Shown here: positions 1 through 64,000 of the stretch, one piece after another
Layout of the letters: the number at the start of each line of letters is the position of its first letter
Position numbering within the stretch: the first letter of the stretch is position 1
Virus record (IMG/VR): IMGVR_UViG_3300032047_000006
Span: 1 to 64,000 of that record
DNA from: a virus
DNA length: 64,000 bases
Direction: 5' to 3' (one strand)
Made by a program: the position numbers and the translations under genes
The notes under the pieces: model-generated
Database searches by the model: none
The model's input: the letters and a program-made list of their open reading frames with translations, nothing else
Told to the model about the DNA's origin: nothing

Positions 1-1
1 C

Positions 2-30
2 TTGACTTCTACATCAAGAGTTGCTATTGT
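2..30 (+). promoter_or_regulatory. sigma70-type promoter
   Basis: TTGACT at 2-7 and TATTGT at 25-30 are separated by exactly 17 bases. The predicted transcript begins near 37 with GTGGTTGGGAG and carries the gene starting at 76. Confidence 0.7.
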
Positions 31-75
31 GTATATGTGGTTGGGAGAGAGCCACTTAACAAAAAGGAAAGAATC

Positions 76-576
76 ATGAAGCGAACAACATTTCTTAAAA
101 AAGCAAAGAAGCTAGGACTTGAAGTTGAAGAGAATGAGCGTCGGTGTTATATCCGCCACAACGGAACAATAGCTTCTTGGTTCTGGCAAGAGAACTGGCA
201 GACTAAAGAACTAGAAGGCACTAACTGGCATACAAAGGGTGAGCATCAAGAAAGCGATCCTTACACTGACTATTACCCAGGAACATTCTGGAGCAATGCT
301 AGTCAAATGCTTAATCGTCTAGTTCCTCCTGGTTCTAAGCACAAGGTTGGCGCTCTTCTGAGATGTAAAGAGAATAAGCGCAATGGACGCTATAATCGTG
401 TTGCTCGAATGGGCTTGATGATTGATGCCGGACAGAAGCAAGCAAAGATTCAGTGGTTGACACCTACTGCTGGTGAGCTTCGAATGCAAGAACTTTACCC
501 CAATACTTACGGCAGAGGCGGCGTTTACACTGAGTGGGTTCAGGATAATGACTTGGAAGTTGTTAGTGCTGCATAA
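76..576 (+). CDS. hypothetical protein with a C-terminal small domain shared with the 9674 gene
   Basis: A 166-residue protein I cannot assign to a named family. I chose the ATG at 76 because AGGAAAG lies 6-12 bases upstream; an in-frame GTG at 37 coincides with the predicted transcript start and is unlikely to be used. The N-terminal half is basic and Trp-rich. From about residue 92 a segment beginning KVGALLRCKE resembles the start of the 62-residue protein at 9674 (KVGALVRCRE), followed in both by a beta-rich stretch ending in a DLEVV/DVQLV-like strand, so this looks like a fused copy of that domain. It sits alone behind its own promoter and is followed by the promoter of the ATPase gene. 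Function unknown; early or middle expression is inferred only from the promoter type. Confidence 0.75.
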   Translation: MKRTTFLKKAKKLGLEVEENERRCYIRHNGTIASWFWQENWQTKELEGTNWHTKGEHQESDPYTDYYPGTFWSNASQMLNRLVPPGSKHKVGALLRCKENKRNGRYNRVARMGLMIDAGQKQAKIQWLTPTAGELRMQELYPNTYGRGGVYTEWVQDNDLEVVSAA

Positions 577-602
577 AAAAGTAAATTAATTGCGTTTTTT
601 AC

Positions 603-631
603 TTGCTATTTAGATTAGAGTATGAGATAGT
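603..631 (+). promoter_or_regulatory. probable promoter of the MoxR-like gene
   Basis: TTGCTA (603-608), 17 bases, GATAGT (626-631). Both boxes are weaker than the others in the window, but the 13 bases at 636-648 (ATGTGGTTGGGAG) exactly repeat those at 35-47 and begin the same distance after the -10 box. Confidence 0.55.
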
Positions 632-695
632 GATCATGTGGTTGGGAGTTGTGGTGATTCCCGAGAGAAAGAAAGAAAAAAAGGAAAAGTAGAAA

Positions 696-1787
696 ATGTC
701 AGTTGATTTTGAAACATTTATTAAAGTTGCTCCTCACGTCACTGCTGTTAAGAAGCCTGTGCTTCTCAGAGGACGTCACGGCATAGGCAAGTCCTGTGTT
801 GTTTATCAAACTGCTGCTGGGCTTAATCTTCCAGTTGTCGAGCGTCGTGCAAGTCAGATGACTGAAGGTGACTTGGTTGGTTTGCCTGTCATAGACGGCG
901 AATGCACTCGCTTTAACCCACCAGACTGGTTCCACCAAGCTTGCAATGAGCCTGTTGTTCTCTTCCTAGACGAAGTTGATCGTGCTACCATCGAGGTTCG
1001 TCAAGGTATTTTCGAGTTAACAGACTCTAGAAAGCTTAATGGGCATGTTCTTCATCCTAATACTCTTATCTTTGCTGCTGTAAATGGTGGTGAGCACGGT
1101 GAGCAGTACCAAGTAGGGGAAATGGATCCTGCTGAGTTGGATCGTTGGACAGTGTTCGATGTTGAACCTACTGTTGAAGACTGGTTAACTTGGGCTAAAG
1201 AAAACGTTGACAGCGTTATTTGGAATTTCATTAATCAGAATCGCAATCACTTGGAACATACAAGTGAGTTCGAGCCTAACAAGGTTTATCCAAGTCGACG
1301 TTCTTGGGATCGTTTGAATGAATGTCTTGTCAATGCTTCTTTCATCTCTGATGAGAATCGCAAAGAGTCACTTGGCATGATTTATGAGTTGACAACTGCT
1401 TTCGTTGGTTTCGAAGCTGCTGTTGCTTTCCGTGACTTCTGTGACAAGTACGAGAGTCAAGTACTTATCGAAGACATTCTTGATAACGGTGAGTTAGAAA
1501 AGGTTAAAGACTTCTCCATCAATGATCACTCGGCGATGGTAGAGAAAATGGAATCAGCAGGTACCTTCGAAGAAGAGCTGACTGAAGCCCAGGTTCAAAA
1601 CCTTGTTGACTACTTTGTAATGTTGCCAAGTGAAGTTGCAATGAAGCTCTTCACAGTTATCGGTAACGCTGGTGAGGCTGGACAACAGAACGTTATCAAG
1701 CTTCACAAATCACATGCTTCGGTTGATGGACGCCAGTTCTCTCGAATCATCGTTGAATTAATCACTGGTTCCGACCCGGAAGCCTAA
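696..1787 (+). CDS. MoxR-type AAA+ ATPase
   Basis: A 363-residue AAA+ ATPase. Walker A GRHGIGKS is at residues 26-33, Walker B VVLFLDE at about 87-93, and a sensor-1-like AAVNGG near 127. MoxR-family ATPases act as chaperones, often remodelling metal- or cofactor-dependent enzymes with a VWA-domain partner encoded beside them. That arrangement is seen here: the next gene (1919) encodes a VWA-like protein with a zinc-protease motif. The AGGAAA Shine-Dalgarno lies about 8 bases before ATG. The gene is monocistronic by signals, with a promoter at 603-631 and a strong terminator at 1797-1856. The target of the pair is unknown; host-takeover remodelling or virion assembly are both guesses. Confidence 0.88.
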   Translation: MSVDFETFIKVAPHVTAVKKPVLLRGRHGIGKSCVVYQTAAGLNLPVVERRASQMTEGDLVGLPVIDGECTRFNPPDWFHQACNEPVVLFLDEVDRATIEVRQGIFELTDSRKLNGHVLHPNTLIFAAVNGGEHGEQYQVGEMDPAELDRWTVFDVEPTVEDWLTWAKENVDSVIWNFINQNRNHLEHTSEFEPNKVYPSRRSWDRLNECLVNASFISDENRKESLGMIYELTTAFVGFEAAVAFRDFCDKYESQVLIEDILDNGELEKVKDFSINDHSAMVEKMESAGTFEEELTEAQVQNLVDYFVMLPSEVAMKLFTVIGNAGEAGQQNVIKLHKSHASVDGRQFSRIIVELITGSDPEA

Positions 1788-1796
1788 AGTATCCTT

Positions 1797-1856
1797 CCCT
1801 TCCTGCGTAGTTCTCTCACCACCTACTTTCCTTTTTCTACGCAGGAAGGGTTTTTT
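1797..1856 (+). terminator. Rho-independent terminator after the MoxR-like gene
   Basis: A perfect 14-bp stem (1797-1810 with 1837-1850), a 26-base loop and six T residues at 1851-1856. Confidence 0.9.
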
Positions 1857-1859
1857 CTC

Positions 1860-1888
1860 TTGACATTCGGTGAGAAATTTGGGATACT
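1860..1888 (+). promoter_or_regulatory. sigma70-type promoter of the VWA/metallopeptidase gene
   Basis: TTGACA (1860-1865), 17 bases, GATACT (1883-1888). It begins just after the terminator T run. The predicted transcript starts near 1895 with GTGGTTAGGAG. Confidence 0.75.
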
Positions 1889-1918
1889 CTAAGAGTGGTT
1901 AGGAGATTAGGAAAGATT

Positions 1919-3139
1919 ATGACTTTTGATTTAAACAAACATACTGCTCGACTCCTCAGAGATGAGCCGTTCTTCGCCGCTCTGTCCAGAAAGATAGACA
2001 AGCGAGCTTCCACTGCTATTCCTACAGCAGGCGTTAGAGTCAACCCTGACTCTGGCTATTTCGAGATGCTTTACAATCCAGAGTTCTTCGAAGGGTTAAC
2101 CGACTCTCACAAGCAAGGTGTTCTCATGCATGAGTTCTACCACCTTGTCTTTGAACATGTTACTGGGCGTTTGCCTGAAGGTGGCATGTCCATGATTTGG
2201 AACCAAGCTACTGACTTGGCTATCAACTCTCATTTGATGGGTAAACTTCCTAAGGGCGCTCTGATTCCTGGTGAAGGTTACTTCGAAGGCTTTCCTGTCG
2301 GCGCTACTGCTGATCAATACTTGGAGCTTTTAAAACAAAAAAAGCAAGAACAAGAAGAGAACGGCGAAGGTAAAGGTGGAGAAGGAGAGGGCGAAGGAGA
2401 AGAAGGTAACGGTTCAGGCTCTGGTTCCGGCTCTGGCAATGGACATTCTGATCCTGGTGCCTGGGATGATCACTCTGGTTGGGGCGAGACTGATAACACT
2501 ACTAATGAGATTGCTAAAGAACGTTTAAAAGAAGCTGTAAAGAAAGCAGCTGAAGAAGCTAGTAAAGGTTCTGGTTGGGGTTCAGTCTCTTCAAAGTGTC
2601 GACAAGACATCATTGATTCAGTAACTACTAAGGTTTGCTGGCGTAAAGTCTTGCGATACTTCATTAAGACGTCTCAGAAGGCGAACAAGCGCTCTACAAT
2701 CAAGCGAGTTAACAAACGTTACGCCTATATCCACCCAGGCAAGAAAGTCCAGCGACAAGCCAAGATTGCCATCGCAATTGATCAATCTGGTTCTGTCGAC
2801 AATACAATGCTTACAAAGTTCTTCTCTGAGTTGAACAACTTAGCAAAATTAGCAGAGTTCACAATCATTCCTTTCGATCACGAAGTTGATGAGAATAAAA
2901 TCTACGTCTGGAAGAAAGGTGAACGACGGAAAACAGAGCGTGTATTGACTGGCGGTACTTGCTTCGATGCTCCTACTGATTATGTTAATCGTCATAACTT
3001 TGACGGTGTCATTATCTTGACAGATATGTATGCTCCCAAGCCAAAGAACTGCAAGGCACAGCGAATGTGGATGACTGATGCATCCTGCGCTGCGCATCCT
3101 TATTTCACCACACGAGAACGTGTAATTGTTATCGATTAA
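1919..3139 (+). CDS. VWA-like protein with N-terminal zinc-metallopeptidase motif (DUF2201-like)
   Basis: A 406-residue protein. The N-terminal domain has HEFYH at residues 71-75, the zincin HExxH motif. A Gly/Glu/Ser-rich linker follows (about 140-190). The C-terminal half has IAIDQSGSV, a DxSxS metal-ion-dependent adhesion motif of VWA domains. This order matches the DUF2201/VWA-like family that pairs with MoxR ATPases. I chose ATG 1919 because AGGAAAG lies 7 bases upstream; the in-frame GTG at 1895 is at the predicted transcript start. Family knowledge says the VWA protein is presented to or remodelled by the ATPase; whether the HExxH is catalytically active here is not known. A separate promoter from the ATPase gene suggests separate dosage. 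Confidence 0.85.
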   Translation: MTFDLNKHTARLLRDEPFFAALSRKIDKRASTAIPTAGVRVNPDSGYFEMLYNPEFFEGLTDSHKQGVLMHEFYHLVFEHVTGRLPEGGMSMIWNQATDLAINSHLMGKLPKGALIPGEGYFEGFPVGATADQYLELLKQKKQEQEENGEGKGGEGEGEGEEGNGSGSGSGSGNGHSDPGAWDDHSGWGETDNTTNEIAKERLKEAVKKAAEEASKGSGWGSVSSKCRQDIIDSVTTKVCWRKVLRYFIKTSQKANKRSTIKRVNKRYAYIHPGKKVQRQAKIAIAIDQSGSVDNTMLTKFFSELNNLAKLAEFTIIPFDHEVDENKIYVWKKGERRKTERVLTGGTCFDAPTDYVNRHNFDGVIILTDMYAPKPKNCKAQRMWMTDASCAAHPYFTTRERVIVID

Positions 3140-3172
3140 TCCGAGAACAAAAGAAATAAAATAACTAATTAA

Positions 3173-3201
3173 TTGACTGAGAATATAAGGTGTGGTATAG
3201 C
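3173..3201 (+). promoter_or_regulatory. sigma70-type promoter of a probable small RNA
   Basis: TTGACT (3173-3178), 17 bases, TATAGC (3196-3201). No convincing open reading frame follows before the terminator at 3314-3347. Confidence 0.65.
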
Positions 3202-3206
3202 CATTG

Positions 3207-3347
3207 TCTCAGTCAGAGTAGGGTAAGCACTATATACTGGAATGACTTCAGCCGGATACAAGGCATGCACGATGAAGTAAACATAGTTAACCAATTGGGT
3301 TGTTGGTGTGAAGAAGGGAAGGCTTGGCTCAAGTACTTCCCTTTTTT
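3207..3347 (+). ncRNA. candidate phage small RNA, about 140 nt
   Basis: The predicted start is near 3207, six bases after the -10 box; the end is the T run of the terminator at 3314-3347. The only ATG-started frame inside is a 12-codon one at 3244 without a Shine-Dalgarno, so the transcript looks non-coding. It is not a recognisable tRNA or known RNA family. It lies alone between the VWA gene and the structured leader of the next operon. Confidence 0.5.
3314..3347 (+). terminator. Rho-independent terminator of the small RNA
   Basis: AAGGGAAG (3314-3321) pairs with CTTCCCTT (3336-3343), followed by TTTT. An inner CTTG/CAAG pairing may extend the hairpin. Confidence 0.8.
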
Positions 3348-3359
3348 ATTATAAAAGAC

Positions 3360-3389
3360 TTGACAATAGCTAATAAGGTATGGTATATA
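3360..3389 (+). promoter_or_regulatory. sigma70-type promoter of the MscS-like gene
   Basis: TTGACA (3360-3365), 18 bases, TATATA (3384-3389). It starts a leader of about 205 bases before the ATG at 3602. Confidence 0.65.
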
Positions 3390-3391
3390 TA

Positions 3392-3600
3392 GGGGTAGGT
3401 AGGGGAGCCCCCTCCCCCTCCGGGATCTAAGTCCCTAGGGGATCTACCCCCTCCCCAGGTGAAGCTAGGTACATTCACGATCACACGGCAAAATTTGGAG
3501 ACTTAGGGTATTCCCCCTAAAGACAAGCTTAAAATACCCCCGTATAAAAATTTGAGATTCTATTGGACTACTTAGAGTAGAACATAGGAGGGTATTGGAG
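3392..3600 (+). promoter_or_regulatory. long structured 5' leader, riboswitch- or attenuator-like
   Basis: This leader is G/C-tract rich in an A/T-rich genome. GGGGAG (3402-3407) can pair with CTCCCC at 3412-3417 or at 3451-3456. GGGGTAG (3392-3398) can pair with CTACCCC (3444-3450). GGGATCTA is directly repeated at 3422-3429 and 3439-3446. Further on, GGGTATT (3506-3512) can pair with AATACCC (3533-3539), while the overlapping TTAGGG (3503-3508) can pair with CCCTAA (3515-3520), so those two hairpins exclude each other. The ribosome-binding site AGGAGGG is at 3586-3592. No known riboswitch class is recognised. Confidence 0.45.
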
Positions 3601-3601
3601 G

Positions 3602-3946
3602 ATGGGTTCACCAGAAGAGGTTATAAAGGCAACAGAAGGGATTATATCGGGCTTGCTTGGGCACTATGGGTGGATGTTTATCGCAGCCTTCGCAATCCTC
3701 CTATTCAAGAACATTGTATCGAACGCACTTGATGGCATACTCTTTATGTTTGGGCACGACTTCGATGTGGATGACATCGTTTATATAGGGGGCACGAAGA
3801 AGGCGAGAATCATCCGCCAAACCCCCACCAAAACGGTATTCCACCTTATAGAGTCGGATAGAAAACTTATTGTGCCTAATGGGGCGCTTTACTCTCTAAG
3901 AATAGAAAAGGTTCTTCCTGGCTCTAAGGGCGGAAAAGAGATTTAG
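3602..3946 (+). CDS. minimal MscS-like membrane protein
   Basis: A 114-residue protein with one hydrophobic segment (about residues 23-50, WMFIAAFAILLF then GILFMFG). This is followed by a small beta domain containing FDVDDIVYIGG, a run with alternating hydrophobics, and LIVPNGAL. That matches the core of MscS channels: the pore-lining helix, then the beta domain ending in the (V/I)PN motif. Full MscS has about 286 residues and three transmembrane helices, so this is a pore-plus-beta remnant or a minimal channel subunit. The AGGAGGG at 3586-3592 is 9 bases from ATG. A small inner-membrane role (osmotic response, lysis timing or regulation of the host channel) is inference. A CTACTTATA motif follows the gene. 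Confidence 0.75.
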   Translation: MGSPEEVIKATEGIISGLLGHYGWMFIAAFAILLFKNIVSNALDGILFMFGHDFDVDDIVYIGGTKKARIIRQTPTKTVFHLIESDRKLIVPNGALYSLRIEKVLPGSKGGKEI

Positions 3947-3949
3947 AAA

Positions 3950-3958
3950 CTACTTATA
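3950..3958 (+). promoter_or_regulatory. late-promoter-like motif CTACTTATA
   Basis: CTACTTATA lies 36 bases before the ATG at 3995. The same motif recurs upstream of other genes in the window (see 11003, 13194, 59563). Confidence 0.45.
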
Positions 3959-3994
3959 GAGGACTGGAAACGACAATTCACCTGGAGCACCATA

Positions 3995-4288
3995 ATGAAA
4001 ATCAAAAAAGAAGAATTATTAAAGATTATTAAAGAAGAAACCAAAAGGGTTTTGAGCGAAGGGCGCTATCATTTTGCGAACTCTTTCGGCGAACTTAACG
4101 TTTCGGAAGATCCAAGAGCGCAAGCATTTGAGCAGTGCATAAAGATTCTTAACGAATTAACCTACGACTCCCTAGAAGACGAGGTTGCTTCTATGGCTGA
4201 TGAAGCTGCTCGTGCGTTATGGAAAGCAGCAGAAGAATTAGATTATAAAAGAAATCAAGTTGGAAATCTTGAAGAAGGAGAAAAGTAA
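3995..4288 (+). CDS. small protein with capsid-targeting-like N terminus
   Basis: A 97-residue protein of unknown function. Its N terminus is a basic amphipathic helix (KKEELLKIIKEETKRVL) ending in L20-S-E22 followed by Gly. T4 internal head proteins carry a short N-terminal targeting helix removed by the prohead protease after an (L/I)xE site, and this looks alike. The remainder is acidic and helical. GGAG precedes the ATG. The stop codon overlaps the next ATG by one base (TAATG), so it is translationally coupled to the 4288 gene, which has the same kind of N terminus. I infer an internal head protein; an unrelated helical protein is possible. Confidence 0.75.
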   Translation: MKIKKEELLKIIKEETKRVLSEGRYHFANSFGELNVSEDPRAQAFEQCIKILNELTYDSLEDEVASMADEAARALWKAAEELDYKRNQVGNLEEGEK

Positions 4289-5196
4289 TGTCTAAGGTAA
4301 CAAAAACGGAAAAGATTTTGCGTAAGGCAACAGGTAAATGGGAAAAATTTCTCGCAGAAGGTGCTTTCAATCAAGCGCAAACACAAGAGCCCATCGACGA
4401 AGCAAGAATGGGTGAATACGGCAAGATTGATGCTCAGGACGGAAACCCTCCTACAAAGATTGGTCGAGGCAACGAAGAATACATGGCAGCTTATAACGCT
4501 GTGCTTCAAGCTAGAGGCGAAGAACCTCTTGACATTCAGAAGCCAGACCAAGCCTACCTTGACGCACTTCAGCAAGGCAGAATGAAACCTTCCGACCATA
4601 GCTATAACTTGGAAGAACAGGAAAAAAAAAGTTTTAAAGTAGGCGAGTTCGTCTATGTTGTTAATGGTTCACTTAAAGGTGCCAGCGGCAAGATTCTAGA
4701 ACCAATTACTACTTCAACTGGTGAAGAAGGTTTTGTTATTGAACTCTATTCCGACGCCAAGATGAAAGTCTTCGGCAAAAGAGGCGACGAAGTTATTGTT
4801 CTTCCAGGAGACTTAGAGTCAGGTGGTACAAGCGACGACATGGAACTCTACGACATCGACGAGCGTTCAGAAGACGACGAGCGTGATTTGGAAGAACCTG
4901 TAAAGTATGGCTCTGGTGCAGAGCTAGAGTGGGATGCTAAAGCGCAAAAGCACTACGATAGAAAGCGTGATATGTATATCGACGATAAGGAAGAAGAAGA
5001 CAATCTTACAAAGGAAGGTGCTGGACACGATGAATCTATCGCTCAAGCACAAAACCAAGGCGTTGCTTTTATTCGTGGCAGAGATGATAGAGCAGCAGGT
5101 AAGGAAAGAGATCCTAGTTTCTCTGAAGAAAGTGGACGTAATCCTTTAGAGGTTCTTTTTTATAATGCAGGATATGGCGATGAAAAAACTATTTGA
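4288..5196 (+). CDS. acidic protein with targeting-like N terminus and KOW/SH3-like segment
   Basis: A 302-residue acidic protein. The N terminus is a basic helix ending WEKFLAE (cleavage-like L22-A-E24 before Gly). Residues about 115-175 contain FKVGEFVYVVNG, LKGASGKI and a later VLPGDLE strand, which resembles the KOW/SH3-like fold used by ribosomal and NusG proteins. The rest is rich in Asp/Glu. Nine consecutive A residues at 4622-4630 sit just before this segment: slippage by one base either way meets a stop at once, giving a product of about 115 residues. The gene overlaps its neighbours at both ends (3995 and 5180). A virion-internal role is inferred from the N terminus and neighbours. 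Confidence 0.75.
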   Translation: MSKVTKTEKILRKATGKWEKFLAEGAFNQAQTQEPIDEARMGEYGKIDAQDGNPPTKIGRGNEEYMAAYNAVLQARGEEPLDIQKPDQAYLDALQQGRMKPSDHSYNLEEQEKKSFKVGEFVYVVNGSLKGASGKILEPITTSTGEEGFVIELYSDAKMKVFGKRGDEVIVLPGDLESGGTSDDMELYDIDERSEDDERDLEEPVKYGSGAELEWDAKAQKHYDRKRDMYIDDKEEEDNLTKEGAGHDESIAQAQNQGVAFIRGRDDRAAGKERDPSFSEESGRNPLEVLFYNAGYGDEKTI

Positions 5197-5857
5197 AAAC
5201 TGGCGTAAGTGGAATAAGACTCTTAATGAAGATTGGTATTCCGATGAGCACGAAACACGTGCAGACAAGGAATTCGCTGATTCTATGGATACTGGTGCTA
5301 CACATAGTTCTTACTCAGAAGATCCGGAATTTGATCAGATTCATGACATCTCTCTGGATTCTCTTGAGTCTGGTCCTATGGGAAGAAACTCCAACTTAGA
5401 TATTTCAGATATCGCACGACGGCTTGAAGCTCAGTCTTTTGATGTTGAGATTAATGCCGCCGGATTGGACATCGACGGCAAGTATCAAATCGGGCTTATG
5501 CGGGACTTACCTCCCCATAGCCGTAGACAGATTTCTAATACCCCTTTCGGCTTGTCATACATCCAAGATGGCGCTCCTGATGCGCTTCCTAAGCAGTCTG
5601 GTATGGGTAGAGCTGTTAACGAAGGTGCCATGGCTCCTTATAGAATTACGTTTAACGACAAAGTCGACTTAAATACAGTTCAAGAACTGTCGCTTGAAGT
5701 CATCGGTGTCGATGAAAAAATCTCTGACAACTCTAAAGAGGGTTTCGCTGAGATCGCAGCCACTCCAAAAGGAATCAAGCGAGTCGTTGACATTTTTAAG
5801 AAAAATGGTTTGCCAACAGACGTCATTACCAACGCCAAGGGCGAAAATATCCTATAA
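5180..5857 (+). CDS. protein with capsid-targeting-like N terminus
   Basis: A 225-residue protein of unknown function. I chose ATG 5180 rather than the in-frame ATG at 5165, because it places MKKLFENWRKWNKTLNE at the N terminus, a short basic helix ending L15-N-E17, and because AGGAT lies upstream at a usual distance. The body is acidic at first, then has a mixed alpha/beta region ending near the C terminus with a VDIFKKNGLPTDVI segment. The start overlaps the end of the 4288 gene, so the two are coupled. Grouped with 3995 and 4288 as candidate internal virion proteins. Confidence 0.7.
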   Translation: MKKLFENWRKWNKTLNEDWYSDEHETRADKEFADSMDTGATHSSYSEDPEFDQIHDISLDSLESGPMGRNSNLDISDIARRLEAQSFDVEINAAGLDIDGKYQIGLMRDLPPHSRRQISNTPFGLSYIQDGAPDALPKQSGMGRAVNEGAMAPYRITFNDKVDLNTVQELSLEVIGVDEKISDNSKEGFAEIAATPKGIKRVVDIFKKNGLPTDVITNAKGENIL

Positions 5858-5874
5858 CCCCCTACATAAACCTA

Positions 5875-6019
5875 CCTTTGACATGCGGAAAAGTGTTCAA
5901 AGGTGGCACCCTCACCTACTCTTACCTACAAAAGATAAAAGTGTCAAGTTTCTGATACCTCTCATTTGCTGTCAAAATACTGACACATTATAATTGTTAT
6001 GACATAAACTACTTATAAT
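5875..6019 (+). promoter_or_regulatory. intergenic region with TGTCA-type inverted repeats and late-promoter-like motif
   Basis: An imperfect hairpin CCTTTGA...TCAAAGG is at about 5875-5902. TGTCA/TGACA form an inverted repeat at about 5970-5985. TTATGACATAA (5997-6007) is a perfect odd palindrome. CTACTTATA (6009-6017) and an overlapping TATAAT (6014-6019) lie about 45 bases before the ATG at 6061. Confidence 0.4.
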
Positions 6020-6060
6020 ATACGAAAAATATATTTTCGCACCCCGAGGAGAACACTTTA

Positions 6061-6387
6061 ATGAATATTTCAATGGAAGAAATCCAAATATACGGATCTT
6101 TTATAGCCCTAATCGCCGCCATCGTATTTGCGGCAAGAGTTATGAGCAAGGGCACTCAAGAAGAAAAACTATCAAATTATAAAAATATTGCTTTGATGGC
6201 AAGCAATCTCGTGAACTGCAAAGTAGGAACGAGAAAGAAAGTCCTAACTGATTTATATTTAGATCCAGACTGGACTGAGAATGAAGTTGATGAACTTAAA
6301 GGTGTCCTTGAGGGCATGCTTAAAACACGACTCACAATCGATAAACCTGGCTTTGAAACAAAAGGGATTAAAACTATACAAGAATGA
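6061..6387 (+). CDS. small membrane-anchored hypothetical protein
   Basis: A 108-residue protein with one N-terminal transmembrane segment (about residues 8-27, YGSFIALIAAIVFAARV). A soluble, probably cytoplasmic, helical domain with Cys54 follows. GAGGAG lies 8 bases before ATG. The stop overlaps the ATG of the 6384 gene (ATGA). Not recognised; phage inner-membrane proteins of this size include lysis regulators and superinfection factors, but nothing here selects one. Confidence 0.7.
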   Translation: MNISMEEIQIYGSFIALIAAIVFAARVMSKGTQEEKLSNYKNIALMASNLVNCKVGTRKKVLTDLYLDPDWTENEVDELKGVLEGMLKTRLTIDKPGFETKGIKTIQE

Positions 6388-6752
6388 GTAATAGAGAAGA
6401 GCCATGGTGGGCAGGACTAAATGACTGTTGGTCCCAGGATAGGACAGTCTTCTTAACTTCTGGAGAAGGACTAGATCCAATGGATAATGAACACTGGCTA
6501 GGAGATTTAGTCTTTCATAGGTTCTTCTCATCCGACGATTATGATCCAAGAAATGTAAAAGTAGTATTAGTCGAGGCTAATAAATGGAACAAGTGGCAAA
6601 GATGGCTCGAAAAGCATAAAACTAAAAATACAATGACTCCCGTATACGTTCACCCTGTAGAGCAAGTCCTTATTTCCAGGAAATCCTTCAGGATAATTAA
6701 ATGGGTAGATGAGTATCGTCCGTTTGACTTTTTCGTAGATCCTATTATATAA
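6384..6752 (+). CDS. hypothetical protein
   Basis: A 122-residue soluble protein, rich in Trp and Asp, coupled to the membrane protein at 6061 by an ATGA overlap. No domain is recognised. Its last codons contain the -35 and -10 boxes of the promoter for the 6780 gene. Confidence 0.65.
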   Translation: MSNREEPWWAGLNDCWSQDRTVFLTSGEGLDPMDNEHWLGDLVFHRFFSSDDYDPRNVKVVLVEANKWNKWQRWLEKHKTKNTMTPVYVHPVEQVLISRKSFRIIKWVDEYRPFDFFVDPII

Positions 6753-6753
6753 T
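6724..6753 (+). promoter_or_regulatory. near-consensus promoter overlapping the end of the 6384 gene
   Basis: TTGACT (6724-6729), 18 bases, TATAAT (6748-6753). The predicted start near 6760 leaves only about 20 bases of leader before ATG 6780. Confidence 0.5.
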
Positions 6754-6779
6754 TCCTTAGTCTTGCCATAGTTACCCAT

Positions 6780-7106
6780 ATGGAAGACGAGCCAAAGAAG
6801 ATTCCCCTAGCAGTCCCTCCTAGCCCAATGCAGTCCAACGGGCTCCCCAACGTAGGGGATATAGTAGAATGGGTTAACCTTTTAGAAGTATGGAGTAATG
6901 ATAAGTGGGTAGACGACGGTGGTCCTTACTTCGACATAAAGAATTGGGAAGACGATTTGGTTAGAACAGGATTGGTTATAGAAGAATCCTTAATAGATGA
7001 AGTATGGTATTGGACTGTTTGGCAATGGGGCACCGGCAGGTGTTATTGCATTACAAATGAAACGGAACAAATACGGATATTGTCCCGATGTGAAGATATA
7101 ATATAA
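6780..7106 (+). CDS. Trp-rich hypothetical protein
   Basis: A 108-residue acidic protein unusually rich in Trp, with a Pro-rich N terminus. I see no Shine-Dalgarno before the ATG, but the promoter at 6724-6753 would give a very short leader. Its segment VGDIVEWV (about residues 25-32) is reminiscent of small SH3-like barrels. No family is recognised. Confidence 0.6.
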   Translation: MEDEPKKIPLAVPPSPMQSNGLPNVGDIVEWVNLLEVWSNDKWVDDGGPYFDIKNWEDDLVRTGLVIEESLIDEVWYWTVWQWGTGRCYCITNETEQIRILSRCEDII

Positions 7107-7177
7107 AAAAAATAATTTTTTATCTCCTTTTTCTTCTACCTCCTTCTACTTTATTATGTGAAATAAAGGAAATCAAT

Positions 7178-7351
7178 ATGAATGACACTATAGATGAGAT
7201 TAGCGAAGAACTCTGGCAACTGATTGTTGAACTTCTAGAGAACAAGCTTCTCGAATTCGGTGTTACCGAAGAGAGAGAAGAGTGGACAAAGGCTGAAGTT
7301 TCCTCTAAGCTCCTTACTAAGTTAGAGAATGATTTACTTATTGAAAGTTGA
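7178..7351 (+). CDS. small acidic hypothetical protein
   Basis: A 57-residue helical protein starting MNDTIDEISEELW. AAAGGAAA lies 6-13 bases upstream of ATG. It has no recognised domain. It is followed by a hairpin-like sequence at about 7355-7385. Confidence 0.6.
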   Translation: MNDTIDEISEELWQLIVELLENKLLEFGVTEEREEWTKAEVSSKLLTKLENDLLIES

Positions 7352-7416
7352 CTGTTGCTTTCTTGTCCTAAAAGGCAAGAAAAATTTTACGGCAGTCGTT
7401 TCAAGGAATTTTTATT

Positions 7417-7623
7417 ATGAAAAATATTACATGCCCTATTAGAATTGCTGACGACGTGGAGTTTGCACTCGAAGAGTCTATACAAGATCAAATGTCCTGG
7501 ACTGCAATGATGCCTCAAGGTGATTTGACAAAGCTAAAAAAGGTTTGCAAGCCAATCACCACCGTCAATGGTATGACGTTCTGGGTTCTTGATATTGACA
7601 AAGTTGATTTCATTCAAGAATAA
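7417..7623 (+). CDS. hypothetical protein
   Basis: A 68-residue protein with alternating hydrophobic strands and two Cys. AAGGAA lies 8-13 bases before ATG. No family is recognised. A hairpin (7640-7661) follows closely. Confidence 0.6.
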   Translation: MKNITCPIRIADDVEFALEESIQDQMSWTAMMPQGDLTKLKKVCKPITTVNGMTFWVLDIDKVDFIQE

Positions 7624-7639
7624 ACAGTAATTATCTCTC

Positions 7640-7661
7640 GCCGTTTAACGCTCTAAACGGC
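7640..7661 (+). other. perfect hairpin downstream of the 7417 gene
   Basis: GCCGTTTA (7640-7647) and TAAACGGC (7654-7661) form an 8-bp stem with a 6-base loop. The following AGAAATTTTCTTT is only weakly T-rich, so it may be a terminator or an mRNA 3' stabiliser. Confidence 0.45.
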
Positions 7662-7688
7662 AGAAATTTTCTTTCGGAGTTCGTGGCA

Positions 7689-7781
7689 ATGCCGACAAGC
7701 GTTAATTTTAAGTTAGGAGTTATTTCTCTATTCCTCGCCGTCGGACTCAAAATATATCACTCTAATCCCCACCTCTTTTAA
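7689..7781 (+). CDS. possible 30-residue membrane peptide
   Basis: A short frame starting MPTSVNFKLGV with one hydrophobic stretch (VISLFLAVGL). CGGAG lies about 10 bases upstream. It is the only frame of note in the 400-base gap 7624-8035. Support is weak, and it could be chance. Confidence 0.2.
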   Translation: MPTSVNFKLGVISLFLAVGLKIYHSNPHLF

Positions 7782-7785
7782 AACC

Positions 7786-7968
7786 TTTACTTGTGCCGTT
7801 TCTTGTGCTATTATATCTTTTAGATCCTACTTATTATTAAGGGTATGAGGAAACATAAATTACTTGGTTCAAAGTTGTCAACGAACCTTCGTCAAGAATA
7901 AGGAGTATTACTTCTAGGACACATTAAAGGACAACTAGCACGACGGAGCAAAAGAAGTCAGCCCTTAA
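7786..7968 (+). promoter_or_regulatory. promoter followed by a foldable leader or small RNA
   Basis: TTTACT (7786-7791), 17 bases, TATTAT (7809-7814). Downstream, TTAAGGG (7837-7843) can close a domain with CCCTTAA (7962-7968). Inside it CTTG GTTC ... GAAC ... CAAG and GTTGTCAAC can form nested hairpins around 7861-7898. An AAGGAG near 7902 has no start codon after it. No terminator is seen, so it may be a leader of the 8036 gene. Confidence 0.35.
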
Positions 7969-7976
7969 CAAACTGC

Positions 7977-8014
7977 TTGACTTTCAAGTAAAAGTGTAGT
8001 ACATTACACTAGTG
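7977..8014 (+). promoter_or_regulatory. promoter with inverted repeat over the -10 box
   Basis: TTGACT (7977-7982), 17 bases, TACATT (8000-8005). AGTGTA (7993-7998) and TACACT (8005-8010) form an inverted repeat around the -10 box, and CACTAGTG (8007-8014) is a perfect palindrome at the predicted start. This suggests repressor or activator binding. Confidence 0.6.
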
Positions 8015-8035
8015 ATATAAAGAGGAGAATTGATT

Positions 8036-8269
8036 ATGAACAGCAGAGCGCAACATTTTATCGAAGCAATTAAAACTGCATCATCCTCAACGGAAGTTGT
8101 TCGACTTTGGACAGAAGCTGCCAAGGGGAAAGATCTCACTATGAAGGACATTATCAATATTCACCAAGCCTGCGGCAGGATCCTGCTAGAGGCAGTCTAC
8201 GAATCCCACGGTGAAGATTCTGATGCAGTCACCTCCAATCCAGAGTTTAAGACTCAAGCCAAAAAATAA
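8036..8269 (+). CDS. small hypothetical protein
   Basis: A 77-residue helical protein. ATG 8036 is preferred over the in-frame TTG at 8030, because AGAGGAG at 8021-8027 is well spaced to it. No family is recognised. It is followed closely by the zincin gene at 8290. Confidence 0.7.
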   Translation: MNSRAQHFIEAIKTASSSTEVVRLWTEAAKGKDLTMKDIINIHQACGRILLEAVYESHGEDSDAVTSNPEFKTQAKK

Positions 8270-8289
8270 AATAAAAAAGGCTAAAAGTC

Positions 8290-8793
8290 ATGCAGACACA
8301 TTCCGATGCATTCAGCATAGGTAAATTAATAACGGACATAGCAAAACACTTTAATATCAAGAAGAGCGACATCTGGAAGAGGCAATTCGAACTCTTATCT
8401 ATGTGGCTTGGCGAACGGGGATTCAAGGTTACCCTATCCAAGGATTGTGAAGATATAATTAAATGGGATGAGATGTTAGTTATGATAGACTCAGCCCCTC
8501 AATGGGAAAATAGGTACTACGCTCTTCTTCACGAATGTGGGCATATCATCATATCTGAGAATCCAGAGAACTTTGAATATAACTATCCATATTATATACG
8601 AGAGTCTGATGAACGGCGGAGACGTTCTGATGCTTATAAGATTTCTCTCTTGGGAGAGGAAATAGAGGCATGGAAACTTGGGAGAAATCTTGGAGACAAC
8701 ATATTGAATCACTTTATAGATCATAAAAAGTTTGATAAAATGATGACGGAGTGCATGATGAGTTATGTGTTTTGGATTACAGAGGAAGAATAA
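8290..8793 (+). CDS. ImmA/IrrE-like zinc metallopeptidase
   Basis: A 167-residue protein. HECGH at residues 81-85 is the zinc-binding HExxH motif, within LLHECGHIII. A downstream Glu-rich helix (EEIEAWKLG, near 118-126) is placed where ImmA/IrrE-type proteases supply a third ligand. ImmA-family enzymes cleave repressors or regulatory proteins in mobile elements and phages. No HTH is present in this protein, which is shorter than IrrE, so its substrate is unknown. The stop codon abuts the exonuclease ATG at 8794, and the two are probably co-translated from the promoter at 7977. Confidence 0.75.
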   Translation: MQTHSDAFSIGKLITDIAKHFNIKKSDIWKRQFELLSMWLGERGFKVTLSKDCEDIIKWDEMLVMIDSAPQWENRYYALLHECGHIIISENPENFEYNYPYYIRESDERRRRSDAYKISLLGEEIEAWKLGRNLGDNILNHFIDHKKFDKMMTECMMSYVFWITEEE

Positions 8794-9387
8794 ATGATAC
8801 TAACAGTTTTAGATACAGAGACGACGGGGCTTGATCCCGACATTCACGAGATTATTCAGATAGCAGCGATAACTTATGTTCTCGACGCAGAAGGTAATCG
8901 TTATGTAATGAAGAAGTGGGAAAAGAAAATAAATCCACAACAACTTCACACTGCTTCGGAAAAAGCACTTCAAGTAAATGGTTTTACTATTGAAGAGTGG
9001 ATTGGCTCACCGAACGCACTAGAGGTTATGCCAGAAGTCAAAGAGATTATCGAAGGTTCAGATGTCCTGCTCGGACAGAACCTTATTTTTGATTTAAATT
9101 TTATTCACGAGATTTGTTCTCGCAATGATCTAGAGGTTCCAAGCTTTCCTCCTTATATTGACACAAAGTCCATAGCTGACAGGCTCGTAAGGGCATCCTG
9201 GCTGCAACGTTCGGGCATGGATTATCTCGTGGAGCATTATAAGGTAAACGTCCAAGGGAGGGCTCACACGGCGCTCGTAGACTGCGAAAGAACAATGCTC
9301 GTATTTGATGAACTCATGCGAGACGTCAACGAAGAATATGAAATGTTTACTTTTGAAGAACCTTATCAACGACGACGAAGGAAATAA
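8794..9387 (+). CDS. DnaQ-like 3'-5' exonuclease (DEDDh family)
   Basis: A 197-residue exonuclease. Exo I is DTETTG with D7 and E9; Exo II is FDLNFIH around residue 93; Exo III is HTALVD near 151-156, the DEDDh arrangement. It degrades or proofreads DNA or RNA from the 3' end using two metal ions. T4 instead uses DexA and the polymerase's own domain, so this may serve nucleotide recycling, repair or RNA turnover. It starts directly after the stop of the zincin gene and is followed two bases later by the TTG-started gene at 9390. Confidence 0.88.
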   Translation: MILTVLDTETTGLDPDIHEIIQIAAITYVLDAEGNRYVMKKWEKKINPQQLHTASEKALQVNGFTIEEWIGSPNALEVMPEVKEIIEGSDVLLGQNLIFDLNFIHEICSRNDLEVPSFPPYIDTKSIADRLVRASWLQRSGMDYLVEHYKVNVQGRAHTALVDCERTMLVFDELMRDVNEEYEMFTFEEPYQRRRRK

Positions 9388-9389
9388 AA

Positions 9390-9617
9390 TTGATAAAGCA
9401 AGGATCTTTAGTTAAAAATAAAGTATTCCATCATCAAGATGAAAAACCTGTCACTCGTGTTGGGATCGCAATTCATGAGATTTTTAACAACCCTTATTTA
9501 AAAGGTTGTTGGAGAGTTGCATGGGTGCCGACAAAAGAACACCCAGTCTCTAATAATAAGGATTCTCTATATTTTGATCACGTAAAAAAACAAAACTTAA
9601 TTTTATTATCTTCTTGA
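9390..9617 (+). CDS. hypothetical small SH3-like protein, TTG start
   Basis: A 75-residue protein with no in-frame ATG, so the TTG at 9390 is the only reasonable start; AAGGAAA is 6 bases upstream. It begins IKQGSLVKNK, then has beta-strand-like segments with conserved-looking Trp, reminiscent of the small barrel proteins that phages use as modulators. Its last codons overlap the -35 box of the next promoter. Confidence 0.55.
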   Translation: MIKQGSLVKNKVFHHQDEKPVTRVGIAIHEIFNNPYLKGCWRVAWVPTKEHPVSNNKDSLYFDHVKKQNLILLSS

Positions 9618-9642
9618 CTCTTAATGGTGCTTATGCTATAGT
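9614..9642 (+). promoter_or_regulatory. sigma70-type promoter
   Basis: TTGACT (9614-9619), 17 bases, TATAGT (9637-9642). The predicted transcript starts near 9649 with GTGAGTTGG. Confidence 0.75.
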
Positions 9643-9673
9643 ATTGTTGTGAGTTGGTGGTGAAGGAGTTCTT

Positions 9674-9862
9674 ATGAAAGTCGGTGCGTTAGTTCGTTGT
9701 CGTGAGTTCAGTCAGTTCCCGAAAGAAAGAGAAGAAAACCCATTCAACATTCAGGGTGTTCTTGTCGAATACAATAAATTAATGAAAACAGCAACAGTGT
9801 TGATCAATGGACAGACTCGTAAGTTTCGTGCTCACGACGTTCAGTTGGTAAAAAATCCATAA
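9674..9862 (+). CDS. small beta-rich hypothetical protein
   Basis: A 62-residue protein beginning MKVGALVRCRE and ending HDVQLVKNP. It looks like a stand-alone copy of the C-terminal domain of the 76 gene. AAGGAG is 8 bases before ATG. It has its own promoter and is followed by another promoter, so it is expressed as a single gene. Function unknown. Confidence 0.7.
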   Translation: MKVGALVRCREFSQFPKEREENPFNIQGVLVEYNKLMKTATVLINGQTRKFRAHDVQLVKNP

Positions 9863-9878
9863 TGAATGTCGTTTATGC

Positions 9879-9907
9879 TTGACTTTCACTGCTCTATCTA
9901 TTATATT
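9879..9907 (+). promoter_or_regulatory. sigma70-type promoter of the nucleotidase gene
   Basis: TTGACT (9879-9884), 17 bases, TATATT (9902-9907). The leader contains GTGGTT at 9919 before the AAGGAG ribosome site. Confidence 0.75.
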
Positions 9908-9939
9908 ATATATGTAGCGTGGTTGTTAAGGAGAAACCA

Positions 9940-10521
9940 ATGAGAAATGTTTTTTGTGATATGGATGGAGTCCTTGTTGACTTCATCGGTGGGGCTGTCC
10001 CACGAGTTAATGAGGTTTTAAATAACCCACCTCCCGAGCTTGCCCAGTTAGCTCAAGAGGTTAAAGAAGAAGTCGGACGTGACTACGTTGTTGAGGGTGA
10101 CTTAGAAAAGTATACTCCAACTGGTAGCAAGAAAGCTTCTGAGTTTATGTATCTTGTTGTTCATAACGACAAAGAGTTCTGGGCTAACTTAGAATGGAAT
10201 CCTGCTGGACGTGAACTTTGGGAAGGCATCAAAGGTTACAATGTTACTATCCTCACCAGCCCTATGGATAAAAGAGGAGCCCAAGAAAGTCTAGAAGGCA
10301 AGCGAATTTGGTTAGAAAATAATCTTGGACTATGTAATATTAGAGAGGTAATCTTTGAGCACGAAAAGTTTCTTCACGCTACAACAGAGGGTGAGGGTAA
10401 TGTTCTCTTTGATGACTTTATGAGCAAGATTTGCCCTTGGCGTGAAAATGGAGGCTTGGGTTTTCATTTCCAAAACAACGCTCAAGAGGCTCTTGCTTTC
10501 TTGGAGGAAGTTAATGGATGA
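9940..10521 (+). CDS. HAD-family 5'(3')-deoxyribonucleotidase
   Basis: A 193-residue HAD phosphatase. Motif I is CDMDGVLVDF (nucleophile D7, acid D9), motif II is ILTSPMD, and motif III is NVLFDDF. The DxDGVLxDF form and length fit the NT5C 5'(3')-deoxyribonucleotidase family, which removes phosphate from (deoxy)nucleoside monophosphates. In a phage this would tune nucleotide pools. ATG 9940 is used because AAGGAG precedes it; the in-frame GTG at 9919 lies in the leader. The end overlaps the start of the 10514 gene. Confidence 0.8.
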   Translation: MRNVFCDMDGVLVDFIGGAVPRVNEVLNNPPPELAQLAQEVKEEVGRDYVVEGDLEKYTPTGSKKASEFMYLVVHNDKEFWANLEWNPAGRELWEGIKGYNVTILTSPMDKRGAQESLEGKRIWLENNLGLCNIREVIFEHEKFLHATTEGEGNVLFDDFMSKICPWRENGGLGFHFQNNAQEALAFLEEVNG

Positions 10522-10681
10522 TATAGACGTTCTTATTTCAGCCGAAGAGTCACTCCTAGAGCAGTGGGAACCAGAACCGCTTTATATTTCTGTTCCCCAA
10601 CCTCTCTACGAAGAGCGTGAGGAGGAAGATGAGGAAGGCGGCTGCGTCATCATTATCGACATAGCAGGTGAAGAAGAATAA
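10514..10681 (+). CDS. very acidic small protein
   Basis: A 55-residue, strongly acidic protein (a Glu/Asp run around residues 38-45) overlapping the end of the nucleotidase gene by 8 bases. GGAGG about 7 bases upstream, inside the nucleotidase gene, supports ATG 10514. Its charge suggests a DNA mimic or a protein that binds basic partners, but nothing more is visible. Confidence 0.55.
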   Translation: MDDIDVLISAEESLLEQWEPEPLYISVPQPLYEEREEEDEEGGCVIIIDIAGEEE

Positions 10682-10982
10682 AGATATATTTCAAAAACTC
10701 ATACTTGGCACGTTCATTCTCAATATTGCCGATGCTCTATTTTCCTACCATTATATCTCAAAGTTAAGACTCCTTCAGGAGGCAAACCCACTTTGGATAC
10801 CCCTAATATACACACACCCAATGAGCTTTGTCGTTTTAAAGATTTTATTAGGTGGCTCTTGTTGTTTCTTTTTATACAAAACATCAAATTCTAAGACTTC
10901 TCAATGGGGCTCTGTTGTCTGTTTTATTGTATACAGCCTCATAATCGGATCATTTCTAAGTTTCGCTTTTTGTGAAAACTAG
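10668..10982 (+). CDS. DUF5658-like membrane protein, GTG start
   Basis: A 104-residue protein with three predicted transmembrane helices (about 10-30, 42-65, 78-100). The pattern NIADALFSYHYIS, then EANPLW, then a Lys-containing helix matches the DUF5658 family (D..LT... then EaNPlm). It starts with GTG at 10668, within the previous gene's last codons; no better start is seen. DUF5658 function is unknown. Envelope localisation is clear from hydrophobicity. Confidence 0.65.
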   Translation: MKKNKDIFQKLILGTFILNIADALFSYHYISKLRLLQEANPLWIPLIYTHPMSFVVLKILLGGSCCFFLYKTSNSKTSQWGSVVCFIVYSLIIGSFLSFAFCEN

Positions 10983-11002
10983 GATATTTACTCTAAATAA
11001 TA

Positions 11003-11011
11003 CTATTTATA
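11003..11011 (+). promoter_or_regulatory. late-promoter-like motif CTATTTATA
   Basis: CTATTTATA ends 19 bases before the ATG at 11031. It is identical to the motifs at 13194-13202 and 59563-59571. Confidence 0.55.
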
Positions 11012-11030
11012 GACGAAAGGAGACTTAACC

Positions 11031-11207
11031 ATGATTATAGAAAAATTCGAACAAATCATAAAAGACTTGACTCTGGCACAAGAGGACGCTGAAAAGTGTA
11101 ATAAGGGAAATGCTTCTGCCGGACGGAGACTAAGGAAGGTATCTCTTGATGCCATGAAGTCTCTTAAAGAGTTAAGGGCAATAATTATGGAGGAGATTAA
11201 GAAATGA
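11031..11207 (+). CDS. histone H1/Hc1-like small basic protein
   Basis: A 58-residue helical protein. KGNASAGRRLRKVSLDAMK followed by a second helix with KELRAIIMEE resembles the chlamydial Hc1/histone H1-like family, whose N-terminal part is a short helical hairpin with a KGN.(S/A)AG.R.RK signature. The long basic tail of full Hc1 is absent. AAAGGAG precedes the ATG, and the gene follows a late-promoter-like motif. The stop overlaps the next ATG (ATGA), coupling it to the 11204 gene, which carries a targeting-like N terminus. DNA condensation or packing in the head is inferred. Confidence 0.65.
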   Translation: MIIEKFEQIIKDLTLAQEDAEKCNKGNASAGRRLRKVSLDAMKSLKELRAIIMEEIKK

Positions 11208-11548
11208 ACATTTCTGGACAACTGTTAAAAAAGATCATTTTAGAAGAAGTCAAAAAAGCACTCTCTGAGAAGCCTGAAACTGCTCCTCCTGCTGGAGCGG
11301 GTTCTGACGCTGCTGGTACTGGCGTGGGCGTGGGAAGAGGCGTTGCTAAAGCCGCAGGCGTCAAGACAGATGTCGAGAACGCTTTTGAAATTATGTTAAA
11401 TGATAAGAAGCTTGCACCCCTAATGTCAAAGATAAATGATACTAGAGAGAAGGCTCAATTAATTGCCCTCTTAGTTAATCAATTCGATGATAAAAAAGAC
11501 GCCAGACAAGCTCTTACCTTGGCGCTCAAACTTATAAGTAAAAAATAA
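11204..11548 (+). CDS. small protein with capsid-targeting-like N terminus
   Basis: A 114-residue protein. Residues 1-22 form a basic amphipathic helix (LLKKIILEEVKKALSE) ending L20-S-E22, at exactly the same position as in the 3995 protein. A Pro/Ala/Gly-rich linker (about 23-55) leads to a helical C-terminal domain. This targeting helix, linker and cargo layout fits an internal head protein. GGAGG is about 9 bases before ATG. Function of the C-terminal domain is unknown. Confidence 0.75.
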   Translation: MNISGQLLKKIILEEVKKALSEKPETAPPAGAGSDAAGTGVGVGRGVAKAAGVKTDVENAFEIMLNDKKLAPLMSKINDTREKAQLIALLVNQFDDKKDARQALTLALKLISKK

Positions 11549-11549
11549 A

Positions 11550-13133
11550 ATGGAAAGTGAATTTCAAAAACTCCTAGCACATTTTTATAATTTTGCAAAA
11601 CAGAGGATTGGATTTTCCACGGACGCTACGATTCAGTTCATCAGCGATCCTGAAAATGCAATTAGCGTATTAGGTAAGACTGCTTATTATGATCCCTCAA
11701 GTATGAACGTTGCCGTTTACACAGATGGAAGGCATCCTAAGGATATTTTAAGATCTATTGCACACGAATTAGTTCATCACCGTCAAAATTGTGACGGCAA
11801 GATGGATAACCTAGCGCCCACCAAACCGGGATATGCCCAATCCGATGAAGTCCTTCGAGGCTTGGAAGCGGAGGCTTACCTACAAGGCAACATGTGCTTT
11901 AGGGATTGGGAAGACAACTATAAGTCAAATCCAAAAGTTCAAACTATTTATGAGAGTGTTAGAAAAAGCTTTATTAAGGAGAAATTACAAATGAGCACTA
12001 AAGGCGATTTAAGAAATATTGTAAAGGAGGCGGTTACTAAGGTTCTTAAAGAGAATCGTCTTGAGGAGATGGGATACGATGATCATGATGATTATGATGA
12101 TGATCCTTATATGAATGATTTGGAGAAGGAATTTCCTTTTTTGAAGGATAACCCACGAGGCAGGGCTTCAGACGCTCCCGCAGACATTCAACGTGATATG
12201 GATGATGAGTTCGGTGCCGACGAAGACGAAGACGAAATGATGGAAGGCATGTGTGCCTCCTGTGGAGAGTCTCCTTGTGGTTGTCCTATGGAAGAAGAGG
12301 TTGTCGCAGAAGGCGACGAGATGTCCAGAACAATTACACAGATTGAAAAAATCGGTGCTGAAATTTCTCAAATCGCAAAAATGTCCATTGATCCTGCTGT
12401 AGTTGAACGAATCGAAATGATTGATGACATGGTTACCGACGTTCTCGCACAAATGCAAGGTGTGGAACCTGGGTTTGACGCTGATGGATATAGTAAGATG
12501 CCAGGGCAGCGCCCGATGGAAGAAAAAACCACAGACAAGCACAACGACAATCCAGCACTTACAGGCGATCAGAAAGACGAACTTCCAGATCACCTTCAGA
12601 AAGCAATTATTGATTCCGAAGAAGAAGTAGACGAGGAAAAGTTATCTGCTTTTCAAAGAGATCTTCGCAGACGACAAGCAATGAAAGATGCTTACGACGA
12701 GCGAATGAGAAAAGAGAAAGAAGAACAAGAAGCAAACGAAGCTATTGAAGACGACATTACTTCTTCAGAAGACAGATATGGCGACATGAAGCACATCATC
12801 CCTGGTGTTCGTTTTACTGGCGACATCGAAACTGACGTTCGAGCAATGGAAGAAAACGAGGAACTTGCTGACTGGCTTTACGGCGAGTTAGGTTCTGGCG
12901 ACGTTGTTACTGATTCAGAAGGCAGAGTAGAATATACTGGTGCTGATGTTCAGGATTATCTTGACACAAGCGACGTAGAACTTCCAGACATTGCCGAGAC
13001 ACAAGAAGACTTCTATGCTCAAATGAGAACAGACGCAAGAACTCTTTCAGAAGATTGGAATAAAAGCATTCGCAATAAACGTTCTTCCCTTTTGAACGAA
13101 AGACTTATGAAGGCTTGGAACTTCAATAAATAA
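11550..13133 (+). CDS. HExxH metallopeptidase domain fused to an acidic, targeting-peptide-bearing protein
   Basis: A 527-residue frame with two parts. Residues 1-147 form a zincin-like domain with HELVHH at 72-77, preceded by a DGRHPKDILRSIA helix, a family seen in marine T4-like phages. At residue 148 there is an internal ATG (11991) with AAGGAG 9 bases upstream. It is followed by a basic helix ending L-K-E (KEAVTKVLKE), matching the N termini of neighbouring proteins. The C-terminal part is very acidic, with a Cys cluster (CASCGESPCGC, about residues 234-244). No stop separates the two parts, so both a fusion and a shorter internal product are possible. A strong terminator follows. Confidence 0.8.
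   Translation: MESEFQKLLAHFYNFAKQRIGFSTDATIQFISDPENAISVLGKTAYYDPSSMNVAVYTDGRHPKDILRSIAHELVHHRQNCDGKMDNLAPTKPGYAQSDEVLRGLEAEAYLQGNMCFRDWEDNYKSNPKVQTIYESVRKSFIKEKLQMSTKGDLRNIVKEAVTKVLKENRLEEMGYDDHDDYDDDPYMNDLEKEFPFLKDNPRGRASDAPADIQRDMDDEFGADEDEDEMMEGMCASCGESPCGCPMEEEVVAEGDEMSRTITQIEKIGAEISQIAKMSIDPAVVERIEMIDDMVTDVLAQMQGVEPGFDADGYSKMPGQRPMEEKTTDKHNDNPALTGDQKDELPDHLQKAIIDSEEEVDEEKLSAFQRDLRRRQAMKDAYDERMRKEKEEQEANEAIEDDITSSEDRYGDMKHIIPGVRFTGDIETDVRAMEENEELADWLYGELGSGDVVTDSEGRVEYTGADVQDYLDTSDVELPDIAETQEDFYAQMRTDARTLSEDWNKSIRNKRSSLLNERLMKAWNFNK
11991..13133 (+). CDS. possible internal translation product of the 11550 gene
   Basis: ATG 11991 has AAGGAG at 11976-11981, stronger than the ribosome site of the full frame, which relies on coupling to the upstream gene. 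The product would be 380 residues and begin MSTKGDLRNIVKEAVTKVL with LKE at 19-21, like the other targeting-type N termini. Whether both products are made cannot be told from sequence. Confidence 0.45.
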   Translation: MSTKGDLRNIVKEAVTKVLKENRLEEMGYDDHDDYDDDPYMNDLEKEFPFLKDNPRGRASDAPADIQRDMDDEFGADEDEDEMMEGMCASCGESPCGCPMEEEVVAEGDEMSRTITQIEKIGAEISQIAKMSIDPAVVERIEMIDDMVTDVLAQMQGVEPGFDADGYSKMPGQRPMEEKTTDKHNDNPALTGDQKDELPDHLQKAIIDSEEEVDEEKLSAFQRDLRRRQAMKDAYDERMRKEKEEQEANEAIEDDITSSEDRYGDMKHIIPGVRFTGDIETDVRAMEENEELADWLYGELGSGDVVTDSEGRVEYTGADVQDYLDTSDVELPDIAETQEDFYAQMRTDARTLSEDWNKSIRNKRSSLLNERLMKAWNFNK

Positions 13134-13157
13134 AAGATAAATAATTTATCTCAATAA

Positions 13158-13184
13158 GCCTCCACCTTGTGTGGAGGCTTTTTT
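13158..13184 (+). terminator. Rho-independent terminator
   Basis: GCCTCCAC (13158-13165), 5-base loop, GTGGAGGC (13171-13178), then six T residues. Confidence 0.92.
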
Positions 13185-13193
13185 GTTTGTTTT

Positions 13194-13202
13194 CTATTTA
13201 TA
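13194..13202 (+). promoter_or_regulatory. late-promoter-like motif CTATTTATA
   Basis: It lies between the terminator and the ATG at 13228, ending 25 bases before it, exactly where a promoter is expected. Confidence 0.6.
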
Positions 13203-13227
13203 GTGTAATAGAATACGGAGATAAAAA

Positions 13228-15408
13228 ATGTCAATTGGGTTTGATGCATCATATGTCGGTGTCGGAATAACTGGTAGAGATTTTTCTACTGGTGGATTTA
13301 ATGCTCCTTTTTCTTGGTTTCCAGCTACAGATCACCACGAATTATATGCAGTCATATCTTCAGATGCTTCTTCAAGCACCTCTACACATAGTTACGGCGT
13401 AGTTGATTCCAATACCGCTAGTTTATCGCCTTTTCCTAGTAATTCTTGGAGTGTTACTGGTTTAGACTTTTCGGCTCATGATCCAGGTAATCCAGAAACG
13501 CCTGTCGTTTTTACAATAACACTTTACAGTATTTTAAATGACGGTGATTCACCAGTTCAGCTTTTTCAGGATACGGGAACGGTTCTAGGATTAAAAAAAA
13601 TCCCTCCCGTATATAATGCCTCTGTTTCGGTTTCTGAAATCTCGGGTAATCAAAGATATAGTTTTAATTTTGACTATTATGGATATTACCAAATAAGTGA
13701 AAACAGCAACTGGACTCAGGCAGAAGAGGATAATTTATCAGTTCCTCAAACTATAAAATATAAAATTATTAAAGAAGTTGGCTCAACAACTTCTACAGCA
13801 GTTGATGAGACTTATGATCTTATGGGTGGTGTTAATGGTGCCACTACTACAAAATATTATACAGAATCATTACCGTCGGCACCTGAAGATGTTATCTTTA
13901 AGATAAGAACTTATTATGTTTCTAGTGGTGCAGAAGTTTTTGATTCTTCAGAAGATGTGTCCCTCTCTATAACAAGCCTCAGTGCTTTGCCTGATATCTC
14001 TATTACTTCTATTAACTATGACGCAAGTAGCCAGAATATAAATATAACAACTGATAATAGAGTACAAGAAGTTGGAGATATTTCTTGTTTATTTAAAATA
14101 TATGAATATAATTTAACACATCCTGACGCCTCTCAAGTTGAGGCTGATTTTTCTAGTTCTTATTCAAGAATAAAGAGTCTCTCTCAAACTACAGAAACAG
14201 ATAATGGCGACGGGACTTTTCAGTATGCCATACCTTATTCAAATCTGGCTTCGCCAAATGTTAGTGCGCCTGAATATTGTGGCTATGATAAAAAAGTCAA
14301 AGTTATGATCGACAGGAATAGCCCTACTAAATCAGTCACTGATTCTAATTTTTCTAATATAATTGATGTTAGGCTTTTGTGCCCAGTGAGTCTCTCCACC
14401 CTTCCGAGCATTCCTCTTTCTGGATATAGTGAAATGGAGGTTTCCAAAACTAATGTGTTTGGACAGTATGTTGTTAAATTTGCATATCATCGCAGTGTTA
14501 ACGGTTCTGGCTATCTTTCAGGACTCTCCAATTCAGCAGAGTCTTATAGAATATATAGGGAAATAAAGCAGGGCTCCTCTGTAATTTATGCCAAATCAGT
14601 GGTAGCTAGTGGATCAATCTATTCTCTTTCCGAAACAGATCACATCGCAGATAAATCTTGGTTTTCTCATACAGATACTGTCGATGTCTCTTCCCTTAGC
14701 TTTGATGTGACATCAAGTGTGGATGTCATTTATTATGTTGAAGTGGGTGTTGTGGTAGGGGAGGACTCTGGTAACAAGGAATATTGGCAAGATTCTTCGG
14801 AGGCTAAAAGTAGGACGACTCCAGACAGTCTCTCTCAATTGACATTGATAAGCGATCTCTCTTGCTCTCGAACCTCCGAAACTGATATATCCCTTAATTG
14901 GACTTGCTCTACAGATACTTTTGACGAAGTAATTTCTTCTGGTGGTACAGTCAGGTTTGATCTATATGAAATGGTAACTTCGACTGCTCTTGAATTTGAC
15001 GAAAACGATGATTATCTTTTTGAGACTACAAAAGATCTTGAGTGGAAACACATCAGATCTATTCCTGTCTCTGATTCAGACACCAATCCTTTTTCCTACA
15101 ACTATACATTCCCGCATCACAAGCAGCATTATTATACCAACTTTGCAATATTGGTTGTGGTGACTGGTGGCTTGAGCTATCTATCTCAAGTTGAATCTGA
15201 TTTGTCTCTGAAAAATTCTCCAAGAATTTTTATAAAATCAAACGATGCAAGGAATTTTAAATCAATCAAAGAGAAGATGGGAACGATAGATATGTATTCG
15301 AGAAGATCTCTTGAATATGATAAATCAGTCGAGCAAACCCCTTTTTCTGTCTTGAGAAAATCCGCACGCCTTCGAAACTCTGGTGTTCCTTACAAAGTTA
15401 CCAGATAA
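13228..15408 (+). CDS. large beta-rich structural protein
   Basis: A 726-residue protein rich in Ser, Thr, Tyr and Asp, with several stretches that read as immunoglobulin or fibronectin-III-like beta sandwiches of about 100-130 residues (for example near 115-240, 250-375 and 550-660). The C-terminal 60 residues are basic. It has no signal peptide. It is transcribed alone, between a terminator and the 15496 gene, behind a late-promoter-like motif. CGGAG precedes the ATG. I infer a virion surface or tail-fibre-associated protein; no catalytic motif is seen. Confidence 0.75.
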   Translation: MSIGFDASYVGVGITGRDFSTGGFNAPFSWFPATDHHELYAVISSDASSSTSTHSYGVVDSNTASLSPFPSNSWSVTGLDFSAHDPGNPETPVVFTITLYSILNDGDSPVQLFQDTGTVLGLKKIPPVYNASVSVSEISGNQRYSFNFDYYGYYQISENSNWTQAEEDNLSVPQTIKYKIIKEVGSTTSTAVDETYDLMGGVNGATTTKYYTESLPSAPEDVIFKIRTYYVSSGAEVFDSSEDVSLSITSLSALPDISITSINYDASSQNINITTDNRVQEVGDISCLFKIYEYNLTHPDASQVEADFSSSYSRIKSLSQTTETDNGDGTFQYAIPYSNLASPNVSAPEYCGYDKKVKVMIDRNSPTKSVTDSNFSNIIDVRLLCPVSLSTLPSIPLSGYSEMEVSKTNVFGQYVVKFAYHRSVNGSGYLSGLSNSAESYRIYREIKQGSSVIYAKSVVASGSIYSLSETDHIADKSWFSHTDTVDVSSLSFDVTSSVDVIYYVEVGVVVGEDSGNKEYWQDSSEAKSRTTPDSLSQLTLISDLSCSRTSETDISLNWTCSTDTFDEVISSGGTVRFDLYEMVTSTALEFDENDDYLFETTKDLEWKHIRSIPVSDSDTNPFSYNYTFPHHKQHYYTNFAILVVVTGGLSYLSQVESDLSLKNSPRIFIKSNDARNFKSIKEKMGTIDMYSRRSLEYDKSVEQTPFSVLRKSARLRNSGVPYKVTR

Positions 15409-15454
15409 TTTATCATCTCTTTATCCCTCAAAAGACTAATTATAAATGTTATTT

Positions 15455-15462
15455 TATAAATA
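15455..15462 (+). promoter_or_regulatory. T4-type late promoter box TATAAATA
   Basis: TATAAATA ends 33 bases before ATG 15496. This is the classical T4 late -10 sequence, here seen only once in front of a gene. Confidence 0.35.
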
Positions 15463-15495
15463 AAGTACTATTATACTTGACTTTGGAGGACTGTT

Positions 15496-15765
15496 ATGTT
15501 AGATTTAAGAACAATGACGAAGAGGTTCATTATGAACGAGGGTGCTAAAAAACTCGTTGACTGGAAGTCTCTAGTTCAGTCTATCGACGAAGCCCTATCT
15601 TTGCTCAATCCAAAATCGCTCCGAGACTCACGCAGAATTGAGTTGGCGAGACACAATTTAAAAGAAGTAAAAAGTCACCTACGAAGAGCGAACGAGAGAG
15701 TCGCAACGCTAGAAGAGCAGCTTCGTGTTTTAGAAGAGAACGTAAAAGGAAAGAAGGATAAGTAA
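15496..15765 (+). CDS. small coiled-coil protein with targeting-like N terminus
   Basis: An 89-residue, basic, largely helical protein. The first 15 residues (LRTMTKRFIMNE, then Gly) resemble the targeting-type N termini of neighbours, with MNE in place of LxE. Residues about 50-85 form a heptad coiled coil (LRRANERVATLEEQLRVLEE). TTGGAGG is 6-7 bases before ATG. The stop is directly followed by the ATG of the 986-residue fusion gene, suggesting they are made together. Function unknown. Confidence 0.7.
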   Translation: MLDLRTMTKRFIMNEGAKKLVDWKSLVQSIDEALSLLNPKSLRDSRRIELARHNLKEVKSHLRRANERVATLEEQLRVLEENVKGKKDK

Positions 15766-18726
15766 ATGGGTGGATTAGGCGGACACGTAGATCATCTTTA
15801 TGACAATCCAGATTTATCATTCACGGATATGATAAAGATAATGCAAGCTGCTTCCAACGGTGAGATCACTGGTGGTGAAAAGCTCGATGGACAAAACCTC
15901 TTTGTTTCTTATTCTGTAAAGGACGGCAAAGCAAAAGCTGCACGAAATGTAGGTAATGTAAAGAAGGGTGGGATGGATGCAGAAGCACTCGCTGCTAAAT
16001 TTGCTGGACGTGGGACATTAGAGAAAGCATTCAATGGTGCCTTTGAAGCATTCGTTGATGCAGTCCAGCAATTATCAGACGACGTGAAAATAAAGGTTTT
16101 TGGTGCTGATGCTAACATATTTTATAATGCAGAAGTTATGGATCCCGATAATCCTAATATTATTAACTACAATTCTAAAAATCTTATTATCCATAGAGAT
16201 GGGCACGGCGAATATGATCGTGAATCAGGTAAAGTAACCGATAGAGATGTTTCTGCTGAAGCTAACTTACTCGGCAAAGCTCTGAAGAAAATCCAAAAGT
16301 CAGACAAAGAGGATTCTTTTGGCGTTGAAATGAAAGCAGTAGAACGTCTTCGTGCTCTTTCGGATGATAAAGCTCTCACAACAGCAGTTAGTAGGCTTAA
16401 AAAATTACTCGCTGCCTCACAAGTGGGTGAGGGCGCTACTGTTGGGGAGTATATTATCTCCAAATTGGATGCCCTTGTTGAAAGAATGTTTCCAGACTTA
16501 GAAGAAACTACTAAAAAGATGCTTCTTCAAAGAATGTTTGGCGTAAAAGGCGTTACTGCAACACAAATATATAAAACTATCAAGGATCCAGAGGTTAAAA
16601 TTGCTGTTAAGTCCTTTATTAAAGATGATAAGAGAGTCCGAAAGGAAATTATTTATCCTCTCGAAGATATTGTTCATGACTTTGCAGTCGAAATGCTCGA
16701 TGGTTTGAAGTCAAGATTTGTTCTTTCTCACAAGGATGAGATAAATCGGATGGCAGACAGACTTGAACAAGCCATTTCAGATATTGAGTCCGCCGGTGAT
16801 GATACAAAGATACAAAAATTGAAAGCGGGGCTTGGCAAGTTAAAGAGTTTGGACAAAATCTCCTCTTCTATGGAAGGTTTTGTGTTCGCTTTCAATGGAC
16901 ACACTTATAAATTAACGGGATCATTCGCCCCTGTTAATCAAATTATGGGATTGTTGCCGTGGGAAGATAAAAAAGGCTCCGACTTAAACGAAGAATCTTC
17001 TGGTGGCAAGCGAATTGGGCTTTTTCCTGGCAAATTCAAGCCACCACACGCAGGACACTTCCTCGGTGCGAAAGAAATGATTGATTCTTACGATGCAGAT
17101 GTAGTCTTTATTATTATCTCCAAGAAATCTGTCAAAAGAGAGACTGAGGGCGGGCTATTTATTGTTTCGCCTGAAGTTTCCGAGAAGATGTGGAATACAT
17201 ATATCGATGAGAATGGGTATAATGGTAAGATCGTCCCGATCACGTCTAAATATCCCTCTCCCATTGTGGATACCTACGAAATGTTGAAAGAATTTAGCCC
17301 AGGGACATCAGTTTTGGTTTCAAAGGGAGAAAAAGATGGCGCAGACGCTCGATTTGATAGAATGGAGAAGTTTATTGCAAAAAACAACCTACCTGTGAAG
17401 GCTGTCCAAGTAGATGGCTCGATGTCGGACACTGGTGCGACTGGTACTTTACTTGGAAACGCTATTGCCAACCGTGATATCGAATCTTTTAAGAAAATGG
17501 TGCCTCTTTCAGGATCTTCAGCTATGAAGCTTTGGGAAGAAATCGTCAGCCAGGTTATAGACGAAGATTTTGACTTATATTCTCAGCCCGAGACTGCCGT
17601 TTTGAGTGAAGTTTGGAGAATGATTGATGAAGCACTCGAAATAGATGCAAAAGACACTCCGAGTGGACAACTCGGCGGTCCAGCGTCTGTTGATATTGAT
17701 GATGCCAGTGGTGACGATGAACAGGACGCAAATATTATTAAGAAAGGGGGTGATAATTCATCGACTGAAGTCGAGATTGTTACTAAAACTGTTGTTTCTG
17801 TCGACGTCACCACTGGTAAAGCTACCGTTGTCAACAAAGTAGAGGAATCTGAGGATTCTTCTAAAGAGATTATGCGTGAAGTCGATGCTAACGCAGACAG
17901 AGGCATCATCAACCTAGAAGATGGGCTAGGTATTTCTAGAAATGAGCTTCCTCAAATTAAGTCCGCCGATGTTTCAGAATTTATTGAGTGGTTGGACGGA
18001 CAAGGGATGGATAGTTTCAGTACTTCATTCCCAGTGGGTGGATTGAAGCCTGTTCAAAAAGAAATTAATTTAGAAAAAGTCTTTTCCATGGCTGAAAAAC
18101 ACCAGGCTGGTGAAATAGATCTTTCTAAAGGTAAGCCCTTAATGACTTCTAGTGACGAATATATTATAGATGGACATCATAGATGGTATGCTCTCCGTGA
18201 ATTAGATCCAAAGAACGAAATTGATATTATTATGATTGATGCTTCTGCAAGAAAGCTTATTGAGTTTATGAAAGAGTTTCCAAAGACTTCCTATAAGCAA
18301 ACTACTGATGAAAACCTTTATGAATCATCTTATGGTAAAGTAGGTGGTGAAAAAGAAGTTGTTAACGTCGGAAAGATGAAAATAGTTATTGATATAGAAA
18401 ACATGGATCTCGAACCTTCCAAGCATGGAGAAGAAAGAAGGTTTCGTCACGGAAAAGGTAAAACTATTTCAAAAGATGCTATCTTGCAAGCAGCCGAACG
18501 TGGCTTGGGCTTGATTATTCAAGATTATGCGAACGGTGAAATATCAAATGGGGAAGCTTTCGTTATTAGGCACAAAGCAAATGCTAAAACACCTGCATTG
18601 AATTTGGTTGGTGCTTTAGAAATGAGGAAGGGTCCTGATACAATGAAAATTATTACTGTAATGAGAAAAGATGATTTCAAAACCGATAACTTCGGTGGCG
18701 GACAACAAAAAACTTATAATATTTGA
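15766..18726 (+). CDS. multidomain fusion: ligase-like nucleotidyltransferase, NMNAT/cytidylyltransferase-like and ParB-like domains
   Basis: A 986-residue protein. Residues 1-400 look like a covalent nucleotidyltransferase (RNA/DNA ligase type): motif I EKLDGQN with K39, R60 in RNVG, motif III-like NAEVM at 121-125, EGFVF at 370-374 and YKLTG near 380. From about 415 an adenylyl/cytidylyltransferase fold begins: GLFPGKFKPPHAGH with HxGH at 428-431, and a GSSAMK motif near 586 in place of ISSTxxR. An acidic linker follows. Residues about 740-850 contain DGHHRWYAL (802-809), typical of ParB/Srx-type nuclease domains. The C-terminal 120 residues are unassigned. The gene lies among head/late genes. 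RNA repair, NAD metabolism or a virion enzyme are possible; none is proved. Confidence 0.8.
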   Translation: MGGLGGHVDHLYDNPDLSFTDMIKIMQAASNGEITGGEKLDGQNLFVSYSVKDGKAKAARNVGNVKKGGMDAEALAAKFAGRGTLEKAFNGAFEAFVDAVQQLSDDVKIKVFGADANIFYNAEVMDPDNPNIINYNSKNLIIHRDGHGEYDRESGKVTDRDVSAEANLLGKALKKIQKSDKEDSFGVEMKAVERLRALSDDKALTTAVSRLKKLLAASQVGEGATVGEYIISKLDALVERMFPDLEETTKKMLLQRMFGVKGVTATQIYKTIKDPEVKIAVKSFIKDDKRVRKEIIYPLEDIVHDFAVEMLDGLKSRFVLSHKDEINRMADRLEQAISDIESAGDDTKIQKLKAGLGKLKSLDKISSSMEGFVFAFNGHTYKLTGSFAPVNQIMGLLPWEDKKGSDLNEESSGGKRIGLFPGKFKPPHAGHFLGAKEMIDSYDADVVFIIISKKSVKRETEGGLFIVSPEVSEKMWNTYIDENGYNGKIVPITSKYPSPIVDTYEMLKEFSPGTSVLVSKGEKDGADARFDRMEKFIAKNNLPVKAVQVDGSMSDTGATGTLLGNAIANRDIESFKKMVPLSGSSAMKLWEEIVSQVIDEDFDLYSQPETAVLSEVWRMIDEALEIDAKDTPSGQLGGPASVDIDDASGDDEQDANIIKKGGDNSSTEVEIVTKTVVSVDVTTGKATVVNKVEESEDSSKEIMREVDANADRGIINLEDGLGISRNELPQIKSADVSEFIEWLDGQGMDSFSTSFPVGGLKPVQKEINLEKVFSMAEKHQAGEIDLSKGKPLMTSSDEYIIDGHHRWYALRELDPKNEIDIIMIDASARKLIEFMKEFPKTSYKQTTDENLYESSYGKVGGEKEVVNVGKMKIVIDIENMDLEPSKHGEERRFRHGKGKTISKDAILQAAERGLGLIIQDYANGEISNGEAFVIRHKANAKTPALNLVGALEMRKGPDTMKIITVMRKDDFKTDNFGGGQQKTYNI

Positions 18727-18735
18727 GGGATAAAT

Positions 18736-19479
18736 ATGTTTGATAGAGAACAAATGATTGAAGAGATTAGAATCAGGGATATGGTGGCAAGAGCCGTCCG
18801 TGTTCGTGCGAAGAAATTAAGAGAAAGTATCGCCAAGGAAGAAAATGAACTTAGGAACATTATCAGAGGATTGATTCAAGAAGCATCTAGCGACAAGGTT
18901 CAACATCGTTCTACTGGTATCAACGTTCTAGAAGATCTTCTTAAAAAGATTATTCCTGTTTTAGAACAAGATTATAAAATGCTCACCACTGATGCCAAAC
19001 AGAGAAGATCCTTCTCTGCCCACATCGTGACTGCTGTGCAAAATTCTCTCTCTCCCCTGGATATTACAAAAGCTGCTAATTCAAAAGGCATGATCAGCGT
19101 CGACGAAATCTCAGACATCGATGAAATTGAAGTTGTTGTTGGAGATGACGAAGGCGCATTCATTGATATTGATGCCGACGGTGAAGAAACACCTTTTCAA
19201 GATCTAGAGGGCGAGGACAGGACAGGTAACAATTTTGCTCAAGCAACCTTTGATAAAATAGAGACTCAAATAAAGGATGCTTTCAGTCTTCTTGGAAATG
19301 AAGAGGATCAAGAATTATTTAGCACCTATTTGATTACAAACATTAAATTATATTTTGATATGTTCGAGGATGAGTTAAAGGATAGCATCGTCGAGCCATC
19401 TAATGACGAATACGAAGAAGAAAAGGCTTCTGATGAAGATACTAATGATGAATCTGACACAGAAGAGCTAGAACTATAA
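18736..19479 (+). CDS. acidic hypothetical protein
   Basis: A 247-residue protein. The first 50 residues are basic and helical (ELRNIIRGLIQEAS), with a LIQE segment that resembles the processing-type LxE/IxE sites of neighbours though placed deeper. The rest is strongly acidic, ending in a Glu/Asp tail. GAGGG lies about 9 bases before ATG. It follows the fusion gene by 9 bases, so it is in the same operon. Role unknown; a scaffold or internal head protein would fit the composition. Confidence 0.65.
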   Translation: MFDREQMIEEIRIRDMVARAVRVRAKKLRESIAKEENELRNIIRGLIQEASSDKVQHRSTGINVLEDLLKKIIPVLEQDYKMLTTDAKQRRSFSAHIVTAVQNSLSPLDITKAANSKGMISVDEISDIDEIEVVVGDDEGAFIDIDADGEETPFQDLEGEDRTGNNFAQATFDKIETQIKDAFSLLGNEEDQELFSTYLITNIKLYFDMFEDELKDSIVEPSNDEYEEEKASDEDTNDESDTEELEL

Positions 19480-19497
19480 CTTTTTCGTTTCTTATGA

Positions 19498-19519
19498 CTA
19501 TTTACAGATAACTATTTAT
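19498..19519 (+). promoter_or_regulatory. two late-promoter-like motifs
   Basis: CTATTTACA (19498-19506) and CTATTTAT (19512-19519) are arranged in tandem, the second ending 19 bases before ATG 19539. Confidence 0.5.
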
Positions 19520-19538
19520 GAACATGGAGGACATTTAA

Positions 19539-20303
19539 ATGTCAAAACAGAGAAGAATCAAAAAACTCGTTAAGGGGCACCTTAATTCTAAGGGTCCCGA
19601 CGGCGTACAGATTTATACAACTGCTCAACAAAAGATTGATCGTTTGGCAGTATTGGACGACATCGCTCAAACAAACGCAACGCAATTATTAGAAGCACTA
19701 ACTGGTACTACTGGTGGAGATAACGATGGCATAGCATTCGCTGCTGACGCATTCCCATTCGACGCTCGTGAATCGGCTGACGCTGATAATGACGGCATCG
19801 GTGACAACCAAGAAATTGTGACAATGTATAAGGCTATTCAAGCCCTCGCAGCAGACGTTCTAGCCCTGGGCGCTCCAACTACCGCTGCCGCTGCCGCTGC
19901 GCTTACACAGCTAGGTATCATGGAAACTCAAGACAAAAACAATGGTGATAATGACGAACTATATGATGGCGCAGAAGCCGCATACTTCGCTCAGAAATTA
20001 ATTGTCGACACCAATAAAGCTACTTCTGATGCTAAGATAGTCGAGGCTGAAGCTTTACAAGCGGCGATAGAAGCACTTCCGCTTCCCGGTGCCAACGTTA
20101 CAATCGAGGCACTCGGGGTGCGCTCGATTCATACTGCCGTCGGGGCGGCACCCGACAGTCTTGCTAAGACTGAAGTTGATCTACTAAAAACCAACGCAGC
20201 CGCCGTCGATACACAAGAAGCTCTATTTTCAGATCCCGGTGTCGCCGGTTACGAGACTCGCCGAGGTGTAACTGTGGATCCTAATGATGATACCCCTGCA
20301 TAA
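19539..20303 (+). CDS. protein with thrombospondin type 3-like calcium repeat
   Basis: A 254-residue Ala/Asp-rich protein. Residues about 61-92 contain DNDGIAFAADAFPFDARES then DADNDGIGDNQE, the TSP3 pattern of Asp-rich calcium loops common in secreted bacterial proteins. A second Asp-rich segment (NNGDNDELYDGAE) is near 133-145. The N terminus is basic (KQRRIKKLVKGH). No signal peptide is present. GGAGG lies 8 bases before ATG, behind two late-promoter-like motifs. I infer a calcium-stabilised virion protein; the Ala-rich parts are probably helical. Confidence 0.75.
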   Translation: MSKQRRIKKLVKGHLNSKGPDGVQIYTTAQQKIDRLAVLDDIAQTNATQLLEALTGTTGGDNDGIAFAADAFPFDARESADADNDGIGDNQEIVTMYKAIQALAADVLALGAPTTAAAAAALTQLGIMETQDKNNGDNDELYDGAEAAYFAQKLIVDTNKATSDAKIVEAEALQAAIEALPLPGANVTIEALGVRSIHTAVGAAPDSLAKTEVDLLKTNAAAVDTQEALFSDPGVAGYETRRGVTVDPNDDTPA

Positions 20304-20314
20304 CAGAGGTTTAG

Positions 20315-20656
20315 TTGCATAACCCCATCCCACGAAAACCCTACTCGGTTTCAAAGAAATTAAAATCTGAAAACAAGATTAATGACAACTTTGAGATTCA
20401 GCTTTCTAGCCTGAGTCTCGAAGAAGTCATTGCTTTGAAATTAGAAATCGCCACAAGAGAAACAAAAGGTAAGTTTTTTGGACTCCCTATCTGGCGCAGA
20501 TTACCCCTGATCATCAAAGACGCCTGTTTAAAAGCTGCTGTTTCTGCAACCTACACCCGTAGAGAAGCGGCTAGATTCCTCGGAATCTCATATTCACAGA
20601 TGAAGCTAAACCTTCGTAATTATGGCGTTTATAATTATTTTAAAAATAAACCTTAA
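20315..20656 (+). CDS. Fis-like helix-turn-helix protein, TTG start
   Basis: A 113-residue protein. The C-terminal 45 residues (LKAAVSATYTRREAARFLG then ISYSQMKLNLRNYGV) match the Fis-type HTH (AA..LGis...l...l..y). The N-terminal half has a helical segment LSLEEVIALKLEIA. There is no ATG at the right place; TTG 20315 has AGAGG about 6 bases upstream. It follows the calcium-repeat gene by 11 bases. DNA binding is likely. Fis-like phage proteins could bend DNA, control late genes or help package it, but the target is unknown. Confidence 0.7.
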   Translation: MHNPIPRKPYSVSKKLKSENKINDNFEIQLSSLSLEEVIALKLEIATRETKGKFFGLPIWRRLPLIIKDACLKAAVSATYTRREAARFLGISYSQMKLNLRNYGVYNYFKNKP

Positions 20657-20791
20657 CAACAGAACTTTTCGCATATATATTAGTTAAGTCAGTTACTCAC
20701 TTCGTTCATAACTTCTCTAAGATTACTTAATATAAAAAGCTCAAGTCTGAGTCTAAGTAAATAAAAAAGAATCCTACCTTAATGGAGTAGT

Positions 20792-20816
20792 CTATTTAGA
20801 CTTCTTCTTCTATTTA
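20792..20816 (+). promoter_or_regulatory. two late-promoter-like motifs CTATTTA
   Basis: CTATTTA at 20792-20798 and 20810-20816; the second ends 25 bases before the TTG start at 20842. The rest of the 185-base gap 20657-20841 is AT-rich without a gene. Confidence 0.45.
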
Positions 20817-20841
20817 CCTTTAGTAACGTGAGGGTAATAAA

Positions 20842-21945
20842 TTGGAAATAAGTAAAAATGTAAAGATTGGTATAACTGCTCAATCTGATGAAAATCTATT
20901 TGGTAATGGACTGAAACAAAATGTTTGGTTTCTTTACCGTCTTCTTAAAAATGTCGGATATGACATTCACTTAGTCTCAGAGTCTGATAAACATTATGGA
21001 AAGCATTTATTAGGTGTCCCAGTTGAAAGACTAGACACCGTCTCTATATTAGAGTATAAAGTAATTCTTCAGTGTGCCAATTCTTTGACGGAAACTTGCA
21101 GAAAGATACTCAGAGGGCATGGAGGCAAAGTTGGCTCTTGTGAATATGGAAATAAAGTTCTTATTGATATGGGCACAATGATATATGGTGGTCCAGGTGA
21201 GGACGGCTTCACTTTACCAGATGTTGATTTCTATTGGACATCACCTCATTTTGCCAGAACTGCTAGTGCCTTATCAGCAATGTCAAAAGCACCAGTAAGT
21301 ATTTGTCCTTATATATGGTCGCCAGAAGTTATAGTCCAGTCTTATATGAGAGCAGGCTACAATCCTTACTTCGGTGATCATGTTAATCTTAAAAATGTAG
21401 CCATCCTAGAATCTAATCTATACATCGTAAAGACATGTGTTATCCCAATGCTAATTTCAGAGAAATTATATAATGAGGATAACGAGATGATCGATAATGT
21501 CTTTAATGTAGGTGCAGCAAGATTGAAAGAAAAAAATAACTTTGTTAGATTCTGTCAAAAGTTTGAGCTTGTAAAGGACAGTAAAATGTCTTTCGAGGGA
21601 AGGTGGGCTTTAAATTTCTTGTTACACAAAGGTTATGCTGGAACAATCGTTTCACATCAGTGGTGTAATGAATTAAATTACCTTCAGCTTGAAGCAATGT
21701 TTCTTAATCTTCCTTTTGTACATAATAGTCCTACATTCGAGGAGCATGGTTATTATTATCCAGACTTTGACGTAGACAAAGGAGCAGAGGCTCTTAAAGA
21801 AGCTATTAATGAACATCCAAAGCGTTACTTGGAAGAACGTCCAAAGAACGAAGAGATGATGTGGAGATACAACCCAAACAATAAAAAGAATGTAGACGGT
21901 TACATTGAATTATTAGAAGAGGTAATTCAGACAGACTATTCTTAG
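20842..21945 (+). CDS. DUF2827-like glycosyltransferase, TTG start
   Basis: A 367-residue protein. VKIGITAQSDENLFGNGLKQNVWFLYRLL at the N terminus (GN.LKQN signature) and the C-terminal FLNLPFVHNSPTF...GYYYPDFD segment fit DUF2827, a GT-B-type glycosyltransferase-like family. GAGGG lies about 8 bases before TTG 20842, and no ATG fits. The gene precedes the HNH gene with an 8-base gap. Sugar transfer to phage structural proteins or DNA, or host surface modification, is inferred from the fold only. Confidence 0.65.
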   Translation: MEISKNVKIGITAQSDENLFGNGLKQNVWFLYRLLKNVGYDIHLVSESDKHYGKHLLGVPVERLDTVSILEYKVILQCANSLTETCRKILRGHGGKVGSCEYGNKVLIDMGTMIYGGPGEDGFTLPDVDFYWTSPHFARTASALSAMSKAPVSICPYIWSPEVIVQSYMRAGYNPYFGDHVNLKNVAILESNLYIVKTCVIPMLISEKLYNEDNEMIDNVFNVGAARLKEKNNFVRFCQKFELVKDSKMSFEGRWALNFLLHKGYAGTIVSHQWCNELNYLQLEAMFLNLPFVHNSPTFEEHGYYYPDFDVDKGAEALKEAINEHPKRYLEERPKNEEMMWRYNPNNKKNVDGYIELLEEVIQTDYS

Positions 21946-21953
21946 GAGCTATT

Positions 21954-22472
21954 TTGAATAACTGGAGAGTATTAAAATTAGATAGCTCATACCGCCCGAT
22001 ACAGGTTATCTCATGGCAGGAAGCTTTTACTATGGTATTCCTTGGTAGGGCTACACTCGTGGAGGTAAGAAAAGATGCCTTCGTCCGTTCTGTGGGACAG
22101 AAGTTTGAAGTACCGTCAGTTATAGCAATAAACAGATATGTCAATAAAGCTAGAATTAGTCTAAGGGTTTCCCGTAAAAATGTTTTTTGGAGAGATGGGT
22201 ACATTTGCCAATATTGCGCAAAGAGATTCCCAAAACTTGAGTTGACTATAGATCATGTCACACCTAAATGTGCAGGCGGACCGAAGACATGGGAGAATAT
22301 TGTAGCTGCTTGTAAAAAGTGCAATCAGAAGAAGGGTTCTAAGCTTCCAAGGGAGGCTGGTATGATACCCCTGAGAGCGCCACAGTCCCCCTCTCCTGCC
22401 ATGTTCTGTGATTTACCCGATAAGGTTGTGGATGAAACTTGGAAAAAATATTTAGAGCCATATTCTAACTAA
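21954..22472 (+). CDS. HNH endonuclease, TTG start
   Basis: A 172-residue HNH protein. The zinc/HNH core has CQYC (85-88), DH (100-101), N115 and CKKC (120-123). The N-terminal region (VLKLDSSYRPIQVISWQEA) is the typical extension of cellular and phage HNH proteins of the RecA-adjacent type. AGGAG is 7 bases before TTG 21954. It could be a free-standing homing enzyme or a host- or packaging-related nuclease; no intron or intein is evident nearby. It ends where the convergent protease gene ends. Confidence 0.85.
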   Translation: MNNWRVLKLDSSYRPIQVISWQEAFTMVFLGRATLVEVRKDAFVRSVGQKFEVPSVIAINRYVNKARISLRVSRKNVFWRDGYICQYCAKRFPKLELTIDHVTPKCAGGPKTWENIVAACKKCNQKKGSKLPREAGMIPLRAPQSPSPAMFCDLPDKVVDETWKKYLEPYSN

Positions 22473-23339
22473 TTATTTCTTACCAAATGTGATTCCTTCA
22501 CCTCTCTTGATGGCTGCAATGGCAGCGGATATTGCATCGCTTACTTGTTCTCTCGTAGCGCCATAACTTACAGCACTCATACACCCTGGATTAAATACCG
22601 GGCAGAATCTGGCATCTATGGAATGTATCATTCCTATTAACTCCCCATTCATATTTAAAACAGGAGAACCACTTGAACCTGGAGCAGCAATAATTGTATA
22701 CATAGAAAATGCCCTACCTTTTACTAACTCAACCTGTCCAGTATAAAATCCTTCTGTATAATATACTCCACCTCCACTTACGTTTCCTTGAAACACTCCT
22801 TTTGGAGCAGCAACATTTAATGTCTTCTGTCCATATTCTGGCTTTGAACCAAGGGTAAGGGCTTTCCCATTCATAGAGGTTTCTATTACGCAAGTATCAG
22901 CAGATATATTTTGTATCCAAGGTGGGTTTTTAACAGGGAATGTCTCACCATAGGAATTCACAACTTCCATGCTACCTGTTGCCTTTAAAGTTACTTTATC
23001 TTTAAATTTGAGAGTCTCTCTAATATGAATCATCATCCTCGGATCAAAATCTGAAAATTTATATTCACCATCATCACAAACATGTTGAGCCGTCAGAACA
23101 AGAGTTCTAGGGTTTTTAATAAGCGCTTTTTTATTTAGTACAATCGCTCCTGATCCAATAGAGTTCATGTCCATCAATTTTTTACACTGTTCAACGCCAT
23201 CAATTTTCCCACAGACGTCTAGTTTAATGCTCTTTTTTACCATTACAAAAGAATCTCTAATTGATGTCGGATGTTGTATATGTTTGGTACAGCCTCCAAT
23301 TGTTATTAAAAATAAAAATAAAAATAATCTTTGAAACAT
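22473..23339 (-). CDS. trypsin-like serine protease lipoprotein
   Basis: A 288-residue protein and the only minus-strand gene in the window. The N terminus is a lipoprotein signal (LFLFLFLITIGGC, lipidated C17), with Thr at +2, which in Gram-negative bacteria usually means outer membrane. The trypsin-like triad is H86 (TAQHVC), D148 (ADTC) and S225 (PGSSGSPV). Cys pairs could form disulfides. GGAGG precedes the ATG. Its stop touches the stop of the HNH gene, and it is divergent from PhoH. It looks like a moron, a separately expressed cargo gene acting at the cell envelope, for example in superinfection exclusion or defence; this is inference. Confidence 0.85.
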   Translation of the reverse strand: MFQRLFLFLFLITIGGCTKHIQHPTSIRDSFVMVKKSIKLDVCGKIDGVEQCKKLMDMNSIGSGAIVLNKKALIKNPRTLVLTAQHVCDDGEYKFSDFDPRMMIHIRETLKFKDKVTLKATGSMEVVNSYGETFPVKNPPWIQNISADTCVIETSMNGKALTLGSKPEYGQKTLNVAAPKGVFQGNVSGGGVYYTEGFYTGQVELVKGRAFSMYTIIAAPGSSGSPVLNMNGELIGMIHSIDARFCPVFNPGCMSAVSYGATREQVSDAISAAIAAIKRGEGITFGKK

Positions 23340-23366
23340 ATTTCAATCCTCCACGAGCACTTTTTG

Positions 23367-23380
23367 CTTACATATGTAAG
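23367..23380. promoter_or_regulatory. 14-bp perfect palindrome, putative operator
   Basis: CTTACATATGTAAG lies in the 98-base divergent intergenic region, 27 bases upstream of the protease ATG. It would overlap a minus-strand -10 region, consistent with a repressor site. The protein binding it is unknown. Confidence 0.5.
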
Positions 23381-23410
23381 TAGCCAAGGGCGAATAAAAA
23401 GAGTTTAAGC

Positions 23411-23417
23411 CTATTTA
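23411..23417 (+). promoter_or_regulatory. late-promoter-like motif CTATTTA upstream of PhoH
   Basis: CTATTTA ends 20 bases before the ATG of the PhoH gene at 23438. Confidence 0.45.
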
Positions 23418-23437
23418 CCACTAGAAAGGAACATATA

Positions 23438-24778
23438 ATGACTAAGAAAATTTATGTTATCGACACTAGCGTTTATCTAACCGACTTCTCATCCCTCAAG
23501 GCATTTGAGGATAACGATGTTATCATACCATTCAAAGTCCTGGAAGAGATAGATAAGCATAAGAAACGCCAGGATTCCGTCGGCTCAAATGCAAGAAGTA
23601 TTATTAGAACTCTCGACGAACTGAGACAACTAGGTTCTCTCCATGAAGGAGTTTCTATGGGTGAAGAATACGGAGTTGTCACAGCAAGAGGACATGATCC
23701 AGAACTACTCCCAGCAGATTGGGACAGGGAAGATCCAGACAATCAAATCATCGCAACCGCACTCACTGTAAAGAAAGAAAATCCTGATTGCAAGGTAACT
23801 CTTGTTTCTCGGGATATTAATCTGAGAGTAAAATGTGATTCAATAGGATTATTAACGGACGATTATCAAGCATCTCAAGTAATAGAATCTTTAGACGAGA
23901 TATATTCAGGATATCGAGATATAATTGTTTCCGATAGAATGGTTGATGATTTTTATTTAGGAGTGGATACAATTCTGCCTGAGAGTGAGAATTCAGAAGA
24001 GCCCCCTATCAACGGTAATGAATGTGTTACTTTAATATCAGAGATAAGTGATAAAAAAACAGCCTTAGCTAGATTCAAAAATCATTCGACACCGCTCATA
24101 AAAATACCTACCAAGCGCAGAGTGTGGGGAATTAAACCAAGAAACAAAGAGCAATCATATGCGATAGATTTATTGATGGATCCTCAAGTATCGCTTGTAA
24201 CTCTCGTTGGAAAAGCAGGCTCAGGAAAGACTCTCTGCGCCATCGCCGCAGGACTTGAGCAATCCGTAGATGATCACCACTTGAGTACACAGAGATCTAT
24301 CTACACGAGGCTTATCGTCTCACGTCCCGTAGAACCGCTTGGTAAAGACATTGGATTCCTACCTGGAACAATGGAAGAGAAAATGGCACCCTGGCTTAAA
24401 CCAATTCAAGATAATTTGAAATTTTTGATGATGGACGACGCTGTAACGCTACAGGAATATATGGAAATAGGCAAAATAGAGGTTGAAGCACTCACTTATA
24501 TTAGAGGGCGCTCTATTGCTAATGCCTTTATTATTATTGACGAAGCGCAGAACCTTACAAAGCACGAACTCAAAACTATTGTAACTCGTGTTGGCGAAGG
24601 AACAAAACTTGTCTTAACCGGCGACGTCGAACAAATTGATAATATCTATATCGACGAAAGAACGAATGGGTTGACGTATGCTGTTGAAAAAATGAAATCA
24701 CATGGAATTACAGGACATGTGACTCTAAAGAAGGGCGAGAGATCTGCCATCGCAACACTAGCGTCCAAGATATTATAA
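23438..24778 (+). CDS. phoH: PhoH-family ATPase with N-terminal PIN domain
   Basis: A 446-residue two-domain protein. The N-terminal PIN domain (about 1-150) opens with YVIDTSVYLTD, giving a metal-binding Asp, with later Asp/Glu in DREDPDNQIIATA. The PhoH domain has Walker A GKAGSGKT (258-265) and Walker B IIIDEAQN (D368, E369). PIN-PhoH proteins (PhoH2/YlaK) are ATP-driven RNA-processing enzymes. PhoH is a common marker of marine T4-like phages, often linked with host phosphate stress, though its role in infection is not settled. AAAGGA precedes the ATG. Confidence 0.9.
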   Translation: MTKKIYVIDTSVYLTDFSSLKAFEDNDVIIPFKVLEEIDKHKKRQDSVGSNARSIIRTLDELRQLGSLHEGVSMGEEYGVVTARGHDPELLPADWDREDPDNQIIATALTVKKENPDCKVTLVSRDINLRVKCDSIGLLTDDYQASQVIESLDEIYSGYRDIIVSDRMVDDFYLGVDTILPESENSEEPPINGNECVTLISEISDKKTALARFKNHSTPLIKIPTKRRVWGIKPRNKEQSYAIDLLMDPQVSLVTLVGKAGSGKTLCAIAAGLEQSVDDHHLSTQRSIYTRLIVSRPVEPLGKDIGFLPGTMEEKMAPWLKPIQDNLKFLMMDDAVTLQEYMEIGKIEVEALTYIRGRSIANAFIIIDEAQNLTKHELKTIVTRVGEGTKLVLTGDVEQIDNIYIDERTNGLTYAVEKMKSHGITGHVTLKKGERSAIATLASKIL

Positions 24779-24779
24779 T

Positions 24780-24808
24780 TTTACATATTAGTAATAGTAT
24801 GTTATTAT
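24780..24808 (+). promoter_or_regulatory. sigma70-type promoter
   Basis: TTTACA (24780-24785), 17 bases, TATTAT (24803-24808), immediately after the PhoH stop and before the 24836 gene. Confidence 0.6.
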
Positions 24809-24835
24809 ACAAGAATCATATAGAAGGGAAAAAAT

Positions 24836-25132
24836 ATGAAAGATAAAACATTACCAACGGCAGATACAAAAATTATTGAAAATGAGACTTTAGAAAAAGA
24901 AGTCGAACTGGATAATCCATTGAAGTCCTGGTTAGTTAATTATGTGGGAGAGAAAGTCTCACCTGAAGATGATGTCGTTAGAGTCGAGCACGTTGTGGAA
25001 GTGTTAGCTAAAGAGTTCCCAGAATTCTTAATGGTTGTAGCAGAAGAAAATTGGCTACGAGGATACCGACAGGGTATTGATGATGTGGAAAAGGGGATGT
25101 CACTCGCAAAGTCCCAAGGGCACGAGGTATAA
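24836..25132 (+). CDS. conserved-looking hypothetical protein
   Basis: A 98-residue acidic protein. The C-terminal part contains VEVLAKEFPEFLMVVAEENWLRG and a further helix, a pattern I associate with a small conserved protein of marine phages of unknown function. GAAGGGA lies about 8 bases before ATG. The stop overlaps the ATG of the zincin gene (TAATG). Confidence 0.65.
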   Translation: MKDKTLPTADTKIIENETLEKEVELDNPLKSWLVNYVGEKVSPEDDVVRVEHVVEVLAKEFPEFLMVVAEENWLRGYRQGIDDVEKGMSLAKSQGHEV

Positions 25133-25821
25133 TGTCTTCTAGTTATATTAAGACTGCACATACAAAGAATTTAACTGAAAGAAAAGAGTTCTTACTGTAC
25201 GGCAACATAAATATCTTCATAAAGGATCCACTACCAGAGGACGTGGGTATGACAAGTGTTATACAGGATATAGAAGATACAATACCCAGGCGTCTTCTCC
25301 ATGAAGTCGAAACCATAATTATAGGACAATTCTCTGAATTGAATGACAGAGGCGTCCGAGCCGTATATATGGACGGCGGTATTTATGTTACAAATGAGCA
25401 GCCCTCAGAAGAACAACTGTTTGAAGATATTGTCCACGAGATCGCACACGCAGTTGAGAAGATGTATGAATACGAATTATATGCGGATAAAAAGATTGAA
25501 TCAGAATACCTTTCAAAAAAGAAAAGATTCTTAGACACTTTGACTGCAAATGGGATTAAGGTTCCAAATAGAATCCGAGTCGGTACTGAATATTCTAAAA
25601 TGTTTGATGAATTTCTATATTACGAACTTGGCTATGAAAAAGCTACGAATCACACAATAGGATTATTTTTATCACCTTACTCAGCAGTATCTATTTCAGA
25701 ATATTTCGCAACAGCTTTCGAACACTATTTTGTACAAGAAGGGCAATCTTTTCTAAAACAATTATGCCCAGTATTATATTCAAAACTTGAATATATTTCT
25801 GATGAAGCAGAAGGAGAATAA
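25132..25821 (+). CDS. zincin metallopeptidase (gluzincin-like)
   Basis: A 229-residue protein. HEIAH at residues 102-106 is the zinc site in VHEIAHAVE. A downstream helix, SEYFATAFEHYF (near 192-203), offers a Glu third ligand, as in gluzincins of the anthrax-lethal-factor or Pro-Pro endopeptidase type. It has no signal peptide. It is translationally coupled to the 24836 gene and followed by the basic-tailed 25823 gene. Targets are unknown. It is one of four distinct HExxH proteins in this window. Confidence 0.75.
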   Translation: MSSSYIKTAHTKNLTERKEFLLYGNINIFIKDPLPEDVGMTSVIQDIEDTIPRRLLHEVETIIIGQFSELNDRGVRAVYMDGGIYVTNEQPSEEQLFEDIVHEIAHAVEKMYEYELYADKKIESEYLSKKKRFLDTLTANGIKVPNRIRVGTEYSKMFDEFLYYELGYEKATNHTIGLFLSPYSAVSISEYFATAFEHYFVQEGQSFLKQLCPVLYSKLEYISDEAEGE

Positions 25822-25822
25822 T

Positions 25823-26155
25823 ATGAACACCGTTAGAGAAAAAATAGAAAATATTAATTTCATTCCTAATAAAAAAAGAATATTTGTAAGTGTGAAGAAA
25901 GGCGAGAGCCTTTCGGAATCGATGATTCGAGGATACTTGTTATCTGAGGGAGTCGACTTAGGTGATACGGTAGCAGTTTCAACCAACACATCGTCTGTAT
26001 TTATTTTTAAAATAGGAGATGGAATTCCAGTAAAAGGTACACAACCAAAAACAAAAACAACGCCTGCTCCACGCAGAAAGGCTTCAGCCAAGGCTCCAAG
26101 AACTAGAAAACCAAGAGCCAAGAAAACCCCCACCAATAGTGATTCAAATAAATAA
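25823..26155 (+). CDS. small protein with Lys/Arg/Pro-rich histone-like tail
   Basis: A 110-residue protein. Residues 1-70 form a compact beta-rich domain; residues about 76-104 are a basic Pro/Ala/Lys tail (KTTPAPRRKASAKAPRTR, then KPRAKK) resembling the tails of histone H1-like proteins. AAGGAG is directly upstream of ATG 25823. DNA or RNA binding through the tail is likely; the domain is not recognised. It is the last gene before a new promoter. Confidence 0.65.
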   Translation: MNTVREKIENINFIPNKKRIFVSVKKGESLSESMIRGYLLSEGVDLGDTVAVSTNTSSVFIFKIGDGIPVKGTQPKTKTTPAPRRKASAKAPRTRKPRAKKTPTNSDSNK

Positions 26156-26160
26156 AGTAC

Positions 26161-26189
26161 TTGACTAAACCTACTTTTTATGTCATAAT
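26161..26189 (+). promoter_or_regulatory. sigma70-type promoter
   Basis: TTGACT (26161-26166), 17 bases, CATAAT (26184-26189), upstream of the nuclease and glycosyltransferase genes. Confidence 0.7.
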
Positions 26190-26216
26190 AAGGTGTAACA
26201 AAGGATAGAGGTTTAT

Positions 26217-26990
26217 ATGCAACACGTTTCATTTTCTGCTTTAAAGAATTGGAATCAATGCCCTTATTATTATAAGATAACTTATGTTGATAAGATAAAG
26301 AAGTTCGTGGGAAACCACTACACAGCTTTTGGAACAGCCCTTCACGAGGTTTGTGAAAAGCGCATTGAAGATGATTCAATAACAAACGAACCAGAAATGT
26401 TTGAGCTTGCATTCTTAAAAGAGTTGCAATCCCTTCCAGAAGAAGTTCGCTCAACTTTTAAAGCCAAAGACATTTCGGATATGAGAGAACAAGGTAAACG
26501 CCTATCAACAGTTGCTATCCCTGCTCTTCGTGAACACTTCGGTGAGTTCGAACTTGTCTCAACAGAAGAAGACATCTATGAGTCCATCGAGGGGTTCGAA
26601 GATTATAATTTTAAAGGCTTCATTGATTTAGTAATAAAAACTCCCGACGGAAAAATCCATATCATTGACTGGAAGACTTGTTCGTGGGGCTGGAATATGC
26701 AACGAAAATCAGATCCAATGACAACTTATCAGCTTACATATTATAAACATTATTATGCCCGAAAACACGGAGTCGAAATGAAAGACATCGAGACTCATTT
26801 TGGACTTCTTAAAAGAACAGCTAAAAACGATGCCGTGGAAATTTTTAGAGTCACATCGGGAGCAAAAAAAGTAGATAATGCTATGAAGCTATTAAACAGA
26901 GCCCTCTACAATATTCAGAGTGGTAAATTCATAAAAAATAAATTATCTTGCAGTAAATGCGAATTCAAGAATACAGCAGAGTGTCCATAG
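26217..26990 (+). CDS. PD-(D/E)XK nuclease with Cas4/AddB-like cysteine set
   Basis: A 257-residue RecB/Cas4-type nuclease. The motifs are H43 (ALHEV), D137 in GFIDLV and D151-x-K153 in IIDWKT. C15 plus C245, C248 and C256 (CSKCEFKNTAEC) are placed as in Cas4 and AddB, where four Cys hold a 4Fe-4S cluster. Such enzymes cut single-stranded DNA ends, and T4-like phages use related nucleases in recombination or DNA processing. There is no CRISPR array here. It is first in an operon with two glycosyltransferases. AGAGG is 6 bases upstream of ATG. Confidence 0.85.
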   Translation: MQHVSFSALKNWNQCPYYYKITYVDKIKKFVGNHYTAFGTALHEVCEKRIEDDSITNEPEMFELAFLKELQSLPEEVRSTFKAKDISDMREQGKRLSTVAIPALREHFGEFELVSTEEDIYESIEGFEDYNFKGFIDLVIKTPDGKIHIIDWKTCSWGWNMQRKSDPMTTYQLTYYKHYYARKHGVEMKDIETHFGLLKRTAKNDAVEIFRVTSGAKKVDNAMKLLNRALYNIQSGKFIKNKLSCSKCEFKNTAECP

Positions 26991-26998
26991 GAGAACAC

Positions 26999-28249
26999 AT
27001 GACAAAGAAAATAAAAATATTAACTCTCAGCGATCACCCACTCTTTCATACTGGCGTAGCTATTCAGACAAAACTCTTTATAGAGGCAATGCTTAAAACT
27101 GACAAGTTTGAGTTTGTTTCACTAGCTGGAGCAGCAAGACATTCAGATATGTCACCAGTTAAGACTGAGCAGTACGGAGACAGTTGGAAAATATTCCCAG
27201 TAAATGGGTACGGAGATCCCGAAACGATGAGATCTGTGATGCGTACTGAGCGCCCAGACATCGTCTGGCTGATGACAGATCCAAGATACTGGGATTGGTT
27301 GTGGGAAATAGAGGATGAGATAAGAGCCCAGGCACCTATGGTATATTATCACGTATGGGATAATCACCCTGCACCACATTACAATAAAAAATATTATGAC
27401 TCTAATGATTTAGTTGTATCTATCTCTAAATTAACTGAAGATGTGGTAAATGAGGTGGGAACTAAGGCTACTCATATCAGAATACCACATACCATTGATG
27501 CAAGTATTTATAAAATATTTCCAGAGAACGAGGTTCAGGAATTTAAAAATGAGCACTTCGGAGCGGACTCTAAATTTTTATTCTTTTGGAATAATAGAAA
27601 CGCACCTCGAAAAAATGTTACATCTCTATTATGGTGGTTTAAAGAATTTTTAGATGAAGTCGGTAACGAATCTGCTGCCCTTCTGATTCATACAGATCCT
27701 GAAGATCCAGCAGGCACAGACTTGGAAGCAAACTTGAATCAACTGGGCTTGAATGATGGACAAGTAATGTTATCCCCTTTGAAATACCCAGCAGACAGAA
27801 TGGCAATGCTTTATAATATTGCTGACTGCACAATTAATATTTCTGATGCAGAAGGATTTGGACTCTCAACATTGGAATCACTCGCCTGCGGAACTCCAAT
27901 AATTGTTAATAATACAGGTGGATTGCAAGAACAAGTGTCTGACGGCACAAATAAATTCGGAGTTGCTATTGAACCAGCCACTAGGACAATAATTGGCTCA
28001 CACAAGGTTCCATATATTTATCAAGATCGTGTCGCTAAGAAAGATTTTGTTGCTGCTTTAAAAGAAATGTATAATTTGTCCGAAGAGGATAGAGTCCGCA
28101 TGGGGCAACTCGGATATAACCACGTTGTCAAAAATTATAATAGTGCTACTTTTTCAAAGAAATGGGAAGAAGCTTTAATAAAACTTAATAAAGAATTAGG
28201 CTCGTGGAAGAGTCGTAAGCACCAGAACTGGGAGATTGTTGAACTATGA
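26999..28249 (+). CDS. GT4-type glycosyltransferase (GT-B fold)
   Basis: A 416-residue protein. The C-terminal nucleotide-sugar signature DAEGFGLSTLESLACG, with the E-x7-E pattern, followed by TPIIVNNTGG, is typical of GT4 enzymes. The N terminus has a TLSDHPLFHTGVA loop like the acceptor-side Gly loop. I chose ATG 26999 (AGGAG 6 bases upstream) over the in-frame upstream ATG at 26957. It overlaps the next glycosyltransferase by an ATGA. The acceptor (phage protein, DNA or host envelope) is unknown. Confidence 0.85.
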   Translation: MTKKIKILTLSDHPLFHTGVAIQTKLFIEAMLKTDKFEFVSLAGAARHSDMSPVKTEQYGDSWKIFPVNGYGDPETMRSVMRTERPDIVWLMTDPRYWDWLWEIEDEIRAQAPMVYYHVWDNHPAPHYNKKYYDSNDLVVSISKLTEDVVNEVGTKATHIRIPHTIDASIYKIFPENEVQEFKNEHFGADSKFLFFWNNRNAPRKNVTSLLWWFKEFLDEVGNESAALLIHTDPEDPAGTDLEANLNQLGLNDGQVMLSPLKYPADRMAMLYNIADCTINISDAEGFGLSTLESLACGTPIIVNNTGGLQEQVSDGTNKFGVAIEPATRTIIGSHKVPYIYQDRVAKKDFVAALKEMYNLSEEDRVRMGQLGYNHVVKNYNSATFSKKWEEALIKLNKELGSWKSRKHQNWEIVEL

Positions 28250-29403
28250 GTAGGAAAATTTTAGTAAGAGGACCAGCGTTATCCCGTTCAGGCTACGGAG
28301 AGCATTGCCGATCGGTGTTGAGATCTTTACGCTCAAATGATATGAACGATATTTATTTATTGAATGTCGGCTGGGGCGCATCTGGGTGGCTATGTGAAGA
28401 TAGTGAAGAGAGAGCCTGGATAGATGAGATTATAATGAAAACTGCAAAGAAAGTTCACTCCGGCGATTTGGATTTTGATGTATCAATGCAGGTGCAACTC
28501 CCAACGGAGTGGCAAGAGTTGTGTAAGAAGAATATTGGAGTCACGGCAGGCGTTGAAACTACGAGAGCACCGCAATCCTGGACATTGGCATGCAAAGGCA
28601 TGGACGCAGTGATTGTCCCGTCAGAGCATTCTAGGAAGTGTTTTGAGTTGGAAGAAGGTATAGAGGTAATAAACTTTCCAGCAAGGAACCTCCGCTCAAA
28701 AAAGATAAACGTTGAGTTAGATACAGATTTTAATTTTCTTACAGTGGCTCAATGGAACCCAAGAAAAAATTTAGAACAATTGGTTACATCTTTTGTAGAG
28801 GAATTTCAAAATGAAGAGGTGGGCATGTTAATGAAGCTCTCTATCAAGGGTGGTTCTCATATTGACAGAGATCATGTTACTAATCAGATGAAGCGACTAC
28901 TACAAACACTTCCTCAAGATAGAAAATGTAAAATTCACCTTCTTCACGGAACTTTATCTGACGAGGAAATGGTTTCTCTTTATAAAAATAAAAACATCTC
29001 TGCCTATATTACAACTTCTCACGGAGAAGGTTATGGTTTGCCTGTATTTGAGGCAGCGCAACACGGAGTTCCTGTTATTGCTCCAAACTGGGGAGGAATT
29101 AGAGATTTTTCAAATAACTCTATTGTAGAGATTAATTATGAAGAGAAAAATCTTGAAAAACATCATTCTTGGGAAGGAGTCTTGGAGGAAACTTCAAGTT
29201 GGTGTTTCCCAGACACTAATTCCGTCCGATCTCAAATGCGTGAAGTTTATAACAATTTATCAAAGTATAAAAAGCAAGCAAAAATTCTTCAAGCTCACAT
29301 AAAAGAAAACTTTACTGAACAACAAATAAATTTGTGCTATAATAGTATTGTAGATAAAGTTCTACAGACAACAAAAGAAGGAGAAGCAAATGAAATTAAG
29401 TGA
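28246..29403 (+). CDS. GT4-type glycosyltransferase
   Basis: A 385-residue GT-B enzyme. SHGEGYGLPVFEAAQHGVPVIAPN carries the E-x7-E nucleotide-sugar motif, and LTVAQWNPRKN marks the start of the C-terminal Rossmann domain. It begins at the overlapping ATGA of the previous gene, and GGGAG lies upstream. The two glycosyltransferases probably act in series on one acceptor. Its 3' end overlaps the start of the 29390 gene. Confidence 0.85.
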   Translation: MSRKILVRGPALSRSGYGEHCRSVLRSLRSNDMNDIYLLNVGWGASGWLCEDSEERAWIDEIIMKTAKKVHSGDLDFDVSMQVQLPTEWQELCKKNIGVTAGVETTRAPQSWTLACKGMDAVIVPSEHSRKCFELEEGIEVINFPARNLRSKKINVELDTDFNFLTVAQWNPRKNLEQLVTSFVEEFQNEEVGMLMKLSIKGGSHIDRDHVTNQMKRLLQTLPQDRKCKIHLLHGTLSDEEMVSLYKNKNISAYITTSHGEGYGLPVFEAAQHGVPVIAPNWGGIRDFSNNSIVEINYEEKNLEKHHSWEGVLEETSSWCFPDTNSVRSQMREVYNNLSKYKKQAKILQAHIKENFTEQQINLCYNSIVDKVLQTTKEGEANEIK

Positions 29404-29593
29404 TCAGGCATTAGGAGCTATTATGATGGCTCTACAGAAGAGCCTACTTGAACAAACAGATATTGTTCCTGTTTTAAAGTCTATGGACTTTACCAAGGAT
29501 GAGGAAACCAAGCGTTGGGGAACCAAAGCAGGCGAACTCATTGTAACTAACCCACCTACATTCCAACTAAACCAAGCTGATGGCGATACCTAG
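29390..29593 (+). CDS. small conserved phage protein
   Basis: A 67-residue protein opening MKLSDQALGAIMMALQKSL and then VPVLKSMDF, followed by a short C-terminal stretch with IVTNPPTF. I have seen similar small genes in marine T4-like phages, but no function is established to my knowledge. AAGGAG is 6-7 bases before ATG, inside the glycosyltransferase gene. It overlaps the next gene by one base. Confidence 0.7.
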   Translation: MKLSDQALGAIMMALQKSLLEQTDIVPVLKSMDFTKDEETKRWGTKAGELIVTNPPTFQLNQADGDT

Positions 29594-29847
29594 TGCCCCG
29601 CTACCGCTATAGATGCCTTGAGTGTGAGGAATTATCCAACATCACTCATGGAATGTTCGAAGAGCCTGTTGAGTGCCCCCATTGTCATGCTCCCGTAACT
29701 GCACTTGTAAAAGTTATTGGAAAAATAAATGTTAAAAAAACCACACCAACAAGTTCTTCCGCCGCCTCAAGAGTAAAAGAGTTTATAGAAGATTCAAGAG
29801 AGGTGCTTGAACAACAAAAGGCTGAATCGAAGGTTAATCATGATTGA
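29593..29847 (+). CDS. FmdB-like zinc-ribbon protein, GTG start
   Basis: An 84-residue protein. YRYRCLECEEL and PVECPHC give two CxxC knuckles, the FmdB-type zinc ribbon at the N terminus. A Lys/Ser-rich region and a charged helix follow. It starts with GTG at 29593, overlapping the previous stop (TAGTG). Zinc ribbons of this sort contact nucleic acid or RNA polymerase. Its place two genes before the gp55-like sigma gene makes a transcription role plausible, but this is inference. Confidence 0.7.
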   Translation: MPRYRYRCLECEELSNITHGMFEEPVECPHCHAPVTALVKVIGKINVKKTTPTSSSAASRVKEFIEDSREVLEQQKAESKVNHD

Positions 29848-30136
29848 ATTAATTATAATTTATTTTTTATTTCCTGCTGCGGTTATATCTAGTGCAATTT
29901 TGTCCTGGTATATCAAGAAGCTCCTCATGGTTATTGAAGAGAATTCCGTAGAAATGAAAGAAAGGTTCAGCGCCTTTCATAATTTTTTAGATGAAACATA
30001 TAAGATGGATCTATTCTACGGAGAGCCCCGCCTTAATGAGCTTTTGGAGGTTATAAGAGATTTCGACAATTGGGCATCGGACTTTGAGGGAAGGGTAATT
30101 ACGGAAGAAGAAAATGACAGAACAACAGAAGATTAA
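29840..30136 (+). CDS. small membrane-anchored protein
   Basis: A 98-residue protein. Residues 1-27 are a signal-anchor-like hydrophobic helix (ELIIIYFLFPAAVISSAIL). The remainder is an acidic helical region with LNELLEVIRDFDNW. AAGG precedes ATG 29840, which overlaps the previous stop; the upstream in-frame TTG is disfavoured. It overlaps the sigma factor gene. Function unknown. Confidence 0.65.
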   Translation: MIELIIIYFLFPAAVISSAILSWYIKKLLMVIEENSVEMKERFSAFHNFLDETYKMDLFYGEPRLNELLEVIRDFDNWASDFEGRVITEEENDRTTED

Positions 30137-30872
30137 AAGAAAAAGACGCAAAAGAACAAAACGACTCTATTTTACGCATGTCCACGAGGAGGCAATAGTT
30201 CAATATTGTTCCACGGCAGATCGTGAAGAGAGAGAGAAGCTCTATCGTGGATTAATTCAACCCGCTATGGATGAAATGGTTGATAAAATTGTTTACACTT
30301 ACAAATTTACAACATTGCCAAATATTGACGAACTGAGGGCTGAGTGTAAAATATGGCTAACGACAATCTTAGAAAAATTTGATCCATCGAAAGGCTCAAA
30401 AGCGTTTTCTTATTTTTCAGTTATTACCAAGAATTGGTTTATACACAAGGTAAAAAAGCACTCAACTCAGCGCCAACGGGAAATACAGTATGACTATATC
30501 CCTAGAAGTATTGAAGAAAAATATCTATCTACCGAAAATCCATTTGAAAAAGCTCTAGAACAAAAACAATTCTGGACTGCACTCTGGGCGGAAATTAGCA
30601 AGTGGGGTGAAATGCCCATGAAGCCCACCGAAGAAAGGGTATATAAGGCAGTGAAGATACTCTTAGAGCAACCCGATGATATTGAAATTTTTAACAAGAA
30701 GGCTATTTATCTATACCTGAGGGAGTTGACTGGTTTAAACACGAAACAGGTTGTAAACAACTTAAATAAGCTAAGAGTCAAATATCGCTCCTTTAAGAAA
30801 GATTGGAATGAGGGTAAAATAACCCACATCGAGGAGCCTTCTAATGTCGAAAAAGAAAAACCAGACTCTTGA
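30114..30872 (+). CDS. gp55-like late-transcription sigma factor
   Basis: A 252-residue protein with a very basic N terminus (KIKRKRRKRTKR). FDPSKGSKAFSYFSVITKNWFIHKVKK, about residues 92-118, matches the sigma region-2 signature of T4 gp55-type late sigma factors, in which FDP.kG.aFsYFs..ik..li is conserved. The C-terminal region is longer than in T4 gp55 (185 residues) and has HTH-like helices (LYLRELTGLNTKQVVNNLNKL, near 205-225). It would direct host RNA polymerase to late promoters with a sliding clamp and coactivator. A candidate target motif (CTATTTATA) recurs in the window. It overlaps both neighbours. Confidence 0.8.
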   Translation: MTEQQKIKRKRRKRTKRLYFTHVHEEAIVQYCSTADREEREKLYRGLIQPAMDEMVDKIVYTYKFTTLPNIDELRAECKIWLTTILEKFDPSKGSKAFSYFSVITKNWFIHKVKKHSTQRQREIQYDYIPRSIEEKYLSTENPFEKALEQKQFWTALWAEISKWGEMPMKPTEERVYKAVKILLEQPDDIEIFNKKAIYLYLRELTGLNTKQVVNNLNKLRVKYRSFKKDWNEGKITHIEEPSNVEKEKPDS

Positions 30873-31161
30873 GGACTTCCTCGGAGAAGCTATAGAAAAT
30901 ATTCGCTCAGACAGAGCAATAACATCCCACCTATTAACAGAGCTTGTTCAGGAGATGAACAAGCAAAGCTCTATATCCACTATTCAGCAGTGCGGCATGA
31001 TTGCCTCAAAATATGTGGAAACACTTCAGAGATCAAACGAACAACTTGTAAAAATATCTTCTCTTATTCAAAAGAAGGAGGGCAAACAAGATGGGCTCAC
31101 TTCTGACGAAAAGGAAGAAATATACGATATTTTAAATAGTTCGAACGAGGAAGAGGAATGA
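30844..31161 (+). CDS. small helical protein following the late sigma gene
   Basis: A 105-residue helical, acidic-tailed protein, overlapping the sigma gene by 29 bases and the hub gene by ATGA. GGAG precedes the ATG. A coactivator (gp33-like) role is conceivable from location, but the sequence gives no direct support. It could equally be a baseplate chaperone. Confidence 0.6.
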   Translation: MSKKKNQTLEDFLGEAIENIRSDRAITSHLLTELVQEMNKQSSISTIQQCGMIASKYVETLQRSNEQLVKISSLIQKKEGKQDGLTSDEKEEIYDILNSSNEEEE

Positions 31162-32540
31162 AAGTTACCGTAAATGGAGAGGAGCGAAAAGTTTCAAATT
31201 CTTACGGTGACTTGAATACTTTAACAAGCCCAGACACTTCAGATTATTATGAATCTGAGAATATGTCAGGCATCGACGCAATAAAGAAAACAGTAATAAG
31301 TCATTACTCGAATAGAAAGATACATTCAGGACCATATAAGGGCATAGTACTTAGGGTTATGGAGGTATCACAAAAGAGGGGATGGTGGGATCTCTTTGCT
31401 GGAGATCCATTGGTTTCGTACAAAATAAGAGTTCCTGAGTTGGATGCCCACCTGCCGGAACCGCAACAACTTGAACCGGAAGAAAACTCTGTTGATTTTA
31501 AAATCATAGATTCACACTCTACTTTTATATCGAGATCTAAAAACGTATCAGAAATGGAGTCAGCCACTCCAGGTGATTTAGTGTGGGTGGATTATGAAAA
31601 TGGCGAAGCTATTTATTTGGGTTTAATCGATAACAAATCTGGCGAAGGCTCCGGCGGTTCCGGTGGTTCCGGCGGCGGCGACTATTCCGGCGGCGGAGAT
31701 GCAGTAAATTTGCCACCAAGCTCTTATAGCTCAAAGGGTGCTTTTAATCAAGGCGGCGGCTCATCAAGAGTTCTTAATGAGCAATTAAAGATAGTGAGAT
31801 ACGATAAAAAAGATCCTCCCAAAGTTAACAATTGGACTTCTAGAAAATACAAGACTCCAAAATACTTAAAAGTAAGAGAAGACATGGCAGCAAAAATGAC
31901 TCATATATATAATATTTGTCACAAACTCGGAGGACATGCAGTGTTTTACTCTTCATATCGATGGCCAAATGCAGCAAGAAAATCAGGACCAGCAGCATCT
32001 TTTCACTTCACTGCTACTGCAAACGATCTACATACATCCACGGTGACAATGAGACAGCCACATAAGGAGGATTTTATCCTTGAAGCAGATAATAGATATA
32101 AATATAAGAGATTTATTCTGTGGCTAAAAGTTCCAACCCCAATGTCAATACAGTACGAGGGGAAAACGTGGACAGCGGAGAGGAGAACTTTGAATGCACT
32201 AGTTACAAAGCACCGCACTCCAGTGAAGACAAGAAAAATGACAGCAGTGGTGGTAAACTTCACAGAGCTTTTTGAGTATTACGGTGCCCAGGGTGTGCCC
32301 CCACAAAAGCGAAAGCAATTTTGGGCAACATCAAAATGTTATGAGGACGGCGTTTATAGCGAAGCGTGGCATTACGACTTGAGACATGGATTAGGACTAG
32401 TCCCGGGCCAGACAACTTGGGAAGATCATCTTGCGACAGTGGATTGGAAAGGAAGCTTGGGACATAAAGGTGACATCAGAAAAACAAAAATATGGAAAGC
32501 TAGAAAAAGACGATGGCGAGGCGGATACTTCGGATTGTGA
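31158..32540 (+). CDS. baseplate hub protein: gp5-like OB domain fused to M15-type peptidase
   Basis: A 460-residue protein. The N-terminal region (about 40-160) has YKGIVLRVMEVSQ, YKIRVPELDAHLPEP and a GDLVWVDYENG strand, like the OB domain of T4 gp5 or phage base V. A Gly/Ser linker (about 163-195) follows. The C-terminal domain has F-H283-FTATAN-D290, which fits SxHxxGxAxD with changes, and E402-A-W-H405 of M15 D-Ala-D-Ala/D,L-endopeptidases. T4 gp5 carries a lysozyme instead, so here the cell-wall enzyme is a zinc peptidase. It would pierce and digest peptidoglycan during injection. The Gly at the G site is replaced by Ala. Confidence 0.8.
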   Translation: MKVTVNGEERKVSNSYGDLNTLTSPDTSDYYESENMSGIDAIKKTVISHYSNRKIHSGPYKGIVLRVMEVSQKRGWWDLFAGDPLVSYKIRVPELDAHLPEPQQLEPEENSVDFKIIDSHSTFISRSKNVSEMESATPGDLVWVDYENGEAIYLGLIDNKSGEGSGGSGGSGGGDYSGGGDAVNLPPSSYSSKGAFNQGGGSSRVLNEQLKIVRYDKKDPPKVNNWTSRKYKTPKYLKVREDMAAKMTHIYNICHKLGGHAVFYSSYRWPNAARKSGPAASFHFTATANDLHTSTVTMRQPHKEDFILEADNRYKYKRFILWLKVPTPMSIQYEGKTWTAERRTLNALVTKHRTPVKTRKMTAVVVNFTELFEYYGAQGVPPQKRKQFWATSKCYEDGVYSEAWHYDLRHGLGLVPGQTTWEDHLATVDWKGSLGHKGDIRKTKIWKARKRRWRGGYFGL

Positions 32541-32552
32541 CAGGAATTAAAA

Positions 32553-33455
32553 ATGAAAAAGAAATCAATAGATAAAAATAATTTATCCGTTAGTAAGGCA
32601 ACAGATCAAGAAGATCGTTTGGCAACACTTCGTGACGGCGCATTTTGCTCTGAACTGACAGAACCTACTCCTACTTTTGTAAAGGCTGCTTGCGAAGCCA
32701 TATATTCGGGAAAGAACAATAATTATATTGTAATGGGTAGAGATCGCCCAGGTAAAAGATCTTCAGGTTATGGAGGTTCTGGGGATACCCAGGCTTCAAT
32801 GATAGACGTAGTTGTGGGAAGAATGTCTTATATTCCAATGGACGACGTATATGTGGATCCAGATTTTATTAATGATTCTGCAAGAATATATATCTCTCAA
32901 AAAACAGATATTGATGCCAACTTTAATATAACAGAAGGAAATGTCGGTAATTCAACGGCAAGATCTGCCATTGGCATGAAGGCAGATTCAGTTCGCATTC
33001 TTGCAAGGGAAGGGATAAAACTAGTTACAAGAATGGATGAGACTAATTCTCAAGGAGCTAATATTTCAGACACGGCATATGGGATCGATTTGATAGCAGG
33101 TAACGACGGAGATTCCCTCCAGCCGATTCCGAAGGGTACGAATCTGGTGGCAGCTTTAAAGAAGTTGACATTACACGTCCACAAGCTGAACGGAATTGTC
33201 CAAGGACTTATGACATCCCAAGATAAATTAAATAAGGCTTTAAAAGATCACTGGCATATGTCTCCTTTCAATGGTAAGAGAACCTCATCATCTCCCTCTG
33301 TTAAATTGGTAGCAGCGCAAACTATATTGAGGACACTTAATAAATCAACAGTATCTCTTAGGCTACATCGCACCAACCTAGAAAACTTCGAAAAACACTA
33401 TTTAAGTAGTAGTGGGGCACAGTATATAAACAGCACTTATAACAAGGTTAATTAA
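32553..33455 (+). CDS. tail/baseplate-associated hypothetical protein
   Basis: A 300-residue protein between the hub gene and the 2014-residue gene. It has a beta-rich middle (SARIYISQKTDIDANFNI, DSVRILAREGIKLVTRM) and a helical C-terminal part with PIPKGTNLVAALKKLTLHVH. AGGAA precedes the ATG. Beta-rich repeats of this type occur in spike or hub proteins, so a partner of the hub is a fair inference. No family name is assigned. Confidence 0.65.
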   Translation: MKKKSIDKNNLSVSKATDQEDRLATLRDGAFCSELTEPTPTFVKAACEAIYSGKNNNYIVMGRDRPGKRSSGYGGSGDTQASMIDVVVGRMSYIPMDDVYVDPDFINDSARIYISQKTDIDANFNITEGNVGNSTARSAIGMKADSVRILAREGIKLVTRMDETNSQGANISDTAYGIDLIAGNDGDSLQPIPKGTNLVAALKKLTLHVHKLNGIVQGLMTSQDKLNKALKDHWHMSPFNGKRTSSSPSVKLVAAQTILRTLNKSTVSLRLHRTNLENFEKHYLSSSGAQYINSTYNKVN

Positions 33456-33459
33456 TTTA

Positions 33460-36400
33460 ATGTCTTTCAAATTTACCCAAGAGCATGCAGCGCTTTCGGA
33501 TCAGATAGCAATGCAGCAACATTCAGAGAGAACAGGGTACGATTATGGAAGCTCTAATTATACATTTCTCAGGAACTATGCTGAATCACAGGCTCAGTTT
33601 GAGGACTTTGCTCAAACTGGACGCCCGCTAGGGAAATTAATCCCTAGAGTGGGCACAATAACTCTAAATGGACTCCAAGCAGAAATAAGCCAGGCAGACA
33701 TTGATGCCTATTCCGCTGCCCACCCGCAAAACGTCGTCACTGGGCAAACAAGAATAAAATATGTAGAAATGCTTCAGGCAGGAAACTCGCCAACAACTTC
33801 AAACTCTAGTCCATCAACCGAGCAAGATGAAACTAAAGGTGCCGCAATCCGCATCAGGGTTATAGAAATTAATACAGGTAAATTTATAAAAAAGGAAGGT
33901 TTCAAAACAAACGAAGAGTATCAGAAGTGGGTTGAAGAATCTCCAGTTCAAGCAATATCAGCATCCCAGACTGAAGGTTTTGACTATGACGTAACTTTTC
34001 CAATACAGCTCGATCAGGAAGAAGCCACGGCAGAAGGCGCAGCATCACCACCGGCAACTGTTACTCCCTCTTATCCACCAGAACCGTCAGCGCTAACACA
34101 TAAGGTTAGCGAGATAAGCACTCATGTTCGAACAGAGCCAAGTTCAACAGCTTCAATTATAGACTCTCTTCTTCTTGAAACGGAAGTTACGGTATATGAC
34201 GAAAGTGTCGGAAAAAACGGTGATTGGGCAAAAGTATCAAGAGTATACAGGGGTTCTAGCGAGATCGGCGTCGGATATATATTATCATCGGAACTTGAAA
34301 GAAAAGAAGGAATTATACCAGCCCCGATAAATTCAGAAGACGATAAATCATTTAGAAAGTCTGAAATAAGTCAAATTTGGACAAGCAAGTCTGATGGCAT
34401 CCCCTATTATGACTCTTCCGACGCAAAATACAAAGTGTCTATCACTACTGATAAAAAAGATGTAAATGTAGGCATTCAAAAAATATACGAAGAGTTCCTA
34501 CCAAAGGGTGTAGGCTTGATTCTTGATCAAGAGGGAAAGGAGAATACTGAAGAAATAATAAATTCTTTAATAAATACAGAGTCTTATGATAATATTGCTA
34601 GAGCAGAAGAATTCTTTTTAGAGCCACGCTCATCTTCCTTTGTTAAGATACTTGTCACTGTCCCACATAAGCATCTAAGCTTGCTTGAGGATAAGGATTT
34701 AGATAAAGACAACTTTTATACATATCATGAATATGATCTTGAAAAGTTCAGAGAAAATATATCAAAAATAATAAAGAAAATAGACAAGGTAGGCACATCC
34801 GTAAAAAGATTTAAAGGGGAGGTAAAAGAGTTCGACTCGAAAGAGGAATCGTTAAGAATGTCGATGTTGTACGACAATTTCCGAAATCTTTTAAAATCAA
34901 ACGATGTAAAATTTGCTCCTGAGCATAAAGGGGAGATCCTTGCCATCGGATGGGATAGAACAGATAAGGTTATTTTCGTCTCTCACACAGATCCGGAATC
35001 AAACGAAATCATCGCAACAAAGGAATATCTTTCATTAAATGCAAAAACCGAGATGAGCAGCAGAAGAACCCAGTTTTTACTACAGAATATGAAAGAACTG
35101 GTTTCAGAGGGCATAGGCTTACCTTGGAAAGAGTTCTTAGAGACTCACGTTGGGTTTGATAAAGTAACAATAGTTCCTAAAGCGGATCCTCCAAAGAATT
35201 CCAAATCTTCCGAAGCTGAGGGTCCAACGGCGATGACAAGGGCACAGTTTTTAGCAGAGGAAAAATTCTATCTCAACAAAGAGAGAAGAATTGAGAAGAT
35301 AAAAGAAAGAATTAAGCAAAGAGATTTCGTTGGAAGTGTATCTAAGCAGGACAACTATAAAAAGCTTAAAAAAGAATTGAACTCGCCCCTAGAAGACATC
35401 TATGAAAATGTTTTATCTAGAATAGACTTAAAGAGCCTACTGGTATCAGCATTACAGTGCGCCCCAATGCATGGACAGTTAGATATTTTAAATCTTCCAG
35501 ATTTGATAAAAGACATAGACAAAATAATTGACGAGGCAAAGAAACTATTTCACGAGCTTCCGACAATGTTTTTTGATGTGGATTTCCCAACAGACGACAT
35601 TTCCGCCTCGTTTGTCAAGGATCTTAAAAACTTTATAACGGATATGATCACTGCATTAATAGCATCCCTTGTACAATCAGTATTTTCATCATTGATAGAT
35701 TTCTGTCCAGACGTCTCTGGTAATGAAGATTCGCCGATGGATCCTGAAAGGTTGGACTTGTCAGCCCTCCAGGCTGCACTCGATGACATGCTCGGCGATG
35801 GCATCAGAGAAAATATAGATGTAGACTCTATGATGAATTTCATAGAGGATTTGGCATCGATGTTATCGTTGCAAGAGTATTGTGATTTAGTATCTGGAAA
35901 TCCGAGTGATAAGGCGCTCGACATCGTAATGAATTTAATAAGGGTTGAATATTGCCACCTGGGATTAGACACCAAGGCTAAAGTAATAGAATTCTTTAAA
36001 CTATTGGCAGGAACAGGTAAATTTGATATTTGTGATGAATTGAATGAAATCCTTCCACCGCCTAGTAGTTTATCTCCAAACGAAGATCCATGTGAACCCG
36101 ATAATTTACGAAGAAGAATTTTAATAAACAAAGGTATGTCAGACGAACAGGTTCAGGAGCAAATTAGGCGAGAACGAGAAAGAACTGCAAAGCTCGCACG
36201 CCAGTTAATGGACGCCATGGCAGGACAGCCATTTCAAGCTCCAAACCTATTTTGTCAAAAAGATGCAGAAGGAAATATTATACCAGGCGCAACCCCCTTC
36301 ATGGACGAGACATTTTCAGTTATGATGAGGGAGACAGTAGAATCACTCTTCGGTCCAGTGTATACCACCTTTCAGTCAGACGGACAATCCTATTCGGATA

Positions 36401-39400
36401 GTCTTATGGAAGAGGTGGATGCCACGAGAATAGTGATTACAGGGTATGAGAAGGATGATGATGATAATCCTGTTCTCACGAAACCTATTAAAACAACCGT
36501 TGATATAAAGGAGAAAGTACCTGTAAGTTCTCTAAAAAGTTCTCATGATTCATATCAAATAAATGAGAGTTCGGAAATTAAGATTCCTTTATCATCTCCA
36601 TCCGCCGAGGCAAGTGAAATATCGGCAATTTTACAAAAGAATAAGGATGATAAAGAAGGAATTCTCACAGAAGCCGAGACAATCGTCGAGTCAGCACAAC
36701 ACATGTACGATTCCGTTTCAGAATCCGCCCTCAATAATGCGAGAGAGTTAGTGAGATGGAACAATTCACAAGTCAAGTTTGCCAAAGAAGCTGTGGAGCA
36801 GGCTATAAAAGATGTCAAAGCAGAAAATATCACCAACGAGGGACTCAACAAAGTTCGAGAAGACACAGGGCAAGAAGGCGGCTTCATCGTGTACAAGACA
36901 CCACAAGACAGCCCCCAAGTCAAAGCCGCCGAAGCCAAGCTATCGGATGCTGAACAAAAGGAACAAGAAGCCATCGGCGCATTGGAAAGAGCTGAACGGG
37001 CATTGATAGAAGACAGAGAGAGGCTTTTAAGGGAACTCTCGGAAGCAAAGTCGTCAAGGGATGAGGCACAATCAGATTATGACACCGCCGCAGAGAGTAC
37101 TGAGCGAATAAAGCAACTGGAGTCTAATCTTGCAGAATTAAATAAATTTGCGATTTACAAGGAACTCACTCCGAGAGAGGTTGCGGAAAGAGAAGAGGCA
37201 GAACGACAACTCCACAGGGATCGACAGTTATTAGCTGAACAGCTTCTTTCTCCTCCTCCATCTATAGGACTTCCCAAGGAAGCGGAGTATGTTCCACTTG
37301 AAGAAGAGGGTTGTGTCCCAGAGTTTTCACCTATGCCCTCCCCAACCCAGGGACTTAAAGGTATTTTTCAAGATCGCCCACCAGCACCAGAAGAAACTAC
37401 GGCTGAACCATCGCAGCCGCTCTACAGTACTGCCCCTCCGCCTCCTTTTTTGGATGACACTCCATCGGTATATGATGTTGACGTGAGACCAGTCACAGGA
37501 CAATCAATGCTTATTGGAGGTAAAGAATATTTTACAAAAAGGAGAGTACCCGAAGATATTATGCAATTCATGTCAACTTCAACAATGGAGGAGAGATATT
37601 CTGGAGTGTCTTTCTTTACTCAGCTTCTAAAAGATTCATATCCACAGGGTTTTAATGATGAGCAGAAAAAAATTATTCCTATCATATATAAGGATTTGAA
37701 ACATGAAATAATTGAAAATCTTTTTCGAATAGTTGCAAAAGGAAAGTATTTTGAGACATATGAGGGCACCGATGCTCTTGGGTATTTTGTAGAACTTATT
37801 AACTTAGGTCCAGCCGTTACAGACACTTGCGATCCACATTTGCTGAAATTAAAAAAACTTGTTGATGAAGTTTTAGAAGAATTTCAAGATGATTTTTGTT
37901 TAGACATGGAGGCTGAAAAATCAAACGGAGAAATAAGGAAGACTCCGCTTGAGGCATCGATGATGAAGGCTTGCGTGAAGGCGACACTCCGAGCATACTT
38001 GATAGACAATCTCTCAAGGGGGATATTCACCACAGCCGCCTTTGCCGAGACAGACTCTTTATTGAACTACAAGATGCTCTATATTATAGATAGAATTTCT
38101 GATGAACTCCGCCAGTATGGAGAGGATTATTATATGCTCTTTATGAAAGAAGTATCAGAATTAGATAAAGATAGGGCACCAGGAGAAACAGTTACGAATT
38201 CATTTGCAAGGCTTTTGAAAGGGGAATACAATGAGGTGTCAAGAGGTTTTCTGGAGGCTATATTTATAGATAGCTCTCAGCAAGCAAGTATAAAAGAAAA
38301 ATTATTCCTTTCATTACCTTCTCTCACGATGTCGGAAAATAAACTCCATATAGATATTGGAGAAACTGAAAAAGATTTAATAATACCCAGCCGAGACTAT
38401 AATGACAGGAAAACCCTTCAAAACAACCTGGTATGGACACATCAGTATAAAATTGAGGACAAGTATTATTCAAGAGAAGATGCCGAAGAGCTTCAGAACA
38501 CTTCACAGAAGAAGATTGAAGGGATAAAAACTAGCCTTTGTTGTCTAATCGAACCCGCCGCCGCCGACATGTTTTTGCTGCCCAATCATAACACTCCTCT
38601 GTCTACAGGCGTCAACGGCATGTGGAGAAATGTAGCACCCGTGTTTGATCAAATTGGAACCCAAGATTTATCAAGGAATGTATATATTCTCCCAATAACA
38701 TCTTATGGCTGGAACGTTGAAAATAAATCAGGTGAAGATTTAGAGATACGTTCAATAAGAAAAATGATGAACACAATTAAAATGAGAACTCTTTTTGACT
38801 GGGCTTTTCCACTGGAAGATTATCAATCTTTAATTTCATTACACGAAATGGCTCAATTATCAACAATACAAAAGGTAAACACCGTGTTCGGAGAGTCTAG
38901 AGATGAACTCCACAGTCTATTTTTCTCTGTGTTACCCGAGTCTGATGATTGGAAGAAAAACCCGAATGCACTGAACAATGTCGGCGGCATGGATAATTTG
39001 ACAGCAATTTTTGATTATAATTTTGGACTCAAGGGTGTTCCATGTACAAATTTGAAGTGGAATATGGGATTGGGTGTAGAATGGGGCAACCCCTTTAAAG
39101 GACTCAGTCTCACTTTCGCACTCAAGGCGATACTTAACACGTCCCTAATGCTATTCAAGGGGCATGTGGAAAGAATGGATCCAAATGTAATCTTGGCTAA
39201 CCGGCTGTCCTTCTTATCTTCACTAGTGTGTCTAAATATTCCACCTACGGCATATTCTACACTCTTAATGATCCCATGGCCAGGCAATCCTTATATGCCC
39301 AACCAACTGAATGTCCTTTATAATGCTCTTGGGCTCGGACTTTTCGATGCTAGTAAACAAGCAGAATCGACAGATAAGAAAAAGGTTAAAAAAGCATTGG

Positions 39401-39504
39401 AGAATAACGGTTTCGCTATGCCTGAGTATTGCGATGTAAGGGAAGAGCAGGAAGAACAAGCTACCACAGCATATTCAGAAGACACACTTCCGAGCTACGA
39501 ATAA
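33460..39504 (+). CDS. giant structural protein with bacterial SH3 domain and coiled coil
   Basis: A 2014-residue protein. Residues 214-285 form an SH3b-like domain (VSEISTHVRTEPSST, then a WAKVSR strand and a GYILSSEL close), which usually binds cell-wall peptides. A coiled coil lies at about 1074-1264 (ELVRWNNSQVKFAKEAVEQAI and on). Much of the rest is helical with several Cys. It follows the 32553 gene by 4 bases and precedes the gp25-like gene, so it belongs to the baseplate module. A tape-measure-like or baseplate wedge/periphery role is possible; the length and SH3b suggest contact with peptidoglycan. AAGG precedes the ATG. Confidence 0.75.
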   Translation: MSFKFTQEHAALSDQIAMQQHSERTGYDYGSSNYTFLRNYAESQAQFEDFAQTGRPLGKLIPRVGTITLNGLQAEISQADIDAYSAAHPQNVVTGQTRIKYVEMLQAGNSPTTSNSSPSTEQDETKGAAIRIRVIEINTGKFIKKEGFKTNEEYQKWVEESPVQAISASQTEGFDYDVTFPIQLDQEEATAEGAASPPATVTPSYPPEPSALTHKVSEISTHVRTEPSSTASIIDSLLLETEVTVYDESVGKNGDWAKVSRVYRGSSEIGVGYILSSELERKEGIIPAPINSEDDKSFRKSEISQIWTSKSDGIPYYDSSDAKYKVSITTDKKDVNVGIQKIYEEFLPKGVGLILDQEGKENTEEIINSLINTESYDNIARAEEFFLEPRSSSFVKILVTVPHKHLSLLEDKDLDKDNFYTYHEYDLEKFRENISKIIKKIDKVGTSVKRFKGEVKEFDSKEESLRMSMLYDNFRNLLKSNDVKFAPEHKGEILAIGWDRTDKVIFVSHTDPESNEIIATKEYLSLNAKTEMSSRRTQFLLQNMKELVSEGIGLPWKEFLETHVGFDKVTIVPKADPPKNSKSSEAEGPTAMTRAQFLAEEKFYLNKERRIEKIKERIKQRDFVGSVSKQDNYKKLKKELNSPLEDIYENVLSRIDLKSLLVSALQCAPMHGQLDILNLPDLIKDIDKIIDEAKKLFHELPTMFFDVDFPTDDISASFVKDLKNFITDMITALIASLVQSVFSSLIDFCPDVSGNEDSPMDPERLDLSALQAALDDMLGDGIRENIDVDSMMNFIEDLASMLSLQEYCDLVSGNPSDKALDIVMNLIRVEYCHLGLDTKAKVIEFFKLLAGTGKFDICDELNEILPPPSSLSPNEDPCEPDNLRRRILINKGMSDEQVQEQIRRERERTAKLARQLMDAMAGQPFQAPNLFCQKDAEGNIIPGATPFMDETFSVMMRETVESLFGPVYTTFQSDGQSYSDSLMEEVDATRIVITGYEKDDDDNPVLTKPIKTTVDIKEKVPVSSLKSSHDSYQINESSEIKIPLSSPSAEASEISAILQKNKDDKEGILTEAETIVESAQHMYDSVSESALNNARELVRWNNSQVKFAKEAVEQAIKDVKAENITNEGLNKVREDTGQEGGFIVYKTPQDSPQVKAAEAKLSDAEQKEQEAIGALERAERALIEDRERLLRELSEAKSSRDEAQSDYDTAAESTERIKQLESNLAELNKFAIYKELTPREVAEREEAERQLHRDRQLLAEQLLSPPPSIGLPKEAEYVPLEEEGCVPEFSPMPSPTQGLKGIFQDRPPAPEETTAEPSQPLYSTAPPPPFLDDTPSVYDVDVRPVTGQSMLIGGKEYFTKRRVPEDIMQFMSTSTMEERYSGVSFFTQLLKDSYPQGFNDEQKKIIPIIYKDLKHEIIENLFRIVAKGKYFETYEGTDALGYFVELINLGPAVTDTCDPHLLKLKKLVDEVLEEFQDDFCLDMEAEKSNGEIRKTPLEASMMKACVKATLRAYLIDNLSRGIFTTAAFAETDSLLNYKMLYIIDRISDELRQYGEDYYMLFMKEVSELDKDRAPGETVTNSFARLLKGEYNEVSRGFLEAIFIDSSQQASIKEKLFLSLPSLTMSENKLHIDIGETEKDLIIPSRDYNDRKTLQNNLVWTHQYKIEDKYYSREDAEELQNTSQKKIEGIKTSLCCLIEPAAADMFLLPNHNTPLSTGVNGMWRNVAPVFDQIGTQDLSRNVYILPITSYGWNVENKSGEDLEIRSIRKMMNTIKMRTLFDWAFPLEDYQSLISLHEMAQLSTIQKVNTVFGESRDELHSLFFSVLPESDDWKKNPNALNNVGGMDNLTAIFDYNFGLKGVPCTNLKWNMGLGVEWGNPFKGLSLTFALKAILNTSLMLFKGHVERMDPNVILANRLSFLSSLVCLNIPPTAYSTLLMIPWPGNPYMPNQLNVLYNALGLGLFDASKQAESTDKKKVKKALENNGFAMPEYCDVREEQEEQATTAYSEDTLPSYE

Positions 39505-39561
39505 TTAAATACATAAAAAGAACGAGTTAAATCTAATTATGTGAGAGAAGGAGATTAATTT

Positions 39562-39960
39562 ATGGCATTCGGGCTATCACCAAAGTTACCACTACTGAGA
39601 GATCCACAAGACGGGTATACTCTGAATAAGAGTTATTCTGAAATGATCATTCAAAATTTAAAAATGTTGATATTAACAATCCAGGGCGAGAGAATAATGG
39701 ATCCTGAATTTGGAGTAGGTCTTCGTAAGTACCTTTTTAGAAATAACACACCTTCGGTTCATTCAGAAATAAAATCACAAATAAGAAGTCAAATAGGAAA
39801 ATATATGCCATTTATAGAAGTGGTGGAAATACAAGTTTCAGACACCAGTGAGGGTTATTCTGATGTCAACGGCTCTAATTCAATTTCTGTAAAAATGGAA
39901 TTTATTATCACACCCCTTGAGTCTTATGGCACGTTGGAAATAAATGAATCAGTCAACTAA
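39562..39960 (+). CDS. baseplate wedge protein, gp25-like
   Basis: A 132-residue protein. Segments such as MLILTIQGERIMDPEFGVGL, LFRNNTPSV and IGKYMPFIEV match the GPW/gp25 family, including the conserved ER..dP.fG. core. T4 gp25 is the inner-wedge protein that triggers sheath assembly. AAGGAG precedes the ATG at 39562. It is followed 24 bases later by the gp6-like gene, as in many T4-like phages and contractile injection systems. Confidence 0.92.
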   Translation: MAFGLSPKLPLLRDPQDGYTLNKSYSEMIIQNLKMLILTIQGERIMDPEFGVGLRKYLFRNNTPSVHSEIKSQIRSQIGKYMPFIEVVEIQVSDTSEGYSDVNGSNSISVKMEFIITPLESYGTLEINESVN

Positions 39961-39984
39961 TTATATTGCCACTGAGGAAGCATA

Positions 39985-41823
39985 ATGAGTAAAAAGAGAA
40001 CAGTATCTATTAAATATACGAGCAGAGAATTCGATACTATCAAGGCAGACTTGGTTGAATATATAAAAAGGTATTACCCAAATTCATATAAAGACTTTAA
40101 CGAAGCGTCTTTTGGCTCCTTGATGATTGATACTGTGTCTTATGTCGGAGATATTCTTTCGTTCTACATAGACTATCAAGCGAACGAAACCTACCTCAGT
40201 ACTGCTACAGAATTCGATAACCTCCTCAAGATAGGAAAACAGGCAGGATACAAATTTTCAGGAACACCGTCTTCCGTTGGACTTGCTTCTTTTTATGTAA
40301 TGGTTCCTGCGACAACATCAGGCATCGGTCCTGACACAAAATATATCCCTGTCTTAAAGAAAGGCGCATCAGTGTCGACTAAGTCTGGAAATTCGTTCAT
40401 ACTCAGTCACGATGTTCACTTTGGATCTAATAACAATGAAATTAGAGTTGCTAGAGTTGATCCAAATTCAGGTGATCCGACTTATTATGTAATAAAGGCG
40501 TTCGGAGAAGTTGTTTCAGGAGTTATAGATACTGAGTTTGTCACTGTAGGTTCATTCGAGAAGTTTAAAAAAGTAAGGTTGGAATCATTGGATATATCTG
40601 AGGTAATTTCTGTCAAAGACGCCGAGGGAAATGAATATTATGAAGTAGACTTCCTATCGCAAAATATTATATACAAGGGTGTTACAAACAGAAGCAAAAC
40701 TCTAGGAAATCAGTCACTTGATTATAATACAGGAGATCAGTCTTCAGAAATACTGAAGCCCGTAGTTGTTCCACGAAGATTTGTTACCGATCGCTCAAGA
40801 AGAAGGACTGAATTAACTTTTGGAGCGTCATCTGATTATATTATGCCAAACGATATGATATCAGAACCCCAGTCTACAGTTTTGGAAGTTCACGGAAGAA
40901 ATTATATACAAGACACCTCGTTTGATCCTACGAATTTGATAAAAAGTGATAAGTTTGGAATTAGTCCTTCTGATACCATACTTACGGTAGAGTACAGGAG
41001 AAACTCTGCACAAAATGTAAATTGCAGCACTAATCAGTTGACACAGACTGGAGACTATGAGATGGAATTTACAGATATTACGACACTCAACAGTGCTCAG
41101 ATGACATTTATATCTACATCTCTGGAAGTAGACAATGAAGAGCCTATCATTGGCGATGTGACAATCCCAAATTCTGAAGAACTACGCCACAGGATAATGG
41201 GAACATTTCCTACTCAAAACAGAGCGGTAACACAACAAGATTATGAATCTTTGATTTACCAAATGCCACCACGTTTCGGAGCAGTTAAGAGATGTCGAGT
41301 AATAAGAGACAATGATTCATTAAAGAGAAATATAAACATATATATGATTTCGGAAAACGCCTCAGGTACACTTACAGAAGCAAATTCTGTATTAAAAAGG
41401 AACGTAAGGACTTGGATCCAAAAGAATAAGATGATAAATGATACAGTCGATATTCTTAACGCAAAGGTGGTTAATTTAACTATCGATTTTGTTGCAGTCG
41501 CCTCAATCGAGTCCTCCAAGTATGATGTCCTCGCCGCCGCAAAAACAGCTTTAGCAAGAAGATTCACAAGGCATCCTGACATCGGCGAACCATTCTTCAT
41601 AACGGACGTTTATAAAGAATTGAGGAAAGTAGACGGCATTATTGATGTGTCGGACGTTAAGATAAATCAAAAAAATGGCATGACATCTGAAGGAAATTAT
41701 TCTACAATAAGATTTGACATTAATAGAGCAATGTCAGCCGACGGCAGATATATTGAACTGCCCAAGAATTTGATATACGAATTAAAATATCCAATTTTGG
41801 ATATTAATGGGGTGATAGTATAA
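39985..41823 (+). CDS. baseplate wedge protein, gp6/baseplate-J-like
   Basis: A 612-residue protein. The N-terminal region has SFGSLMIDTVSYVGDILSFYIDY, with YVGD and AGYK segments. The C-terminal region has RAVTQQDYESLIYQMPPRFG and QKNGM, matching gp6/baseplate J proteins that form the iris ring around the tube. GAGGAAG precedes the ATG. The stop overlaps the next gene (TAATG). Length is close to T4 gp6 (660). Confidence 0.9.
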   Translation: MSKKRTVSIKYTSREFDTIKADLVEYIKRYYPNSYKDFNEASFGSLMIDTVSYVGDILSFYIDYQANETYLSTATEFDNLLKIGKQAGYKFSGTPSSVGLASFYVMVPATTSGIGPDTKYIPVLKKGASVSTKSGNSFILSHDVHFGSNNNEIRVARVDPNSGDPTYYVIKAFGEVVSGVIDTEFVTVGSFEKFKKVRLESLDISEVISVKDAEGNEYYEVDFLSQNIIYKGVTNRSKTLGNQSLDYNTGDQSSEILKPVVVPRRFVTDRSRRRTELTFGASSDYIMPNDMISEPQSTVLEVHGRNYIQDTSFDPTNLIKSDKFGISPSDTILTVEYRRNSAQNVNCSTNQLTQTGDYEMEFTDITTLNSAQMTFISTSLEVDNEEPIIGDVTIPNSEELRHRIMGTFPTQNRAVTQQDYESLIYQMPPRFGAVKRCRVIRDNDSLKRNINIYMISENASGTLTEANSVLKRNVRTWIQKNKMINDTVDILNAKVVNLTIDFVAVASIESSKYDVLAAAKTALARRFTRHPDIGEPFFITDVYKELRKVDGIIDVSDVKINQKNGMTSEGNYSTIRFDINRAMSADGRYIELPKNLIYELKYPILDINGVIV

Positions 41824-43229
41824 TGTCTATAAAAAAGTTTCAAATAACCGCCGACACAACGATATACAATGCCTTCAAAGAAAACCTAAAGGATAGAGGT
41901 ACAGAGGCGAACACAGGACTTTCGGACTCACTAGAGACTTTCTTCATATATGGGCAAACTCCAGATCCCAACGCCGCTGCCTCAGACAAGGTGGAAGAAG
42001 CCAGAATACTTTTGAAGCCTGATTTCCAAGGAATATTGGACACATATACTAATTTCCCATCTGACACTAAATTTATCCTGAGGTTGTTCAATGCCGAACA
42101 CCCATTCACCCTGCCTAAAAATTTTACATTAAACCTTTTTTCAATCGTTGATAGTTGGCTTGAAGGTTCGGGGTTAGACATGGAGTCATACAGAGATGTG
42201 GGCACTCCAAATTGGTTGAAAAAGGACGCAACCACCACCTGGGCGACATCTGGTGCAATAGATACATCAACTGCGCCTGTAATCACGTCTCAGACATTTA
42301 GTGAAGGTACCGAGGACATGTCACTAGACATAACCTCGTTCATGCAGGCAAACTGGGCAAACCTATCAGATCACTCTTTCGTGGTTTCCTTTCCGTCTTC
42401 AATAACAGACGGTGTAACGCAGACTTTAAATTTTTACACAAAGAAATTCTTTTCTCGCTCATCAGAATTCTTCTTTAAGCGCCCCGTTGTTGAAGCTAGA
42501 AAAGCAAGTTTTACTGGAGACGACAGAGGCAGATTATATAAGTCTTCACCACTGACTACCAATAACGAACAAAACTTATATTTATATAACACCGTTTCTG
42601 GAGTTAGAGAAAATATAACAGGTGACGTTAAATTGGAGCTATTTTCAGATTCAACACTGGAGACATCAATCGTTGCAGCAGTTGACGCCACCCGCCCCGA
42701 TACAGGCGTCTATAAGGCTGTGATCACTGTACCTGACACTGTTACGGTGGAAACCATATACGAAAAATGGACAGCAGGAGCCACGACTATAAAGACGGGT
42801 TCAATAAAGCTTCTAACAAGAGAGCCCGCCACTAATAACTCTGAAATTAATTATGTAACAGACATCACAAATATCAAGCCCTCCTATGCACCCACGGAGC
42901 AGGCAAGATTCAGGATTTACACGAGACAAAAAGATTGGAATCCAACTATTTATACAGTAGCGAGCGAAGAATTAGAGAACTTGATTGTTGACAAAATGTA
43001 TTATAAGATTATTCGTTTAATCGACGGCGAAACTGTCATGGACTATGGCATCGGCACACTTAATAATAACAAAGAACACACACTCATCTCTTATGACGCT
43101 CAAGGTAGTTATTTTGATTTTGATATATCGTCCCTCGAAAGTGGATATATGTATGGAATCAAATTGATGTTCTCCGTAGCTGGAGAACTAAAGGAACAAC
43201 CAAATACTTTTAAGTTTAGGGTGGATTGA
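41823..43229 (+). CDS. beta-sandwich tail/baseplate protein, DNRLRE-like N terminus
   Basis: A 468-residue protein. The N-terminal third (ITADTTIYNAF, then ILLKPDFQGI and a SWLEGSG segment) resembles the DNRLRE-type carbohydrate-module-like beta sandwich, where a TTI..N.......L.V pattern is followed by W.EG. The remainder is beta-rich. It is translationally coupled to the gp6-like gene and to the giant gene downstream. A baseplate periphery or tail-fibre attachment role is inferred. Confidence 0.7.
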   Translation: MSIKKFQITADTTIYNAFKENLKDRGTEANTGLSDSLETFFIYGQTPDPNAAASDKVEEARILLKPDFQGILDTYTNFPSDTKFILRLFNAEHPFTLPKNFTLNLFSIVDSWLEGSGLDMESYRDVGTPNWLKKDATTTWATSGAIDTSTAPVITSQTFSEGTEDMSLDITSFMQANWANLSDHSFVVSFPSSITDGVTQTLNFYTKKFFSRSSEFFFKRPVVEARKASFTGDDRGRLYKSSPLTTNNEQNLYLYNTVSGVRENITGDVKLELFSDSTLETSIVAAVDATRPDTGVYKAVITVPDTVTVETIYEKWTAGATTIKTGSIKLLTREPATNNSEINYVTDITNIKPSYAPTEQARFRIYTRQKDWNPTIYTVASEELENLIVDKMYYKIIRLIDGETVMDYGIGTLNNNKEHTLISYDAQGSYFDFDISSLESGYMYGIKLMFSVAGELKEQPNTFKFRVD

Positions 43230-46200
43230 TGAGTACCAAGGATTTATTCAATAAAAACAATAAAATACTAACAAAATCTGAAGCAAATAAGGTTAAGAAG
43301 GATATAGAGTCTTTTGAACTAGTAAACGATATATCAGAAGCTCGCACATCCCTACGTCCACGTGTTGATTATTCCAAGCCCGAGAATTTTGCAAAATACG
43401 GATCTGCGAAGAAATATTACGAAGATTCATTTCAAAGGATACATAGGACATTTCCATACGATGGTTCTAATTCAGAAATCCAGAAATGGTTAAATACATC
43501 GACTGGGCTAGACTTATGGATATATGAAAATATCTATCCTCGCTCCACAGGACATATTAAGTTACTTAATAACCAGTCCGTCACAGCCCAGGGCGGTCCC
43601 AATAAACAGCCCGGCATCACCGAAGGCGAGCAGCACGAACTGTCAAAACAGTTTCCCTCGAAGCAAGGCAATTCGAATATATGGGATACTTCTGTTTATA
43701 GAAATTCAAACTTATATATGGCACCAGCCATTGGCAATACGATCGAATTCTGGGCAAAAGTAGATGCCTCAGTTAATTCACCATTTACTGTCTTTAACTT
43801 AATAAGTGAAAATCAAGTATCGTCATTAATCTCGATGACATATGATCCATCTACAGGGAATGTAACCTATAAATATAAAGATGATGCGGACAACGGCTTT
43901 TCATCCAATTCTGTATCCATCCCTGGCTTAATCTCAACTTCTTGGAATCATATAGCTATATCTTTTCAAAGTGTGAGCGATAAAGTTAATGTTGAAATAT
44001 ATAAAAACGGGCTAAGAATCCACGATGTTTCGGTAGGGGATGCAATGACTACTGTATCCCAGTCAGAACTTTTCTTAAATATAAACGGCACATCCAATTC
44101 GAACAATTCTGCAAATGGACTTTATATCGACGAATTCAGATTTTGGAAGCTCCGAAGAACAGAAGAACAGATCGCCAGACATTGGTTTACTAATGTCTAC
44201 GGTGGCACAAACACTGACGACAATAAATATAGTACGGAAACTAGAAACGTTGATATAGGTGTATATTATAAGTTTAACGAAGGAATAGTTTCTGACGCTA
44301 CCATCGATGCAACTGTACTAGATTATTCTGGAAGAATTTCTAACGGCACAATCGTTAACTACACAGAAACAGTAAGATCAACTTTATCCGCCATTGATGA
44401 GTCTTCGCATACAACGGAATCGGAGGAAAAAGATCCGATAATATATCCATCCCATCCGTCCTATATTTCTTCTCTTGACAGATATTCAAACGCCGGAAAC
44501 AATTACGATATATCAAACAACGCATCTGTATTTCACACGATGCCTGCTTGGATAATTGAGGAAGATGATGAACGGGGCAGTCTGAAAGAGTTGACACAAG
44601 TAATAAGTAGTTATTTTGACAACACTCATTTACAAATTCAGGAATTAACAGAGTTAAAAAAACCAGAATACTATAGTGCCACGTCCCCAGAAGATAGAGC
44701 ATCTTATCTGGTAAAGACAGGAATCGAATCTTCTGGATTAACCATACCAGATCTGTTTACAGAAGCCACAGCTCTAGAGGACATCCTTAGTCGCAACGAG
44801 AAAAGTCTCTTTGAAGAGAAGCTTCACGATATAAAGAACACGATATATCAAAACATTTACAACAACTTGTCCTATATTTATAAATCTAAGGGAACAGAGA
44901 AAGCGTTCAGGAACCTGATAAGATGTTTTGGCATCGATGACGAACTTGTTCGTGTTAATTTGTATTCTGACAACACAGATTATCTACTAGAAGATACAAG
45001 AAGAGTCGGCTCTACAAAGAAAAATTTTCTTGACTTTAATTCGTCTACACGAGATCAGGCATTCGTAGAAACAACACAGGATTCTTTGAATCAATCGTCC
45101 ACCGTATCATATATCAAGGGCGCAAGAACAAACTGGAAAAACCTTTCAGCAACATTTGAAACAGAGCTGATGTTCCCAGGTTATATGGGAACTACACATC
45201 CTGAATATGCACCACCAACAAACACAGTTGAAAATATAGCATCCATAGGCGTATATTCCTCAGGATATACTTCCACGGAACTGTGGAACCTGACAGCCAT
45301 TAAGGAAGATAATAACCCTTATTCAAAAAATCTTAAATTCAGATTAGAGATGGAGGGGCAGACGCTAGATACACCTTATTTCAAAGATGTGTATGGTAAT
45401 TCAAAGTGGAATGTTGCAGTTAGAGTAAAACCTAAGTCAAGTCTACCACTCGGCACCCAAGCATCTTCACTGGAATATGGTATTGAGTTGTATTGCCTAA
45501 GAACTACAGCCGACACGATAGAAGAGGAGATCTTGGTATCCGCCACCGTCACCACCTCTGGCTCATATTTAAGTTCTGATAAATATTTGAGGCTAGGAAA
45601 GGTTGTCGCTGATACCTCAAAATCTCTGAAGGTATCTTCAACATTATTCTGGTATGATTATCTGTCAAACGATGAAATAAAAGCCCACGCATCTGACAGT
45701 TCAAATTACGGTAGATTGAATCCTACAGAAAGGGTATATTCCCACTTAACGACTTTAGAGGGAATTCCACTAACAAGAATGGACACCTTGGCGCTACACT
45801 GGGATTTCAACAATATCACAACTAGTGACGGATCCGGACAAGCTCTCGTTCAAGATCTATCGGAGGGAATTCCATCAACGTCATTGCCGCTAAATAGTAA
45901 AGCAATTCAATTCGACGGCGATATCACAGCCGGACAGACAGATCATGTCTTAGTATCAGACAGTGACGACTTCAGTTTCACATCTGGAGCAGGCACAGAT
46001 ACTCAGTTTTCCATCTCTGCATGGGTATATGTAGACGATATCGCCACAGATAACGGACCTTTCGTATCAAAGGCACTTGTGCAGGGAGCAGGAGTTGATA
46101 TTACAGAATACATCTTTAAACATGTTAACGGTAAGCTAAGAACATTCCTGTATAATCCAGACGGCACTGGCAAAAGAATAACGCTGGATTGCAACTCTGC

Positions 46201-49200
46201 TGTCCTATCGAGCCAAACCTGGCATCATGTTGCCCTGACATATGATGCATCAAAGAATTCATCAGGATTATCTTTTTATGTGGACGGAGTAGAAATAGTT
46301 GCAACGAATACAAACCTAAATTCAGGCGTATACACAGGAATGTCAAGCACTTCGCATCCTCTTATCATCGGCAAGACAGTAAATGATCCTCCCACCGCAG
46401 GGCAAGCGTTCGAAGATAAGATGGCAGATGTGTGCATTTTTAGCAAAGAGCTTTCTTCGGAAGAGGTAGTTGAATTATATAATTCTGGCTCGGTTAAAAA
46501 CATGGAAGATCACTCTGCTTATGCAGATATAATCTCCTGGTGGAAGATGGGAGATGATCAGGACACTACTGGTGCCGACGGAATAAAGGATTACGTCGGA
46601 ACTCACCATGGCACGCTCACAAATGGGGCAACTATCGTAGATGAGGTTAATCTTCCTACGGATAATTTAGTATCTGGCAGATTTGGATGGTTCACGGGAC
46701 TCATTTCAAAGCAAGTGTCCGGGCTCGCTCAATCTTTTAACTCTAACGATAATCAAATAATAAATAAGGAATACATATATTCTGCAAAACACAGGACACC
46801 TGAGGTAATAAATTCAGAGGATCTTGTACATATAAAGAGAGACGATGAGGAGCCTTTTACTAGAGATACACGCCCTGTGAGGCACTTCTTTTCAGCTGAA
46901 AAGGGAATGTATCAGATTATCAACGACGACATCATTAATTTATTTGCGACAGTGAAGGAGTTCAATAACCTTATAGGGCAACCTGTGAATAGGTACAGAA
47001 TGTCCTATAAATCACTCAGAAATTTCAATCAAAAGTATTTTGAAAAGGTAAAGAATGTTCCAAGTTTGGAGAAGTATGTAGAATACTATAAATGGATTGA
47101 CTCGTCTATTGGATTGATGCTTCGAGATTTAATTCCCATATCCAGTAACTTCTCATCATCTCTGAGAACAATGGTTGAGTCACACGTACTGGAGAGAAAT
47201 AAATATTGGACTAAATTTCCAACATTGGAAATGTCTGGAACGCCACCCGAGGGGCAAATAAGAGGCATTAATGAATTAACATACAATTGGAACCTTGGGC
47301 ACGCACCATTGCCAGGACAACCAGAATCCGAGTCGTGTGTTTGGATAGATCAGAGAGTTGAGAGAACGGACGCAATTGTAGCTCATTCTGGTGTCAACGG
47401 ACTGACTAGCGTCATTGACACAACGAGAGAAATGATCAGGGGCGTTCAAGCTAGGGTTACGAAGGGATTAGCGAGAGTCGTCGAGCGAAACGGAATTAAT
47501 GTTGAAGAAACATTGCCAATTCTTCGGGACAACGCAGGTGCGGTATATGAGGGCAACACCCATACCACACAGGCACTCTCAAAGCCTTATAAGTTTGTAG
47601 TTGAAAGCGTAGCAACTATTCACGCAGGCGCAAATTCCACGACTACTGGTGATCCAATCGCATTCATTCGATCGGCAACTAAAATAACAACTGGGACTTC
47701 TGGAATTATCCTAACCTCCAATGCCGCAACGCCAACATGTCCATCAGATAGCATTTTGCAAAAAGATAAAAGAAGTCAGGTTATTACAATAACTGATTCC
47801 GAGGCAGGCACGTCCTCATCGATGACTGGACTCCGTGGAATTTATCCTCATTACAGTTCATCCGCAGGTTCTGAGCTTACCAATATTCACGGCGATACAT
47901 ACGGCGATGACGCAGAGATACCGATGCAGGGTATGTTTACAGAGACGCACGTCGGCGGAAACCAGCACAGACACACACATTTTACAGAGCAAACTCCATC
48001 GGACAGACCAGAATTTTATTTGAATGATGCAGGCACACTCAGACACCCACAAGAGGTTAATTCTGATTACCCAGCAGCCCGATATACAAGAGACGAGGTA
48101 GCCAAGCGCCCTGTAAATATTAGAAACATCAAGAGCACTACCATTAATAATACCCCTCTGGGCAATTACCAAAGAAATTACGAAGTAGTACAAACATCAG
48201 GCAGAACCCAGAATAACAGATTCTTTGTAAAGAACGAAGGAGTCTCCCAAAATTCAGTAAATTCTGCTTTTATTTCTGGCACCGCCGATTTTACTCTCCC
48301 TGATAGAACACAGACATCTAGCGGAGCCTCTATCGGAAGGACAGAACATGTCTTTGTAGAAAGGTTTTCAGCACCAGGAGATCCGCTCACGTTGTCTCGT
48401 GGTTATCTTGATCCATTCGCAGAAGAATACAGTGTGTATAATTCAATGAACTTTCGAAATTTAGATGAGAGGTTGGAACATCACAAGAGACTTTACACCC
48501 ACAGCGGGCTTTATAACGGATCTCAGGGATATGAAGATACTACAAACGGAGTCCCTTCAATTCACAAGATAAATAGAAACAGTTATTATCACCCAAGACT
48601 TACGCATAATAGTGAATCTGGAAGCTACTTTTGCGAATTTGATCACGATAATGCATATATATCACATCAGATTCCAAGATCTGATATGCAGTACGCATTC
48701 GCCCACGGATCCGTCGATAAGACGGCTTATGAGGGCACTGAGGTTTTAAATTGTGATGGTGTAACGACACCGGCAAGATTTAGCGGTTATTACGACGATG
48801 TGGTTGTTATGAAGGGTGATGAGTTGCACGATGCGCCATACTCAGACTATCAAGCAGCAGGCTGGAGATTCATAAGAAATGGAGAAAAGGCAGAAGTAGC
48901 TAGAACCAGAAGACAAAACACAATATCGGTATTGGACAGAGCCCCTGCCACTGTATTCAGGGCGCACACCACATCAAGTCATATTGAGCCAGCCGTTGTG
49001 TGGCATAAGCCACTGAGACATGACGTAACTACTTCTGGAGAAGTTATAGCTCAAATAGATGAAGATAATTTTAGAAATACAGATTCTAGGTTGAATGATC
49101 GTCAACTTCGTTTTGCTTTTGCCCTGGGCAACAAGAGAATAACGCACACATATTCTAACAACCTAGAGATATTCTCAAATCCGAATCTTATGAGCAAATT

Positions 49201-52200
49201 AGACTTGAAGAAGAGTCAAGTACAGTATCTAGACGAGATACTTGAAGAGATCCGTCGTGGGGACACCTTATATCAAAAAATCACAATGACTGAGTTAATA
49301 TATCCAAAAAGACGCAACGTCGGACTTGCTAAAACACGGGATCGAAAAATGTTCGACTCCTATAAAGTGTTTTGGAGAGACAAATTTTTTGATAGAGTAA
49401 AAAAGAAGAATATTGATACCACCAAGCTTGGATTTAAAATATCAGACGATTTTAGAAAAATGTTCCAGCAACAATACTCTGTTGATTCGATGGACAACTT
49501 CTTTTATAAACAGGAACAAGGTGGCACAGAGACAACATTTCAAACGATAGGAGATTTACAGTCTGTCGGAGAGCAGCGTCACCGATATATGATAACCCGC
49601 TCAGACGTAGCACCATTAAATTCCTATGCTGGAAGTAGGACAGGATTGGAGGGCTTTAGCACTGTATCTGGTGCAGCCAACCCTCCTTTATACCCGTCTG
49701 AAGTAGTACAGAATAAAGCCCCTATACCATCGATACAATTATATTATAGTTCACACTCTTTTGCTAAAAAACAGAGCCAAGGGTGGTTAAATAGAAAGCC
49801 AAAATTGTCTCAAGCTCCGACGTATGACAATTATTATGATTTTTCAGAAGACAACAAGCTCGCCGGACAAAACTATGGAATTGTTTCGGAGTTTCGAGCA
49901 AGCGAGCACATGGATAAGTATATCTTCGAGAACGGCGGCGACTTCACTGTAAAGAATTATAATTTTCTCACTCTTGACGGCGCATCTCACGACGGAACTA
50001 CTCATACTAGGACAAGTGGGTTGTCGGACACCGAAACAGCCGTTTTTTATTCGATCTCACCGAATAATAAGTCCCTTGAAGTTACGTCATATCCGACGAG
50101 CACCTCTGATAATTCAATAAGTGCAAATAGGGTTGTGAATAACTCTCCAGCTTTTTCAGAGTTTAATAAAATATTTACGCCATCTACAGTCCAGGTGCCG
50201 AGCACTTTTGATATATCTAATAGTATAAACACGGAAATAGAAATAATTCAAGATCCTTCGGCAATAATACCAGTATCTCCGATGATCACGGGTAAATCTG
50301 CCGCAGGCATTTTCAACAGAGTCAATACTGACAACGACTTCTTGGTGATTGAAGTTGATAATTTCTCTTCATCTGCTGAAGCACCCATAGCAGATGACAC
50401 AGAGATAAAACTAATCTCCTCTGCCGATACCGATTCTGACGGACTACCGAATGGATATGTCTCTGATCCCTTTACAATGTCGATATGGGCACAACCAGAG
50501 GCATCAAACCAAGTAGGAGACTTCGATGGAATATTCTCAATGGGACGAAAGCTTGGCAACGGCTCGGTAAGCGAGAGCATAAACCTTCTTTCAAGATATA
50601 CTCTTGCAAACGCCCAAAGTGGCTATGGTAATCTCGGACTTACTTTTGTTGCTTCCACTTCGAATACGGATGGATTTACTACATTCGAATCTGCCCCAGG
50701 CGAAGCAGATGAAGTGGGAAATACATGTGCATATACATTTTTTAAGGCAGATGGATCACCAGCAACCTTAATAGATGAGCAATTTAATCATGTCGTCCTA
50801 CAGATTATACCACCAGCACTCCGTGTTGCAACAACTCAGCATCTTATAAGAATTTGGCTTAATGGGGAACAATTATATGGGGTGCCCGTGTTGGAGCTAT
50901 TAAGCTCAAGATGGGCGACTCGCCAGGGTCCCGCAATTCAAAAGGAACTTAATGCTTATAATCCTTGCCCTATTGGCAGGAATACAGCCAGTAGCGGCGA
51001 TGAGCATCCATGGCTGTTGGACTATGATCACCATACTAATGGCGATTCGGGCATTTATGGCATCACTTTCATCAATCGTGTAATCCTTGGTAATGCAAAC
51101 TTTCATGACTCGATCGATGCTGTAGACAACTTCCCCACCCCAGGAACTTTTGATAAGAAGTTTCACGGACTTTTGGACGAGTTTAATATTTTCAGAGGTA
51201 TTTTAAATAGAGAATCGATTAAGCAGTTATATGGAGAAGGGAAACCGTCTAATACAGCAGAACAAGTATCTGAGTTTTCAGGAAACACTCTCGTTAATTC
51301 AGTAGATACTGGCGAATTTTCGTTTCTTCCTCCGTTGGTGAAGCACGACTATACAAATACGCCCCACCATGATCCTAATGATAATCTTGCGGCTACGATT
51401 CAGAATAGATTTCTTGATTATTATAATACAAATACAGACGATCAAAACGGTCCAAAAATAGTAAAGTATACCTCTGGCTTCGGTTTAATCATATCCCAAA
51501 TCGGGCTCGTGGGAACCAAGACGCCTCATAATAGTGTGGTAGATCCCCCTGGTTCAGCGGGAAATTATTATCGATGGGTTGAGTTGGAAGAATCATTTGA
51601 AGAAGACATTAGCGTTGCATATAGTATATATGCAGGCGATGCCGCATCGCCCTGGGCAGATCTCAGTGACACACCAGCCAACAGTGAAGTTTTAAGGCTT
51701 CAATATAAGTTGGACGACGGTAATTGGACGACATCGTCGACTTATTCTGTACAAGACATTTCCAACCCGATAAACACACAAGTCGCAAAAATATCTGATA
51801 TTTCAGTAGGACAGACACCGGACAACAAGGTGAAGTTGAGATGGATTTCAGAGTCATCTAATGTCGTAGGCGATTCACACTGGGGGATAGATAACGTAAG
51901 AATTCAATCTATCTCTGAAGGAGTTATTGTCTTGGACAGTACCCCAACTTTCGCCCCTATAATAGAGGGAACTTTATTTAAAGAGAATTGGACAGTAGCA
52001 ATGCAACAGTCCCATTCAGACGAAGCCTCGCTACCAGTCTGGCATCGAATTGGCATTCCAAGCTATGATAATATAGAAGGCAAATGTGAATCATGGGACG
52101 ACGAATTTTTTAATTCCTATGTTCACACAAATCATATTCCTTTTATTGAAGAGGTTACTCATAAACAATCTTCATTAGGAGTTTGTAATACAACTCAGCG

Positions 52201-54754
52201 TGTGAGACTCCGTGTGAATGCTAAAAAGAAACTGCTTCCATACGAGGGGTTTTACCCGCAAGACAGAACAGTTCAAATAGCAGAACTTTTTGTTAAAAAG
52301 ATAAAAGATGAAACACCAGGCGAGGAAAAGGCAAATAAAAATCAGTCAATTCAGGCGATAATGCAGCACTTTTTCGCACCAGGGATCCTTTATAATTCAT
52401 TAAAGGCGGGCATTGCTTGCGACTGGGCATCTTTTACTAACGAATCGGGACTGGAGCCGTCCTATTATGGAGACACTATTCAGGCAACTAGCAGTAGTGC
52501 AGAGGTAGAGTTATATTTAGACTCTCCAGCACCATATTGGTATCAGGCTAATATGAGCGAGACTACTATGAACCCTCTCTCTTCGATTCAGATTCCGGCT
52601 CAAACAGCTCCATCTAGAGTATCAACAAGCCCGATACACAACAACAATACTAGCAGTTTGAATAATCTTCTAGGTGCCTCCGCAGTGGATCCTTTGTTTG
52701 CTAGTCCACTTGCTAAACACAAATATGTGTATAATTTCATGATAGCTCAGAATCCCACAAAAAGGTTACCATTTGAGGCAATACTAGATCCAGTAAATTA
52801 TCTAAAGTCTACGACTTCTGAAGAAACTCATTCCATCGGAGCTTATAGCGTAGCGAAAAAGCCAGATCAATATTTTCTCATGACACCTGAGTATTACTCG
52901 TTGTCCGGCTCTTTCAGTATTGATATAGTGAATAATCCTGGTACGGCAGCTTGGCAACAAAATGGTTTAACCAACTATGATAAGTACGTTTACCCTTCTT
53001 TTGACGCAAGCCAAATGACAACTGCTGATTCGAGATATGAAATGGCAATACATAATTTTATGGCAGAGATACCGAGATTTTTCCTAAAGAATAAAACTTT
53101 AAATACTTTTACTTCTGATGAAGAAAAAAACTTTAAGAATATGTCATCTGGAACCACATACTATATGGATGTCGTTGTGGGGAAGACAAAGCAGGGATTC
53201 TCACCAGTCTATAGTCCGTCAGACTCAGGTGCATCTTATTTCGGACCGGCAACCAAGTGGAAGGAAGACTTAGATGGTATATCCGATCTTACTGCGGATC
53301 CCGCTTATGCGCCATATGTCCCTCCTTATTTCTACGGCTCATCGGTAGCGAGAATAAAATTTGTACCACCATTATCAGGAAGCAATAAGTACACTTTGCA
53401 GGATATACTTGATAATTCGACAGTGGAGACGGCTTCTGAAGCTAAGACAACTTTTCAGAGAGAGGCGGGAAATACAGCATTCGAAAATTCACCTTCGTGG
53501 GAATCTATGATGCCGGTTTCATCTAGCATTAATTTATTCTCTACTACAAACAAGAGGCAAGTGGCATTCGCAGCTAACTCAGGCGTCCCACTCACAGTTA
53601 CGGATTCAACAACCTCCGATAGTTCAGTCTGGGCAATATACCCAAGGTTCGAGTGTCCAATTTTGAACTTCTTGTCAGAGGAGAATACCTCAACGAATTC
53701 GAACCTTGAAATATTAAATTTCGACAATACTTTACAGGAAACTACAACCGCCTCAGGTTTTAGCTATTCGGCGTCTTATTTGGATACGACAAATGATGCT
53801 CGCTGGACTAGCGATTACCGTACAGGAGCAGGCTTATGGGCAGGCATCGGAGAGCAACGCCAGGGCGTAGGAGCATTTCTGACAATAAAGGAAAGTTTTG
53901 CAGAAGGTACGGAGAATATAGGTTCTCTAATAGATGTCTGCGGCTTCCAGCCTGAAACAAGACAATTGGGCGTGATTGCTGATGAACGAGAAATAAAAGA
54001 AGCGGTAGTTATGATTCCGTTCTTAGATAAGGCTTTAATTGAAAATAGATCATCAACCTCTGAGAGTGTACCAACAACACCAGCCTCAGAAGTTCCTGTT
54101 ACTATAAAAGTTGACGATAGACATTTTATTAGGGTAGATAGAGCGGAGTATGATGAACAAAAGAGAAGACTTGATGCAGGAATTGATATTGAAAATCCAG
54201 CATACGAACTAAAAGATATTCCAGGCAAGTTAGATCAGAAGTTCATGTCTTCTTCAATTACAAAGATGATAACAGGTATGAGGGAATATAATCTACCCCC
54301 TCGATATGATTTTGAGATGTATGAGCAGGCTCCATTCGCAATGTATTTCTTTGAGTTTACTCACACTCTGGATAAGGAAGATTTACAGAATATTTGGCAG
54401 GGCATGCCTCCCAAGATAGCTAAGAGGATGACACATGATTTCGTCGAGGTTGAGCATGACATTAACGAGCACGAATTATTCGGACACTTGAACGAGGTTC
54501 CAAAAGATATTAGATGGATGGTTTTTAAGGTGAAGAAGAAGGCGGCACAAAATTATTATGAGTTGACTGCCGACTCTACCGACGATACAAAATTTAAATT
54601 CAACTTCGACGTGGGAGAAAAGCCCCCTGAGTATAGTTATAACTATCCATACGATTTTTTCACAATGTTAGAGAGAATACAAGTTGAAGCAAAGCCTGAA
54701 GTAGTTGGAGATCCTGTCCAACAATTCAAGAAAAAGTACAGGGACGATAGATAA
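43229..54754 (+). CDS. giant LamG-containing tail/baseplate protein
   Basis: A 3841-residue protein, 11.5 kb in one frame. Three LamG/concanavalin-like jelly-rolls can be read: about 158-335 (SNLYMAPAIGNTIEFWAKVD), 905-1090 (QFSISAWVYVDD, then WHHVALTYDAS) and 2410-2675 (DPFTMSIWAQPE). A further beta domain near 2775-2902 ends WGIDNVRIQS, as in MAM-like or reelin-like modules. ATG 43229 is preferred (TGATG overlap with the previous stop, AGGGTGG upstream) over TTG 43226. The position after the gp6-like gene matches wedge or periphery proteins such as T4 gp7, but the size and sugar-binding folds suggest receptor binding or a short fibre. The first residues are basic and helical. Confidence 0.82.
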   Translation: MSTKDLFNKNNKILTKSEANKVKKDIESFELVNDISEARTSLRPRVDYSKPENFAKYGSAKKYYEDSFQRIHRTFPYDGSNSEIQKWLNTSTGLDLWIYENIYPRSTGHIKLLNNQSVTAQGGPNKQPGITEGEQHELSKQFPSKQGNSNIWDTSVYRNSNLYMAPAIGNTIEFWAKVDASVNSPFTVFNLISENQVSSLISMTYDPSTGNVTYKYKDDADNGFSSNSVSIPGLISTSWNHIAISFQSVSDKVNVEIYKNGLRIHDVSVGDAMTTVSQSELFLNINGTSNSNNSANGLYIDEFRFWKLRRTEEQIARHWFTNVYGGTNTDDNKYSTETRNVDIGVYYKFNEGIVSDATIDATVLDYSGRISNGTIVNYTETVRSTLSAIDESSHTTESEEKDPIIYPSHPSYISSLDRYSNAGNNYDISNNASVFHTMPAWIIEEDDERGSLKELTQVISSYFDNTHLQIQELTELKKPEYYSATSPEDRASYLVKTGIESSGLTIPDLFTEATALEDILSRNEKSLFEEKLHDIKNTIYQNIYNNLSYIYKSKGTEKAFRNLIRCFGIDDELVRVNLYSDNTDYLLEDTRRVGSTKKNFLDFNSSTRDQAFVETTQDSLNQSSTVSYIKGARTNWKNLSATFETELMFPGYMGTTHPEYAPPTNTVENIASIGVYSSGYTSTELWNLTAIKEDNNPYSKNLKFRLEMEGQTLDTPYFKDVYGNSKWNVAVRVKPKSSLPLGTQASSLEYGIELYCLRTTADTIEEEILVSATVTTSGSYLSSDKYLRLGKVVADTSKSLKVSSTLFWYDYLSNDEIKAHASDSSNYGRLNPTERVYSHLTTLEGIPLTRMDTLALHWDFNNITTSDGSGQALVQDLSEGIPSTSLPLNSKAIQFDGDITAGQTDHVLVSDSDDFSFTSGAGTDTQFSISAWVYVDDIATDNGPFVSKALVQGAGVDITEYIFKHVNGKLRTFLYNPDGTGKRITLDCNSAVLSSQTWHHVALTYDASKNSSGLSFYVDGVEIVATNTNLNSGVYTGMSSTSHPLIIGKTVNDPPTAGQAFEDKMADVCIFSKELSSEEVVELYNSGSVKNMEDHSAYADIISWWKMGDDQDTTGADGIKDYVGTHHGTLTNGATIVDEVNLPTDNLVSGRFGWFTGLISKQVSGLAQSFNSNDNQIINKEYIYSAKHRTPEVINSEDLVHIKRDDEEPFTRDTRPVRHFFSAEKGMYQIINDDIINLFATVKEFNNLIGQPVNRYRMSYKSLRNFNQKYFEKVKNVPSLEKYVEYYKWIDSSIGLMLRDLIPISSNFSSSLRTMVESHVLERNKYWTKFPTLEMSGTPPEGQIRGINELTYNWNLGHAPLPGQPESESCVWIDQRVERTDAIVAHSGVNGLTSVIDTTREMIRGVQARVTKGLARVVERNGINVEETLPILRDNAGAVYEGNTHTTQALSKPYKFVVESVATIHAGANSTTTGDPIAFIRSATKITTGTSGIILTSNAATPTCPSDSILQKDKRSQVITITDSEAGTSSSMTGLRGIYPHYSSSAGSELTNIHGDTYGDDAEIPMQGMFTETHVGGNQHRHTHFTEQTPSDRPEFYLNDAGTLRHPQEVNSDYPAARYTRDEVAKRPVNIRNIKSTTINNTPLGNYQRNYEVVQTSGRTQNNRFFVKNEGVSQNSVNSAFISGTADFTLPDRTQTSSGASIGRTEHVFVERFSAPGDPLTLSRGYLDPFAEEYSVYNSMNFRNLDERLEHHKRLYTHSGLYNGSQGYEDTTNGVPSIHKINRNSYYHPRLTHNSESGSYFCEFDHDNAYISHQIPRSDMQYAFAHGSVDKTAYEGTEVLNCDGVTTPARFSGYYDDVVVMKGDELHDAPYSDYQAAGWRFIRNGEKAEVARTRRQNTISVLDRAPATVFRAHTTSSHIEPAVVWHKPLRHDVTTSGEVIAQIDEDNFRNTDSRLNDRQLRFAFALGNKRITHTYSNNLEIFSNPNLMSKLDLKKSQVQYLDEILEEIRRGDTLYQKITMTELIYPKRRNVGLAKTRDRKMFDSYKVFWRDKFFDRVKKKNIDTTKLGFKISDDFRKMFQQQYSVDSMDNFFYKQEQGGTETTFQTIGDLQSVGEQRHRYMITRSDVAPLNSYAGSRTGLEGFSTVSGAANPPLYPSEVVQNKAPIPSIQLYYSSHSFAKKQSQGWLNRKPKLSQAPTYDNYYDFSEDNKLAGQNYGIVSEFRASEHMDKYIFENGGDFTVKNYNFLTLDGASHDGTTHTRTSGLSDTETAVFYSISPNNKSLEVTSYPTSTSDNSISANRVVNNSPAFSEFNKIFTPSTVQVPSTFDISNSINTEIEIIQDPSAIIPVSPMITGKSAAGIFNRVNTDNDFLVIEVDNFSSSAEAPIADDTEIKLISSADTDSDGLPNGYVSDPFTMSIWAQPEASNQVGDFDGIFSMGRKLGNGSVSESINLLSRYTLANAQSGYGNLGLTFVASTSNTDGFTTFESAPGEADEVGNTCAYTFFKADGSPATLIDEQFNHVVLQIIPPALRVATTQHLIRIWLNGEQLYGVPVLELLSSRWATRQGPAIQKELNAYNPCPIGRNTASSGDEHPWLLDYDHHTNGDSGIYGITFINRVILGNANFHDSIDAVDNFPTPGTFDKKFHGLLDEFNIFRGILNRESIKQLYGEGKPSNTAEQVSEFSGNTLVNSVDTGEFSFLPPLVKHDYTNTPHHDPNDNLAATIQNRFLDYYNTNTDDQNGPKIVKYTSGFGLIISQIGLVGTKTPHNSVVDPPGSAGNYYRWVELEESFEEDISVAYSIYAGDAASPWADLSDTPANSEVLRLQYKLDDGNWTTSSTYSVQDISNPINTQVAKISDISVGQTPDNKVKLRWISESSNVVGDSHWGIDNVRIQSISEGVIVLDSTPTFAPIIEGTLFKENWTVAMQQSHSDEASLPVWHRIGIPSYDNIEGKCESWDDEFFNSYVHTNHIPFIEEVTHKQSSLGVCNTTQRVRLRVNAKKKLLPYEGFYPQDRTVQIAELFVKKIKDETPGEEKANKNQSIQAIMQHFFAPGILYNSLKAGIACDWASFTNESGLEPSYYGDTIQATSSSAEVELYLDSPAPYWYQANMSETTMNPLSSIQIPAQTAPSRVSTSPIHNNNTSSLNNLLGASAVDPLFASPLAKHKYVYNFMIAQNPTKRLPFEAILDPVNYLKSTTSEETHSIGAYSVAKKPDQYFLMTPEYYSLSGSFSIDIVNNPGTAAWQQNGLTNYDKYVYPSFDASQMTTADSRYEMAIHNFMAEIPRFFLKNKTLNTFTSDEEKNFKNMSSGTTYYMDVVVGKTKQGFSPVYSPSDSGASYFGPATKWKEDLDGISDLTADPAYAPYVPPYFYGSSVARIKFVPPLSGSNKYTLQDILDNSTVETASEAKTTFQREAGNTAFENSPSWESMMPVSSSINLFSTTNKRQVAFAANSGVPLTVTDSTTSDSSVWAIYPRFECPILNFLSEENTSTNSNLEILNFDNTLQETTTASGFSYSASYLDTTNDARWTSDYRTGAGLWAGIGEQRQGVGAFLTIKESFAEGTENIGSLIDVCGFQPETRQLGVIADEREIKEAVVMIPFLDKALIENRSSTSESVPTTPASEVPVTIKVDDRHFIRVDRAEYDEQKRRLDAGIDIENPAYELKDIPGKLDQKFMSSSITKMITGMREYNLPPRYDFEMYEQAPFAMYFFEFTHTLDKEDLQNIWQGMPPKIAKRMTHDFVEVEHDINEHELFGHLNEVPKDIRWMVFKVKKKAAQNYYELTADSTDDTKFKFNFDVGEKPPEYSYNYPYDFFTMLERIQVEAKPEVVGDPVQQFKKKYRDDR

Positions 54755-54756
54755 TT

Positions 54757-55779
54757 ATGTCATTTAAAGATAAGAAAGAAGAAGTATTAGAGATAGAGAT
54801 GACATCCTTTGGAAAGAGTCTACTCTCAAAGGGCAAGTTCAAGCCTGCGTTTTATGCATTCTTCGATGACGATATTATGTATGATATAGAATATTCGGCA
54901 GATACCGAGAGTCAAAACGAAACACAGGGCAGAATATTAGAGAAAACTCCGTCACTTGCAGTTCAAACATCTTTTCACAGTATTGAAGACGAGGTAGCAG
55001 AGCAGGTTGAGTTAGCTCGAAAAAACGGAACGAAAACTATGTCTCAAAACACGGCAGAACGAGAATATGCTCTCCCTATGCCATTGGGAAAATCTCAAGT
55101 TTCCTCAAATAGTGTGCCATCGTGGGACATAACGTCATATGGGGTGAATTTTTCAAGTAAAGAGAGGGTTCTTCAAGGTGCTCATCCAAATTTGAAGATA
55201 CCACAATTGGATATAGAAGATATAAAATATTATACATCAATTATACAAGAAGACGAAATAAGAGTGGAGTCTGAAACTGGATATAAACCAGGCGACGCCC
55301 ACGCTGGACACGCATTCCCTGCTAGTGGATTTAATGAAATATTTGACGACGGCAGGGCAATTCAAATCGACGAGAACTATCTTATTTTGGAGATAGACGA
55401 GTTAAATACCGAACCCTTGAGAGAAAATTACGACATAGAAGTGTTCATCGTGGAAGAAGACGATTCTGTGGAAAAATTAATTCCCCTCTCCTTCAAGAAA
55501 GAGCATAGCAATATTGTTAACGGAATATACACAGAAGATCAAAGCCCTCAAGATTCTGAATATAAAGAGTTGGACGAAACCTGCGCCGAATATTACTTTA
55601 ATGTGTATGTGGACGAAGAAATAAATAAAGACTTGCTGTGTAAGCTTGGATATAGAACAGATTTTAGCAAGAGAGGTGCAATCCGTGTCACCTGCTCGGA
55701 CGAGAAAGATGCATCTCAAATGGATAGAGTTTACGATCCATTTGGAGAGCCCACAGGACCGTATGGAGATGAATGCTAA
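54757..55779 (+). CDS. conserved structural protein, N terminus related to the 61975 protein
   Basis: A 340-residue protein. The opening (EIEMTSFGKSLLSKGKFKP then FFDDDIMYD) shares the pattern of an LT..G...L.KG....F..DD.I.Y with the 61975 gene product, so the two seem to have the same N-terminal domain. The remainder is acidic, with PAAxGF-like and EVFIVEEDD strands. It follows the giant gene by 2 bases and overlaps the next gene by a TAATG. A structural tail adaptor is inferred. Confidence 0.7.
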   Translation: MSFKDKKEEVLEIEMTSFGKSLLSKGKFKPAFYAFFDDDIMYDIEYSADTESQNETQGRILEKTPSLAVQTSFHSIEDEVAEQVELARKNGTKTMSQNTAEREYALPMPLGKSQVSSNSVPSWDITSYGVNFSSKERVLQGAHPNLKIPQLDIEDIKYYTSIIQEDEIRVESETGYKPGDAHAGHAFPASGFNEIFDDGRAIQIDENYLILEIDELNTEPLRENYDIEVFIVEEDDSVEKLIPLSFKKEHSNIVNGIYTEDQSPQDSEYKELDETCAEYYFNVYVDEEINKDLLCKLGYRTDFSKRGAIRVTCSDEKDASQMDRVYDPFGEPTGPYGDEC

Positions 55780-58700
55780 TGGCGCTTACTGAAAAAGAAA
55801 TTTTAGACTCAATCGTTCCCAATATCGAGATAGACAAGATAACATTGGAGTCACCAAAGGATGAAGATTCAGATGGGCTCTTGGTTACTGCAAGTTTTGT
55901 AGTATACGATGTTGTTGATAAAGACGATATAAGCATGTTCTTTGCAGCAGAAGAGTTCGAGAAATACACCAATATTAATATCGAGCGATCATTTGGGCAC
56001 CACATGCTCAGTCGGAAGCGAAACCACACATCGAGCCTAAGTGAAGTTTTTACAGAAGAGAACCATTATGAGACAACTCCCTTATCAGATGGGAGAACGT
56101 TGAAGAAGTTCAAGTTCACAAGAATATTTAACTTCGATAAAGCCCCACTAGAACTAGTCATAACGGCACGCTCATATATAAATACGGCACAGATAGAGGA
56201 AGATATGGGCTTGACACCCGATACATTCAAGCTCCCACTGTCGGCATCTATAAAAGAAGAAAAACAAGTTGTGTTGAAAAAAGGGCAGGTAATTTCAACT
56301 ACCACTTCCTATATTTACTATGACGCAAATGGCAGAGAAATAAAGTGGAATGGCACTCGCCACGAGATGCTCGACACCCAGGGCAATGTAATAGGTTATA
56401 TGACAGGGGCAAATCACACAGAAGAATCATTTGACTTGCAAGAAAAGGTGGAAAGAAACGACAAAATTCAAGACTTTAGGGCGAGAGGCTCTTTGTCAAG
56501 GTTTGAATTTGATAGCTCTAGCCTGATGACTGAATTATCAAATATCGAACACCAAGCTTTACGCCGTGTATCTGAATTAGAAGCTGAATCAAATAATGTC
56601 ACGACAGAGTTGTGGACAACAAGAGGTATATCAGGAGATGCCAGGTTTATGATGGCTCTAGACATAAAAGAATTGATAAGAAAGAAAAGCGAATACCGCC
56701 GCTACCACGATTCTTTTAGTCCCGAAGTCTTTGATCAGCTCGCTTCCAGCGCCGAAGTTAGATATGTGAAGGTGCGAAGAAAGAGGGTAAAGACAACGAG
56801 GACTCCGTCAGGGATTCTAGTTTCAGATTTTTCAGATAGATCCGAAGATAAAATAATTGTGGAAACTTTTAAAAAACCCAATCAACCTTTCCAGGAAATA
56901 AGAAATGAATCCGCAGGAATAAAACAGGTGGACATAGAACAAGATGATTTAGTTTTTCTAACAGGCACAGACTTTGAAATGTCAGAGATCACTGACGGGT
57001 TATATTCCTATGGCTACGAGATTAGCGTAATTGATCCAACAAAGAGTTATATTGAGAACGAAATAATTGAGCTTCAAAGTTATCTAAGTGTGCTGGAATC
57101 TTTTTATGAAAAATCCATCTCTCCAAGAAACTACGACAGAATGACAAACAGGTATACAAATAAGTATTCGAGAGAAATGCAAGGTATGATGCATGTACAG
57201 TTCGATGGTGATGAACTAAGAACAGAAGAGTTCATGAAGGCTTCAGCTATCAAGTATTTAACAGTATTCCGCATGTTCGCAAGTGAATATTTTAAAAACC
57301 CTTCAGCAGCTTGGTCGCTTTCCTCAGGACTATTGGGTATAGCAAGATCAACAACGACATCTCCAGAACCAGTTCAATTCCTCATAGATATTTATAATTC
57401 TCTCATTAATCGCTTGTCATCGATTGTAGGACTAAAAAGGAGCACTATCGCAGGCACAGAGAGAGATTCATCGACATATAGTTTTAAATCATCTATGGAG
57501 CTTGAGTTGACGTCTTCAAGATTTTACGAAGAGCTAGACTCACTATTTGACTCGAACGTTCCAAAGAGAAGCGGAGTAGATTATCTTCACGATCCAAGTA
57601 TTGAATTTGAAGAAGCGAGAGAATTGTCCCAAGAATCACAAACGATCGGACTTAGAGATATATCAGGAGCCCAGTGGGAGCCACGGCAGAGAGCCGAGAT
57701 AAGTAGATTCTTTTCGTCAGCCACCCCGGAGATAAGAATTCCATATATTGCAACTGAGAATAACCCCTTGCCCTTTTCTATGTCAGCAGCAGGCACTGAA
57801 GTATTGACACCAACAGTTTTTTTACAAAACTCAAACGTCCTTCAGAACAATGTAGAGTCACCAGTAATGACTGAGAGAATAACCGAGGTATATGCCCAAG
57901 CAATGGATCATGTTTCAGGCATGAGATTGCCAGGAGAACAGGTACCACCGCTACGGGCATCATCTTCTCCATCAACACCATCATTTGCAAATTTGTTCTC
58001 CACATTCAATGTGACGTTTGACAACACGCACCAACTCACATCAATATTGGAGCAAAATCCGATATCAGCATCCCTTGAGAAAGTATTCGAATCTTGCCTG
58101 ACAAAGCAACTCCTCGATGAGATAGATCCTTTGCATGGGTGGGAGAAAGATTCAGAAACGGGAGAGAGATTAACTACGCCAGAGCCTGATAGAGAAGTTG
58201 CCATAGATTTCGATATATCCCGCCATGCCTTCAGGAGAATTAGAACTAGCCTATTTAATCAATCAAACGCCCGAAGAGCCGGTATGCCATTGCCCCCCAT
58301 GCCCCACATCCGTCCTGATCTTGAAGATCCAGGTTATATGAGAAGCCCCTTCGAAAGATTTAATCTTGCCCCCGAGTCCGCACAAAACTCTTATATTTCA
58401 GACGTCCCTGCCGCTCAACAGCAAGAGTACTTTCAATCATTGCCTACTCAAATAAAAGCTATATTTGCAGCAACATTGCCAAATCAACAGGAATCAGTCG
58501 TTAAGAGTTTTAGATTCCTTGAGAACAACAACACCTCGGGGCACTATGAAGTTAATCTTGGGTTTATGGCAAGTATTGAATATCTATCCTCTTTCGATCG
58601 CATTAGTTCGAAAAAATCAAACCTCTTTTCTGGACAAGCTAATACCAGTCCAAGAAAGCCGAATCTCAAAAAGCCAAGATGGAGTCCGCTGACTATAGAC

Positions 58701-59543
58701 GCCTATGCTGAAAATAGGGAAAAGAAGCTTATATGTAGAATAAAGAGGGCACATTACGAAGATCTAGGAATAAGAACCAGCGACTTCGGCATACCTATTT
58801 ATAATGAATATTTTTTGATAACCCCTCCAAGAAATTATAGATTACCTGAATCAGCATACCGCAGCGTCGCAACGTCACGAAGACAGCAGCAGACGGAGGA
58901 TAGAATACTTGCAGAATCACTATCGAGGATAGATACAGAGCAAGAGGTGACACAAGAGAGAGCTAGGATTCATAGAGAACTGGCACGCCTACGCTCGTTA
59001 CTGCTTGAGCTTAAATCAGACAGAGAAAGATTTATCATACAGAGGGATCAAGCATCAAATTATTTATCCATTCTTCGCCAGAATGTAACGAGCTTTGAAA
59101 ACAGAAGGGAGATAAGCAGGACAGAGACGGAGCTTGAAAATTTTAAAACATTGATTGCAAATATTGAACCAGACATTGAAGAGACGGAAGATATGATTAA
59201 TGCAATTGAAAGCTCCTTATCAGAAGCTACACTGACATCTATTGAAACCTTAGAGGAGTTGTCAGAGCCAGTTCGGGAGCTACAGTCAGAGCGCCAGCGA
59301 TTGAGAGAAGAGATTGACAGCGAATCGAGAAGCATAGCTCGTCTTGAGGATTTAAGACGTGAAATATTTAATGATCCAGGTAGTCATGTGCGGAGAGACA
59401 CCACTTTAAGACTGACAGACGATGCTCAATTTCAATATGATTATCACTATTCTGAGATCCGCCGCATCACCGACGAAGAGATTGTTCCCCGTCAACGCCG
59501 GGTTTTGGAGATAAGCAGGATACTTGATGATGGAATGGCATGA
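55779..59543 (+). CDS. large structural protein with C-terminal coiled coil
   Basis: A 1254-residue protein. ATG 55779 is preferred over the ATG 55773 six bases upstream, because GGAG is about 10 bases away and the TAATG overlap is usual in this region. The N-terminal domain has alternating beta strands; the middle has Arg-rich and Ser-rich parts. Residues about 1030-1220 are a long coiled coil (RARIHRELARLRSLLLEL and on). It lies between two structural genes and is presumably part of the tail or its fibres. Confidence 0.72.
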   Translation: MALTEKEILDSIVPNIEIDKITLESPKDEDSDGLLVTASFVVYDVVDKDDISMFFAAEEFEKYTNINIERSFGHHMLSRKRNHTSSLSEVFTEENHYETTPLSDGRTLKKFKFTRIFNFDKAPLELVITARSYINTAQIEEDMGLTPDTFKLPLSASIKEEKQVVLKKGQVISTTTSYIYYDANGREIKWNGTRHEMLDTQGNVIGYMTGANHTEESFDLQEKVERNDKIQDFRARGSLSRFEFDSSSLMTELSNIEHQALRRVSELEAESNNVTTELWTTRGISGDARFMMALDIKELIRKKSEYRRYHDSFSPEVFDQLASSAEVRYVKVRRKRVKTTRTPSGILVSDFSDRSEDKIIVETFKKPNQPFQEIRNESAGIKQVDIEQDDLVFLTGTDFEMSEITDGLYSYGYEISVIDPTKSYIENEIIELQSYLSVLESFYEKSISPRNYDRMTNRYTNKYSREMQGMMHVQFDGDELRTEEFMKASAIKYLTVFRMFASEYFKNPSAAWSLSSGLLGIARSTTTSPEPVQFLIDIYNSLINRLSSIVGLKRSTIAGTERDSSTYSFKSSMELELTSSRFYEELDSLFDSNVPKRSGVDYLHDPSIEFEEARELSQESQTIGLRDISGAQWEPRQRAEISRFFSSATPEIRIPYIATENNPLPFSMSAAGTEVLTPTVFLQNSNVLQNNVESPVMTERITEVYAQAMDHVSGMRLPGEQVPPLRASSSPSTPSFANLFSTFNVTFDNTHQLTSILEQNPISASLEKVFESCLTKQLLDEIDPLHGWEKDSETGERLTTPEPDREVAIDFDISRHAFRRIRTSLFNQSNARRAGMPLPPMPHIRPDLEDPGYMRSPFERFNLAPESAQNSYISDVPAAQQQEYFQSLPTQIKAIFAATLPNQQESVVKSFRFLENNNTSGHYEVNLGFMASIEYLSSFDRISSKKSNLFSGQANTSPRKPNLKKPRWSPLTIDAYAENREKKLICRIKRAHYEDLGIRTSDFGIPIYNEYFLITPPRNYRLPESAYRSVATSRRQQQTEDRILAESLSRIDTEQEVTQERARIHRELARLRSLLLELKSDRERFIIQRDQASNYLSILRQNVTSFENRREISRTETELENFKTLIANIEPDIEETEDMINAIESSLSEATLTSIETLEELSEPVRELQSERQRLREEIDSESRSIARLEDLRREIFNDPGSHVRRDTTLRLTDDAQFQYDYHYSEIRRITDEEIVPRQRRVLEISRILDDGMA

Positions 59544-59562
59544 GTCTATAATTTTCTTGAAC

Positions 59563-59571
59563 CTATTTATA
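59563..59571 (+). promoter_or_regulatory. late-promoter-like motif CTATTTATA
   Basis: CTATTTATA ends 29 bases before the ATG at 59601, between two structural genes. Confidence 0.55.
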
Positions 59572-59600
59572 CTTAAAGAATCATCACGGATAAAGGTAAT

Positions 59601-61910
59601 ATGAAGAAGAAAGCCGACAAATCAGCAGACAAATTGTTCGTCGTAGAGCGAGAAAATTCATCAGCAGAAATAGACGATGGACAGCCACGTGATATGGTTC
59701 GACACCTTAACAATTCATATTGGACAAACCTTGATCCAAGAGCACAGTCAGCCGGTAGGAATGATTTGTATAAGAATTCCTATGGCTCACTCTTTAGAAG
59801 CAATTTTTCACCCGAAAACCCGGACGGCATAACTGAGATCGTGATGACGAAGCATCGTTTTTCTGATAAAACTGCATTCAACAAATCCAAAGCGAAGCTT
59901 AATCAATTTCTATCACTACACAACGGCGCAACATTTATGGATCATGCTGCTGAGTTTAATGTTTATGAATCGAGTAGTAATGAGCGGGAGAGTGCCATCG
60001 GCGTTCTAAATCTCTACGCCACCATCGAGCCAAGTTATAATTTTCTATCGGAGAGGTACGAAGACTTGTTGGCAGAACAGGAAGGAATACCAGATCACAC
60101 CCTTCCGAGTATTTATAACTTTTTATTAAATCAGGATACTCCCACCGCAGAAATACAGACGATATTAAGCCAAAACGGAAAAATAAAAGTACCATCTCAA
60201 CCTTCTAGCCCTGAAGGGCAACAATTTGCACCGATAGATTCATACTATCAACAGTGGGCATTGAATTGGAGAGATTGGCGCAACAGCGGCGCATATAATC
60301 AGACTAAGCAAAAGATGAGATCTATATTCTTTACAAAAGATGATATGTCAAGATTAAATGATATTGCAAAATATAAGGAATTATTCCCAATGTTTGTGGA
60401 GATAGAGTTTAATACTGAGTTTGAGTCAGGGCTCGGAACGACACTCTCCGAAACAAAATACACGGAGTCTATAAAGAGTTATATGGAGTTTGAGCCACAT
60501 GCGAGCACTATAAACACATACGAGGTATCCAAGCTGATAAACGATGATGAATTAATAGAAGGCAACGACGTCGCCGCACGTGACAACTCCAGCATTGCAC
60601 TTGAGACAAGAAAATTTTACGATATTTCAGATCTGTTCGAAAACTCTTCGAATTTAAACGCTCAAATCGGTAGTAGCCACTATTTCTCAGATAATGTTAG
60701 GCAACCATTTTCAGATTATAAAGCTTATTATACTATGATGGCTATCATAACAAAAGCGAAAACTGAAGCGATTATAAGAAATAACCAAAGAACTTTTGAG
60801 GAAATCTTCAACGGAAAGTTGTGCCACTCAGAGACAGTAATGTACATCGTTAGGAAATATAACTCATCGGAGGAGTTGATTCAAACGTATCACTTTGCAA
60901 ATATCGAAGGTATGGATAAGATAAAGTTTATTGATACCCAGGTGAAATACGAGAAAGAGTATCGATATGACATATCGGCAGTCAAGATAGTACTCGGCGC
61001 AGAATATACTTATGAGAGGATCCCTGAAACCGGACTCCAACGGGGTACAACCCACCGCCCCCAGCAGCCATCCGATGAGGATATTCGCATAAGGGTTAGG
61101 AACAAGCCCTCAACAAAATTAATAGAGATCCCATTGATGAGTAAAGAAGTTAAGATAATGGACAGCCCACCACTGCCCCCTGCCTTTCTTCCAATACCAT
61201 TAAAGGGTATCAACAACCGAATGCGCTTTTTCTTAAATTCCGCCCCCGGCAGAGCGTTTCTTAAACCCCTGCCCCTGACAGAATTAGAGTCGGCTAGAAT
61301 CGACTTCATAAAGAATGCAAAGGACAATTCAAGTGAAGAGGTGTATTTTGAAACTGATGATACAGTGGATACATTCTTTATCTATAGGCTAGAGTCACCG
61401 CCTTCGTCCTACAAAGACTTCATTACTGGTGGGAAAGAAATGAAGATTAAGACGTCACTAGGCGGAACATCTTCAAGCTCGGGAGCTATTGAGGACAAGC
61501 TCATTCCTAATAAACGATACTATTATATGGCACGATGCAGAGACATTCACGAGAATTATTCAAACCCGACAGAAGTATACGAAATCGAATTGGTAGATGA
61601 CGCAGGTTCAACATACCCTGTAATCCGACAATTCGAGTTTAAAACTGTCGAAAATAGAACACCAGTTAAACCGGCAAAGAGATTCATACACATATCTCCT
61701 ACGACATTCCAGTCCACGGTAAACATGGAGAAGTCCAATATAGCGTCTGATGATTCTCCAAAGATTAACCAAAACCTCGTTCTCGGCAATGAAGAAGAGT
61801 CTCTATGGGGTAAAAAGTTCAAAATAAGACTGACAAGTAAATCTACAGGGAAGAAGGTGGATTTTAACTTTACTTTTAGTCACGAGCCAAAGATACAAAC
61901 AGAAATATAA
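59601..61910 (+). CDS. structural protein with C-terminal FN3-like region
   Basis: A 769-residue protein. The region near residues 585-680 (FFIYRLESPP, NKRYYYMARCRDIHENYSNPTEVYEIEL) resembles a fibronectin-III domain. The N terminus is basic (KKKADKSADK). Short Lys-rich and Pro-rich parts are near 500-545. AAAGG precedes the ATG. It is transcribed behind a late-promoter-like motif. A tail or fibre role is inferred; no enzyme motif is seen. Confidence 0.72.
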   Translation: MKKKADKSADKLFVVERENSSAEIDDGQPRDMVRHLNNSYWTNLDPRAQSAGRNDLYKNSYGSLFRSNFSPENPDGITEIVMTKHRFSDKTAFNKSKAKLNQFLSLHNGATFMDHAAEFNVYESSSNERESAIGVLNLYATIEPSYNFLSERYEDLLAEQEGIPDHTLPSIYNFLLNQDTPTAEIQTILSQNGKIKVPSQPSSPEGQQFAPIDSYYQQWALNWRDWRNSGAYNQTKQKMRSIFFTKDDMSRLNDIAKYKELFPMFVEIEFNTEFESGLGTTLSETKYTESIKSYMEFEPHASTINTYEVSKLINDDELIEGNDVAARDNSSIALETRKFYDISDLFENSSNLNAQIGSSHYFSDNVRQPFSDYKAYYTMMAIITKAKTEAIIRNNQRTFEEIFNGKLCHSETVMYIVRKYNSSEELIQTYHFANIEGMDKIKFIDTQVKYEKEYRYDISAVKIVLGAEYTYERIPETGLQRGTTHRPQQPSDEDIRIRVRNKPSTKLIEIPLMSKEVKIMDSPPLPPAFLPIPLKGINNRMRFFLNSAPGRAFLKPLPLTELESARIDFIKNAKDNSSEEVYFETDDTVDTFFIYRLESPPSSYKDFITGGKEMKIKTSLGGTSSSSGAIEDKLIPNKRYYYMARCRDIHENYSNPTEVYEIELVDDAGSTYPVIRQFEFKTVENRTPVKPAKRFIHISPTTFQSTVNMEKSNIASDDSPKINQNLVLGNEEESLWGKKFKIRLTSKSTGKKVDFNFTFSHEPKIQTEI

Positions 61911-61926
61911 TTTTTTTAGGTTTAAG

Positions 61927-61947
61927 GTTTTATTTCAATAATAAAAC
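61927..61947 (+). other. AT hairpin before the 61975 gene
   Basis: GTTTTATT (61927-61934) and AATAAAAC (61940-61947) form a perfect 8-bp stem with a 5-base loop. No T run follows, so it may be a transcript-end or mRNA-stability structure. Confidence 0.4.
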
Positions 61948-61974
61948 TAATTATAATGCGGAGGATAGAACAAA

Positions 61975-62946
61975 ATGGCATTTTTAGACAATTCAGGCGA
62001 CATCATTCTTGACGCAGTTTTAACTGACACGGGCAGAATGAGATTAGCAAAAGGCGACGGTTCTTTTAGAGTGGTAAAGTTTGCACTCAGTGATGACGAG
62101 ATCGACTACGAACTTTTTAACAAATCACATCCTAGTGGTTCGGCTTATTACGACTTGGAGATCATGCAGACTCCTGTCTTGGAGGCATTTACTAATAATA
62201 CCTCCACAATGAAGCATAAACTGATGTCAATGCCACAGACTAACTTGATATATCTTCCTTCTATGAAACTAAACAATCAGGTAGAAGGTACTAAGTCCGC
62301 ACAGATTACGTTCCAGGCTGGATCTTCATCAGTCGTCCAAAACATCGACAACGCCACCGCCGCCGAAGGTGGAATTTTTATGGTTGCAGTCGATAAGAGC
62401 ACCTATGACGCCACCGGCCCCCAACCTGGGCTGATTGCTGGATCATTTGAACAAAATCAGCAGGGCAAGTCGATTAGAGTGGATCAGGGCTTGAACACCA
62501 CGGCTATCTCATCCCAATCACCACTGTCATCCGAATTGAGAGAGACACAATATATTGTCAGGCTAGACAGCAGATTCCTGTCACTTGCACCAGTTGGCTC
62601 TAATGAGCCAGCAAAGGTTTCATTTATTGATGATGATTCAGTTGCAACATATTACCTCTCTCTCAACACTGATACTGAATATGTGGCGAACATGAGCAGT
62701 GACGAGACAGAGAGTGTAATTTCCGGACCAAAGGGAAGTAATATTAAGTTTTCTCTCCTGTCATCTTTAGACTTGGAGACGAGTTCACACATGTTTACCA
62801 CGCTCGGCGGAAGCTCAAGTATGCAGATCACCACTGACGGCACCGCAAAGAATTACTACTATATCGATACAAATGTGAGAGTTACGGGCGCTACCACAGG
62901 AAGCACCGTTGACATTCCTGTTAGATTGATGAAGCACTATACATAA
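61975..62946 (+). CDS. conserved tail/virion structural protein
   Basis: A 323-residue protein. The opening FLDNSGDIILDAVLTDTGRMRLAKGDGSF then KFALSDDEIDYELF is a pattern I recognise from a protein family conserved in many marine T4-like phages; its exact place in the virion is not established. The C-terminal half is beta-rich, rich in Ser and Thr. CGGAGG is about 10 bases upstream of ATG. The N-terminal pattern is shared with the 54757 protein. Confidence 0.75.
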   Translation: MAFLDNSGDIILDAVLTDTGRMRLAKGDGSFRVVKFALSDDEIDYELFNKSHPSGSAYYDLEIMQTPVLEAFTNNTSTMKHKLMSMPQTNLIYLPSMKLNNQVEGTKSAQITFQAGSSSVVQNIDNATAAEGGIFMVAVDKSTYDATGPQPGLIAGSFEQNQQGKSIRVDQGLNTTAISSQSPLSSELRETQYIVRLDSRFLSLAPVGSNEPAKVSFIDDDSVATYYLSLNTDTEYVANMSSDETESVISGPKGSNIKFSLLSSLDLETSSHMFTTLGGSSSMQITTDGTAKNYYYIDTNVRVTGATTGSTVDIPVRLMKHYT

Positions 62947-62966
62947 TATAAAGAGGATAATATAAA

Positions 62967-64000
62967 ATGGCATCAACATATAAAACGTTTTTAAGTGACG
63001 ACGTCGCATCAACAAGGACGCTACTGCACGAAGCAATTCCAATTACGGGATCTATCATCTATGGAACGTATGGCACCCTCGCTGCCAACAATGAGACTCA
63101 CGTAAAGAAATTTGGACACGGAATGTTTCAGTCAGTATATGATTATGCATATCAATCCTCTTCGGCAAATCACATCTTTGATTTAACACACGGACACAAT
63201 ACTGAATATGCTACTCAGGGAGTGACTAGCACTCAATCTGACGGAGCCAACTATGACGGTAACGCAAGCCTTGCAAATATAACCTCACACGATTATTTTT
63301 CTAAAAGAAAGAATGTGTATAATCAGATGGCACAGATCTTATCGGGACATAAAGTGGACGGCTCAATTCGTGACTTTGATAGAGACGGAGATCTCGTGGG
63401 CACTGCGGGTAATTATAACGCCCTAATTTTCATGAACTTCGCCAGGTTGCTAGGAAAAGACGAAATTAAGAAAGGCTCCTTTTCAATAGAGTTGGGCGCA
63501 ACTACCACATACGATGCAACCCATGCAAACATGCATGCTGATGTACTCACCATAACAGACGCACACGCCACTAGTGATTATAAAATAAATTCCCCAGCAG
63601 GTGAATATGGAATCTTAAAGGCATCATCCGGCGGCGCTCTTCATGCCAGTGCAAACGTGAACTGCGGATTGATATATTACCAAGCAGGCATTGTAGCATT
63701 AACCCCAGATGTCTTCATGGCATATGCAAACGGAACATATAATGAAGGTAAGCTTGATACAGGAGATGCTGGCATCTCAGGGAATGCTGAAATGACAGCT
63801 ACCCAGGACATCTTAGCCCTCATAAATAATAACACTAATGAGACTATGGATGAGGTATCTGACGCATTGAGACAAAGAATTAAGAACGTTTCTTTTAGCA
63901 ACACAACAGAGCTTAATTCAACTATTTATTTCTGTAGAGTCGGACACAATGACTTTAATTATAGTACAAACCCAACCTATCTTGAGGACAGCAAGATTCG
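62967..64000 (+). CDS. virion structural protein, truncated by the window end
   Basis: Starting at ATG 62967 (AGAGGA upstream), the frame stays open to 64000, giving at least 344 residues. The opening TFLSDDVASTRTLLHEAIPI, a SQSVYDY-like region and the segment GSIRDFDRDGDL, then FMNFARLLGKDEIKKGSFS, match a family seen in marine phage structural gene blocks. It follows the 61975 gene closely. A tail sheath, collar or fibre protein cannot be told apart from this part. Confidence 0.7.
   Translation, partial: MASTYKTFLSDDVASTRTLLHEAIPITGSIIYGTYGTLAANNETHVKKFGHGMFQSVYDYAYQSSSANHIFDLTHGHNTEYATQGVTSTQSDGANYDGNASLANITSHDYFSKRKNVYNQMAQILSGHKVDGSIRDFDRDGDLVGTAGNYNALIFMNFARLLGKDEIKKGSFSIELGATTTYDATHANMHADVLTITDAHATSDYKINSPAGEYGILKASSGGALHASANVNCGLIYYQAGIVALTPDVFMAYANGTYNEGKLDTGDAGISGNAEMTATQDILALINNNTNETMDEVSDALRQRIKNVSFSNTTELNSTIYFCRVGHNDFNYSTNPTYLEDSKI

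What the first reader, a model, noticed from the sequence alone, without database searches (positions are those of the whole stretch)
15766..18726. 986-residue fusion with ligase-like, NMNAT-like and ParB-like motifs
One chain carries K39-containing motif I and NAEVM/EGFVF/YKLTG motifs of covalent nucleotidyltransferases, an HxGH adenylyl/cytidylyltransferase site and a DGHHRWYAL ParB-like site. Such a chain could join end repair with nucleotide or NAD chemistry, or counter NAD-depleting defences. It lies among late genes, so it might be packaged or injected.
Basis: partly seen in the sequence, partly recalled or inferred. Interest (0 to 1): 0.75.

Follow-up and report, generated by a model that had tools for sequence, protein, structure and literature searches.

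The report
Head-packaged phage ligase-like polyprotein
A large marine T4-like phage encodes one long protein joining an RNA-ligase-like enzyme, a nucleotide-transferring enzyme, a ParB-like domain and a toxin-like RNase fold, and its relatives carry signs of being packed in the phage head, cut apart there and probably delivered into the host.

Summary
In detail: an intact 986-aa ORF carries all three motif sets. The 1-400 domain has no Pfam match, but all five ligase signatures (K39, R60, E123, E370-G371, K382) are conserved in 60-61 of 61 relatives. Its confident AlphaFold model (pLDDT 90) finds RNA ligases first. Residues 412-600 are a HIGH-superfamily nucleotidyltransferase (profile E 2.6e-6 to an NMNAT), but this clade has lost the second-motif Arg. 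Residues 713-850 have the ParB/Srx fold. The same ligase, HIGH-NTase and ParB domains occur in reverse order in a huge phage, and in NTase-ligase order in a Microcystis phage: functional coupling. In 29 of 29 relatives with a leader, it ends [LIVM]xE immediately before the conserved GG start; [LI]xE also precedes the fourth domain. This is the T4 prohead-protease motif, and the genome encodes that protease. Cyanophage relatives of the NTase part have been found in virions by mass spectrometry. Best reading: a head-packaged polyvalent protein, sectioned by prohead protease, carrying a new ligase-like family probably for nucleic-acid repair early in infection. NAD chemistry is not supported. Substrate unproven.

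The parts
15766..18726 (+). 986-aa ORF, four-domain chain
15766..16965 (+). Domain 1 (res. 1-400): covalent-nucleotidyltransferase (RNA-ligase-like) domain with a large helical insertion (about res. 163-360) between motifs III and IV
   Evidence: A2 conservation, AF2 pLDDT 89.9, Foldseek
15877..15897 (+). Motif I EKLDGQN (res. 38-44), K39 predicted AMP acceptor
   Evidence: 61/61 conserved
15943..15945 (+). R60, 21 residues after the motif I Lys
   Evidence: 61/61 conserved
16120..16140 (+). Motif III FYNAEVM (res. 119-125), E123
   Evidence: E in 60/61, D in 1
16873..16887 (+). Motif IV EGFVF (res. 370-374)
   Evidence: E370, G371, V373, F374 61/61
16906..16920 (+). Motif V YKLTG (res. 381-385)
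   Evidence: Y381, K382, T384, G385 61/61
16999..17565 (+). Domain 2 (res. about 412-600): HIGH-superfamily nucleotidyltransferase
   Evidence: profile vs PDB: MJ0541 NMNAT E 2.6e-6; cyanophage cytidyltransferase E 1.3e-7, Z 1000
17047..17058 (+). HAGH (HxGH) site, res. 428-431
   Evidence: H431 38/38, H428 36/38
17437..17457 (+). Second HIGH motif ATGTLLG (res. 558-564); the usual Arg is Gly in this clade
   Evidence: R in 33/38, G in 3/38
17902..18315 (+). Domain 3 (res. about 713-850): ParB/sulfiredoxin-like, DGHHRW at 18169-18186
   Evidence: phrog_2859 E 7.9e-27; Foldseek ParB-N/Srx prob 1.0
18316..18324 (+). LYE (res. 851-853): candidate prohead-protease site before domain 4
   Evidence: [LIVM]xE at this border in almost all contexts inspected, fused or standalone
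18331..18723 (+).
   Evidence: A5, AF2, weak RelE/HigB/YoeB Foldseek hits, standalone homologues with leader
15496..15765 (+). 89-aa upstream neighbour; leader ...TKRFIMNE|G like a T4 capsid-targeting sequence; conserved in 29 loci
18736..19479 (+). 247-aa downstream neighbour with [LI]xE before the QHRSTGIN core; conserved in 38 loci; fused onto the ligase-NTase protein in L008 and L009
11550..13133 (+). HELVHH (zincin-like) protein; family found upstream in 43 loci

Best explanation
The chain is a polyvalent protein of a T4-like phage, built to be carried in the head. Shown: domain 1 is a new family with the motifs and predicted fold of covalent nucleotidyltransferases, nearest to RNA ligases; domain 2 is a HIGH-superfamily nucleotidyltransferase; domain 3 is ParB/Srx-like. 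Probable: domain 4 is RelE/BECR-like. Inferred: the protein enters the prohead core with neighbouring internal proteins and the T4-type prohead protease cuts it at [LI]xE sites, freeing domain 4 and in many relatives exposing a GG N terminus (in this clade the chain starts MGG, so Met removal would give the same end). Inferred: the pieces enter the host with the DNA. Most likely mechanism (inference): K39 takes AMP from a nucleotide and domain 1 adenylates and seals nucleic-acid ends, most likely RNA broken by host defence nucleases, with domain 2 as a partner acting on a phosphate-bearing nucleotide; domains 3 and 4 act on nucleic acids of the host or of competitors.
For: Fold: Foldseek PDB top hits are archaeal Rnl3 (8ucg E 7e-3, prob 0.87), T4 Rnl1, a tRNA ligase, then DNA ligases and capping enzymes; the viral library gives RNA ligases at E 1e-4. 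Motifs invariant in 61. hhalign against T4 Rnl2, though not significant, puts K39 on EKIHGTN. Coupling: ligase-NTase-ParB here, ParB-NTase-ligase in L234 (E 4e-62, 1.4e-8 and 5e-19 for ligase, NTase and ParB), NTase-ligase in Mel-JY01. Packaging: 29/29 leaders [LIVM]xE|GG, the other 30 placed members MGG; [LIVM]xE before domain 4 whether fused or standalone; flanking genes with [LI]xE sites; protease phrog_207 in this genome (E 1e-58) and in 18/20 related records; T4 gp21 cuts after L/I-x-E (PMC9026906); cyanophage cytidylyltransferase T4-GC190 and S-CREM2 ORF154 detected in virions (PMC3037559, PMC10665884), with the domain-2 profile matching a cyanophage protein of that kind at E 1.3e-7.
Against: No PDB fold hit for domain 1 passes E 0.001 (large helical insertion). 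Sequence profiles alone do not reach any ligase. This member has no leader peptide. [LI]xE is short and common. Virion detection is for divergent relatives, and the cyanophage ligase-like partner DUF6267 is tied to this family only by fold (E 3.7e-5), shared architecture and motif placement. The second HIGH-motif Arg is lost. The cellular role is inferred.
Confidence: 0.6

Rival explanations
1. It is a virion-carried or late-expressed DNA ligase that seals nicks in phage DNA, replacing the missing T4 gp30.
For: No NAD- or ATP-dependent DNA ligase family match in 15 related records of 147-191 kb, so this is the only ligase-like enzyme detected there; DNA ligases also appear among fold matches.
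Against: Motif I has Asn rather than Arg at the DNA-ligase position (established knowledge); no OB-fold domain follows; RNA ligases rank above DNA ligases; a host ligase could serve.
Confidence: 0.2
2. It is an NAD enzyme: domain 2 makes NAD+ from NMN and ATP, either feeding an NAD+-using ligase domain or refilling NAD+ against depleting defences.
For: The best PDB profile match is an NMNAT; an NAD+-using ligase releases NMN, which an NMNAT would recycle.
Against: PPATs match almost as well; the SxTxxR Arg is lost here; no NadV in 15 relatives, whereas every NadM-bearing phage has NadV according to PMC9503650; no NAD-binding Ia domain seen; a subgroup has degenerate GRFQPMGxHH instead of HxGH.
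Confidence: 0.12
3. It is an ordinary cytoplasmic late enzyme, not packaged; leader and [LI]xE patterns are incidental.
For: This member starts MGG with no leader; 30 of 59 placed members do.
Against: 29/29 leaders end [LIVM]xE exactly at the domain start; the same at the domain 4 border in standalone and fused forms; virion detection of cyanophage relatives.
Confidence: 0.2
4. Domain 1 is active on a non-nucleic-acid target (for example protein AMPylation) or is a structural pseudoenzyme.
For: A huge helical insertion and no recognised nucleic-acid-binding C-terminal module; T4 Rnl1 also serves as tail-fibre attachment catalyst (T4 annotation).
Against: All catalytic residues are invariant, which argues against a pseudoenzyme.
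Confidence: 0.15

Closest known systems
DUF6267 (PF19782) plus cytidylyltransferase (T4-GC190) of T4-like cyanophages, e.g. S-PM2p141/p142
   Same: HxxHLxD then KxDG, motif IV/V-like end, then a HIGH NTase; fold match E 3.7e-5 to an S-PM2 protein; NTase part detected in virions.
   Different: No Pfam DUF6267 match and no significant profile match for this family; cyanophage genes are often split in two; no ParB or RelE-like tail seen there.
RNA ligases (archaeal Rnl3, T4 Rnl1, T4 Rnl2)
   Same: Motif order and predicted fold.
   Different: No PF09414 match; helical insertion between motifs III and IV; single Lys in motif V; followed by a HIGH NTase instead of a ligase C-terminal domain.
Polyvalent proteins (Iyer et al. 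2017, PMC5512222)
   Same: Several effector domains in one phage protein including ParB- and BECR-type domains.
   Different: In the passages read there, ligases are not listed as a polyvalent component; no MPTase or MuF domain here; a prohead-protease cutting pattern is added.
T4 internal head proteins (IPI-III, Alt)
   Same: Relatives have a leader ending L/I-x-E; prohead protease in genome; probable delivery with DNA.
   Different: This member has no leader; it is a multi-enzyme chain with internal sites.
Microcystis phage Mel-JY01 WWT39297.1
   Same: Ligase domain E 2.5e-74, HIGH NTase E 1.9e-9.
   Different: Order NTase-ligase, with IIAE|GG between the two; no ParB or RelE-like domain.

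Membership tests
Covalent nucleotidyltransferase superfamily | Motif I KxDG with invariant Lys | tested here: met
   61/61
Covalent nucleotidyltransferase superfamily | Motifs III (Glu), IV (EGxV), V (Lys) in order | tested here: met
   E123 60/61; E370, G371, K382 61/61; motif V has one Lys, not KxK
Covalent nucleotidyltransferase superfamily | Nucleotidyltransferase fold | tested here: met
   AF2 pLDDT 89.9; Foldseek top hits all in the superfamily, though E at best 7e-3 in PDB and 1.2e-4 to viral RNA ligases
Covalent nucleotidyltransferase superfamily | Lys-AMP formation | not testable with these tools
   needs assay
DNA ligase / capping enzyme | C-terminal OB-fold with motif VI | tested here: not met
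   a HIGH NTase follows domain 1 directly
RNA_ligase PF09414 | Match to the Pfam model | tested here: not met
   not among the families listed for 61 members
DUF6267 PF19782 | Match to the Pfam model | tested here: not met
   hhalign P 0.046
HIGH-superfamily nucleotidyltransferase | HxGH site and homologous profile | tested here: met
HIGH-superfamily nucleotidyltransferase | Second motif (S/T)xTxxR | tested here: not met
   Arg replaced by Gly in this clade; present in 33/38
NMNAT (NAD synthesis) | NMN + ATP to NAD+ | not testable with these tools
   profile does not separate NMNAT from PPAT
ParB/sulfiredoxin superfamily | Fold and DGHHR-type site | tested here: met
   Foldseek prob 1.0; DGHHRW invariant in 7 members
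PBECR / RelE-like RNase | His in N-terminal helix, Ser/Thr in late strand, RelE-like fold | tested here: inconclusive
   H887 and T964 invariant, topology fits, only weak toxin hits, DUF4258 weak in 3/12
T4-type internal head protein | N-terminal leader ending L/I-x-E | tested here: not met
   this member starts MGG after an in-frame stop; many relatives meet it
T4-type internal head protein | Prohead protease in the same genome | tested here: met
   phrog_207 E 1e-58 at G000:C1:78015-78629
T4-type internal head protein | Presence in virion and cleavage | not testable with these tools
   only literature on divergent cyanophage relatives
Polyvalent protein | Two or more conflict/effector-type domains in one phage chain | tested here: met
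   four domains

The most novel reading that the evidence does not exclude
A new family of covalent nucleotidyltransferases, regularly paired with a HIGH-superfamily nucleotidyltransferase (three domain orders found), is loaded into T4-like heads as a polyprotein, cut into separate effectors by the prohead protease, and delivered as a ready-made nucleic-acid repair and attack kit; its two nucleotidyltransferases carry out a joint reaction not yet described.
Probability: 0.35. Interest if true: 0.82.

Novelty: new variant of a known kind. Interest (0 to 1): 0.63.

Why it matters
The ligase-like family and its HIGH partner are widespread in large T4-like phages (154 related stretches in IMG/VR in one scan), yet the ligase-like part has no Pfam family. 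If right, it gives a function class to cyanophage DUF6267 and explains why a 'cytidylyltransferase' is a virion protein of marine cyanophages. It also suggests that the prohead protease can be used to section one gene product into several delivered effectors, which N-terminal proteomics can test directly.

Tried and rejected
Sequence-only proof of the ligase fold failed: hmmsearch of A1 and A2 against PDB, Pfam on 61 members, hhalign to T4 Rnl2, Rnl1 and gp30; the structure model was needed. hhalign to DUF6267 was not significant. A cellular ancestor was sought in GTDB contigs: only two MAG loci. NAD salvage partners: none. Papers on DUF6267: none held. The ParB profile against PDB gave only weak, mixed hits, resolved by structure. 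'GRFQPMGxHH' members were left out of A3 because their HIGH motif is degenerate.

Full report
Check. The ORF at 15766-18726 is real, 986 aa, begins at ATG immediately after an in-frame stop, and has full-length relatives.

Domain 1 (1-400). An alignment of 61 nonredundant members (A2) keeps E38, K39, D41, G42, N44, R60, E370, G371, V373, F374, Y381, K382, T384 and G385 in every sequence and E123 in 60. No Pfam ligase or DUF6267 model matches and sequence profiles do not reach ligases in PDB. AlphaFold2 gave pLDDT 89.9, pTM 0.87: K39 ends a strand, motifs III, IV and V lie on strands, and about 200 mostly helical residues are inserted between III and IV. Foldseek against PDB ranks archaeal Rnl3, T4 Rnl1, a tRNA ligase, a DNA ligase (6rar), a capping enzyme and T4 Rnl2 in the first dozen places. 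No E-value passes 0.001, but the unanimity is strong. Against viral models, hits beyond the family itself include an S-PM2 'cytidyltransferase-like' protein (E 3.7e-5) and viral RNA ligases (E 1.2e-4). The Asn five residues after the motif I Lys and R60 resemble Rnl2/Rnl3 (own knowledge; the non-significant hhalign to T4 Rnl2 places K39 on EKIHGTN).

Domain 2. Profile A3 finds MJ0541 NMNAT at 2.6e-6, NaMNAT at 7.7e-6 and several PPATs. It matches the cyanophage cytidyltransferase of Sf-FP1 at 1.3e-7 with Z set to 1000. The window clade has Gly where 33 of 38 have the Arg of the second motif.

Domains 3 and 4. The model of 707-986 (pLDDT 83) gives ParB-N and sulfiredoxin matches at probability about 1.0, and for the C-terminal part only weak YoeB/HigB-type toxin matches. 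Domain 4 has the PBECR pattern described in PMC5512222 (His in the N-terminal helix, Ser/Thr late), invariant in 12 members; the RelE/BECR call is probable, not proven.

Domain coupling. Ligase-NTase is the usual order. Mel-JY01 has NTase-ligase. A huge uncultured phage (L234) has ParB (18-125, E 5e-19), NTase (134-330, E 1.4e-8) and ligase (509-914, E 4e-62), the mirror image of the window protein. L188 joins a HIGH-type motif and ParB without the ligase. Repeated rejoining in different orders argues for joint function.

Packaging. Of 59 placed members, 30 start M-GG and 29 carry a leader; all 29 leaders end [LIVM]xE directly before GG (GA in one), 28 of them [LI]xE. T4 gp21 cuts after L/I-x-E (PMC9026906). 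Domain 4 occurs alone behind leaders such as MKKLMTEWRKYIKEE, and in fusions it is preceded by LYE, LDE, LNE, IEE, LKE or LQE. The upstream 89-aa family has leaders such as MTRKFLLGE, and the 247-aa family has [LIVM]xE before its core in 26 of 26 scored members; for the 89-aa family 20 of 27 have [LI]xE in range against 28% of background ORFs. This genome encodes the protease next to terminase and portal genes, and 18 of 20 related records have it too. Cyanophage T4-GC190 was detected in S-SM1 virions (PMC3037559) and a cytidylyltransferase in S-CREM2 virions (PMC10665884). In S-PM2 the DUF6267 and NTase parts are adjacent or joined.

Function. No canonical DNA ligase, NadV or clear PF09414 ligase is detectable in 15 large relatives' records (one sub-threshold PF09414 hit in Mel-JY01). 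That disfavours NAD synthesis and leaves RNA repair first and DNA sealing second. Which substrate is joined, and what domain 2 does, is inference.

Caveats. Virion evidence is from divergent relatives; [LI]xE is short; this member lacks a leader; the DUF6267 link rests on fold, architecture and motif placement; members counted are related by descent, so counts are not independent.

Noticed in passing
window 3995-5857 and 11204-11548: Small ORFs with leaders such as ...GKWEKFLAE|GAF, MKKLFENWRKWNKTLNE|DW...TKRVLSE|GR and ...KKALSE|KP look like further capsid-targeted internal head proteins.
   Followed up: partly
window 11550-13133 and relatives: HELVHH protein family found upstream of the ligase gene in 43 loci; many members end in a C-terminal motif like RLMKAWNFNK or ELMKRWFSKK, possibly a C-terminal targeting tag.
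   Followed up: partly
L130-L198: Standalone ParB-like proteins of other phages begin with MKKFRNFVTE, MKSFKTFIQE and similar, close in style to the T4 capsid-targeting sequence.
   Followed up: partly
L008, L009, L010, L048, L080, L095 and others: A recurrent linker [LI]xE-(M/I/A)S(A/S)MxxGxVxG lies downstream of the HIGH NTase domain; function unknown, perhaps another cut site.
   Followed up: no
L226 (CP070664.1): The ligase-NTase gene sits in a 2.8-Mb 'WOR-3' MAG chromosome near bacterial-looking genes; prophage or misassembly.
   Followed up: no
L009, L011, L041, L053, L060, L071, L072, L077, L079, L083, L087: A subgroup has GRFQPMGxHH in place of HxGH, losing the first His.
   Followed up: partly
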